Part shown: in pieces, positions 1-36,006 of the stretch
Numbering within the stretch: position 1 is the stretch's first letter
Layout of the letters: every line of letters starts with the position of its first letter
Source of the DNA: a virus
IMG/VR virus record: IMGVR_UViG_3300037796_000063
Location: 1-36,006 of that record
Length of the DNA stretch: 36,006 nucleotides
Reading direction: 5' to 3' (one strand)
Translations under genes and position numbers: made by a program
The notes under the pieces: model-generated
What the model saw: only the letters and a program-made list of their open reading frames with translations
What the model was told of the DNA's origin: nothing
Database searches by the model: none

Positions 1-335
1 GGTTGCACGTTCGATACAGGCCCAGACTGCACGTTCGATACAGGTTCTGATTGCACATTCAAAACAAGTTCAAATTGCACGTTCAAGACAGGATCACACT
101 GCACGTTCGATACAGGTTCATACTGCACGTTCAATACATTATTGCACTGCACGTTCGATACAGGTTCATACTGCACGTTTGATACAGGATTATACTGCAC
201 GTTCGATACAGGCCCAGACTGCACGTTCGATACAGGTTCTGATTGCACATTCAAAACAAGTTCAAATTGCACGTTCAAGACAGGATCACACTGCACGTTC
301 GATACAGGAGCACACTGTACGTTCAAGACAGGTGA
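1..335 (+). repeat. 24-nt tandem coding repeat array (left end)
   Basis: Tandem 24-nt units of the form TGCACGTTCGATACAGGTTC with variants. There is also a higher-order duplication: the block at 21-116 recurs at 211-306. The bases vary mostly at D/K (GAT/AAG/AAA) and in the codons before each Cys, so the reading frame and the C-T-F-x-T core are kept. The array is coding, not CRISPR. Confidence 0.9.
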
Positions 336-528
336 TCAATGTGTTGCGGTTAGGCGTGACGTTTATGAAGTGATCGAACTTCCAGAAGGCAAAACCGTCA
401 AAACAAACGCTTATGGTGTCAAAGGCTACAAAATAATAGAGCCTGTTGATACTATAGAAATTAACGGAGCTAAGTATGCTAAAGCAGAAGTTGAAAAAAG
501 GTTGGCTGAATTGCAGCCGGTAGAATAA
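1..528 (+). CDS. Octapeptide-repeat (CTFxTGSx) protein, 3' part of a gene cut by the window ends
   Basis: The frame is open from base 1 to the TAA at 526-528, so the 5' end lies outside this end of the window; the matching 5' part is at 35667-36006. It encodes about 14 copies of an eight-residue unit with consensus C-T-F-D/K-T-G-S-x, then a non-repeat C-terminal domain beginning C-V-A-V-R-R-D-V-Y-E-V-I. The regular spacing of Cys and Phe suggests a solenoid or beta-helix; that is inference. Similar repeats followed by an RRDVFEVI-like tail are, from memory, common in uncharacterised phage proteins. No function is known to me. The internal ATG at 142 lies inside the array and is not a credible start. 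It is followed by an intergenic module and another unknown gene of the same operon. Confidence 0.8.
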   Translation, partial: GCTFDTGPDCTFDTGSDCTFKTSSNCTFKTGSHCTFDTGSYCTFNTLLHCTFDTGSYCTFDTGLYCTFDTGPDCTFDTGSDCTFKTSSNCTFKTGSHCTFDTGAHCTFKTGDQCVAVRRDVYEVIELPEGKTVKTNAYGVKGYKIIEPVDTIEINGAKYAKAEVEKRLAELQPVE

Positions 529-565
529 CCCAACCGCAGGGTGTTATAAGTGCGGATTTATATAT
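529..565 (+). repeat. Intergenic module copy A
   Basis: Lies exactly between the TAA of the repeat protein and the next ATG. The core CCGCAGGGTGTTATAAGTGC is followed by GGATTTATATAT and the ATG. CCGCA and TGCGG could pair as a 5-bp stem. TGTTATAAG within it resembles an extended -10 box. Six copies occur in this operon. Confidence 0.8.
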
Positions 566-964
566 ATGGAAGAAAAACTAGAGGAGTCTACATATTTTGA
601 GGATTATGAAAAGTCAGAGTTGATAGGAGATGAAGAAATATTGAATGAAAGCAATGTTGTATATATATTAAAACCAAAAAAGGGTAGTTATGAGGGAGCA
701 GCAGGGCCTTACGCATTTACTATTGCTGGCAGTAATGACACGCTTAGTAGGGTAAAAATTTCCGATGAAGATTTTTGTGGAAAATTAGCTTCAGGACAAT
801 TTAAGTTTCATTATACCGATGTCGTAAAAGCTCAAGTAACAATAAGACAAAAGATAAAACAGGGACAAATGTTACCACCTCAATATGAAATTACAAAAGT
901 ATTAGAATACCGAGCACCCAGTAGACATGACTTGCTAGTGATTGCTCATCACGGTTACTCGTAA
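566..964 (+). CDS. Hypothetical protein, 132 aa
   Basis: Unknown acidic protein, with no domain I recognise. The N-terminal third is rich in Glu and Asp; the remainder alternates hydrophobic and polar residues as a small beta-rich fold would. The start is the ATG directly after intergenic module A; there is no Shine-Dalgarno site, the leader being the AT-rich TTTATATAT. Module B follows its stop codon. Its place in an operon of short genes divided by the same module suggests an early accessory role, which is inference only. Confidence 0.75.
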   Translation: MEEKLEESTYFEDYEKSELIGDEEILNESNVVYILKPKKGSYEGAAGPYAFTIAGSNDTLSRVKISDEDFCGKLASGQFKFHYTDVVKAQVTIRQKIKQGQMLPPQYEITKVLEYRAPSRHDLLVIAHHGYS

Positions 965-991
965 CCAGAGACCATTCAACAACGGAGTGGT

Positions 992-1024
992 AACCCCACC
1001 GCAGGGTGTTATAAGTGCGGATTG
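992..1024 (+). repeat. Intergenic module copy B
   Basis: Same core as copy A (CACCGCAGGGTGTTATAAGT, then GCGGATT), between the genes ending at 964 and starting at 1035. CACC and GGTG flanking GCAG could form a small hairpin; CCGCA/TGCGG is the alternative stem. Confidence 0.8.
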
Positions 1025-1034
1025 ATGTGATTTT

Positions 1035-1433
1035 ATGAAAAACACAAGAGAAGAATTAAAAAGACGGGTCATTGAACTGATACATGGTTTACCGTACAAA
1101 AAGGCGATTAAAAAAGAGCGTCAGGTATCTTTTGTAACCGAAGCAATGGTCAGGCAGGAGACTGGATATTTTGAAAATGGCAAATATTGGGAAGTATATC
1201 CCATCACAATAGGCCGAGTTATGCAGGCTCTTAATAAGTTAGATGTTCGTACTGAAGAGGTGAGTTTTGCAAATAATGGCGATTTATTTTTTACTAAATC
1301 TTTACTAGAACTAGAAGTGCAACCAAGAAATATTTGCAACTGGAAACTCACAAAAGAGTACGGCGAGGAATGCACAGACGACGACCAAAACATAGAAACC
1401 ATTGAGAAGTTGTACAGTTTGTTGTGTGATTAA
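1035..1433 (+). CDS. Hypothetical protein, 132 aa (paralogue of 34648-35034)
   Basis: Unknown protein with a clear paralogue 2.4 kb away across the window ends. The first ~65 residues, from K-N-T-R-E-E to G-R-V-M-Q-A, and the last ~25, around K-E-Y-G-E-E-C-T-D-D-D-Q, are almost identical in both. The stretch between them, about residues 70-100, is unrelated. The N-terminal part is basic and mostly helical by eye. The pair shares long identical DNA stretches, implying a recent duplication with replacement of the middle. Modules B and C flank it. Function unknown. Confidence 0.78.
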   Translation: MKNTREELKRRVIELIHGLPYKKAIKKERQVSFVTEAMVRQETGYFENGKYWEVYPITIGRVMQALNKLDVRTEEVSFANNGDLFFTKSLLELEVQPRNICNWKLTKEYGEECTDDDQNIETIEKLYSLLCD

Positions 1434-1460
1434 CCCCACCGCAGGGTGTTATGAGTGCAA
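1432..1460 (+). repeat. Intergenic module copy C
   Basis: Diverged copy: CACCGCAGGGTGTTATGAGT then GCAAAATTATAAACATTACA leads to the ATG at 1481. The 3' half matches the second leader type (ATTATAAACATTA) also found before 34648 and 35667. TGCGG is lost here, so the CCGCA/TGCGG stem is not conserved in this copy. Confidence 0.72.
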
Positions 1461-1480
1461 AATTATAAACATTACAAAAC

Positions 1481-2245
1481 ATGAAGCCAGAAACACTAAA
1501 CCACCCAACCAACGAGATGGTAACAGACACCGATGGCGTTAAGGTTCAGATGTCTCGTTATCACGAAGGCATGAGATACCAGCATTATGCCATCCGTAAC
1601 CGTGCATACGACGGGCCAGGGTGGGAGCCATCACGACTGGATGAATGGGAATACGGGCAGGAGCGGGATATTGTGACAGTTCCCACCTGTGAGTTGTCGG
1701 TATATACCTGCACGCCAGAGACCAGCGTATACCAGGAATACCCGCATGAGGTTGCAGAGCTGATCCATAAGCCCTACGACGTGATAGAGCATTATGCTGC
1801 AACGCCAGAAGGACGTGAGTGGTATATGAGAACAGTGCAAGAGGTTATGGCTCAAGGTCACTTACCAGGAAAGCAGTCACGAGAGACTGAGCGCCCGTTC
1901 CGGGATGCCGTATCATCACTTGAGCAGGCAGCAAAACGGATGGGATACGAGGTTGCAACGGCTAACCCTTCATGGCTTCATGTTGTGGCAATGTTTGCCC
2001 GTAATGGATACACGTTCACGTATCCACAAGACCGGCAAGACGTGGCAGCACATAGGGCGCTACTTCCTGATAATTTGCAAGAGGCTAGTTGGTGGAGTGT
2101 GGCACAATATATGAACGATTTAATCGAATGGCACGGAGATATCCCAGAAGCATATAGCAATATGGTGGCACGAGATCAGAGCGGTATGATAAGCTGTTAC
2201 CCATTAGCAATTAACAGATCTTTATGGATGCAAAAAAAAATATAG
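1481..2245 (+). CDS. Hypothetical protein, 254 aa
   Basis: Unknown soluble protein, rich in Tyr, Trp, Glu and His. No domain, signal peptide or membrane segment is recognisable. The start is the ATG at 1481, 20 nt after module C, without a Shine-Dalgarno site. Its last 22 bases overlap the next gene, the only junction in this stretch with an overlap instead of the intergenic module. The overlap contains nine A residues ending just before its TAG, where a -1 slip would extend it into the hydrolase frame. That makes a 254-aa protein plus a fusion product possible, but it is unproven. Confidence 0.7.
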   Translation: MKPETLNHPTNEMVTDTDGVKVQMSRYHEGMRYQHYAIRNRAYDGPGWEPSRLDEWEYGQERDIVTVPTCELSVYTCTPETSVYQEYPHEVAELIHKPYDVIEHYAATPEGREWYMRTVQEVMAQGHLPGKQSRETERPFRDAVSSLEQAAKRMGYEVATANPSWLHVVAMFARNGYTFTYPQDRQDVAAHRALLPDNLQEASWWSVAQYMNDLIEWHGDIPEAYSNMVARDQSGMISCYPLAINRSLWMQKKI

Positions 2246-2922
2246 CCTTCGTCGTGATGACGCACGGCAACGAACGAGTGGGGCATTTCGTACTTTATTA
2301 TTGCCCGTACGGGCAGACTGACAAGCGTCGCTGGGATGTGATTGTTGGCAATCCAGAGGCGTATATGCAGGGCGTTCGGTATGTTGACGAGGATTTGAAC
2401 CGTCTTTTTGACTTGTCAGAGCAGGCAGATACAGTGGAGGGGAGAAGGGCGGTTAGTTTGCGTAGACAGTTAGAGCAGTACGATCAGGTATACGACATCC
2501 ACCAGTACACACCCAATATGTTGGATACGCAGCCGATTGCGTTTATCAACAATATGGAGCCGGAAACGCTACAGATGCTTGAACCCCTAGACCTGTCACG
2601 GGTGATTGTCGACGACAATCCGAAGTACAACAAGCAGTACGTCACGTCCGTTCGTCCACACTCGGTTTGTATTGAGTACGCGATGAGTTCATATATTGTA
2701 GATTGCTCGTACACAAGTCTCGACTTTGAGCGTATTATCGAAGTCGAGCCTGCCAAGAAAGAAAAACAATTCTACCGCTCTGTGCGCTCTGCAACACGTG
2801 AGGAAGTTGGAGATGTCAAGCCGTGGGATGAGGTTACTGTTGACGGAAAACGGTACTACACATACTTTGTTGACCCGACAGAACAGTATGGATCGTATTG
2901 TTGGCTGGCGGAGAAGATATAA
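2224..2922 (+). CDS. Aspartoacylase/succinylglutamate desuccinylase-like zinc hydrolase
   Basis: The 232-residue protein carries the ordered signature of the AstE/AspA family (M14-like zinc carboxypeptidase fold, Pfam PF04952). It has T-H-G-N-E-R-V-G with His14 and Glu17 as zinc ligands, N-P-E-A followed by R-Y-V-D-E-D-L-N-R at 52-60, D-I-H at 91-93 giving the third ligand His93, and I-E-Y at 150-152 with Glu151 as the likely catalytic glutamate. Members remove acyl groups from N-acyl amino acids or cut related amide bonds; the substrate here is unknown. The length fits a compact family member. The start at ATG 2224 overlaps the previous gene by 22 nt. Finding such an enzyme in a phage early operon is unusual; it might act on a metabolite, a modified base or a cell-wall amide. 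Confidence 0.8.
   Translation: MDAKKNIAFVVMTHGNERVGHFVLYYCPYGQTDKRRWDVIVGNPEAYMQGVRYVDEDLNRLFDLSEQADTVEGRRAVSLRRQLEQYDQVYDIHQYTPNMLDTQPIAFINNMEPETLQMLEPLDLSRVIVDDNPKYNKQYVTSVRPHSVCIEYAMSSYIVDCSYTSLDFERIIEVEPAKKEKQFYRSVRSATREEVGDVKPWDEVTVDGKRYYTYFVDPTEQYGSYCWLAEKI
2232..2240 (+). other. Candidate -1 frameshift site (A9) at gene overlap
   Basis: In the frame of the 254-aa gene the codons are CAA AAA AAA ATA TAG. This contains the heptamer A-AAA-AAA, and the -1 frame is that of the downstream zinc hydrolase (AAT ATA GCC). A slip would join the two proteins into one of about 480 residues. No strong downstream hairpin was identified, so this is a candidate only. Confidence 0.35.
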
Positions 2923-2950
2923 CCCACCGCAGGGGTGTTATAAGTGCGTG
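2921..2950 (+). repeat. Intergenic module copy D
   Basis: CACCGCAGGGGTGTTATAAG then TGCGTG, directly after the hydrolase stop codon. One extra G lies in the G-run compared with copy A. It precedes a 21-codon reading frame rather than a long gene. Confidence 0.75.
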
Positions 2951-2964
2951 ATAAACAAATACAT

Positions 2965-3030
2965 ATGACACTGAACACCCACGTAACCAGTTTAGACTTA
3001 TCCACGCTTGACAAAAACCATAAAGCATAA
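2965..3030 (+). CDS. Possible 21-aa peptide after module D
   Basis: ATG at 2965 to TAA at 3030, reading MTLNTHVTSLDLSTLDKNHK-A. It sits where every other copy of the module has a gene start, which is the only support for translation. The promoter of the following small RNA lies inside it, so the frame may be fortuitous or a decayed gene. Confidence 0.3.
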   Translation: MTLNTHVTSLDLSTLDKNHKA

Positions 3031-3036
3031 TACAAT
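3008..3036 (+). promoter_or_regulatory. Consensus sigma70 promoter for small RNA
   Basis: TTGACA at 3008-3013, a 17-nt spacer, and TACAAT at 3031-3036. This is one of the best promoters in the window, yet no long reading frame follows. Expected transcript start is about 3043. Confidence 0.8.
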
Positions 3037-3042
3037 GGAGTT

Positions 3043-3104
3043 TGATCACGACCGGCGGTAAGTCTTTCAGGTTCTGTCCTGCAAGCGACACGCCGGATTT
3101 TTTT
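3043..3104 (+). ncRNA. Candidate small non-coding RNA, about 62 nt
   Basis: This lies between two convergent operons with its own promoter (3008-3036) and an intrinsic terminator. An outer stem pairs CCGGCG (3052-3057) with CGCCGG (3091-3096), followed by A and seven T (3098-3104). Inside it a second hairpin pairs CTTTCAGG (3064-3071) with CCTGCAAG (3078-3085), with one mismatch. No gene start follows the T-run; the next gene ends there on the opposite strand. It could be a regulatory RNA, or an RNA that primes or controls replication; it matches no family I recognise. It runs antisense to the region just past the late operon, so it may also insulate the two operons. TGGAGT (3036-3041) and ACTCCA (3105-3110) form a further inverted repeat around it. 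Confidence 0.65.
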
Positions 3105-3116
3105 ACTCCAATTTAT

Positions 3117-3443
3117 TTATATCTCCCTAAAATCCATATCCTGATTCTGGTACAATAGCAGCTTCTTCTTAATCCGGTACTTTTCGGTCTTCATACCCTT
3201 CACATCCTCAACCACACGTTTCCCATTCTCCAGATAGGCAAAATCCGCCCTGTATTCCATTTTGCGAACCTTACGCCCCTGGTATGTATATGAAGGGATA
3301 AGAATGAACGAAGGCTGCAATTCAAGACCAGTGATCTCTCCGGAAAGCTGTAGTAGTTTGAGTTCCTGGTACCTCCTGGCTTCTTTCTGAGAGTCAAAGG
3401 TGTAGCCGTCAATCTCGACCTTCCTGTTTCCGTATTTGCTCAT
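3117..3443 (-). CDS. DUF1064 family nuclease-like protein
   Basis: A 108-residue protein matching the DUF1064 pattern (Pfam PF06356). It has Y-G-N-R-K near the start, F-D-S-Q-K-E-A-R-R-Y around 17-26, Y-R-A-D-F-A-Y near 64-70, and V-V-E-D-V-K-G then Y-R-I-K-K-K-L. The D-x-K element (D-V-K) after a beta strand, with the preceding D-F, fits a PD-(D/E)XK nuclease fold like phage T7 endonuclease I. A role in resolving DNA before packaging is inferred. It is the last gene of the leftward operon, overlapping the holin gene by 4 nt, an unusual place for a DNA enzyme. Confidence 0.8.
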   Translation of the reverse strand: MSKYGNRKVEIDGYTFDSQKEARRYQELKLLQLSGEITGLELQPSFILIPSYTYQGRKVRKMEYRADFAYLENGKRVVEDVKGMKTEKYRIKKKLLLYQNQDMDFREI

Positions 3444-3658
3444 TTCTTCACATGCTTCACGCCTTCATAAAGCCCTGTAGCAGCCAGGCCATATGCCAGT
3501 CCGGTAATAGCACCCTCCACAGAGAGCGACACAATAACCAATCCAGCACCCAGCCCTAAAATCGCCGATAGAAGGGGTAGGAAGCGAGGGGGTAGTACTT
3601 TGGTACGTTTTATCGCTTCTATGAGTCCGGTAATAAGTGGAACGATCAGAATTTCCAT
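3440..3658 (-). CDS. Putative holin, 72 aa
   Basis: Small membrane protein with two hydrophobic segments (about residues 3-16 and 27-60, the second long enough to be split) and a Lys-rich C-terminus ending V-K-H-V-K-K. Size, topology and position next to the amidase gene fit a phage holin that permeabilises the cytoplasmic membrane to time lysis. Gene junctions on both sides overlap by 1-4 nt, so translation is probably coupled. The family is not identified by sequence. Confidence 0.65.
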   Translation of the reverse strand: MEILIVPLITGLIEAIKRTKVLPPRFLPLLSAILGLGAGLVIVSLSVEGAITGLAYGLAATGLYEGVKHVKK

Positions 3659-3936
3659 TATTGGTTTTCCTCAAAACTACTAATATCTTCTCGGCACTGG
3701 TCTACGTCGTTGAGAATATCACGGAACAGAAGATCATGCTCAGATACCCGTTCCTCCAGACTCGTGAGCCTGCTATTCTGTGTATTTTTTAGTTCGTGAA
3801 TGTCTTTTTTGATCTGATCCACGTTCCATAGAAGGGAGCCATGCGACAAAGTAAATATAACAATACCGGAAAAGATCACCCAATTGTTGAGCAGAAATCT
3901 GAAATCAAACACTGGCTGATCTTTATGCTCCCTCAT
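3658..3936 (-). CDS. Membrane-anchored coiled-coil protein, lysis cassette
   Basis: 92 residues. A short N-terminal stretch is followed by one membrane helix at about 15-35 (W-V-I-F-S-G-I-V-I-F-T-L), then a charged heptad-like region to the end. The pattern resembles XhlA-type haemolysin-like or antiholin proteins that sit beside holins. It lies between the amidase and the holin with overlapping stop and start codons. A role in lysis timing is inferred from order. Confidence 0.6.
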   Translation of the reverse strand: MREHKDQPVFDFRFLLNNWVIFSGIVIFTLSHGSLLWNVDQIKKDIHELKNTQNSRLTSLEERVSEHDLLFRDILNDVDQCREDISSFEENQ

Positions 3937-4916
3937 TTTTTAGGCTTTGCAACGGTTAAAACCAGCTCATCCAGAAACTTTGCCATGCCGGCTACCCAGG
4001 ACGTTTTAACTTCATAGTCCAGAGCTATCACCGTAGGGTTTGGTTTGTCCTGTTGTGCCGGTGGCTCTGCCTTCTTGTCCTGTTTTAGCAGATCATCAGT
4101 ACATTTGCTAAGTGCCTTTGATAGGCTGTTTTTTTCTGATATCTCCCGTGTCTTTGCTCGTTCACAGTCTTTGAGCTGATCTTTGTAATCTCGCATCTGC
4201 TGCACCGCCTTCGAAGTCTCGACCGCTTCCTCAGCTACCAGCGATAATACTGCGTTCTTGATTTTCTCGTCGTCGTAATCTTCAGACCGACTCGTTGGCA
4301 GTTTTCCATTCTCATGGAACCATGAAACCAGTCGATCGAAGTAGCTTGCTTTATCGTTCACGTGCCTCGGGACCTCATATTCTGTCTTCTCGGACTTCAC
4401 GGCTTTCCCCCATTTGACAACCCCCTTCTTGTGTCGGTAGTCCTTCACATAGCCAATCAGGTTGTCTCCAGGGCATGCAGTAGATGAGCGTTCACGATGA
4501 CCTACTACGTCATCATGATCAGCCGGAAACTCTGGATGCTGCGTACAGAGCTGATCTAGCAACTCCTTCAGACTCTTCAACTGCTCCTTTGTCGGCTTCT
4601 CGTTTTTCGGCGAATGGAAGTATCCGACCAACAGAATACCGATGCTATCGTTATTAATCGCATCATGCCAGGTGATATCGGCAAAGCTGTTCGTCTGTGC
4701 GACAGTGCCGTCTTTTCCAATCACGAAGTGGTAGGCGAGTCCAGGCCATCCATGACCTGCATGGACATTGTATATGAACCGCAAGTCCTGATCCAGTGAG
4801 CCCAGTGACGAATGCGCCGAGTGGTGAATTGTGATCTTCTTGATATTAGCAGTCGGCCGCTGATACCAACCTCGTCCCTGCGTAAGATAGTGATGGACTT
4901 TATTTTGTATTACCAT
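3933..4916 (-). CDS. N-acetylmuramoyl-L-alanine amidase (endolysin), 327 aa
   Basis: Amidase_2/PGRP-type zinc enzyme (PF01510) that cuts the bond between MurNAc and the stem peptide of peptidoglycan. With the start at 4916, I-T-I-H-H-S at 28-33 holds the first zinc His, Y-H-F-V-I-G the core strand, and T-W-H-D-A-I-N-N-D-S-I-G the conserved second block. V-G-H-R-E-R-S-S-T-A-C-P-G-D carries the last His and the Cys zinc ligand. The remaining ~150 residues are charged and helical with a Pro/Gln linker, a probable cell-wall binding or oligomerisation part. The ATG at 4916 sits two bases after the stop of the fibre gene. A longer frame reaches back to 5000 but would overlap that gene by 83 nt, so the shorter start is preferred. 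Confidence 0.85.
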   Translation of the reverse strand: MVIQNKVHHYLTQGRGWYQRPTANIKKITIHHSAHSSLGSLDQDLRFIYNVHAGHGWPGLAYHFVIGKDGTVAQTNSFADITWHDAINNDSIGILLVGYFHSPKNEKPTKEQLKSLKELLDQLCTQHPEFPADHDDVVGHRERSSTACPGDNLIGYVKDYRHKKGVVKWGKAVKSEKTEYEVPRHVNDKASYFDRLVSWFHENGKLPTSRSEDYDDEKIKNAVLSLVAEEAVETSKAVQQMRDYKDQLKDCERAKTREISEKNSLSKALSKCTDDLLKQDKKAEPPAQQDKPNPTVIALDYEVKTSWVAGMAKFLDELVLTVAKPKK

Positions 4917-4917
4917 A

Positions 4918-6156
4918 TCACAAAAGCTCAAAAGCCACAATTTGCGTTGAGTAAAATGCTGATATTGTAAGCGTGTTACCACCGTCGATTCTTCCGGCAA
5001 GGCTAATAGTTTTCGTTCCTCCCGTGTATCCAGTGATAATTCGTGAAGTAGTTACGTATTGGCCGGAACCGTTTGAGAAGGTAGGATATGATGTGCTTGA
5101 GCCGATCCCTACAAAGTCATCGTCGATCTGCGGCAGCAATTGGTATGATCCGCTTGATCGGCTGGCTTGGCATGTGATCATGATCACAAGTGCGCCCCCT
5201 CCTTTAACTTTTATATCTTTTGTGACACTGGATGGGATTCTTACAAAAGTTCCCGATGTAGTTGTAGCAGAGGATGAGGTATATTCTGCATGATTGGCTG
5301 ATCCAACACCTGCCTCACCTGCCTTTCCTGGGATTTTTGAATATTTGAAGTTTGTTATGGTCGCATTTGCTACCGAGTCTCCGGTGATTGTGATAGTCGT
5401 ACTTGATACGTTTGTTATGTATCCGAGCTTGTCAGATCCATCGTTCCAGCTGACGGAGTCACCGACCTCAATGTAATCTGTCCAGTCTACACCAGTTGGG
5501 TTGGTCATGGTTGATGAGCTGGCGTAGGTGGGTTGTTCTGCCGTTGGAAGATAAGACCAGTCAAGACCTGTTACTGCATCTTTAAACTGCACATACTCTC
5601 TTTTGTCTGTTATTTCAGAATCTGTTATAGATGATGCGCTATCTGCTACCTCCACATGAGCAAGTACTTTATATGGGTTTGATGCTCCAACTGCGGATTG
5701 GATTGCGGCACTATCTGGAGCAACAGGGCTTGCAGCAGGTGTTCCTTCCACTATCTGCAATACCAGCCCGTCAGTTTCGTTTGCGGTTACGGCTCCAACT
5801 GCCGTTGAATAATCCTGGTAGGTCGTCGGGTTTGCACTTGCTATTGCGTCGCTAGCATCTTTTTCTGCCAAGTCTACATACGCAACAACGGCATCGATTC
5901 TCGTCTGTCCGCTTGTGTTACCTGATATAGTTTTGTTTACTGTTGCAGTGCTCCATCCATGGAAAGAATAATTGAGATAGTCGATGTAGATGTCTCCAGC
6001 GGCAATGTCAACGGACATATTCGCACCGGCCCCACGCTCTGATACTTGTAGAGAAGATCCTACAACGCCGTAAGATTTTATAAGTTTCGATAGGCCTCGA
6101 AGCAAACCCTCTTCATCAGATTTACTTCCGTTTTTCATTCCAATGTGTAAGCTCAT
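4918..6156 (-). CDS. Tail fibre / receptor-binding-like protein, 412 aa
   Basis: Rich in Ser, Thr, Ala and Gly. The N-terminal ~190 residues include R-I-D-A-V-V-A-Y-V-D, Y-K-V-L-A-H-V-E-V and E-I-T-D-K-R-E-Y-V, a pattern seen in siphovirus baseplate/fibre proteins that pack onto the tail tip. The C-terminal ~120 residues form a run of short beta strands without Cys clusters, resembling a TNF/C1q-like trimeric knob, a likely receptor-binding head. Function is inferred from composition and from position between the other tail genes and lysis. The gene starts near its own late promoter (6166-6197). Confidence 0.65.
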   Translation of the reverse strand: MSLHIGMKNGSKSDEEGLLRGLSKLIKSYGVVGSSLQVSERGAGANMSVDIAAGDIYIDYLNYSFHGWSTATVNKTISGNTSGQTRIDAVVAYVDLAEKDASDAIASANPTTYQDYSTAVGAVTANETDGLVLQIVEGTPAASPVAPDSAAIQSAVGASNPYKVLAHVEVADSASSITDSEITDKREYVQFKDAVTGLDWSYLPTAEQPTYASSSTMTNPTGVDWTDYIEVGDSVSWNDGSDKLGYITNVSSTTITITGDSVANATITNFKYSKIPGKAGEAGVGSANHAEYTSSSATTTSGTFVRIPSSVTKDIKVKGGGALVIMITCQASRSSGSYQLLPQIDDDFVGIGSSTSYPTFSNGSGQYVTTSRIITGYTGGTKTISLAGRIDGGNTLTISAFYSTQIVAFELL

Positions 6157-6165
6157 ATACCTCTA

Positions 6166-6197
6166 ATTGTAACATACTGTATAAATTATTTGTACAA
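6166..6197 (-). promoter_or_regulatory. Late promoter with 19-bp dyad element
   Basis: On the minus strand, TTGTACAAATAATTTATAC (6179-6197) is followed after 7 nt by extended -10 TGT TACAAT (-10 at 6166-6171). The expected start lies within about 2-3 nt of the fibre ATG at 6156. The 19-mer is identical to the one at 10966-10984. Confidence 0.7.
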
Positions 6198-6200
6198 TCA

Positions 6201-6335
6201 TTATTTCTCTTCTTTCTTCTTTTCTCTTTCTTGTTCCTTTTTCTCGTATTCCTGAATCATCTGGTTTGCAATATGTAGCTCTAACGCCTGCTTGCCAATC
6301 AGTACAAGAACCTCGTTGGGTATTGGTGTGTTCAT
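6201..6335 (-). CDS. Small tail-region protein, 44 aa
   Basis: ATG at 6335 to TAA at 6201. The first 30 residues form a mixed helix (M-N-T-P-I-P-N-E-V-L-V-L-I-G), followed by an extremely charged tail made of K and E. It fills the gap between two fibre genes on the same strand. Short proteins with charged tails are common at this position in Gram-positive-type siphoviruses, but the function is unknown. Confidence 0.6.
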   Translation of the reverse strand: MNTPIPNEVLVLIGKQALELHIANQMIQEYEKKEQEREKKKEEK

Positions 6336-6354
6336 ATATGCATAAAACTTATAA

Positions 6355-7359
6355 TTACGGGTATGTTATTCCTTGAAATGAACCGTTGTTGAAGTCCATA
6401 ATTCCTTCTCCATACTTAGTCTCAACACTAATTCCACCGGTGTACCCTGAGGGCGGTAGATCTTCTTCGTATGCGAGAGGCTTATATAAGTTTTGACTGG
6501 TGACAACGAGCCTTGAAATACTATTATCGTAGTACACATGCCCGAAACCCGGGTAACTTGACAGACTTCCTTGGTGTTTGGGTACTTGCATTATTGCGTT
6601 TTCGCCGTCAGAAGATAACATTTCTATAGACCAGACGTTTCTGACTCCTATTATTCCATACCTCAGATAAAAGGCATCAAAACTGTTATTCTCATATGTT
6701 TCACCGCAAAACAGAAATGTACTTTGATTTTCATTTCTATCATAATTTAAAATGCCTGATTGTGTGTCTCTATCGGCCTCACTTGAATTGTAGGCCGTTA
6801 AGAGAACGCGCGTTTCTTTCTGATTGAATGAGTTTGTGAAATAGTTATAATTAATGTTTCCAAAACGAAAACCATCTCGTACAAAGTTTAAAAAAGACTG
6901 ACCTGAGGCTTGGCCATAATAGGTTGCTCCATCATCGTTGAATCTAATTACTGTATCGTTATTGGTATCTTTTATGTCAAACGCCCCATCCTGAAAGCGC
7001 ATTCGCTCATTCCCGCTGTTGTCGTTGATGCTCATGCCAGACAGATCCATATTGATGATAGTTGTTCCGCTGCCATTTTTGAGGTTGAAACCCGTACTAT
7101 TCATTCTTGTTATCTCTGTACCGCTTGTGTTTTTTACGATAAATCCGTCTTTTGAGATGTTGATGATCTCATTTCCACCTATCGCATCGTCTATGGTTAT
7201 CTCCTCGTTTTCCCCGTCTATGGTGATTACTCCATACTCCAAGCGTGCAACCTGATTACTTCTGAGCTTACGGGCAAACTCCTGTAAATCCATAAGCGTA
7301 TTTGATGCGCTATTCTGAAGCCTATCACGGGCGCTGTTGTATCGTGCTTTTGTTGGCAT
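6355..7359 (-). CDS. Putative tail fibre/spike protein, 334 aa
   Basis: The N-terminal ~60 residues are helical. Residues about 60-160 carry a beta-repeat with a period near 20 residues (N-I-S-K-D-G-F-I-V-K-N, R-M-N-S-T-G-F-N-L-K-N, N-M-D-L-S-G-M-S-I-N-D, R-F-Q-D-G-A-F-D-I-K-D, R-F-N-D-D-G), typical of fibre shafts that trimerise. The C-terminal half is aromatic and Asn-rich and may bind receptor or saccharide. It starts one base after the Tal stop codon. Assignment rests on the shaft-like repeats and position. Confidence 0.65.
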   Translation of the reverse strand: MPTKARYNSARDRLQNSASNTLMDLQEFARKLRSNQVARLEYGVITIDGENEEITIDDAIGGNEIINISKDGFIVKNTSGTEITRMNSTGFNLKNGSGTTIINMDLSGMSINDNSGNERMRFQDGAFDIKDTNNDTVIRFNDDGATYYGQASGQSFLNFVRDGFRFGNINYNYFTNSFNQKETRVLLTAYNSSEADRDTQSGILNYDRNENQSTFLFCGETYENNSFDAFYLRYGIIGVRNVWSIEMLSSDGENAIMQVPKHQGSLSSYPGFGHVYYDNSISRLVVTSQNLYKPLAYEEDLPPSGYTGGISVETKYGEGIMDFNNGSFQGITYP

Positions 7360-7360
7360 A

Positions 7361-9892
7361 TTAGATTTTTGAAATTGTCAACTTGACCTCTTCCTGGTCG
7401 TTCTCGTCCAGAGATACCGATATAGCATCTATCTCATACCAGCTGTTTTGAATGTCTGAGAACATACTATACTTACCAATCTGTATGCGTATCTCATCTC
7501 CCAGCCAGTAATCACCTAGATACGGTGCTTGGTTTCCATCAAGTGTTACATCTAAGTTGATCAGAGGCTCTGAAAATACGTTTAGGTTTGCTTCTGCATG
7601 ATCTGCTAGTGTTCCCACGTCTGATATGTCCGCATGATCGTATATCTCTTCACGTATGGAGTATGTTGATTGGGAAAAACTGTCGTTAAGCTCGTACCTT
7701 CTTTGTGCTGGGCCAAACCCTTTTCCTCTCATTTTTGCACGGTTAACGGTATACGCACCGTCTTTTGCTACTTTCAGGCTCTTTATATTCCCGCCTGTGT
7801 TGCCCGTCCAGATAAATAGATAGTTTTCCCGTCGTACCCCTTGCTTTGGATAGTAGACATTAAATTGCTTGTTTACATCCACCTCAAAATCAAATCCATC
7901 TATTACCTCCGAAAGCTGTATTATCGCCTCATGTATGTCTTTGTCCTTCTCGTACCCTCTATCTCGTAGCTTAGAGCTTTGTATGTTTCCGTACAGAATG
8001 CCAAAGCTACCATGTACCTGCGTTTGGGTTGTGTTTATCAAGTCCCACGCTATAGCTCCTGCGTCATTTTGTATGTATGAGCGCTCTGCATCAAGAAACC
8101 GCTCTTTCAATAGATCAAAGTATCCTATTACCTGTACAGACAGAGCCCCGCCCGGGATGTCTGCCTCATACCTCTGTATCTGACCGCCCCACAGGTAGTA
8201 ATCCCCACGTCTTATGCGCACCTCATTTTTATTTACAAATATCAGGTTCTCTGGCTCTATGTTTATATCACTGCAATACTGATGTAAGAAGTTCAAGTCA
8301 ATCTGGAATGTGCAGGAGCCTGCACGGTTACGTGCAACGTCTAGCCGTCTCATTTGTGCAAATCCTGTCAGGTCGGCAAGGAGCCTACCGTTTTCGTCGT
8401 ATATTTCAAAAGCCCACTGCGAAGAGATGAGAGCATCTTTGTAGGTAACAACCGGGTTGTTTCCTTCAACTTCAATGCTTCTATCTGTATTGGTTAGTTG
8501 CTTAGATGGCACTTCAATGCTTCGTTCTGCATTCTGTTCAATCCCACCAGTCAGCTCTATACTTCGCTCTGTATTCTCTTCTAGCCCACCGGTCAGCTCT
8601 ATCTCTCGTGTGCTTGTCTGTGTGTCTCCTTCTATCTCAATACTTCTTTCGCTATTATCTTGTTCTTTTGCTGGGATCTCGAAAATGCGGTTGCCTTTAT
8701 CCTGAACCTTACCGGTTATCTCGATATCAACCTCACCGCTTGCAAGCGTTCCGGTTACAACTTCAAACTCCCGTTCATCATTCTCAGGTTGATCTGCCGG
8801 TACCTCTATATCTCTATCACTGGTCTGTCCCACACTTCCCTCTATCTCAATCTCTCGATCTTCCTTTTCTGTTATCTTTCCGGTTGTCTCTATGTTGCGT
8901 TCAGAAGTATCTGTTGCACCTTCAAGCTCAAAACTTATTTCGCTATCTGTTGGAACACTTACAAGCACCTCAAAAGAACGTGATTCTCTGCCTTTTCCGA
9001 CAACGCCCTCTATGTCAAGATCTCGTTCAGAATTGACCGATACTGCGCCTGTCAGCTCAATATCTACATTGCTATTGCTCGTATCTTCTCCTGTTGTCTC
9101 TATATCTCGTTCACTATTAGATGTGTTTCCCCCTGGTACCTCAAAATCTCTCTCACTGTTTACCGGTTCTTGGCCTGTTGTCTCTACATCTCGTTCGCTG
9201 TTGTCCTGAACCTTGCCGGTCAACTCAATATCCCGATCTGCCTGATGTGTTGCTATTCCTTTTGCATCAATATCTCGCTCGGTGTTGGCTGTATCTATAC
9301 CGGTCAACTCCATATCAACCTCAGATGAGGCTACAAAGTAACCTTCTATTGTTGGTACTACAAAAGGCGGTATGATGCCCTTCATGCCGGGGGTAGGTGT
9401 GTAGTGTAGCCGCATTCGTACGCGATCAATCCGTAGATTGTCAGAGGTCGCAGATGAATTACTGATTTCCAAGTAGATATTAGAAAGAAAGTCGTTTTTA
9501 TCTTGATATTGCGAATGAACGTCTGCCGTAAAGAAACTCCACTGATCGGAAGAAGAACCTAGAACGTAAATCGCATCGTTTGGGTAAGCACTTACGACCT
9601 GAGTTTTCTGAGAAGAAATTGCGAACAGGCCAAAACCACCACTTAATTCCTTGAATTGTGCGATCATAGTAGGCGTTCCAGCTGTGTCCTGCGAGTATAT
9701 TGCTTCAACCTCCACTTCAACCCCGTTTATTTTTACGTCGCCAAATCTGAAAACATCATCTACACTGTCAGATATCACCAGACCCATCGTCTGTCCACTC
9801 GATAAATCAGCTCTAACATCATCTGATACAGTCACTTCATCTGAGCCAAATCCGTACGAGTACGATGTTGTGATCCATTCAGTTGTTGCCAT
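7361..9892 (-). CDS. Tail-tip (Tal-like) protein with 14-residue repeat tract, 843 aa
   Basis: Three parts are visible. Residues about 1-180 form a beta-rich N-terminal domain. Residues about 190-480 hold roughly 21 tandem copies of a 14-residue unit with consensus N-S-E-R-D-I-E-x-T-G-x-x-x-x. From about 485 on (W-A-F-E-I-Y-D-E-N-G-R-L-L-A-D-L) comes a domain like the prophage endopeptidase/Gp37-type baseplate hub of siphoviruses, with L-D-V-A-R-N-R-A-G-S-C-T-F. Normally the hub domain begins the protein; here it sits last, behind the repeat tract, so the repeats may be a stalk or surface decoration. The gene follows Dit and two small proteins, as expected for the tail tip. Confidence 0.7.
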   Translation of the reverse strand: MATTEWITTSYSYGFGSDEVTVSDDVRADLSSGQTMGLVISDSVDDVFRFGDVKINGVEVEVEAIYSQDTAGTPTMIAQFKELSGGFGLFAISSQKTQVVSAYPNDAIYVLGSSSDQWSFFTADVHSQYQDKNDFLSNIYLEISNSSATSDNLRIDRVRMRLHYTPTPGMKGIIPPFVVPTIEGYFVASSEVDMELTGIDTANTERDIDAKGIATHQADRDIELTGKVQDNSERDVETTGQEPVNSERDFEVPGGNTSNSERDIETTGEDTSNSNVDIELTGAVSVNSERDLDIEGVVGKGRESRSFEVLVSVPTDSEISFELEGATDTSERNIETTGKITEKEDREIEIEGSVGQTSDRDIEVPADQPENDEREFEVVTGTLASGEVDIEITGKVQDKGNRIFEIPAKEQDNSERSIEIEGDTQTSTREIELTGGLEENTERSIELTGGIEQNAERSIEVPSKQLTNTDRSIEVEGNNPVVTYKDALISSQWAFEIYDENGRLLADLTGFAQMRRLDVARNRAGSCTFQIDLNFLHQYCSDINIEPENLIFVNKNEVRIRRGDYYLWGGQIQRYEADIPGGALSVQVIGYFDLLKERFLDAERSYIQNDAGAIAWDLINTTQTQVHGSFGILYGNIQSSKLRDRGYEKDKDIHEAIIQLSEVIDGFDFEVDVNKQFNVYYPKQGVRRENYLFIWTGNTGGNIKSLKVAKDGAYTVNRAKMRGKGFGPAQRRYELNDSFSQSTYSIREEIYDHADISDVGTLADHAEANLNVFSEPLINLDVTLDGNQAPYLGDYWLGDEIRIQIGKYSMFSDIQNSWYEIDAISVSLDENDQEEVKLTISKI
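8457..9330 (-). repeat. 42-nt coding repeat tract in the tail-tip gene
   Basis: About 21 units of 14 codons, read on the minus strand, each holding E/D-R-D/S-I-E followed by a hydrophobic-polar-Gly turn. Unit 9 is irregular and a few units lack one or two residues. DNA identity between units is moderate, so the tract is old or under selection for variety. Its mirror on the plus strand produces long spurious reading frames. Confidence 0.8.
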
Positions 9893-10308
9893 TATTTCTG
9901 CTCAACTACAGTCCACACGCTCACCTTGTTTATTTCATCAGCCCACAACTGCAACTTGTAGGACTCGTATTCAGCTTCTATTACGGTGTAATGCTCTGCT
10001 TTTTTAACATCATTTCCCACACTTTGCCCGCCCATATTCATTTCACCTGCCAGATATCGTCTCATACTGTATCTCAATGGTTTCTCTTCCTGTTGGAAAG
10101 GTGCAAACTTAGGACGTTTACCGTTAGACGGTAGAATATATCGTCTACCATCTACGGTATAGAGCAGGAGAGAGGTGATAGTAAGATTGTTTTGTTCGAT
10201 GTAGTTTAGTAGGTCTTTCCACGATGGAAGTTTGCTTTTGTATTCATAGTAGGTTTCCCCATTGGAAAGGCCCACAGCCCAACGGAAAAAATGCAAGTCT
10301 GTTTGCAT
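9892..10308 (-). CDS. Hypothetical tail-region protein, 138 aa
   Basis: No family recognised. The N-terminal half (H-F-F-R-W-A-V-G-L-S-N-G-E-T) looks like a compact alpha/beta domain; the C-terminal part ends with a beta strand. Its stop codon overlaps the start of the Tal gene. The ATG has a modest AAGG three bases upstream, within an A-rich run. Position suggests a minor tail-tip component. Confidence 0.6.
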   Translation of the reverse strand: MQTDLHFFRWAVGLSNGETYYEYKSKLPSWKDLLNYIEQNNLTITSLLLYTVDGRRYILPSNGKRPKFAPFQQEEKPLRYSMRRYLAGEMNMGGQSVGNDVKKAEHYTVIEAEYESYKLQLWADEINKVSVWTVVEQK

Positions 10309-10355
10309 AAGCCTTTTTTTAATCTGTAGTCTGCTACCAGCCTACAATTAGTAAT

Positions 10356-10919
10356 TTATGAGTACGAAAGCTCTACTCGGTATTTACCCGTTTTAGTTCC
10401 AACGCTTGTCGGACTCATAGAGACCGCCACATAGAAGTCATGCGAGGTTGCAGCTGTCTTGTCAGCAAGTGTACAAGCGCTAGCTTGTCCTTCTGCTTCT
10501 GTCCAGTTTGTATCTCCAACTTCTGCCATGCGTACATCTATATCGGTTGGGGCAACTGTTACGGTAGAACCATCATATGCGTATATCTTGGCTTCACTTA
10601 TCGCAACAGCCGTTCCATGCGAAAAATTAATCTTCAAAGTTGCTTCGCTGTTCTGAATCTGGTCTAAATCTTCTGTTCCGCCGCCCCAATCGGCCTGCGA
10701 GTCTCCACCGGTACCACCGGATTGGGAAATAAACTTAACATTGTTTGGCGTGTTGGCACTTGATTTATCAGCGTTTCCTACGTCTTTAACGTGGGTTGAA
10801 TCGTTGTATTCATTTACTGTTATTGGATCATCAAATGCACCGCCTGCAAACTGTAGCTTATCTGTAGATATGATCGTAGTGTCTGTACTACCCTGCAGAG
10901 AATGTGTAAACGTAGCCAT
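10356..10919 (-). CDS. Putative minor structural protein, 187 aa
   Basis: Ser/Thr/Asp-rich and free of Cys except one. It begins M-A-T-F-T-H-S-L-Q-G-S-T and ends G-K-Y-R-V-E-L-S-Y-S, a beta-sandwich-like composition found in tail or decoration proteins. No family match from memory. Minus-strand transcription can start at the TGC TATAAT box (10952-10960), giving a short leader; a second box TACAAT at 10926-10931, 6 nt from the ATG, would give a leaderless message. Confidence 0.6.
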   Translation of the reverse strand: MATFTHSLQGSTDTTIISTDKLQFAGGAFDDPITVNEYNDSTHVKDVGNADKSSANTPNNVKFISQSGGTGGDSQADWGGGTEDLDQIQNSEATLKINFSHGTAVAISEAKIYAYDGSTVTVAPTDIDVRMAEVGDTNWTEAEGQASACTLADKTAATSHDFYVAVSMSPTSVGTKTGKYRVELSYS

Positions 10920-10925
10920 AGTGTA

Positions 10926-10997
10926 ATTGTAAAATACTAATCTATAAGTCCATTATAGCATATCCGTATAAATTATTTGTACAAAAAATGATACAAT
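10926..10997. promoter_or_regulatory. Divergent late promoter pair around a 17-bp dyad
   Basis: GTATAAATTATTTGTACAA (10966-10984) includes the near-palindrome GTAYAAAT-N-ATTTRTAC. On the plus side, 7 nt later, TGA TACAAT (-10 at 10992-10997) precedes the Dit ATG by 6 nt. On the minus side, 8 nt away, TGC TATAAT (10952-10957) drives the 187-aa gene, with another TACAAT at 10926-10931. The dyad is almost centred between the two -10 boxes, as expected for one activator serving both directions. No good -35 box is present on either side. Confidence 0.7.
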
Positions 10998-11003
10998 AAA
11001 GCT

Positions 11004-11867
11004 ATGAAACAGATCTATATAGACGACCTGTATATCCACAATTACGAAAAACTGAGCGAGCCGATTTTTATCAAACAGGATATTGAAGGTTTAGAGATGC
11101 CACCCATGCGGTTATCCTCATATGATCGAGTAGGGGAGAATGGTACATATATAAGTAACCAGCTCTATTCTGGTCGCCGGATCTCACTTGAGGGCGGCAT
11201 ATACTCACCGGATCGGGCAACATTTGAGCAATCACGCCGTGATTTAATCCAAGCGCTTAAGGTTCAGAAAAACAGCCTTGGCATTCCCCAACCTCATACA
11301 CTATTCTTTACCACACTTGATGACCTGTCGCTACAGGTTCCCGTATACCTCAACTCGTTCCAGATGAAGAAGCAAAAACTGCACTACATTGATTTTCGTA
11401 TTGAGCTTGTCAGCTCAGACTATAACCTATACTCCCAGACTCAGACAGAGATAGTACAGCAGGTAGTACAAAATGGCGGGCTTGTTGTGGATGTTGGGTT
11501 GCAGATAATCCCGCCCATCGTTGCACAATCCTCAGACAGTGAAAGCCTAGACCTGACGAATAACGGAGACAGCGAGACATACCCGGTCATTACACTTGAG
11601 GGCCCTCTTACATATCCGATAATCACAAATAACACGACAGGGCAGTTTATCGCTCTTGATCTTATCCTAGGCGATGAAGATAGTGCGGTTGTTGATGTAT
11701 TGAAGAAAACGATTATGCTAAACGGTACGACTAATGTGTTGAGTAGCTTCGACTTAACCAGCACGTGGTTTTACCTACTCCCGGGAGTTAACAATATGCT
11801 TCTATCCTCACGTGGTGGGAATGGAACGGTTACGTTCACATACAGAGATGCCTACCTTGGTATCTAA
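11004..11867 (+). CDS. Distal tail (Dit-like) protein, inverted in the tail cluster
   Basis: A 287-residue protein with the layout of the siphovirus distal tail protein family. An N-terminal half builds the hexameric ring under the tube (I-Y-I-D-D-L-Y-I-H-N-Y near the start, L-S-S-Y-D-R-V-G-E-N-G-T-Y-I, D-R-A-T-F-E-Q-S-R-R-D-L-I-Q-A-L), and a C-terminal galectin-like beta domain follows. It connects tail tube and tip. It lies between tape measure and Tal as usual but on the opposite strand, and its stop codon overlaps the tape measure stop by 4 nt. Transcription from TGA TACAAT should begin at the ATG itself, giving a leaderless mRNA. Confidence 0.75.
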   Translation: MKQIYIDDLYIHNYEKLSEPIFIKQDIEGLEMPPMRLSSYDRVGENGTYISNQLYSGRRISLEGGIYSPDRATFEQSRRDLIQALKVQKNSLGIPQPHTLFFTTLDDLSLQVPVYLNSFQMKKQKLHYIDFRIELVSSDYNLYSQTQTEIVQQVVQNGGLVVDVGLQIIPPIVAQSSDSESLDLTNNGDSETYPVITLEGPLTYPIITNNTTGQFIALDLILGDEDSAVVDVLKKTIMLNGTTNVLSSFDLTSTWFYLLPGVNNMLLSSRGGNGTVTFTYRDAYLGI

Positions 11868-14083
11868 ACACCGGTTCGCATCTTCCAGCCAAGCTCTGAC
11901 AGAGCACTGTCGTAATCAAATGGCCTGTTGATCGTATTGTTCTGGGTGATTGTCGTGTTAGATGCCGGTGCTGCCATTGCCTGGGCCTGTGAGAGATTGC
12001 CCAGATCCATCGTACCAAAGACGTCACCAAAGCCCTCAACCCATGCACTAGCGACATTCATACCCCACTTGTCGATATTCTTGAACGGCCCTTCTTTCGG
12101 CGGGCTCTGACCTTCGATCATGCCCTTTGCCGCATCCATACCTGCCTTTATCTGATCGCCCAGCCATTTCCCGAGATTTGCAAAACCTTCTACAAATGAC
12201 TTTACCATATTTACGCCCCACTCAAACAAACGTGAAGGCCATTGCGAAATCTCGTTAAGCATGCCCTGCCAGCCCTCTTCCGCTGCGTTACTCATGGACT
12301 TTCGCAATCTAATCAATGCTGCATATGCTCGAAATGGCAACTTTATCATCCAGCTGATCAAGTTGTCAAATTGCCTCGGGATCTCAGACTTCAAGAATGC
12401 CCAGGTGTCAGCTGCCCAATTGACAAACGCCTGATAAAGCCCAGCCAACGCCTCTGCTGCTTTTAAGGGTGCTTCCCATAGGAACTTCGCAATTTGATAT
12501 ACGATGTGAGGTATCCAGTAGACAATAATTCCGAGCAAAAAACCAAAGCCAATAACAAAGGCCTCTGCTAAAGCTCTCAAAGCATTGTCTGCTCGTTCTG
12601 GCAGTTGTTGAAACCATGCACCTACGGCATCAACAAACTGTCCGATCTTTGCAGGTGCTGCCTGAAAAAATGCAACGACTGTATCCCAGTGCTTCCATAG
12701 CATATAGGCGGCACCACCCACCACGCCAGCTATGAGAATAAGCGGCCAGAATGCGGCCACAAAACCTATTATTGCAGGTATGGCAGTTGCAACTATAAAT
12801 GTTGCAAATGATGCAATTGCTGAGACTATAGCAGTAAAAACGGGTATGATTGCACCGATAGCAATAGCGATTTGACCAAAAATTATCAATAATGGCCCTA
12901 TTATTACTAGTAAGCCCGCTATTGCGGCAACAATTTTTAGTATAACCGGATTCGTTTCAGATAAACCCCTTACAAACTCTGTTATTTTAGTTATTAATCC
13001 CGCCAAGTCTTCGAGTAAGCCGCTCTCTCCAATTGCAATCATAAGCCCCTCGACGGCAGACTTAAGAGCCTTTACTGCGCCATTCCACCCCTCCATTTTT
13101 AGCTCTGCTTTTTCCGTAGCTTTTTCTGTCCCACTTATTTTACTTTGCAGCTCTCCGTACCCTTCGGCTCCTCTATTAAGCAAGATATTCATCTCCTGGT
13201 ATGCTTCCATTCCAAAGATGGTACTTATTGCTGCTGCTCGTTGCTCATCTGTCAGGTCAGCCGTTGCAGTATTGAGTCTTCTAACCATCTCATGTACGCC
13301 GATAAACTGACCTTCTGCATCAAAAAACTCGACACCTAAATCATTAATTGCTCCTTGCATTTTATTCGTTGGCTTTGTCAGACGAACCAGAGACGTACCC
13401 AGAGCACGCCCTGCTAAAGATCCTTGTATGCCGGCATCGCCTAGTATTCCTATGATCGTTGCCGTTTCCTCAATATCCATATTTAGGGCGTTTGCAGTAG
13501 GCCCTATATATTTAAAGGCCTCAGAAAGCTGTAAAACGTCAGTATTTGACTGGGAAGCTGTTGCGCTAAGGAGATTTACAACTCTTTCGCTTTGGTTAGC
13601 TTCCAACTGGAATTGACCCATTATATTTGATGCTATATCTGCCGCTCTCCCTAAGTCAATAGACTCTGCGGCTGCTAAGTTTAGAACTCCTGGCATAGCT
13701 TCCAAAATCTGCTTTGTATCAAAGCCTGCCATACCTAAAAACTTCATACCATCAGCAGCCTCACTTGCCGAGAACATGGTAGTTCTTCCAAGTTCTTTCG
13801 CTAAGTCTGACATCTCTTCGAGATCATTACCCGTTGCGCCTGTAATTCCCTGCACATCCTTCATTGCAGCCTCAAAGTTACCTGCAGATTTAATGGTAAG
13901 TGCTCCAAAGCCAATAATAGGAGCAGTTGCAGCAGTCATCTGTGCTCCAACGTTACGCACAGACTCACCACCTTTTTTTAACTTTGACGCTGTACTTTTC
14001 ATACCAGACTGCACTCGCTTCATTCCAGCCTGAAAGTCTGAAATATCTGCTTTAAATCTGGCTACTACTTCTCCTACTTGCAT
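11864..14083 (-). CDS. Tail tape measure protein (TP901-type), 739 aa
   Basis: It sets tail length and is ejected during infection. Residues about 1-60 are charged and coiled. The TP901 core (PhageMin_Tail, PF10145) spans about 60-330 with G-N-F-E-A-A-M, D-L-A-K-E-L-G-R-T-T-M-F-S-A-S-E-A-A-D-G-M and T-D-E-Q-R-A-A-A. A hydrophobic block with several membrane-like helices covers about 375-460, and then comes an amphipathic C-terminal part. At about 1.5 angstrom per residue the tail would be near 110 nm, an estimate only. The -10 TATAAT (14090-14095) lies 6 nt before the ATG, so the mRNA is probably leaderless. Confidence 0.9.
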   Translation of the reverse strand: MQVGEVVARFKADISDFQAGMKRVQSGMKSTASKLKKGGESVRNVGAQMTAATAPIIGFGALTIKSAGNFEAAMKDVQGITGATGNDLEEMSDLAKELGRTTMFSASEAADGMKFLGMAGFDTKQILEAMPGVLNLAAAESIDLGRAADIASNIMGQFQLEANQSERVVNLLSATASQSNTDVLQLSEAFKYIGPTANALNMDIEETATIIGILGDAGIQGSLAGRALGTSLVRLTKPTNKMQGAINDLGVEFFDAEGQFIGVHEMVRRLNTATADLTDEQRAAAISTIFGMEAYQEMNILLNRGAEGYGELQSKISGTEKATEKAELKMEGWNGAVKALKSAVEGLMIAIGESGLLEDLAGLITKITEFVRGLSETNPVILKIVAAIAGLLVIIGPLLIIFGQIAIAIGAIIPVFTAIVSAIASFATFIVATAIPAIIGFVAAFWPLILIAGVVGGAAYMLWKHWDTVVAFFQAAPAKIGQFVDAVGAWFQQLPERADNALRALAEAFVIGFGFLLGIIVYWIPHIVYQIAKFLWEAPLKAAEALAGLYQAFVNWAADTWAFLKSEIPRQFDNLISWMIKLPFRAYAALIRLRKSMSNAAEEGWQGMLNEISQWPSRLFEWGVNMVKSFVEGFANLGKWLGDQIKAGMDAAKGMIEGQSPPKEGPFKNIDKWGMNVASAWVEGFGDVFGTMDLGNLSQAQAMAAPASNTTITQNNTINRPFDYDSALSELGWKMRTGV

Positions 14084-14089
14084 AGTGCT

Positions 14090-14137
14090 ATTATAGCATT
14101 TTAGTGTAAATTAGTTGAACAAAGTACCTGGTATAAT
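14090..14137. promoter_or_regulatory. Second divergent late promoter pair around the dyad element
   Basis: Minus side: TGC TATAAT (-10 at 14090-14095) then AGCACT and the tape-measure ATG. Plus side: TGG TATAAT (-10 at 14132-14137) then 7 nt and the ATG at 14145. Between them GTGTAAATTAGTTGAACAA (14104-14122) is a diverged copy of the 19-bp element, 8 and 9 nt from the two boxes. This is the same architecture as 10926-10997. Confidence 0.7.
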
Positions 14138-14144
14138 AGCAAAT

Positions 14145-14441
14145 ATGGATAAAAATAAGGAAATACTAACCAAAAAAGATTCTGCAGTAATGTCGCTACA
14201 GATATTTCTGATAGGAATCGGCGCAAGTGGTCTGTGCTTGCTTTTTATCATCACAATACCCGGGTTATTCATCAGCTTACCCCTAGCCTTACTTGGTCTT
14301 ATCATGTTGGTCGTCTCCCCTTTTATGCCGACAAAAATTGAGGTCTGCCCGGAGTGTGGCGTTAAGCATACGTTTCTAACAAGCGTGAAAAGCTATACAT
14401 GTCCAGAATGTCACAAAAGAATACCAAAAAAAACTAAGTAA
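14145..14441 (+). CDS. Two-helix membrane protein with C-terminal zinc ribbon, 98 aa
   Basis: Two membrane helices at about residues 15-36 and 42-60 (I-F-L-I-G-I-G-A-S-G-L; L-P-L-A-L-L-G-L-I-M-L-V-V) are followed by C-P-E-C-G and C-P-E-C-H separated by 15 residues, a four-Cys zinc ribbon facing one side of the membrane. It is inserted between the tape-measure and chaperone genes on the opposite strand with its own promoter, like a moron. The ATG at 14145 is chosen because the expected transcript start (+7 from TATAAT) coincides with it; an ATG at 14115 lies upstream of the promoter. Superinfection exclusion would be a guess only. Confidence 0.7.
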   Translation: MDKNKEILTKKDSAVMSLQIFLIGIGASGLCLLFIITIPGLFISLPLALLGLIMLVVSPFMPTKIEVCPECGVKHTFLTSVKSYTCPECHKRIPKKTK

Positions 14442-14445
14442 TTGT

Positions 14446-14793
14446 TTACTTTTTCTTCTTGCCGTACTGACTGGCTAACCTATCAAGGTCTGCCTTACTC
14501 TTTTCCTGGCTCACTTCCTTTGGTCTAAGATCGTTTAATTGCTGCTGTAGTTTGCGGGGCAGCTTGTTTGGTTCTTTAGTATGGGGGTTTGAGACAATGG
14601 CAATCTGTCGCAGATCATCTTGTAGTTGCTGCTTGTGAATTAGTCGGGTAAACGCTATAAGATCAAGTACGGTGCACTGCTCTACTATCTCATTGATAGA
14701 CCAGTGATACGACCAGGCAATTATGTGGACGACCTCATGCAAGTAGTCCTCTATTGCTTGCTTGGGCTGGTCAGATACTTCCCCAGTACCTTG
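14446..14793 (-). CDS. GT-type extension of the tail assembly chaperone, made by -1 frameshift
   Basis: The frame is open from the slippery site at 14793 down to the TAA at 14446 and has no good start of its own (only TTG at 14742). Read after a -1 slip it begins Q-G-T-G-E-V-S-D-Q-P-K-Q-A-I-E-D-Y-L-H-E-V and ends in a Lys-rich tail. Fused to the first 115 residues of the upstream chaperone it gives a protein of about 230 residues. This matches the lambda G/GT arrangement, in which the long form recruits tail tube protein to the tape measure. Next on the left is the opposite-facing membrane protein gene, only 4 nt away. Confidence 0.8.
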   Translation of the reverse strand, partial: QGTGEVSDQPKQAIEDYLHEVVHIIAWSYHWSINEIVEQCTVLDLIAFTRLIHKQQLQDDLRQIAIVSNPHTKEPNKLPRKLQQQLNDLRPKEVSQEKSKADLDRLASQYGKKKK

Positions 14794-15137
14794 TTTTTTT
14801 TTACCCTCTTGAATAGTTTTTCTGCCTGGTTTACCTCTAACAAGGCCTCAATCAGATCGTAGACCTCAAGCAGTGAAAGCTCATCTGTTAGCTTGGTTGT
14901 CGTCATACGTGGATCGTTGACTGCCGTTACGATAGGACGGCCGAGAATATCCAGATTAGAAGCGATGCCTGAGATCAGCGCCATAAAGTCAATATTATTC
15001 TCACTTGAGATTGCAGCGCCTAAATCATTCGGCACTTTTTCAATGGAAGCAATGACCTCGAACGTCTTCTTGACGTTCAACGGTTTTATTTCATACTCCT
15101 CACCTGCAAGTATGATTGTTTTCCCTGGTTGTAGCAT
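14751..15137 (-). CDS. Tail assembly chaperone (gpG-like), 128 aa
   Basis: Located between the tail tube and tape measure genes, where long-tailed phages encode chaperones that coat the tape measure during assembly. It reads M-L-Q-P-G-K-T-I-I-L-A-G-E-E-Y-E-I-K-P-L and then helices; the composition fits the family, but the identification relies on position and on the frameshift. The short form ends at 14751, shortly after the slippery site. The tail tube gene ends 45 nt upstream, and that gap holds a duplicated AGAGCGCCA word. Confidence 0.8.
   Translation of the reverse strand: MLQPGKTIILAGEEYEIKPLNVKKTFEVIASIEKVPNDLGAAISSENNIDFMALISGIASNLDILGRPIVTAVNDPRMTTTKLTDELSLLEVYDLIEALLEVNQAEKLFKRVKKNKVLGKYLTSPSKQ
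14793..14802 (-). other. Programmed -1 frameshift slippery site A AAA AAC
   Basis: On the minus strand the codons are GTA AAA AAA AAC AAG. The heptamer A-AAA-AAC has the classical zero-frame spacing. Slipping back one base leads from Lys-Lys-Asn into the frame starting CAA, exactly the frame of the downstream open stretch. The A-run of nine may permit additional slippage. Confidence 0.85.
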
Positions 15138-15182
15138 AGTTATATATTGGCGCTCTGTGGCGCTCTATTTTATAATTCTCCG

Positions 15183-15695
15183 TTACGGAGTGTACGATGT
15201 ATCACCAATCGCAAAAAGCAAGTTGCCGTCATCCTTGGTCAGGTCGATCAGACCGTGGAAGGTAACGGTAAAGATGCGCTGCTCTTCTGGTGAGTACGAC
15301 AACTCAAAACTGCCGTTACTGATAGCCTTATAGATCGTAATGTCACGATCTTTACTGGTTCCCTGTGATAGCGGGTGAATGATCAGCTCCTTTGCGTATT
15401 GCTCAAGACGATGTGAAGCCGTACGACCGACTGTCACCAGCTTAGCATTTTCTTTCGTTGCTGCTGGGATTGCATCCTTGAACCGATCAATGTCATGCTC
15501 AGCAATGCCAATCTCAACGCTCACACGCTCAGATGATGTGGCTTGATCCAGTAAGCTATTACCATACTGGTCAACACCCATATCAACGACCTCAGTCTCA
15601 ACTGTCAAGGTAACACCACGTACACCCCCGAGGTCTGTACCTCCGAGTGTGATCTGTGCTGCACCGACATCAAAGTTAGATATATTTACTGCCAT
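15183..15695 (-). CDS. Major tail tube protein, 170 aa
   Basis: A beta-rich protein without Cys starting M-A-V-N-I-S-N-F-D-V-G-A-A-Q-I-T-L-G-G-T-D-L-G-G-V. The phrase 'G-T-D-L-G-x-V-x-G-V-T-L-T-V-E-T' resembles the opening strands of siphovirus tube proteins that polymerise into the tail tube. Position between the tail terminator and chaperone genes agrees. It has the strongest ribosome binding site in the window (15705-15715), fitting an abundant structural protein. Confidence 0.8.
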   Translation of the reverse strand: MAVNISNFDVGAAQITLGGTDLGGVRGVTLTVETEVVDMGVDQYGNSLLDQATSSERVSVEIGIAEHDIDRFKDAIPAATKENAKLVTVGRTASHRLEQYAKELIIHPLSQGTSKDRDITIYKAISNGSFELSYSPEEQRIFTVTFHGLIDLTKDDGNLLFAIGDTSYTP

Positions 15696-15892
15696 ATTCT
15701 TTTTTCACCCCCTTTCCGTTCAAATAATTTTAACTCATCAATGCTATAAAATCTAATCGAGTTGATCTGATCGCATCGAGGACAGATAATCTCTACAACT
15801 CCACGGGTTACCGACTCACGCATCAGTAGCTTTCTGCATCGCACGCATCGCAGCTCACGTCTGGGTTTGATCTTCTCCGGTGTAGATCTCAT
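15686..15892 (-). CDS. Com-like zinc ribbon protein, 68 aa
   Basis: R-E-L-R-C-V-R-C-R-K-L-L-M then V-E-I-I-C-P-R-C-D-Q-I-N-S-I forms a four-Cys zinc ribbon closely like the Mu Com family (PF10122), small RNA-binding proteins; Mu Com activates translation of the mom DNA-modification gene. The start at 15892 is preferred to one at 15934, which would overlap the terminator gene by 80 nt; 38 nt of overlap remain. Whether it regulates translation of a neighbour here, perhaps the strongly initiated tube gene 3 nt into its own end, is open. Confidence 0.7.
   Translation of the reverse strand: MRSTPEKIKPRRELRCVRCRKLLMRESVTRGVVEIICPRCDQINSIRFYSIDELKLFERKGGEKRIWQ
15705..15715 (-). promoter_or_regulatory. 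Extended Shine-Dalgarno site before the tail tube gene
   Basis: The minus strand reads AAAGGGGGTGA, matching TAAGGAGGTGA except at two positions, one a G-U wobble. It ends 9 nt before the ATG at 15695. The same 16-nt word AAAGGGGGTGAAAAAA also occurs on the plus strand at about 33617-33632. Confidence 0.75.
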
Positions 15893-16247
15893 AGTTGTGT
15901 GAAAATACGTAACGCTGCTTGTCATCCTGGCCAATTGACGTTGGTCGTTGTAGGGCTTTTACTTGCTGCACTGCAATACCTCCAGTTACCAGTTCCCCGT
16001 GTCTCATATATAGTAGGTGATAGACCGCTTCACCCTTCTCCTTTGCTACCTTGTAAGTTTTTGCTCGTGTCAGTACTTGAATGGTATAGGTGTGCCAGGG
16101 TAGGTAAAAGTCGGGTATCGTTGTTGTCTCATATAGCACTGTCAACGCATCCGGCGTATCTGGTGCGTACCCTATAAACAGATTGGTACCCTTGGTCGCA
16201 ACTGATTCATTCTGCAAAAACGTCGCTAGCTCCTCAACAAGTGTCAT
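15855..16247 (-). CDS. Tail terminator / minor capsid protein 3-like, 130 aa
   Basis: Reads E-E-L-A-T-F-L-Q-N, then T-N-L-F-I-G-Y-A-P-D-T-P-D-A-L-T-V-L-Y-E-T, a signature of the 'minor capsid protein from bacteriophage' family (PF12691), the ring that ends the tail tube and binds the head. It has the expected length and lies between the gp10-like neck protein and the tube protein. Confidence 0.78.
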   Translation of the reverse strand: MTLVEELATFLQNESVATKGTNLFIGYAPDTPDALTVLYETTTIPDFYLPWHTYTIQVLTRAKTYKVAKEKGEAVYHLLYMRHGELVTGGIAVQQVKALQRPTSIGQDDKQRYVFSHNYEIYTGEDQTQT

Positions 16248-16249
16248 AA

Positions 16250-16633
16250 TTAGAAACCTTTGCTTATAACTTGCTCGAGTATCTTATTCCAAAGTATTTT
16301 GTTCTCAAGTAGTGGCCTTTCCAGGTACTTTTTACCGGTACCAGGCTCTGAGTAGTTGCGTACTACCCGCCTACCATCTCCACCCTCGTGTTGGTATAGT
16401 GCATACGCTGCCGCAGCACCCCCATAGCCTACTGATACCTCCATGGGGCCTGTCTGCTGTGCGTTGCCCGACTGCCTCAAGGTACCTTCATCTAGTGGTA
16501 CCTTTTCCCTTGACAGCTCTAGGAGCTTATCCCCCTGTTGGTTTAGGGCCTTCTCCGTTAACGACTCTGCTTGCTTTCCTACGATATTTAGTTTTCTCAA
16601 AAAATCTGTAGCGTCTAATGTAACCTCTGTCAT
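16250..16633 (-). CDS. HK97 gp10-like neck (tail completion) protein, 127 aa
   Basis: V-P-L-D-E-G-T-L-R-Q-S-G-N followed by V-S-V-G-Y-G-G-A-A-A-A-Y-A-L-Y-Q-H-E is the pattern of gp10-type head-tail joining proteins (V-P-x-D-T-G-x-L-x-x-S ... Y-A-x-x-x-H-E). A C-terminal helix follows. It overlaps the head-closure gene by 4 nt. Confidence 0.8.
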   Translation of the reverse strand: MTEVTLDATDFLRKLNIVGKQAESLTEKALNQQGDKLLELSREKVPLDEGTLRQSGNAQQTGPMEVSVGYGGAAAAYALYQHEGGDGRRVVRNYSEPGTGKKYLERPLLENKILWNKILEQVISKGF

Positions 16634-16956
16634 GATTTTTCTACAACTTCTATTACTTTATGCAAAATATTGCCCTCGAAGTCTCGTTTTATATCTATAT
16701 TTTGTATTTTGTAAGTTTTGCTGTCATATTCTATTAAATCTTCCGCTGTCATATCCTGATCCGGTAACACCCAGATGGTGGAAACCCAGAACTGCACCTC
16801 ACCGGCCTGTGTCTGCTCTATTCTCCGTTCCTTGTTTTCGTGGAAGCGCAACTTGACACTTTCATTGCTAGCATATGTCTCTTCTCCATACTCATCACGG
16901 GTTAGATCGTAGTACCTGGTTCCCTCCTGGTTTACGTAGTAGTCTATGATACGCAT
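16630..16956 (-). CDS. Head closure (minor capsid 1-like) protein, 108 aa
   Basis: A small beta-barrel-like protein with R-I-D-Y-Y-V then V-L-P-D-Q-D-M-T-A-E-D-L-I-E-Y-D-S-K-T-Y-K-I-Q-N-I, the closing strand pattern of phage stopper proteins (PF10665 type). Position between the adaptor and gp10-like genes fits a stopper that seals DNA in the head after packaging. No Shine-Dalgarno site is visible. Confidence 0.72.
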   Translation of the reverse strand: MRIIDYYVNQEGTRYYDLTRDEYGEETYASNESVKLRFHENKERRIEQTQAGEVQFWVSTIWVLPDQDMTAEDLIEYDSKTYKIQNIDIKRDFEGNILHKVIEVVEKS

Positions 16957-16960
16957 TGAT

Positions 16961-17683
16961 CTACGATATGAAACTTAAGTAGCCTTGCAAGTACGCCAGA
17001 GCCGATGAGGATATAGATATATCCTGTTCAGAACGGCTTGACTCGTTGGGGCTAAAATACTCTTCTTCCAGGTCGTCAATCTTACGACGCTTGACTCCTT
17101 TGGCAGCAGAAACAGCCGCTCTATTTCTCCCCAGCTCGTCGATAAATCGTGCCTGTTCGCATGTGGCATACTTTACATCATCGGGTACTTCCATGATCAG
17201 CAGGTAGCGTGAATCGGTATCCGGTGTAGTAGCAAATGCCTCACTGACTGTAATTGTCCCGGTGTTGTTGTCATAGGCGCTCACCTCACGTGTCTGACCT
17301 TTACCGGTTCCATCTGTCACAATAAGAGCGTAACCTTTGCAAAAGTCGTCGTAATATGATTCATTCCCTTGAAAGTTGCCGGTAGTAACGGTTGTGCTAC
17401 TTGTACCGGTTGCCGTAAATGTCCAGCTGGAAAAACCAAGATTACGAGGAAATGCCAGCGCCTGTTTGGCTCTGTAGTCTCGTGCACGGTAGTAGTGTGC
17501 GTAGCCGTAGAAGCTCATGCTGTCAATCTCTCTGGTAGCACGCTTTAACAGCGCCTCTTTCTGAACGGTTGTCTTCTCAAGCCATCCCGGGAAGTCTCCA
17601 CGATCCAGGAAGTAGTCATCTGCATAATCTACAGATACGTAGCTATTTGCATCTGGATGTGTAGGAATAGTAGTAAGTGCCAT
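16961..17683 (-). CDS. Head-tail adaptor, DnaT-like family, 240 aa
   Basis: The opening Y-V-S-V-D-Y-A-D-D-Y-F-L-D-R-G then K-E-A-L-L-K-R-A-T-R-E-I-D and R-A-K-Q-A-L-A-F-P-R-N match phage adaptors annotated as DnaT-like ssDNA-binding (PF20557). These assemble as a dodecamer under the portal. Unlike short family members, residues about 90-150 hold an inserted beta segment rich in Thr and Gly. Extended -10 TGG TACAAT is 5 nt upstream of the ATG, predicting a leaderless transcript that restarts expression after the glycosyltransferase insert. Confidence 0.78.
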   Translation of the reverse strand: MALTTIPTHPDANSYVSVDYADDYFLDRGDFPGWLEKTTVQKEALLKRATREIDSMSFYGYAHYYRARDYRAKQALAFPRNLGFSSWTFTATGTSSTTVTTGNFQGNESYYDDFCKGYALIVTDGTGKGQTREVSAYDNNTGTITVSEAFATTPDTDSRYLLIMEVPDDVKYATCEQARFIDELGRNRAAVSAAKGVKRRKIDDLEEEYFSPNESSRSEQDISISSSALAYLQGYLSFIS

Positions 17684-17688
17684 GCCCT

Positions 17689-17697
17689 ATTGTACCA
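17689..17697 (-). promoter_or_regulatory. Extended -10 promoter for leaderless adaptor mRNA
   Basis: TGG TACAAT AGGGC ATG read on the minus strand. TTGTACAA just upstream (about 17700-17707) is the half-motif of the late element. It provides a new start for connector and tail genes. Confidence 0.65.
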
Positions 17698-17721
17698 CTT
17701 TGTACAACTTTTTTTAACAAT

Positions 17722-18285
17722 TCAGTAGGTAAAGATGTAGTTTGCTTCTGTTTTATGCCGTAAAGTAAAGCCTTTTTCCTCAAAGTAGCGCTTGACTGTA
17801 TTCTCGGCACTGTCTAGCCGTGCTGTCTTATACTCTACGATCAATGTTGATACTGGGTGTTTTTCATAATTAAACGATTCAAAAACGTCAATCTCTGTAC
17901 CCTCTACATCTATTGACAAGAGATCAATCTTTTTTATGTTGTATACTCGTAGGAGTTTGCCAAGGGTAAAGTGTTCCACCTGCTTCTTCTCACCCTCAAA
18001 AAATGGCATCGTTCCTGTGTAATCTGGATCTTTGCACTCAATCACATCCCGTGCTACAGTTCCTACCTGTCCGTGCACCACATGACACGATCGCTTACTT
18101 TTCAGATTCTGAATGTGTCGGCTGTCTGCATCAACGCAAAGGCCCTTCCATCCCAGCTTCTCAAACAGATATGTATTAGAAAAAGTCACAGGATCGCCTG
18201 CACCAACATCGACAAAAACGCCTTTTTTGGGCAGTGCAATATTTTCGTGCACCCATTTATCCTCTCCAAACTGTGAATTATACAT
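17722..18285 (-). CDS. FkbM-family methyltransferase, 187 aa
   Basis: A SAM-dependent methyltransferase. Motif I is V-F-V-D-V-G-A-G-D-P at about 19-28, followed by S-N-T-Y-L-F-E-K-L-G-W-K-G-L-C-V-D-A-D typical of FkbM. The catalytic-strand motif L-L-S-I-D-V-E-G-T-E-I-D-V at about 122-134 ends the core. Such enzymes O-methylate sugars or other hydroxyls. Its start overlaps the end of the glycosyltransferase gene by 8 nt, so the two are one unit; the likely job is capping a sugar added by that enzyme. Location in the late operon suggests action on virion proteins or the host surface late in infection. Confidence 0.88.
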   Translation of the reverse strand: MYNSQFGEDKWVHENIALPKKGVFVDVGAGDPVTFSNTYLFEKLGWKGLCVDADSRHIQNLKSKRSCHVVHGQVGTVARDVIECKDPDYTGTMPFFEGEKKQVEHFTLGKLLRVYNIKKIDLLSIDVEGTEIDVFESFNYEKHPVSTLIVEYKTARLDSAENTVKRYFEEKGFTLRHKTEANYIFTY

Positions 18286-21200
18286 AGTTCTCTACCAAGT
18301 TCCAAAATTGCTGCGGGGCCTGTTGCATTGCAATAATTATCTGCTCACGGTCGTTGAATCTAAAGTAATCCTCATATGCTCCGTATTTTCCGTTGTGGAT
18401 CAGGTTGCAGCCACATAAGTACGCTTCCACCGGAACCCTACCAAACGTCTCGTATGTGTTGTGTGTATCTGGAATGAAGAGGGCATCGGTATGGCTGTTG
18501 TAGAGATCTATCATCTGATCTGGTGTTTGTTCTCCAATGTAGCTGCAATTTGGCAGGTTCTCAATTTCCCGGATCAACTCCTCTCCATCCTGGCCCATCA
18601 TATTCTTTCCACAAAAGGTAAAGCTCTTATTTGGATAATCTTTGGCATACTTAACTGCTACGTCTGTATTTTTTATATGTGTTATAACAGATGGCACAAT
18701 AACGGTGTTTGGTTTTCTCTTTACATTCTTTTTGATTGTGTACTTGAGTGGATCAACCGGAGACGGTGCCAATGCAGTTGCTCGCATTTTGTATTTTGTT
18801 GCGTATAGATCACGCTGCCTGGACGAGCTGAATGTTACAAGCTGGGCCCTCTCGTAGAACGGTCTCCAGTAGCTGGTATAGTACCCCTGCATGTCGCAGC
18901 TCATCATGACAAATTGACGATTTAATAGATTCTTCTTGAACTCGTCTGTGAACTTCCACAGATTGCCAATGATGAAGCTGTCGTACTTGTCTATGTCTTT
19001 TTCGTTTTCTGGCGTGATGAGACCAACACCATAACCATCTCGCAGTGTCTCTATCCTCTGTTGCAAGCCTCCATGGTGCTGCTCTATTGTGTAGTCGTTT
19101 ACGAATGCAATGCGCTTGTTTGGTGGGTACTTTTTTACCTGCTCTATCTCTACATCTCGCCTATCACATTTGGCATAGATAAAATCAGGGTACTTTGGGA
19201 ACGTTGACTTTACCGAATGGGTAAGGCAGGAAAAATTGAATGCGTTGGTTTTTTTTGCCTTGTTGTCCTGTACTGCTTTTTTTAACTCCTCTCGCAGATC
19301 CTCCTTGTCCTTGTACCTGGCAAAGTAAAAGTTAGGAGATGCCGTTTTCTTCTGGATCTCTTTGAACGCTGGGAAGTCGTAGGCAACAACTGGAACACCG
19401 CAGCTTATCGCTTCAGCTGCCCAGATACCAAAGCCCTCATATTGAGAGCCATTGATGACAGCAAGAGATTGTTTTATGATAGTAAACTTGTCCTTATCTG
19501 AGATATCCCACCGGACTGTCACAAGCTCTTGCATGTCTCTTTCCTCTATCATCTTCTGTATTCCTACATTGTCCTGGCTTGTGATGATCTGTAGGTGTAG
19601 ACCTGTTCCCTTTACGGCATCAAGAACATGATCGACGTTTTTTCCCTTGTCAAGCCGTGATACGTATGTCACCCAATTAGGTTGTTTCTTTTCGCTCTCT
19701 GCTTCATCAATCGCTTTATTATTTACCGCAGGGTATATAGTTCTAATATCTGACTTTCCGAGCCATTTTTTTATGTCTTTGTGCAAAAAGTCAGCAATGG
19801 TTACAATTTTGCAACTCGATTGCTTTATTGCATCTGCTGCTTCTTCCCATTCTTGCTCTCGCTCTGTGTGCTTGTACTGCTCAAGCGTTGGTTTAGGATC
19901 AAAGATCAGCACGTAGCAGGGCCTGTTGTACTGCTTACCAAGCTCAAGCGCCCTGGTTATACCTCTCAAAGGCGATGCGATATAAAAGAGCGCATCTGTA
20001 TCAACCTTCTTAACATCTGGTACCACGTGTATAGTTGGCTGCTGATATTCCTGGAAGTCTTGCAGGAATGTTGGCACTCGGTTGGTGTATACATGAACGT
20101 TAAAGCCCGCTTCCTGTAGTGCAATAGCCAGCTGCCAGGTGTAGTACCTGCCACCACTATATATAGTGCCGTCCTCGGTAAGCAACACTATCTTTCTCCT
20201 GTACGTTTTGAGATTTAGCACTTTACTATCTATGTCTTTTATTTTCTTTTCCAGTAGATTTATTGTCTTTGTCAACGTCTTTTTCTCTGCATACTGGTAT
20301 CTGATGCTGGGCCGGTTTTCGTATGCGTAGCGCATAGCCTGGCGCAATTCTGATAGATCAGGCTTGTATTGATATCCTGCCTTGCCCTTTTCTATTGAAT
20401 GACTGTCATACTCAGCCCAGACCTTTTCATATTTTGTGATAGTTGGCTTGACAAAGTCAGCCATCCCGGTGCGTGATGATGCGATCGTATACATACCCGT
20501 TACCATTGCCTCAAGGGGCGGTAATCCAAAGCCCTCACCAAGAGATGGAAACACAAAACAATCAGATCGGCGCATCAACTCTAGCATCTCGTTGTTATCC
20601 AAAATCGCCTTTACAATCTCTATATTCTTGTACTGGTCAAATGGCAGCGGTTCACGTGGTGCCGTCGTCTTGAAAATCAGCTTGACATTCTCCCCGTTCT
20701 GAAACTCCTGCGTAAATGCGTTGAAGACCAGATCCCAGCCTTTACGTGACTTGAAGGCATCGTAATGCAGGAATGTGTACGGCTCTTCTCCTGATCTTCT
20801 GCGCTCTACGTATCTGAAAGTGTCGGGATCGTATCCTAAAGGTACAAGTTCGGCAAAAAGTCCAAACTGATCTTTGATTATCTTCTGGCAGAAGGTAGTA
20901 GGAACCCAGATGTAATCTGCTTGACGAAAAAAATGCTCCCAATGATCCGGAAACTTGGTCGATTCAAACATGGTGTACAGAATCTTGATCGGAGTCTCAA
21001 GTAGGGCAATGTTTGGCGGAGTCAGGTAGCATAATCCGATCTTCTGCCCTGTGTACGCTCTATCCAGGTATATACCCTTTTCTATTAGTTTATCCTCAAA
21101 ATACCGGGAAGTATAGCCGTACCCATCATGCGAGTTTGCAGATACGTATTGGAGGTGTAGCATGTCTGGGTTCTCTTGTACGGCCTTTCTTCGATCCTCC

Positions 21201-21352
21201 TCTCGTGCCTGCTTTTTGGCTATATGCCTGTCTCGTTGATCCATCGTGGCTAGAATATAGCCTTGTTTTTCCAGTTTCTTTCTGTCAAATATGGAAAGGA
21301 TCGGTACCTCTAGTATTTTGTTGTTGCCTGGATGGAAAAAGTATTGGATCAT
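18278..21352 (-). CDS. Three-module GT-B glycosyltransferase fusion, 1024 aa
   Basis: Three tandem GT4-like units. Module 1, about 60-380, has H-Y-D-A-F-K-S-R-K-G-W-D and P-S-L-G-E-G-F-G-L-P-P-L-E-A-M (269-283), the nucleotide-sugar E-x7-E type motif. Module 2, about 395-720, has S-G-G-R-Y-Y-T-W-Q-L-A, V-S-R-L-D-K-G-K-N and S-Q-Y-E-G-F-G-I-W-A-A-E-A. Module 3, from about 755, has H-H-G-G-L-Q-Q-R and H-N-T-Y-E-T-F-G-R-V-P-V-E-A. Three active-looking modules could build a short glycan. There is no signal peptide, so it acts in the cytoplasm. Start 21352 is chosen over 21382, which lies inside a terminator hairpin. It is the largest gene and sits inside the head operon, right after the capsid gene. 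Confidence 0.85.
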   Translation of the reverse strand: MIQYFFHPGNNKILEVPILSIFDRKKLEKQGYILATMDQRDRHIAKKQAREEDRRKAVQENPDMLHLQYVSANSHDGYGYTSRYFEDKLIEKGIYLDRAYTGQKIGLCYLTPPNIALLETPIKILYTMFESTKFPDHWEHFFRQADYIWVPTTFCQKIIKDQFGLFAELVPLGYDPDTFRYVERRRSGEEPYTFLHYDAFKSRKGWDLVFNAFTQEFQNGENVKLIFKTTAPREPLPFDQYKNIEIVKAILDNNEMLELMRRSDCFVFPSLGEGFGLPPLEAMVTGMYTIASSRTGMADFVKPTITKYEKVWAEYDSHSIEKGKAGYQYKPDLSELRQAMRYAYENRPSIRYQYAEKKTLTKTINLLEKKIKDIDSKVLNLKTYRRKIVLLTEDGTIYSGGRYYTWQLAIALQEAGFNVHVYTNRVPTFLQDFQEYQQPTIHVVPDVKKVDTDALFYIASPLRGITRALELGKQYNRPCYVLIFDPKPTLEQYKHTEREQEWEEAADAIKQSSCKIVTIADFLHKDIKKWLGKSDIRTIYPAVNNKAIDEAESEKKQPNWVTYVSRLDKGKNVDHVLDAVKGTGLHLQIITSQDNVGIQKMIEERDMQELVTVRWDISDKDKFTIIKQSLAVINGSQYEGFGIWAAEAISCGVPVVAYDFPAFKEIQKKTASPNFYFARYKDKEDLREELKKAVQDNKAKKTNAFNFSCLTHSVKSTFPKYPDFIYAKCDRRDVEIEQVKKYPPNKRIAFVNDYTIEQHHGGLQQRIETLRDGYGVGLITPENEKDIDKYDSFIIGNLWKFTDEFKKNLLNRQFVMMSCDMQGYYTSYWRPFYERAQLVTFSSSRQRDLYATKYKMRATALAPSPVDPLKYTIKKNVKRKPNTVIVPSVITHIKNTDVAVKYAKDYPNKSFTFCGKNMMGQDGEELIREIENLPNCSYIGEQTPDQMIDLYNSHTDALFIPDTHNTYETFGRVPVEAYLCGCNLIHNGKYGAYEDYFRFNDREQIIIAMQQAPQQFWNLVENYV

Positions 21353-21370
21353 TGTTGATTCATGCAGAAA

Positions 21371-21394
21371 GAGCCGGCCCATGTGGGCCAGCCC
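21371..21394 (-). terminator. Hairpin after the major capsid gene
   Basis: Minus strand: GGGCTGGCCC, loop ACAT, then GGGCCGGCTC, pairing over ten positions with two G-U wobbles, followed by TTTCTG. The T-tract is short, so it probably stops only part of transcription, keeping the glycosyltransferase below the capsid protein in output. It may also protect the capsid mRNA 3' end. Confidence 0.7.
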
Positions 21395-21430
21395 TTAACT
21401 GCAGGTTATTAAGTTACGCTTTTTTCAGTT

Positions 21431-22339
21431 TTACTGAGTGTTGATCTCTTGTCCCAGCTCTGGTCGGATGACCTGAACACCGTACAGAACATCAATCGAG
21501 ATCACATCAGCCTTAGCATCTGGATCACGATAGATTTCAACACGCATCGACAGTCCGGTCTGCTCGTCTGTCACCTGTCCGATCTGTGCGCTTCGTACCA
21601 TCGAAGGCTGGAATGGTCGGGTTACCAGGGCGATGGCATCACGATGGAATCCGGCACAATCGTAGGTAGTCGGTGAACCGGCGCTGGTCAAATGGATTGA
21701 CTCAAGAGCCTGAAAGCCGTGGATAGTTCCAAGCATGCCAGTGTTGATTACTGACTGCTCGCCCTGTGCATCATTCCGACTGAACCGGTCGATCTTCAAG
21801 AGATCGTTGTACGATCCGGTGTCGACGACCATGAAACGGTTTGAGTTGGGAGCACGTGAATCCGTCAGATTCTTACGAACTGTCAGAACGTTATCCTCGG
21901 TCAAGCCGGAGCTTGCATCAATAGCGGCATGAGTCGTAAATCCTGCGGTAAAGAGTGCAGCAATATCAGACTCGATCTGTTCAGCTAGTCGGATCATTCC
22001 CTGGCCCATGTATGAGTCTTCCAGGTTGCCTACCTTAACGGCTCTCAAGTAATCTTCTACACCAAAGGTTACTTCTTTGTGCTTGTTCAGCGTGATCTGT
22101 ACCTCAGTGGTGCTTGGCTGCTGCCGGGTTGTATCGCTGTTCTCGGTCTTGTCGTTTACCGAAAGATCACCGTACTTTGGAATGCTAATAATTCTTCCAG
22201 CACGTGCTGGGGTTGCGTCTACATCACGTCGTACCAGACGACCAAGACGCAAGTTTGATTGAAGCAGGTTGATACCCTCGTTGGCGATGACCTCTGGGAT
22301 CAGGTCGTCAGCGTGGGTTACTACAATATTGTTTGCCAT
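21431..22339 (-). CDS. Major capsid protein, 302 aa
   Basis: Follows the scaffold gene and has the size and composition of an HK97-fold shell protein. The N-terminal arm is M-A-N-N-I-V-V-T-H-A-D-D-L-I-P-E-V-I-A-N-E. A P-domain-like stretch T-L-N-K-H-K-E-V-T-F-G-V-E-D-Y follows at about 83-97, with a spine-helix region and the final strand D-V-I-S-I-D-V-L-Y-G-V-Q-V-I-R-P-E, a common C-terminus of this class. It resembles the P22-type or N4 gp56-type branch. There is no cleavage protease gene, so maturation probably works without proteolysis. No Shine-Dalgarno site is visible before the ATG. Confidence 0.85.
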   Translation of the reverse strand: MANNIVVTHADDLIPEVIANEGINLLQSNLRLGRLVRRDVDATPARAGRIISIPKYGDLSVNDKTENSDTTRQQPSTTEVQITLNKHKEVTFGVEDYLRAVKVGNLEDSYMGQGMIRLAEQIESDIAALFTAGFTTHAAIDASSGLTEDNVLTVRKNLTDSRAPNSNRFMVVDTGSYNDLLKIDRFSRNDAQGEQSVINTGMLGTIHGFQALESIHLTSAGSPTTYDCAGFHRDAIALVTRPFQPSMVRSAQIGQVTDEQTGLSMRVEIYRDPDAKADVISIDVLYGVQVIRPELGQEINTQ

Positions 22340-22350
22340 ATTTTTCTAAA

Positions 22351-22992
22351 TTAAAAATCGTTGATAATCTTCCCCTCTTTTTGCGCTTGTAGAATCTGAT
22401 CTCGGTGCTTGTTGTAGAAGGCCGGATCGGATAACTGCGAACGCTTGAACGTTGGGGTACCGCTCGGGTTGTCAGATGCGCCACCTGAAGCGCCTATATT
22501 TGCCGGTTTCTGTTGACCTTCCGATGAGGTGAACAGATACGGCTTTTTTTCTTTCAGGGTCTCAATAGCTTTAGAAACTGTATCGCTCGAAACGCTGCCA
22601 TCCTCTGACAGCTCGATTGAGTCAAGATCTGCAAGTGCGATCACTGCATCCGGATCTACTGTGCCAGCCTTCAACGCCTCTACTTGGAGCGCTGTCTTTT
22701 TTGCTGAGTGTAAGTAGAGCCCTTTTTCTTTTTCTCTCGCTTGCTTTTCCTGCTCATACAGCTCCTGGAACTTTTGATTTTCCTCAAGTTGTTTGCGCTT
22801 CTGCTCCTCCTGCTGGCTTTGGAACTCTTTGAGTTTTGCCTCTGCCTCTTTCATACGCTGGTTTACTTGCGTAAACCGCTCATATGGCACAGGTTGAAAC
22901 TGTTGCGCTTGCTCTTGGCCCTCCTGCTGCTGGCTCTGATCAGGAGCATTTGCATCTTCTTGGGTTTGTTGGGCCTGATTTGGATCTGACAT
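22351..22992 (-). CDS. Scaffold protein, GP20-like, 213 aa
   Basis: An acidic, Gln/Glu/Lys-rich protein with a long predicted coiled coil at about 30-115 and a C-terminus typical of scaffolds (F-K-R-S-Q-L-S-D-P-A-F-Y-N-K-H-R-D-Q-I-L-Q-A). It guides capsid assembly and leaves the head afterwards. The start at 22992 (M-S-D-P-N-Q-A-Q) is preferred; the upstream extension to 23070 starts inside the promoter and has unrelated composition. The N-terminal 40 residues are Gln-rich and disordered. Confidence 0.85.
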   Translation of the reverse strand: MSDPNQAQQTQEDANAPDQSQQQEGQEQAQQFQPVPYERFTQVNQRMKEAEAKLKEFQSQQEEQKRKQLEENQKFQELYEQEKQAREKEKGLYLHSAKKTALQVEALKAGTVDPDAVIALADLDSIELSEDGSVSSDTVSKAIETLKEKKPYLFTSSEGQQKPANIGASGGASDNPSGTPTFKRSQLSDPAFYNKHRDQILQAQKEGKIINDF

Positions 22993-23028
22993 AGTTTTTT
23001 CGTTGATAACGCTCAACGGGGCATTTTT

Positions 23029-23088
23029 GTATAAATAAGTTGAACAATCTTTACGGCTATAGTATACCATGTGGAACTATTTTGTACA
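23029..23088 (-). promoter_or_regulatory. Scaffold/capsid promoter with dyad element downstream
   Basis: Minus strand: TTGTAC, 17 nt, TGG TATACT (-10 at 23061-23066), expected start near 23054. A copy of the 19-bp element, GTATAAATAAGTTGAACAA in plus orientation (23029-23047), lies downstream of this start without its own -10 box. Here it could act as an operator rather than an activator site. The leader to the ATG at 22992 is about 60 nt. Confidence 0.6.
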
Positions 23089-23103
23089 ACTTAATTGTAC
23101 AAA

Positions 23104-24111
23104 CTAGATGAAGGGCTGTAGGTCTGTTAGTGCTTCGTAGAGTATGTAGGAAGCACCTACCTGGGCAAGTAGTTGGGAAAACGATCTTTTGTTTTTTGCA
23201 TCAATTGCTTTACCAAACCGTGACAGATAAACGCCACCTATTGGCTCAATCTGCTCCCTGTGCTGCTGTCTGATCTGAGAGAATGATCTTGTCTCTTGTT
23301 GGGTGTTTACCTCGTGATATGTAGTTATTGCATGACGGCAGTTTGGATGAAAAAGCCCACCGGAGCGGGCCGTATCAAGACTTTCATACTTGCTTGATGT
23401 ACCGCTGATTGTGTATACCCTTCCCTGCCACGGGGCACACAGTGGGCAGGAGCTGGCATGACTTGAGACCTTAACCAGACTATACCCACCTTCTATGGAT
23501 CTGTTTATGACACCCTGATTGTTTGCACGAGTCAAGTTGGTGCGGGTTAGCATTGCGCTGTAGTTGTCCAGATCCCAGCGCTTGCCGGCTCGATCTCTGA
23601 GCGCAATAACTCCCTGCTCGCTTAAGATATTACGAATCTCTTTTGAGATCTCTCTCCTGGTCTTTCCGGTTATGGTTCCTGATCCCAGGCGGGCCCTGAT
23701 CTTGCGCTCGGTGGCCTCGGCAATCAATCGGTCTCCGGTACGGGTGATACCCTGCAGCCCTTCACCCATTGCAGCAAAAGTATCCTGGCTCAATGCCTCA
23801 ATCGCCTCAAGGTGCAGCTGAGTAAACGACTGTTTGATCGTGACCTTGGCTCCTGCCTCGTACGTGTTTTTCATTGACTCGAACATGCCACGCTCATAAA
23901 AATATGGGATCTCTACCTTTACCCATGACTGTACATTGCGCTGTGTCCTTCGCTCAAGCTCTCGAAGCTGAGTCATGATGCCACGTGCTTTACGACGATC
24001 GGTAAAATCACCATCTCGTACGATCTTGGCCAGCTCGGTGTATGAAGAGTCTATGATCTCACGTAGTAGTACCGCTGCTCCGTCAGTAGGTACCAGACCA
24101 TCAATTGCCAT
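23104..24111 (-). CDS. Minor head protein (Mu F / minor capsid 2-like), 335 aa
   Basis: A long helical N-terminal part is followed by the zinc-binding C-terminal motif of this group: H-A-S-S-C-P-L-C-A-P-W-Q-G-R-V-Y at about 216-231, then G-L-F-H-P-N-C-R-H-A-I-T-T-Y at about 249-262. The combination C-x2-C ... H-P-N-C-R-H defines the phage minor capsid 2/Mu F-like families (PF06152/PF04233), found inside the procapsid next to the portal. It lies 13 nt after the portal gene. Confidence 0.88.
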   Translation of the reverse strand: MAIDGLVPTDGAAVLLREIIDSSYTELAKIVRDGDFTDRRKARGIMTQLRELERRTQRNVQSWVKVEIPYFYERGMFESMKNTYEAGAKVTIKQSFTQLHLEAIEALSQDTFAAMGEGLQGITRTGDRLIAEATERKIRARLGSGTITGKTRREISKEIRNILSEQGVIALRDRAGKRWDLDNYSAMLTRTNLTRANNQGVINRSIEGGYSLVKVSSHASSCPLCAPWQGRVYTISGTSSKYESLDTARSGGLFHPNCRHAITTYHEVNTQQETRSFSQIRQQHREQIEPIGGVYLSRFGKAIDAKNKRSFSQLLAQVGASYILYEALTDLQPFI

Positions 24112-24124
24112 TTATATGTTTTTG

Positions 24125-25552
24125 TCAATTAGTATCTTCTTCCTGATCCTGGTTTGTTGGTGGAACACGAAGGCTTGCAGTAAACTGTGGTGCATTTGCT
24201 TGTTTTTCTTCTTTTATGCGATCTATTTTCTCTTGTGCCTCTGTCTCTGTCAGATTGTCGATTGACTGGATCGCATCCACTTTGGTCGTCAGTCCTTCTT
24301 GTAGCTTTGCCGCTTCGATCTCTACCTGCTCCATCATGTCGTTTATGATCCCATCCTCCCATTTTATGTCAGGATGGACAGGCTCAAAATCTACTCGCTT
24401 GTCTTCTACCAGGAGATTGTTGTTGCGGGCAAAGACCTGGGCAGTGTAGAGCATGTTCTTGATCAGTGGATCGTAGTACAGTTGTTTTTTGTGTTTCTTT
24501 GCAATTGTGCGCAGCAGCTTGAACTTGAGAGCCCGACCACTCTCAGCAAATCCTCCACTGTCAAGTCCGAAGGCGGCGCTATTGGTGCCGGTAGTCATAT
24601 AAAAAAGCTCCATCATCCGGTCGATGTAGTTGAAGGTAACCTCTAGCTTGGCATCCCATACGACATACTCCGGTTTAACGTGCTTGTCAGGGTTGTACTC
24701 GATTGTCTGTATGTACTTTTTCGGTACGGTGTGTTCATTTCCATGTGCGTCTTTTTTCTTGTTGACTCCAGGAGGCAGGAGCAGTATCGGCTTGCCGTGT
24801 TCATCAAGAACGCTATTAATTAGTGTCATTCTGTTGTTTATCGAGTACATGATCTCGGCGATATCCTTGTAGTCAGATATCCCGAAGTATCGGGAGTTTA
24901 CCCGGTAGTTGCGAAGGTGGAACACCAGGAAGTCATCTATATTTGTCGGCTCCTCTTCACTGATTCCTAAATACTCGGTAACGTCAAGCTGTACCGTCAT
25001 CTCTCCGTTCTCGACAAGGTAGAGCATATTCCGGATTACGCCCGGTTCATGGCGCTCTATAAATACTCCATCTCTCGTCTCTCCCATATATACAATCTTC
25101 TGTGGGTAATGGAACACGTGGGCGGTTGGTTCTTCTCTTACGTTGGCGGGGTTGTACTCGGGGAAGTAGTACATTGGGTTGATGTCCTCAATCAGAAGCT
25201 CCCCATCTTTGGCCCGGATCTTGAACACCGCATCACCTCGGTATGAGGCCTCGATCGCAGACTCATACAATTGTTGTTTTAGGTTGTTGGAGCGATATAA
25301 AGCAGATAGCCAGCCATTATCATCTCCCTCGATCCTGATGGTTGGAAACTCCTCAAACAGCATATCGGCTGACAGCTCAGATAGCATGGCTGCAAGGTTA
25401 GCTGACACATAAAACATATCCTTGTAGTCTAGATCAAGCCGCATCTTTGGGTACAGTTTCTCGAACGCTTTTTTATGGTCGTTCATAAACAGCGCCTCAT
25501 ACGCCTCGTACCTGTCAAGTCTGTCCTGGTCTGGTTTGTTTGCGTATTGCAT
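24125..25552 (-). CDS. Portal protein (SPP1 gp6-like), 475 aa
   Basis: A 475-residue protein with the layout of the dodecameric portal: an N-terminal helical region, a wing with D-I-N-P-M-Y-Y-F-P-E-Y at about 125-135, and a crown of Glu/Gln-rich helices at the C-terminus. The stretch F-H-L-R-N-Y-R then S-D-Y-K-D-I-A-E-I-M-Y-S-I-N-N-R-M at about 230-245 is the conserved stem segment. It is the channel for DNA packaging and release and the nucleator of the head. The start overlaps the stop of the previous gene (TAATG). Confidence 0.88.
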   Translation of the reverse strand: MQYANKPDQDRLDRYEAYEALFMNDHKKAFEKLYPKMRLDLDYKDMFYVSANLAAMLSELSADMLFEEFPTIRIEGDDNGWLSALYRSNNLKQQLYESAIEASYRGDAVFKIRAKDGELLIEDINPMYYFPEYNPANVREEPTAHVFHYPQKIVYMGETRDGVFIERHEPGVIRNMLYLVENGEMTVQLDVTEYLGISEEEPTNIDDFLVFHLRNYRVNSRYFGISDYKDIAEIMYSINNRMTLINSVLDEHGKPILLLPPGVNKKKDAHGNEHTVPKKYIQTIEYNPDKHVKPEYVVWDAKLEVTFNYIDRMMELFYMTTGTNSAAFGLDSGGFAESGRALKFKLLRTIAKKHKKQLYYDPLIKNMLYTAQVFARNNNLLVEDKRVDFEPVHPDIKWEDGIINDMMEQVEIEAAKLQEGLTTKVDAIQSIDNLTETEAQEKIDRIKEEKQANAPQFTASLRVPPTNQDQEEDTN

Positions 25553-25845
25553 TAGACTGCCTTCACCGGTATTTTGTAACTTGAGCCATTTACCGATATG
25601 GTGATCGTACTATCTGGTGTCATCGTAAACTCGCTTGTTCCATTCTCTCCGTCTGTGTGCGCTGTGATGTCTTTCGTGTATACAGCGTCATCGTCGCTAT
25701 CTGATAGGCTTTGTTTGATGGTAAAGTACAGCTTGTAAGATGAGATGTCGATCGCATTGCTGGTACTAGAGTCGGTTACGTTTATAGTCCATGGCCAAGT
25801 ATCACCACGGATCAGTTCATTAGTTAGCGTTTGTATATTTGCCAT
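25552..25845 (-). CDS. Small protein between terminase and portal, 97 aa
   Basis: Reads R-G-D-T-W-P-W-T-I-N-V-T-D then Y-K-L-Y-F-T-I-K-Q-S-L, with the regular beta strands of a small immunoglobulin-like fold such as N-terminal BppU-type domains or capsid decoration proteins. The ATG at 25845 is used; a TTG at 25857 would add four residues. Location between TerL and portal suggests a virion component, but there is no firm family match. Confidence 0.6.
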   Translation of the reverse strand: MANIQTLTNELIRGDTWPWTINVTDSSTSNAIDISSYKLYFTIKQSLSDSDDDAVYTKDITAHTDGENGTSEFTMTPDSTITISVNGSSYKIPVKAV

Positions 25846-25899
25846 TTTTGTACACAATAGTTATACAGAAAGTATACTATAGATTGAGGAGAAAATAAA

Positions 25900-27273
25900 T
25901 CAGAAAGGTTGTGTTTCGTACGATGTGGCTTGCTCTTCTTCTGGAGCAAACGTCAAGATGAGAGAATCGGCATAATCTGGCGACTTACCTAGTCTTCGTT
26001 TCAGATCTTCCTTTTTCTCGATCTGTATGACTTTATCACTTGACACCTTGTATTTTATCTGATTGAGTTCATTCCATCGGTCTGTATTCTCGATCCTTCC
26101 TCCTGCCTTCATCCATTCCATCGCTCCCCAATAACATTCTGCTCGAACGTTTGAAAACTTGGTCGTATCCTGTGCCTTTTCTCCCTTTACCACGGGTACA
26201 ATGTTGTGCCCCTTCTCAAGCATTCGATCTGATACACCCCTACCAATCCCGGTGTCATCAATAAATACGTGCTCTGCTTCTATACCCTCCTCGTTCATGA
26301 TGCGCTCGATCTCTACGATATTGCTCATTGTGTCCTGTGATTGATTCTGTCCTGCAATGTGTGCGTAAGTGTCAGAGCGTACCGTATATACATTTTTGTC
26401 TCCTCCTCCTCCAATATCGCACCCGAGTCTTTTTATTCCTCGGTGCTGTTGTGCATCCGTCCTCGCATGTTGCACCATGTCCATGGGGAACAAGACCCGA
26501 TAACCTCGTTCATCAACCGCATCCTCATCCGGAAATCGACACTCGTAGAACACATCAAAAAACGCCTCTTCTCGCATCTCTTCAATAAACTCATTGTTAT
26601 ACCGCCCCTCAGCTATTCCGGTGTGATAGTCTATAAAAATCTTATGATAGCGGTCTGAATGCCAGGTGCGGTAGAAATGGTTGCGGTAGAAGGGATTTCC
26701 GATCTCAAGCAGGAATTGATCGTCGTAGTCGTAGCCTCCAAGCATTCGCTTAACTGTTGCGTATAGTGTGTCATCAATAAGGGATGACTCATCTAGGATC
26801 AGTCTGTTGCCTCCAAATCCCATGGCTGCCTCAATACTTCTCTTGCTATTTCTGGCGTCGAGTGTGAGAATGCTTACACCGCCACCACCAATAAAAGTAA
26901 TGTTGTTTTTGCTTCGCTCTCTTCTAATTCTGTCAAGAGTTTCGCTCCTATCCACCTCCAGGCGCTGCGCTAAATCTGGACAATCAAAAACGTGTTCTAT
27001 GATGTACGACATGATGATCTTTGCCTTTTTCTCGCTTGGTGCCATAATTACAAAGCGCTCATTGGTCGTCAACACTCTAGTCAAAACTGCAAGTCCAACG
27101 GTTAACGATTTTCCGTATTGTGTAGGCGCTATAATCTGTGTTCTCTTGTTTTTCGCAAAGTAGATCTGTGAGAAAATATCCAGTTGGGAATCCGAAAGCT
27201 GAACCGGGTGATCGCCAAGACGAAACAGTGATCCAATCAGTTTATTAAGTGTTCTCTTTTGCAAGTTCATCAT
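25900..27273 (-). CDS. terL: Terminase large subunit, 457 aa
   Basis: The packaging motor and headful or site nuclease. The ATPase domain shows Walker A A-P-T-Q-Y-G-K-S at 49-56 and Walker B R-L-I-L-D-E-S-S. The C-terminal RNase H-like nuclease shows L-G-C-D-I-G-G-G-G-D at about 272-281, H-V-F-I-D-D-T-G-I-G-R-G-V in the middle, and the last acid in S-P-D-Y-A-D-S-L-I-L near the C-terminus. Normal length for the family. It overlaps the small subunit gene by 29 nt. A second ATG one codon later is equally possible as start. Confidence 0.93.
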   Translation of the reverse strand: MMNLQKRTLNKLIGSLFRLGDHPVQLSDSQLDIFSQIYFAKNKRTQIIAPTQYGKSLTVGLAVLTRVLTTNERFVIMAPSEKKAKIIMSYIIEHVFDCPDLAQRLEVDRSETLDRIRRERSKNNITFIGGGGVSILTLDARNSKRSIEAAMGFGGNRLILDESSLIDDTLYATVKRMLGGYDYDDQFLLEIGNPFYRNHFYRTWHSDRYHKIFIDYHTGIAEGRYNNEFIEEMREEAFFDVFYECRFPDEDAVDERGYRVLFPMDMVQHARTDAQQHRGIKRLGCDIGGGGDKNVYTVRSDTYAHIAGQNQSQDTMSNIVEIERIMNEEGIEAEHVFIDDTGIGRGVSDRMLEKGHNIVPVVKGEKAQDTTKFSNVRAECYWGAMEWMKAGGRIENTDRWNELNQIKYKVSSDKVIQIEKKEDLKRRLGKSPDYADSLILTFAPEEEQATSYETQPF

Positions 27274-27631
27274 GGATTTGTTTCAACTTGTCTATCGTTT
27301 CATTTGGTCGGTTATCCTCGACCACTTGTGTTGTCTTTAGTCCATGATCTGCCTGCAATAAGAGGTTAGCCATTCTCGTGTCAACTTCCTTCATTAAACC
27401 CCTTTTTTTTAGCTCTTTTTTCTGTAAAACCATAATGGCCTGTATTGTCCGTAAAAACTCTGGATGTTGGTTTGCCCAGTTGTAGATAGTTTTGTCACAT
27501 ATACGCAGGGATATAGCGATATCTTCAACAAAAGGGATTTTATTCTGCTCTATGCAATCGTAAAAGTATTGATTAGCCTTTTCTAAAATATCTTCGTTGT
27601 ATTTTGTTGGTCTTCCCATTTTTTTTGTCAT
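27245..27631 (-). CDS. terS: Terminase small subunit, 128 aa
   Basis: G-R-P-T-K-Y-N at the start is followed by a helix-turn-helix at about 33-60 (F-V-E-D-I-A-I-S-L-R-I-C-D-K-T-I-Y-N-W) and coiled segments, the usual build of DNA-recognition subunits. It selects viral DNA for packaging by TerL. The ATG at 27631 lies 5 nt after the extended -10 TGG TAAAAT, so the late operon mRNA would be leaderless here. An alternative ATG four codons later exists. Confidence 0.85.
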   Translation of the reverse strand: MTKKMGRPTKYNEDILEKANQYFYDCIEQNKIPFVEDIAISLRICDKTIYNWANQHPEFLRTIQAIMVLQKKELKKRGLMKEVDTRMANLLLQADHGLKTTQVVEDNRPNETIDKLKQIHDELAKENT

Positions 27632-27636
27632 ACCCT

Positions 27637-27667
27637 ATTTTACCAACCTAAACACACTATTTTGTAT
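27637..27667 (-). promoter_or_regulatory. Late operon promoter before terS
   Basis: Minus strand: TGG TAAAAT (-10 at 27637-27642) then AGGGT and the ATG. TTATACAAAATAGT (about 27653-27666) upstream matches TTGTACAAAATAGT before the scaffold promoter in 13 of 14 positions, pointing to a shared control site. Confidence 0.6.
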
Positions 27668-27750
27668 AAGAATATTTATCATTCCCAAAATCGCCCCACG
27701 AGCCTCTTCAGAAATCTGCAAGGTATATTCCACCCTTTCCATTATTCAAC

Positions 27751-27776
27751 ATATCATGAATGTTATATGATATAAT
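27751..27776 (+). promoter_or_regulatory. Promoter with overlapping operator for small HTH gene
   Basis: Extended -10 TGA TATAAT (-10 at 27771-27776), then six nt and the ATG at 27783, so the transcript is probably leaderless. An inverted repeat ATATCAT (27751-27757) / ATGATAT (27767-27773) overlaps the -10 box, a typical place for self-repression. Confidence 0.65.
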
Positions 27777-27782
27777 AGGATC

Positions 27783-27980
27783 ATGATAAGACCCGGAACA
27801 GGCCAGAAGCCATATAACCCACAACGCCCGACTCGTGTTATCTCCATTGGTGCACTTGCTGAGTTTGTCGGGAAACACCGAAACACGGTCTCGAAAGAAG
27901 TCAAAGAGAGAGGAACCGATCTGTTCAACGCCATCTCGGTTCTTGAGTTTGTACGTGATACGTATAAAAAGGATAAATAA
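27783..27980 (+). CDS. Small HTH DNA-binding protein, 65 aa
   Basis: A basic protein with the helix-turn-helix-like segment I-S-I-G-A-L-A-E-F-V-G-K-H-R-N-T-V-S-K-E-V at about 20-40, like Cro/excisionase-size regulators. It is the first gene of the rightward arm, divergent from the terminase genes, which fits a switch regulator of early versus late transcription. The operator-like repeats in its own promoter and in those at 27993, 28897 and 32724 are candidate targets. No C-terminal dimerisation domain is evident. Confidence 0.65.
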   Translation: MIRPGTGQKPYNPQRPTRVISIGALAEFVGKHRNTVSKEVKERGTDLFNAISVLEFVRDTYKKDK

Positions 27981-27992
27981 TCGCATATTCCC

Positions 27993-28025
27993 TTGACATT
28001 GTGCAGTATATCGTATATAATGTAA
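27993..28025 (+). promoter_or_regulatory. Consensus early promoter P1
   Basis: TTGACA (27993-27998), 17 nt, TATAAT (28016-28021). It is nearly identical to 28897-28925 across its length. A weak dyad CGTAT-ATA-ATGTA overlaps the -10 box. The leader to the ATG at 28051 is about 22 nt without a Shine-Dalgarno site. Confidence 0.85.
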
Positions 28026-28050
28026 TTATTAACAATTCATATCCACACAT

Positions 28051-28779
28051 ATGAATACCACACAGACGGCACGCTACAAACTCGATACCAATTCCTTTGG
28101 CAATGTCAGTGGCATACCAGTAGGCTGGTACAAAATTGGTGATGGTCGCACTGCAAACAAAATCCGCAAATCTAATCCAGAGATTCCAGTATACGAGGCT
28201 TGTGTCGGATTCAACAGATCAGGCAAAAGATTTTCACCTATTCTTGTCCGAATCTCACACAAAGACTTTGAGCAGGAAATCAACGAAATACTAAACGCCA
28301 AAGAACGAAAAGCAGAAGAGAGGCAGAAGAAAGAAGCCGAGGCAATAAAAAAAGCCTTAGAGTCTCGAAAAAAAATTACCGAGGCGGTATATAGCATCAA
28401 CAAAGAAGCAAAAAGGCAGCGTGATATCCAGGCAAGGATCGCTTCAAGCATCTATGATGAAGGTGAACGTTATGGGGATGATCTTGCGCACCATCAACTT
28501 CACGAAGCCAAAGAACGCAAGCAATACCTGTATCGGCTAAAAAATACCGCAATCGAAAAGATGGTATTGGATTGGGGTATAGCTCCAATTGGTTACCATG
28601 AGTTTACGACTGGTGATTGTCTTGATTACTATGAGATAGAAGGGTATGGATTCCATAATGGAAGCTGCACAAGCACGGTGAACTTGGGTTCAATAGAGGA
28701 TGAAATTGAAGCAGATCGTAAGCGATCCATACCACCCAACAAAGCAATTAAAATTATCCAAGCCTGGACAACAGTATAA
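28051..28779 (+). CDS. Hypothetical coiled-coil protein, 242 aa
   Basis: Unknown. Residues about 1-75 are mixed, G-W-Y-K-I-G-D-G-R-T then V-Y-E-A-C-V-G-F. Residues about 80-160 are highly charged with many K, E, A and R, a long helix or coiled coil. The last 80 are mixed with F-T-T-G-D-C-L-D-Y-Y. It has its own strong promoter. An early DNA-associated or host-takeover protein is possible, but nothing specific can be claimed. Confidence 0.7.
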   Translation: MNTTQTARYKLDTNSFGNVSGIPVGWYKIGDGRTANKIRKSNPEIPVYEACVGFNRSGKRFSPILVRISHKDFEQEINEILNAKERKAEERQKKEAEAIKKALESRKKITEAVYSINKEAKRQRDIQARIASSIYDEGERYGDDLAHHQLHEAKERKQYLYRLKNTAIEKMVLDWGIAPIGYHEFTTGDCLDYYEIEGYGFHNGSCTSTVNLGSIEDEIEADRKRSIPPNKAIKIIQAWTTV

Positions 28780-28786
28780 TATCATA

Positions 28787-28857
28787 ACCGCCCCCCGCCG
28801 GAGGGTTCATATCCGGCGCATACCGTCCCATATGGGGCCCGCCGTGTGGGGCGGTAT
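28787..28857 (+). other. GC-rich structured element with competing stems
   Basis: CGCCGGA (28796-28802) pairs with TCCGGCG (28812-28818). GGGGCGGTAT (28848-28857) can pair either with ATACCGTCCC (28820-28829) or with ACCGCCCC (28787-28794). No T-run follows, so it is not a plain terminator. It lies between a gene end and the next promoter and may be a 3'-end or attenuating structure. Confidence 0.55.
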
Positions 28858-28896
28858 GAAATACACAGTCGATATATATATTAAATATGAAAACTC

Positions 28897-28929
28897 TTGA
28901 CACTGTGCAATATATTACATATAATGTAA
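28897..28929 (+). promoter_or_regulatory. Consensus early promoter P2 with operator-like palindrome
   Basis: TTGACA (28897-28902), 17 nt, TATAAT (28920-28925). A perfect palindrome TTACAT-ATA-ATGTAA (28915-28929) covers the -10 box. It drives the four overlapping small genes up to the terminator at 30013. Confidence 0.85.
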
Positions 28930-28952
28930 ATAATTAGTAATTTTATACTTTT

Positions 28953-29156
28953 ATGAATAGAAGACAAAAGGTAGTACGCAAGCGCGCAATGCTTCGTGCT
29001 CTCCGGCTCGCCTCATATTTCCTGGGCGCAGCTCTAGCAGTGCTGATCTATACCTATGTGATCGTTGCCCATGCAGGGCCACGGATCGACGATCATTACT
29101 GCCAGCAGCTGAGCAGTCAGACCGGTCAGGATTATCAGTTATGTATTTCTGAATAA
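28953..29156 (+). CDS. Single-pass membrane protein, 67 aa
   Basis: A basic N-terminus (N-R-R-Q-K-V-V-R-K-R) is followed by one hydrophobic helix at about 18-41 and a short C-terminal part with two Cys, probably outside the membrane. The stop overlaps the next start (TAATG). Size and place in an early operon suggest a membrane-acting host-takeover or exclusion protein. Unknown family. Confidence 0.65.
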   Translation: MNRRQKVVRKRAMLRALRLASYFLGAALAVLIYTYVIVAHAGPRIDDHYCQQLSSQTGQDYQLCISE

Positions 29157-29518
29157 TGGCAAGCTCTAAAAAAATAAACAGACACATGTACCGGCTTATC
29201 AAGCAAGGCATTAAGTCAGGAGCAAGTCAGAGGGTTCTAGGCAGAACCTATGGAGTATCCCAAACCATCTGCTGTCACATAAACAGATCTCGTAGTTATG
29301 AGGATTTTGAGCAAATCCGGAATAAATCTTTTTCGTCTTTCGGAAAGCCCAAACACTCGAAACTGGTGCAGTCTGTCAGAATGCTTGCAATTGGTGCGGC
29401 AATTGGTCTAATAGTTAGCACCATATCAGCTATTATCGTTTTTACACCTTTTGCAATCGAGGTCGTTGTAGGTCTGATGCTTGGCTCTTTATTAATAATT
29501 CTTATCAATCTTATATGA
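29156..29518 (+). CDS. HTH protein with two C-terminal membrane helices, 120 aa
   Basis: Residues about 10-50 form a helix-turn-helix (G-A-S-Q-R-V-L-G-R-T-Y-G-V-S-Q-T-I-C-C-H-I), like Hin-type or homing repressors, followed by two hydrophobic helices (about 72-94 and 96-119). A DNA-binding head tethered to the membrane would be unusual and could anchor or sense. Starts and stops of neighbours overlap by 1-4 nt, indicating coupled translation. Confidence 0.65.
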   Translation: MASSKKINRHMYRLIKQGIKSGASQRVLGRTYGVSQTICCHINRSRSYEDFEQIRNKSFSSFGKPKHSKLVQSVRMLAIGAAIGLIVSTISAIIVFTPFAIEVVVGLMLGSLLIILINLI

Positions 29519-29790
29519 ACAATCAAAAAAAAGCCCCGGCAGGAACCGGGACTCAGGAAACAAAAACAGTTGTCTCTGATGAGAGAAACACCATTTTATC
29601 TCAAAAGTATCACGATATCAAGGTCTTGATCGACGCACTCGAGAATCGTCTACGATTCTATGATTTGAGTGATTTTGAGTATCGCCTGATGAGTGTGAGA
29701 TTACATGTTGCGCAGGCTCTTGCTGAGTGTTACTGGCAGGAGATGTTGACCACACACCGGAAGTGCGGTGAAAGGGGGATGGTTTTGTGA
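29515..29790 (+). CDS. Hypothetical protein, 91 aa
   Basis: An N-terminal polar, disordered-looking stretch (about 1-22) is followed by two or three helices with many Leu, Tyr and Arg. No known domain. Start and stop overlap neighbouring genes (ATGA at both ends), so it belongs to the small-gene operon under P2. Confidence 0.7.
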   Translation: MNNQKKAPAGTGTQETKTVVSDERNTILSQKYHDIKVLIDALENRLRFYDLSDFEYRLMSVRLHVAQALAECYWQEMLTTHRKCGERGMVL

Positions 29791-29927
29791 ACGATTACAC
29801 ACCATTTGGTAACCCAGATAAACACCTGTACTGCAAATGCGGCTCATCACACGCTATGTGCGTCTGTGAGGAAGATGAAGAGAAGCCAGAACGAGAGGAT
29901 ATTGAATGGTGGGAAGATGCCCCGTAG
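29787..29927 (+). CDS. Cys-rich mini-protein, 46 aa (GTG start)
   Basis: GTG at 29787 overlaps the previous stop, with a GGGGGAT stretch upstream as a possible ribosome binding site. It reads Y-C-K-C-G-S-S-H-A-M-C-V-C then a very acidic tail with Trp-Trp. The C-x-C ... C-x-C set may bind zinc. It is the last gene before the strong terminator. Confidence 0.65.
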   Translation: MNDYTPFGNPDKHLYCKCGSSHAMCVCEEDEEKPEREDIEWWEDAP

Positions 29928-29932
29928 AGGGT

Positions 29933-30013
29933 TACCAGCTTGCGAGCTGGTAGAGGTGCGGCAGTGATGACCATTGGCTCTGAGCTTCCGCATCTTTACC
30001 AGCTCGTTTTTTT
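29933..30013 (+). terminator. Strong intrinsic terminator with competing antiterminator hairpin
   Basis: The terminator stem pairs 29943-29961 with 29988-30006 over 19 positions, with two G-U wobbles, followed by seven T (30007-30013). An upstream segment TACCAGCT (29933-29940) duplicates part of the 3' arm and can pair instead with AGCTGGTA (29945-29952), a perfect 8-bp hairpin with loop TGCG. The two structures exclude each other, the layout of an attenuator. The 26-nt terminator loop is unusually long. Confidence 0.8.
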
Positions 30014-30100
30014 ACTGCATAGTTTTATATCTCCATAATTTTACAAAACTTCACATAATTTCACGGGAAGGTTAAATTATGAATCTCCCTAAACTCTCTT

Positions 30101-30384
30101 GCATGAAATCATGAAATCACAAACACAAAAAAATGTCGTGATTTCTTAATAGATTATTCCAACAGTGAAAACACACTCCAGAAGTGATGAAATCATGAAA
30201 TCATGAAATTTTGAAAATAAAAAGAAAAAGAGAAGAGAAAAGAAGAAGAGAAAGAAGAAAAATAATATATATAATATATATATCATGATTTTATATATAT
30301 TATATATATTTTATTCTTTTCTGACAGTCCATTAAGAAATCACGCTTACCGTGATTTCATGTGATTTCATTGATTTCATCAAAA
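30101..30384 (+). other. Candidate replication origin (iterons, purine tract, AT-rich DNA)
   Basis: The 8-bp word TGAAATCA occurs in tandem at 30104 and 30112, then at 30188 and 30196, with a near copy at 30204. Its reverse TGATTTCA occurs at 30352, 30362 and 30371, with near copies at 30139 and 30335. Between the two groups lie a 50-nt purine-only tract (about 30213-30262) and an AT-only stretch (about 30263-30310). This 400-nt gap holds no gene. The primase gene follows directly. Iterons, melting region and neighbouring primase are the normal features of an origin. Confidence 0.65.
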
Positions 30385-30413
30385 TTGACATCGACAAGAC
30401 AAGATGATAATAT
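30385..30413 (+). promoter_or_regulatory. Consensus promoter for leaderless 61-aa gene
   Basis: TTGACA (30385-30390), 17 nt, TAATAT (30408-30413) with TGA in front, six nt, then the ATG at 30420. The first 15 bases, TTGACATCGACAAGA, repeat exactly at 30555. Confidence 0.85.
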
Positions 30414-30419
30414 ACACGT

Positions 30420-30605
30420 ATGGATATAACACTTAAGGAACACATGACAAAAATGCGTAAACTTCGAATGCTAAAAACTACACCCGAACAGAGAAAAGCA
30501 AGTGCAAAAAAAGCCGTAGAAGCAAGAATAAAAAAATATAATCAGAAAAGACGCTTGACATCGACAAGAGACGATGATACTATAAAAGAATGTTCAAACA
30601 GATAG
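30420..30605 (+). CDS. Small basic protein, 61 aa
   Basis: Very rich in Lys and Arg, e.g. R-K-A-S-A-K-K-A-V-E-A-R-I-K-K-Y-N, forming one long helix, and likely nucleic-acid binding. It lies between the origin-like region and the primase gene; its 3' end contains the primase promoter and overlaps the primase start in another frame. Origin binding or loading is suggested by position alone. Confidence 0.6.
   Translation: MDITLKEHMTKMRKLRMLKTTPEQRKASAKKAVEARIKKYNQKRRLTSTRDDDTIKECSNR
30555..30583 (+). promoter_or_regulatory. Consensus promoter for leaderless primase mRNA
   Basis: TTGACA (30555-30560), 17 nt, TACTAT (30578-30583) with TGA in front, six nt, then the ATG at 30590. It is a near copy of the promoter at 30385. 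Confidence 0.85.
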
Positions 30606-32716
30606 TAGAATACCTTCAAGCTCTCAATATCTCTACTCCTACTAGCATGTTAGAGATTATTACACTTATAAAATTATCTCATTTAGCTGGTCTTAATAGG
30701 GTTTCTGCTCAATCTGATATTGTAACGATCAATCAAGGAATAATACCTGTGTCGTTGTATGGTCTTCTTTTTGCTCTCTCTAACAGCTCAAAAGATAAAA
30801 TTTTATCGGAATTTGATATTAACATTTTAGAAGATATCAAAAAAAAATATGAATTTGATTCAAATTTTTCAGACGTAACAAATGAAGAAATAGAGCCGAC
30901 AAACTTTACTCCTCCTTACGAGGTTGGAGATGCTACTCCTGAAGCCCTGTTCACGCTAGCAAAAAAGATGAAAGAAATACAAAAAGGCGGTATCTATGTT
31001 CACATGCCAGAGTTTGCAAGCTATATATTGTCGGAAAACATGAGTAACACAAGAAGTCAATTCATAGCTAAAATTGTAGAAGCCTATGATGGCAAGCTAA
31101 CTATTAAACTAGCTAAAATAGATATGGAAAAAAACACACAAAGCTATGAAACAATAAACAACCTTCCAATTACCGCTTTCTTTCATTCTTCACCAACAGG
31201 TTTACTTGAAGGCAAAGGAAATGAAAAAATGCGAGGAATGTTAAACCGTGGACTTGCAAGGCGTATGCTTTTGTGTTTCCCTGACACAGAAGAAAGAAAA
31301 AAAGATAAATACGAAGATGAAATACAACAAATAGAATACGAAGAGAACATTAAAAACAAAGCTCAAATCGAACTATTACCAAAAATTAAAAAACACTTGT
31401 TAGATTGTTATAATAGAACAACTAACAATAATACATTTACCTTTACAAGAGAAGCTGACATAAGGCTCAAAATAATAAGAAAAAGATCAGAAAGACTAGC
31501 TGAACAGCTAGAAAAAGAAAAAGGTGGAGAGTACGAAGGTGTGATTGCAAAAATAAAAAATGAGCATTGGGAGACATTGAAAGCCGCTACAATTATAGCT
31601 TTCTGTAATCATCCAGAAGACAAAAACGTACATATTGAAGATGTAGATCAAGCTACAAAACTTATTAAAAAATTTCAAAAATATACACAAAAATTTTATG
31701 ACTACGATAAAAAAGACGAAGAAAAAGAGCTAAAAAAATACATGATTAAGAAAAAAAATAAATGGGTTACTACGCTAGACATAAGAAGCGAGAAAATAGT
31801 TTCAATTAATTCCTTTTCTGCCTGGTTTGCCAAAGCCCTCCCAACAGCTATTGACATGATCGAAGAAGAAGGTTACATATTTCTAACTGAAAAACACGGC
31901 AGGAACGGTCAAAAATACATGGTTACAAAACCAAAAACAGAAGAATCAGATCGCCCTATCACCATATCCCAGAACAACACAAACACAACTTATGATGTGT
32001 TATTCAGACCTGTTACAACAACCTTTGCTGAACTGAAAAAAATTATTAAGCAAAACAAAGCCTATTCATTGACTACATACGAAAATGACCATAGAGCTAA
32101 TAAAAACGCCAAGCTAGAGTATGATGTCATAGCTTTTGATGTAGATGAAGGCCAAACGATAGAAGAAGCAAAACAAAATCTAAACGGTTACAAAGCTCTA
32201 ATCTCTACGACTAAATCACATCAGAAGCAAAAAGATAAAAAGCCTGCATGCGACAGATTCCGTGTTCTTATTCCACTCTCTCAAACCTGGAAGCCAGAAT
32301 CAGTAGAAGACTATCGACAGAGAATGAAGCGACTAGCAACGATACTAGACCTCAACGCTGATCCATCTGCTATTGATGCCTCACGCTTCTTTTATGGAAA
32401 CTCTGAGGCCGAAAATATCGAGAATGAAGGCCACTCTCTTGATATTCGGATAGCTACACCACTTCCCGCATTCACCCCCGTCAGTGGTCAAGATAAGGGA
32501 CAATCAGATAATACAGGGATCATCAACTGGTTTTCTAAAAACCACGAACGCTACGGAGGGCGCAACAACACACTATACATAGCAAAACAGTTTTTCAAAA
32601 ACGATAAAGACCTAGGAAAAGAAGAGGTTAGAAAGAGCGTATTAAGAGTCAATTCTGGTTTTCATGAGCCGCTACCTATTACCGAGATCCAGAAAACGAT
32701 TTTTCAAAGTCTATAA
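30590..32716 (+). CDS. DUF3987-like / AEP primase fusion replication protein, 708 aa
   Basis: Residues about 110-370 resemble the C-terminal half of DUF3987 replicative-helicase-like proteins (G-G-I-Y-V-H-M-P-E-F, E-A-Y-D-G-K-L, L-N-R-G-L-A-R-R-M-L-L-C-F-P), but no Walker A motif is present. Residues about 470-620 carry archaeo-eukaryotic primase motifs: F-D-V-D-E-G at 516-521 (metal-binding acids), S-T-T-K-S-H-Q at 539-545, D-R-F-R-V-L-I-P at 555-562 and D-A-S-R-F-F-Y-G at 596-603. A PriCT-1-like end (G-G-R-N-N ... N-S-G-F-H-E-P-L) closes it. The usual order is primase first, helicase second; here it is reversed and the helicase part is truncated. Codons are AT-rich with many AAA, unlike the late genes, suggesting separate origin. 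Confidence 0.8.
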   Translation: MFKQIVEYLQALNISTPTSMLEIITLIKLSHLAGLNRVSAQSDIVTINQGIIPVSLYGLLFALSNSSKDKILSEFDINILEDIKKKYEFDSNFSDVTNEEIEPTNFTPPYEVGDATPEALFTLAKKMKEIQKGGIYVHMPEFASYILSENMSNTRSQFIAKIVEAYDGKLTIKLAKIDMEKNTQSYETINNLPITAFFHSSPTGLLEGKGNEKMRGMLNRGLARRMLLCFPDTEERKKDKYEDEIQQIEYEENIKNKAQIELLPKIKKHLLDCYNRTTNNNTFTFTREADIRLKIIRKRSERLAEQLEKEKGGEYEGVIAKIKNEHWETLKAATIIAFCNHPEDKNVHIEDVDQATKLIKKFQKYTQKFYDYDKKDEEKELKKYMIKKKNKWVTTLDIRSEKIVSINSFSAWFAKALPTAIDMIEEEGYIFLTEKHGRNGQKYMVTKPKTEESDRPITISQNNTNTTYDVLFRPVTTTFAELKKIIKQNKAYSLTTYENDHRANKNAKLEYDVIAFDVDEGQTIEEAKQNLNGYKALISTTKSHQKQKDKKPACDRFRVLIPLSQTWKPESVEDYRQRMKRLATILDLNADPSAIDASRFFYGNSEAENIENEGHSLDIRIATPLPAFTPVSGQDKGQSDNTGIINWFSKNHERYGGRNNTLYIAKQFFKNDKDLGKEEVRKSVLRVNSGFHEPLPITEIQKTIFQSL

Positions 32717-32723
32717 ATAACAC

Positions 32724-32752
32724 TTGACATTATATCCGATATACTGTATACT
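32724..32752 (+). promoter_or_regulatory. Consensus early promoter P5 with palindrome
   Basis: TTGACA (32724-32729), 17 nt, TATACT (32747-32752). The palindrome TATAC-T-GTATA (32740-32750) overlaps the -10 box. The leader to the ATG at 32814 is about 55 nt and AT-rich. Confidence 0.85.
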
Positions 32753-32813
32753 CTTATTATTATCATTCATGCTTATTAGTCTTATTTAGACTTAGTAGCA
32801 ACACATAATCAAT

Positions 32814-33635
32814 ATGGCAATCAAAGGCTACGATAGCGGTATAGAGACTATACAGCTATACAATAACACGGTTACTCTCGCATTTTCTCCGGGTAATCAT
32901 AGATACTCAGTTACCCATAACGGGCAAAAAATATACGGCACAGTTGGGGTCACTACTGTCGTCGGTGTACTAGATAAACCATACTTGCTGCAGTGGGCCG
33001 TAAATCAAGCTGTGGAAACGGTAAGGGAAAGGCTAGCTTCTCCTACTCCAATTGACGAGGTGGAGACGGAAAACTTACTCAAAAACGCATCTTTTGCATG
33101 GAGACAGAAACGAGACAAAGCAGGAGATATTGGCACCATCACTCACAAGTGGATCGAAGATTATATACGATCGAAAATAGAAGGCAAAAACTACACTCCC
33201 CTACTTCCTGAGAATCCAGTGATTAAAAAAGCGGCACAACAGTTCATGGCATGGGAACAGGAAAATGTAACAAGATTCGTCAGTACAGAGCAAAAAGTGT
33301 ACAGTCTAAAGTATAACTACGCCGGTACGTGTGATTTTATATATATAGACCAAGACAATAACTTTTGTCTTGGCGATCTCAAAACATCAAAGCACATATA
33401 TGACACATTTCCTATGCAGCTTGCAGGGTATCAATACGCCCTGGAAGAAGAAAGCATGACATGGAAGCATGCAAAGCCGCTCAAGTTTCACAAAAGCACA
33501 ATTGTAAAAATTGACAAAGAGGAGGGAAAGCTTGTTGCAAAAAGCTATTTTAATTACAAAGATCACGCCGTCGCTTTCTTATCAGCGTTAAAAATCTATA
33601 GATATTTGAGATTAAAAGGGGGTGAAAAAATGTAA
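32814..33635 (+). CDS. RecB-like PD-(D/E)XK nuclease, 273 aa
   Basis: The nuclease core is in order: T-E-Q-K-V-Y with Glu159, Y-A-G-T-C-D-F-I with Asp174, G-D-L-K-T-S-K with Asp188 and Lys190, and Q-L-A-G-Y-Q-Y-A with the Gln/Tyr pair of the RecB family (202-208). Before it, G-D-I-G-T-I-T-H-K-W-I-E at about 105-116 is the helix motif of phage Cas4/RecB-like exonucleases. It probably makes single strands for recombination-dependent replication, with the following SSB-like protein. Near its stop the word AAAGGGGGTGAAAAAA occurs, a Shine-Dalgarno-like site without an obvious gene start. Confidence 0.85.
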   Translation: MAIKGYDSGIETIQLYNNTVTLAFSPGNHRYSVTHNGQKIYGTVGVTTVVGVLDKPYLLQWAVNQAVETVRERLASPTPIDEVETENLLKNASFAWRQKRDKAGDIGTITHKWIEDYIRSKIEGKNYTPLLPENPVIKKAAQQFMAWEQENVTRFVSTEQKVYSLKYNYAGTCDFIYIDQDNNFCLGDLKTSKHIYDTFPMQLAGYQYALEEESMTWKHAKPLKFHKSTIVKIDKEEGKLVAKSYFNYKDHAVAFLSALKIYRYLRLKGGEKM

Positions 33636-33679
33636 ACGCAAAACACCCAAAAAACAATTATTATTTTATTTTTATATAT

Positions 33680-34201
33680 ATGGCAATTCAAGGATTCCAA
33701 GCAACACAAAAAAGTAATTCAGATTTTTCAAGCGAAGTTCTTGAAGAAGGGCTTTACACTGTCGAAATAGAAAAAGTTGAAGCAAAGGAGGGGACAAAAT
33801 ACATGTCTACAGAGACTCAAATGCAGTTAGTTTTCTATCTGCGAGTCATTGAGAATCCCGATAAGCTATTGTTTTACAACACAACTTTTTCATTTTTTAA
33901 CGGTCAGTCAACGGGTCAGAAAAAACTGAACCCATCAAAACTTTACAATCTTATCAAGACAATATACAAAGCTTATAAACCAGATGTGGATGTGTCAAAG
34001 ATTAAGCCAGAAGAGCTTACGGATGATAGTATCAATGAGCTTGAAGGTAAGCAATTCAAAGCTCTAGTTAAGATAAACGAAAATGGAAAGAATAAAATAG
34101 ACTCCATTCTTCCGATCGATAAAGTACCAGAGAAGACAGAAAAAGACGAAATAGATAAGGCCCTGGAAGACCAAGATCTTCCGTGGGAAGACAGTAAATA
34201 A
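33680..34201 (+). CDS. DUF669 family single-strand-binding-like protein, 173 aa
   Basis: Matches DUF669 (PF05037), which pairs with phage recombination nucleases and is thought to bind single-stranded DNA: G-F-Q-A-T near the start, G-L-Y-T-V-E-I-E-K-V-E-A-K, F-Y-L-R-V-I-E-N-P, L-Y-N-L-I-K-T-I. The C-terminus is acidic and ends D-L-P-W-E-D-S-K, similar to the partner-binding tails of SSB proteins. The leader is AT-rich with TTTATATAT before the ATG, as at 566 and 35074. Confidence 0.82.
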   Translation: MAIQGFQATQKSNSDFSSEVLEEGLYTVEIEKVEAKEGTKYMSTETQMQLVFYLRVIENPDKLLFYNTTFSFFNGQSTGQKKLNPSKLYNLIKTIYKAYKPDVDVSKIKPEELTDDSINELEGKQFKALVKINENGKNKIDSILPIDKVPEKTEKDEIDKALEDQDLPWEDSK

Positions 34202-34266
34202 CCGTTCTTAGGGGGAACGACGCCGGGGTGCGCATGGTACACGCACATTTTAATTATGGTTACATA

Positions 34267-34395
34267 ATGCAATATGAACTCAAAAAATGTAAACAATGCG
34301 GGAAAACGTACCAGTGCTACCGCCAGTGCAGCAGGCGAAAGTACTGTAGCCAGTACTGCCGGGACAAGGCTCGACGCGTCAGAGCGGGTAAATAG
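34267..34395 (+). CDS. Small zinc-finger protein, 42 aa
   Basis: Reads K-C-K-Q-C-G-K-T-Y-Q-C-Y-R-Q-C then R-R-K-Y-C-S-Q-Y-C-R-D-K-A-R-R, a six-Cys pattern of C-x2-C ... C-S-x-x-C-R type known from phage and bacterial zinc-ribbon mini-proteins, ending in an Arg-rich tail. Base usage (Cys codons) supports this frame over the overlapping one. Target unknown; nucleic-acid binding is likely. Confidence 0.72.
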   Translation: MQYELKKCKQCGKTYQCYRQCSRRKYCSQYCRDKARRVRAGK

Positions 34396-34615
34396 CACAC
34401 CCCTCGAACTCACGAACCTCGACGAGCACGAGCGCTGGGACTGCTACAAGGCCAGGATCTTCACGGTGGAAGAGTTAGCACGCAGGCTGGTAGGTAAATA
34501 CTATTTGCATATCGGGTGGAAAACAGCAGTATCCGCACTCATGCCCTACGCGGATATTGTAGGACGGATGTTTCTGGAAGAAGTGCGCAGGGATCGGCAG
34601 AGTTTGGAGGTGTAG
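34274..34615 (+). CDS. Hypothetical protein with uncertain start, up to 113 aa
   Basis: The C-terminal ~65 residues (E-H-E-R-W-D-C-Y-K-A-R-I-F-T-V-E-E-L-A-R-R-L) look like a real mostly helical domain. The first ~40 residues overlap the zinc-finger gene in another frame and are low-complexity Ser/Thr/Ala. The only ATG is at 34274; GTG at 34466 is the later option. Probably a small DNA-associated protein. Confidence 0.5.
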   Translation: MNSKNVNNAGKRTSATASAAGESTVASTAGTRLDASERVNSTPLELTNLDEHERWDCYKARIFTVEELARRLVGKYYLHIGWKTAVSALMPYADIVGRMFLEEVRRDRQSLEV

Positions 34616-34647
34616 AACGGCCCAAATTATAAACATTACACAAATAT

Positions 34648-35034
34648 ATGCAAAACACAAGAGAAGAATTCAAAAAACGGGTTATTGAGTTGATACATGG
34701 TTTACCGTACAAAAAGGCGATTAAAAAAGAGCGTCAAGCGTCTTTTGTGACCATAGAAATGGTCAGGCAGGTGACTGGATATTTTGAGAATGGCAAATAT
34801 TGGGAAGTATATCCAATCACAATAGGCCGAGTTATGCAGGCGTTTAAAAATAATAATATAGCATTATATCTATCATTAATGAATTTAATTGCTTTCCATG
34901 ATTTTAATAAAAACGAAGGTGGGAGAGATACTGATATAGAATGGAAACTAATAAAAGAGTATGGCGAAGAATGCACAGACGACGATCAAAAAATAGAAAC
35001 CATTGAGAAGTTGTACAGTTTGTTGTCTAAGTGA
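34648..35034 (+). CDS. Hypothetical protein, 128 aa (paralogue of 1035-1433)
   Basis: Shares its first ~65 and last ~25 residues with the 1035 protein, while residues about 70-100 (N-N-N-I-A-L-Y-L-S-L-M-N-L-I-A-F-H) are unrelated. The leader ATTATAAACATTACACAAAT matches the one before 1481 and 35667. Unknown function; duplication with a replaced middle suggests diversification of a binding part. Confidence 0.75.
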   Translation: MQNTREEFKKRVIELIHGLPYKKAIKKERQASFVTIEMVRQVTGYFENGKYWEVYPITIGRVMQAFKNNNIALYLSLMNLIAFHDFNKNEGGRDTDIEWKLIKEYGEECTDDDQKIETIEKLYSLLSK

Positions 35035-35073
35035 ACCTCACCGCAGGGGCATTATAAATGCGGATTTATATAT
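35034..35073 (+). repeat. Intergenic module copy E
   Basis: CACCGCAGGGGCATTATAAA then TGCGGATTTATATAT and the ATG. Here GCAT and ATGC pair around TATAA inside the CCGCA/TGCGG stem: compared with copy A both sides changed together, weak support for a structure. Confidence 0.8.
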
Positions 35074-35283
35074 ATGAGAAAAATAACTGTAAACCTTGGA
35101 TTTGGTGAGGAGTTTACTATGAAGGTATCGGATGCAAACTATAAAAATGGTTTCTTCTATATCCCAATCCACAAGGTCACATATTCTACGATGGAAGAAG
35201 ACCCGGAAGAACCACAAACAAAAAGACTTCTCTTCCGAAGAGAAGCAAGTGGAGAGTTTGTTCTGATAGGTTACGAAGATTAA
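35074..35283 (+). CDS. Hypothetical protein, 69 aa
   Basis: Beta-rich, no Cys. F-F-Y-I-P-I-H-K-V-T-Y-S-T and a C-terminal strand with L-L-F-R-R-E. Unknown. It starts right after module E. Confidence 0.65.
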   Translation: MRKITVNLGFGEEFTMKVSDANYKNGFFYIPIHKVTYSTMEEDPEEPQTKRLLFRREASGEFVLIGYED

Positions 35284-35299
35284 AAATTACCAAAAAAAT

Positions 35300-35617
35300 A
35301 TGGCTAACTCAAATATTCACTATGTAATACAAGGCCCGATTGATTTTCAGGTCTGCCTGATTAACAGTGATGGCAAAAAAGAAACATACTTTGTAATGAA
35401 GCTATCAGACAGCAAGTACAGGACGATGTATTGCGGGAAGCGCCATTATTATCGTACGTATCACTATTACATGGATAGGCAGGGAGAGATATACAAGGCG
35501 CCCAAAACACCAAACGGTGACACGGGAACGGATCACCTCGGTGAGCCACTACCAGAGGATGCCAGGCGCTGCAAAAGGCGAAAAACAGAAAGCATGGTGA
35601 TGTATGAGGTGATCTAA
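35300..35617 (+). CDS. Hypothetical basic protein, 105 aa
   Basis: Strands in the first half (I-H-Y-V-I-Q-G-P-I-D-F-Q-V-C-L-I), then a Tyr/Arg-rich section (R-H-Y-Y-R-T-Y-H-Y-Y) and a basic tail R-R-C-K-R-R-K. Nucleic-acid binding is possible. The gap to the previous gene is short and lacks the intergenic module. Function unknown. Confidence 0.65.
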   Translation: MANSNIHYVIQGPIDFQVCLINSDGKKETYFVMKLSDSKYRTMYCGKRHYYRTYHYYMDRQGEIYKAPKTPNGDTGTDHLGEPLPEDARRCKRRKTESMVMYEVI

Positions 35618-35641
35618 CCCATCGCAGGGTGTTATAAGTTA
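35616..35641 (+). repeat. Intergenic module copy F
   Basis: ATCGCAGGGTGTTATAAGTT, then AGGAATTATAAACATTAAAC leading to the ATG at 35667. The TGCGG arm is lost, as in copy C; both have the second leader type. Confidence 0.75.
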
Positions 35642-35666
35642 GGAATTATAAACATTAAACAAATAT

Positions 35667-36006
35667 ATGACAAAACAAGAAGTAGCAGAAAGAGTGCTAC
35701 AAAACGGTAAACCTTTAGATCTATCTAAGTTCGAGTGGGATGAAGACGTGCTTGTATTTGCAACTATCGAGAGCGATCTATCTTTGGATTTTAGTGATTT
35801 TTCAAATTGCACGTTCAAAACAGGATCAGGTTGCACGTTCAAGACAGGATCAGGTTGCACGTTCGATACAGGTTTAGGTTGCACGTTCGATACAGGCCCA
35901 GACTGCACGTTCGATACAGGTTCTGATTGCACATTCAAAACAAGTTCAAATTGCACGTTCAAGACAGGATCACACTGCACGTTCGATACAGGAGCACACT
36001 GTACGT
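35667..36006 (+). CDS. Octapeptide-repeat protein, 5' part (continues at the left end)
   Basis: ATG at 35667, then a non-repeat N-terminal domain of about 46 residues (T-K-Q-E-V-A-E-R-V-L-Q-N-G-K) rich in Asp and Glu, then the same C-T-F-x-T-G-S-x repeats to the window end. Joined through the 127-nt match it continues at base 323 in frame, giving 181 residues; joined at the first copy of the block it gives 245 residues. A direct join of base 36006 to base 1 would be out of frame. Confidence 0.8.
   Translation, partial: MTKQEVAERVLQNGKPLDLSKFEWDEDVLVFATIESDLSLDFSDFSNCTFKTGSGCTFKTGSGCTFDTGLGCTFDTGPDCTFDTGSDCTFKTSSNCTFKTGSHCTFDTGAHCT
35803..36006 (+). repeat. 24-nt tandem coding repeat array (right end)
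   Basis: Eight or so 24-nt units; 35880-36006 is identical to 196-322, and 35877-35992 to 1-116. The match of 127 nt equals a common assembler k-mer, so copy number is uncertain. Confidence 0.85.

Follow-up and report, generated by a model that had tools for sequence, protein, structure and literature searches.

Within the window, which is the entire virus record IMGVR_UViG_3300037796_000063 (36,006 bases), the early and the late operon converge between positions 2922 and 3117, and the gap between them holds a near-consensus promoter that is followed shortly afterwards by an intrinsic terminator. As both elements are credible and no gene lies between them, a short transcript from this promoter is likely on the strength of the sequence. 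The role that we tentatively assign to it, with somewhat less than even confidence, is that of a noncoding RNA of about 62 nt that would start from an internal promoter, share the terminator of the early operon, be antisense to the tail of the late mRNA and, by pairing with this tail, expose it to trimming by RNase III. A first-pass annotation of the same DNA had read the element as a small RNA, and that reading is partly supported.

Layout of the Junction Between Early and Late Operons

The early genes occupy the + strand, beginning at about 28051 and continuing across the record ends as far as 2922, and the late genes lie mostly on the − strand, from 27986 down to 3117. The last full-length early gene (2224..2922, +) encodes an aspartoacylase/succinylglutamate desuccinylase-like protein (Pfam PF24827, 1.1e-14) for which no match was found among the phage records searched. 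The last late gene (3117..3443, −; stop codon at 3117-3119) belongs to the DUF1064/PHROG Holliday junction resolvase family. At the end of the aspartoacylase-like gene lies one copy (2919..2948, +) of the TAACCC-ACCGCA-GGGTGTTATAAGTGCG module found at early gene boundaries. It is followed, at the usual spacing, by the ATG of a possible 21-codon ORF (2965..3030, +), the start context of which is like that of other early genes. No homologue of this ORF was found, and its status as a gene is putative. Its final codons hold the -35 element and the spacer of the promoter, and since these overlap an ORF behind the module at 2919, the promoter (3008-3036) falls within the 3′-terminal part of the last early transcript. 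The description of the element as a self-standing small RNA therefore holds with regard to its own promoter and terminator but not with regard to its independence, because it sits in the 3′ end of that transcript, over the end of a possible ORF, and ends at a terminator that the same transcript needs.

On the + strand, the module TAACCC-ACCGCA-GGGTGTTATAAGTGCG recurs at 526, 991, 1431, 2919, 35034, and 35613, all of which are early gene boundaries. It is situated 40-54 nt upstream of the next ATG, contains the stop codons of the upstream genes, and can fold into a small hairpin whose loop is ACCGCA.

Promoter and Predicted RNA

The promoter (3008..3036, +) is of the sigma-70 type with an 11/12 match and consists of the -35 hexamer TTGACA (3008-3013), a spacer of 17 nt, and the -10 hexamer TACAAT (3031-3036), as read directly from the letters. 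The exact form TTGACA-17-TANNNT occurs seven times in the window (six on the + and one on the − strand), compared with an expectation of 0.52. Besides 3008, the + strand set comprises the sites at 27993, 28897, 30385, 30555, and 32724, each of which directly precedes early genes; 3008 is the only one with no gene behind it. Because five other sites of the same form directly precede early genes, the sequence at 3008 is likely to be a working promoter as well.

Two promoters of this set, at 30385 and 30555 (30385-30420 and 30555-30590, +), have a -10 element that ends exactly seven bases ahead of an ATG, and the mRNAs that start from them are probably leaderless early mRNAs. A stretch of about 390 bases (30030-30420, +), which is AT-rich and noncoding and contains ATGAAATC repeats as well as a long TATATA palindrome, is a candidate for the replication origin.

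From the position of the -10 element and the end of the T-run, a short noncoding RNA of about 62 nt is predicted (3043..3104, +). The annotated succession of TTGACA-17-TACAAT and, about 60 nt later, a nested hairpin with seven T, without a gene in between, was found to be correct base for base, the distance between the -10 element and the T-run being 61 nt. If a unit is defined as a promoter that matches in 11 or more of 12 positions, a hairpin of -16 kcal/mol or lower, and a T-run, all within 160 nt, one such unit exists in the window and none in 120 Markov-simulated genomes. The fold of the 62-nt RNA (-20.8 kcal/mol, z -2.28), which 5 of 200 shuffled sequences equal, is only moderately unusual, and this counts against the antisense reading. 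A leaderless peptide starting from TTG at 3042 was considered and rejected, as its frame is open through the terminator, so that the RNA would end inside the frame, and a leaderless start at TTG is not expected.

Terminator and Extended Dyad

The intrinsic terminator (3052..3104, +) is comprised of a nested hairpin (3052-3096, -19.7 kcal/mol), one A, and a T7 run (3098-3104). Both stems proposed by the first-pass annotation are present; the outer one pairs CCGGCG (3052-3057) with CGCCGG (3091-3096), and the inner one pairs CTTTCAGG (3064-3071) with CCTGCAAG (3078-3085), with one T/C mismatch. Its observation that the T-run ends 12 nt before the opposing late operon is equally exact (T7 to 3104, stop codon at 3117-3119). 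By position, this GC-rich hairpin leading into a U-run is the first strong + strand terminator past the early operon, and it probably also ends the last early transcript. That this transcript should need a terminator at 3104 is expected, since the other early unit that was read, from 28897 to 29927, likewise finishes with a long-stem T7 terminator (29943-30013, -40.4 kcal/mol). The latter is far stronger than the hairpin at 3052-3096, and to call the element the clearest noncoding gene in the window was wrong as a claim about structure. Since the scaffold gene region also contains, at 22544, a hairpin with T7 that folds at -20.9 kcal/mol, the strength of the terminator at 3104 is unexceptional by itself.

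The need of the early transcript for a terminator and the comparable hairpin at 22544 fit well with a plain intrinsic terminator of the last early unit, the promoter-like sequence being fortuitous or left over from a gene since lost, and any short RNA being a by-product. We consider this explanation almost as likely as the antisense RNA, and it also gains from the position of the -35 element and spacer inside the possible 21-codon ORF and from the lack of conservation among the relatives searched. It has to face, however, that promoters of at least 11/12 are expected about 0.6 to 0.8 times over the complete 36 kb when both strands are counted, and thus about 0.001 times in this gap, and that five gene promoters have exactly the same form as this one. 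With an ordinary intrinsic terminator, the element has in common the GC-rich hairpin and T7 behind the last early gene, but it differs in the near-consensus promoter that ends 61 nt before the T-run and in a hairpin that is nested and 45 nt long instead of short.

The inverted repeat is longer than had been annotated, as outer arms, TGGAGT (3036-3041) and ACTCCA (3105-3110), extend the dyad to 3036..3110. Both arms lie outside the predicted RNA and are unusable by the short RNA itself. On the late strand, the extended structure (3027-3120) reaches a fold z of -4.05 compared with the z of -2.28 for the 62-nt RNA on its own. A better fold on the late strand, with outer arms that the RNA does not contain, would suit a dyad that mainly serves the late mRNA, as a 3′-end hairpin for its protection or processing, the + strand RNA being incidental. 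Such a role is rather unlikely, as the late strand has no U-run and therefore no intrinsic terminator there, the outer stem spans 6 bp across a large internal loop, the extended repeat is not outstanding in the genome as a DNA inverted repeat by alignment score, and the promoter would be left unexplained.

Host and Relatives

Alignment of the terminase large subunit identifies relatives in three bacterial genomes (57%, 39%, and 41% identity), which carry the labels Daviesbacteria, Woesebacteria, and Patescibacteria, as well as viral contigs with up to 62% identity. Because these relatives of the terminase lie in Patescibacteria-type genomes, gene kinship suggests that the host is most likely a patescibacterium. 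Small RNAs that derive from mRNA 3′ ends by an internal promoter usually act on their targets with Hfq or ProQ. Hfq was detected in none of the 145 genomes of the inferred host phylum by a search whose controls, among them E. coli and B. subtilis, were positive, and RNase III is encoded in 137 of the 145.

Records of relatives were taken whole or in overlapping pieces (1.6 Mb of sequence in total), and no homologue of the RNA was found in them with blastn-short or nhmmer. Nucleotide searches of phage records found no homologue either, the only matches being short and due to chance (E 4), and an exact 20-mer had no match in IMG/VR. Covariance-model searches assign the RNA to no Rfam family, as the window holds no match that reaches a gathering score and 2900-3200 has none even with E values of up to 5. 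Searches via the aspartoacylase-like protein and the amidase returned no relatives. The relatives found through DUF1064 (L005-L016) were discarded as junction comparators, since their gene contexts are different and uninformative on the junction. In relative G025, the late operon likewise converges with opposing genes; its junction, the only one of a relative examined in full, contains no promoter-terminator unit. The unit at 3008-3104 appears to be a singleton as far as the collections searched go, and both the missing homologues, in relatives as in Rfam, and the G025 junction count against the antisense reading.

Near-consensus promoters with an intrinsic-terminator-like hairpin 45-79 nt on are present directly before the portal gene in L019 (3155, +), L021 (6474, +), and L092 (9385, −). 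In sequence and in place these are unrelated to the unit at 3008-3104. In these three Patescibacteria-type phages, they look like a late leader needing antitermination, comparable to lambda pR′-tR′.

Comparison With Known Small RNAs

The promoter of DapZ is located just upstream of the dapB stop codon, and DapZ shares the intrinsic terminator of the mRNA (PMC9438474). The predicted RNA resembles the 3′-end sRNAs DapZ and MicL in that, by position, it has its intrinsic terminator in common with the upstream mRNA. Its promoter may also be placed as theirs are, within an upstream coding sequence, the -35 element and spacer overlapping the end of the putative ORF 2965-3030. It differs from them in belonging to a phage, in an upstream ORF that has 21 codons and is uncertain, in a likely host phylum where Hfq was not found, and in that no target was found.

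The OOP RNA of lambda is a short transcript that starts from a promoter of its own, ends at its own terminator, and runs against the 3′ end of an oppositely directed message (PMC5869508). It overlaps 52 bases of the cII coding sequence (PMC5869508) and is described as antisense to the cII mRNA (PMC5869508, PMC12197685). An own promoter and an intrinsic terminator, here predicted from the letters of the DNA, the position facing the 3′ end of an opposing message, and the availability of RNase III in the inferred host phylum are shared with OOP. In contrast to OOP, which reaches the cII coding sequence, the RNA considered here would end 12 nt before the late coding sequence is reached (stop codon at 3117-3119), and the surrounding genes are unrelated; membership in the OOP family is rejected because the opposing coding sequence is not reached. 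In phage PAK_P4, the endolysin gene has an antisense RNA, PAK_P4as15 (PMC12197685). The antisense orientation at phage late or lysis genes is similar, but the RNA from 3008 would lie beyond the last stop codon of the late operon and not over an endolysin gene. The phage small RNAs in the literature consulted come from phages of cultured Proteobacteria.

Possible Pairing With the Late mRNA

In the antisense reading, which we prefer with the reserve expressed above, the noncoding RNA of about 62 nt would be initiated from the promoter in the 3′-terminal part of the last early transcript and would stop at the early operon's own intrinsic terminator, a layout as in 3′-end sRNAs with an internal promoter. 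No strong − strand terminator was found between 3117 and 2922, and the late mRNA is therefore expected to overlap with the RNA; it would probably read through the unit, so that its 3′ tail would carry a perfect 62-nt complement. Provided that it extends past 3104, the late mRNA is the sole certain complement of the RNA. Pairing of the RNA with this tail would, as the most likely effect, allow RNase III to cut or trim it, and the terminator would meanwhile block early polymerases from entering the lysis genes. The sequence establishes the signals, how rare they are, and how they are arranged; promoter firing, late read-through, pairing of both RNAs, and the relevance of this pairing are what we infer.

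This reading is supported by a promoter and a terminator that are both confirmed and jointly rare, by a promoter form common to five early-gene promoters, and, in the searched genomes of the inferred host phylum, by the presence of RNase III and the lack of any Hfq hit. The end of the RNA 12 nt before the late coding sequence argues against it, since pairing would touch only the untranslated tail of the late mRNA.

If the RNA is made, it may instead act in trans on host mRNAs, by way of its open 5′ end (UGAUCACGA) or its loop, as the nine bases at the 5′ end and the loop are predicted to be unpaired. We regard this as very unlikely, given that Hfq was not found in the inferred host phylum and that the translation starts of the phage (46 used) pair no better with the RNA than with shuffled RNAs, 34% of which do as well; the longest perfect match to these 46 starts is 7 nt, compared with 7.8 nt for shuffles.

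A more far-reaching version of the antisense reading, which we judge unlikely, would see a dedicated RNA of a phage infecting Hfq-less Patescibacteria that pairs with the tail of the late mRNA where the operons converge and, via RNase III, contributes to the timing or trimming of late (lysis) expression. If true, it would be a regulatory RNA that works without Hfq, in a group of phages where literature searches turned up none. Even the formation of the transcript would provide a concrete, short, and testable RNA in a Patescibacteria phage that bears on RNA regulation without the chaperone Hfq. If it is not made, what remains is an ordinary terminator, which would caution that pairs of promoter and terminator spotted by eye require transcript support.

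Other Features of the Genome

A second promoter-terminator unit (29621-29525, −), with TTGATA-17-TAAAAT and a hairpin plus T8 60 nt on, is antisense to the start of gene 29515-29790. The very strong long-stem T7 terminator that follows gene 29787-29927 has a competing upstream hairpin, ACCAGCTTGCGAGCTGGT, which shares GAGCTGGT, and this region (29935-30013, +) is possibly a terminator/antiterminator switch. Rfam matches near 29525-29675 and 29943-30006 are far under gathering scores. Between gene 28051-28779 and the promoter at 28897, two adjoining GC-rich hairpins without a T-run are located (28796-28858, +), and the 96-nt region that contains them folds with -44.4 kcal/mol (z -3.5).

A gene of 24-nt repeats that code for CTFDTGxx octapeptides spans the record ends (35667-36006 and 1-528, +). 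As it runs across the ends, it suggests a circular genome that was opened, and perhaps collapsed, inside this repeat gene. Two early genes (1035-1433 and 34648-35034, +) are recent paralogues, with about 90% DNA identity over long stretches. The gene for the distal tail protein Dit (11004-11867, +) is inverted within the late operon. Its homologue in relatives G031, G032, and G045 has the same orientation as the terminase gene.
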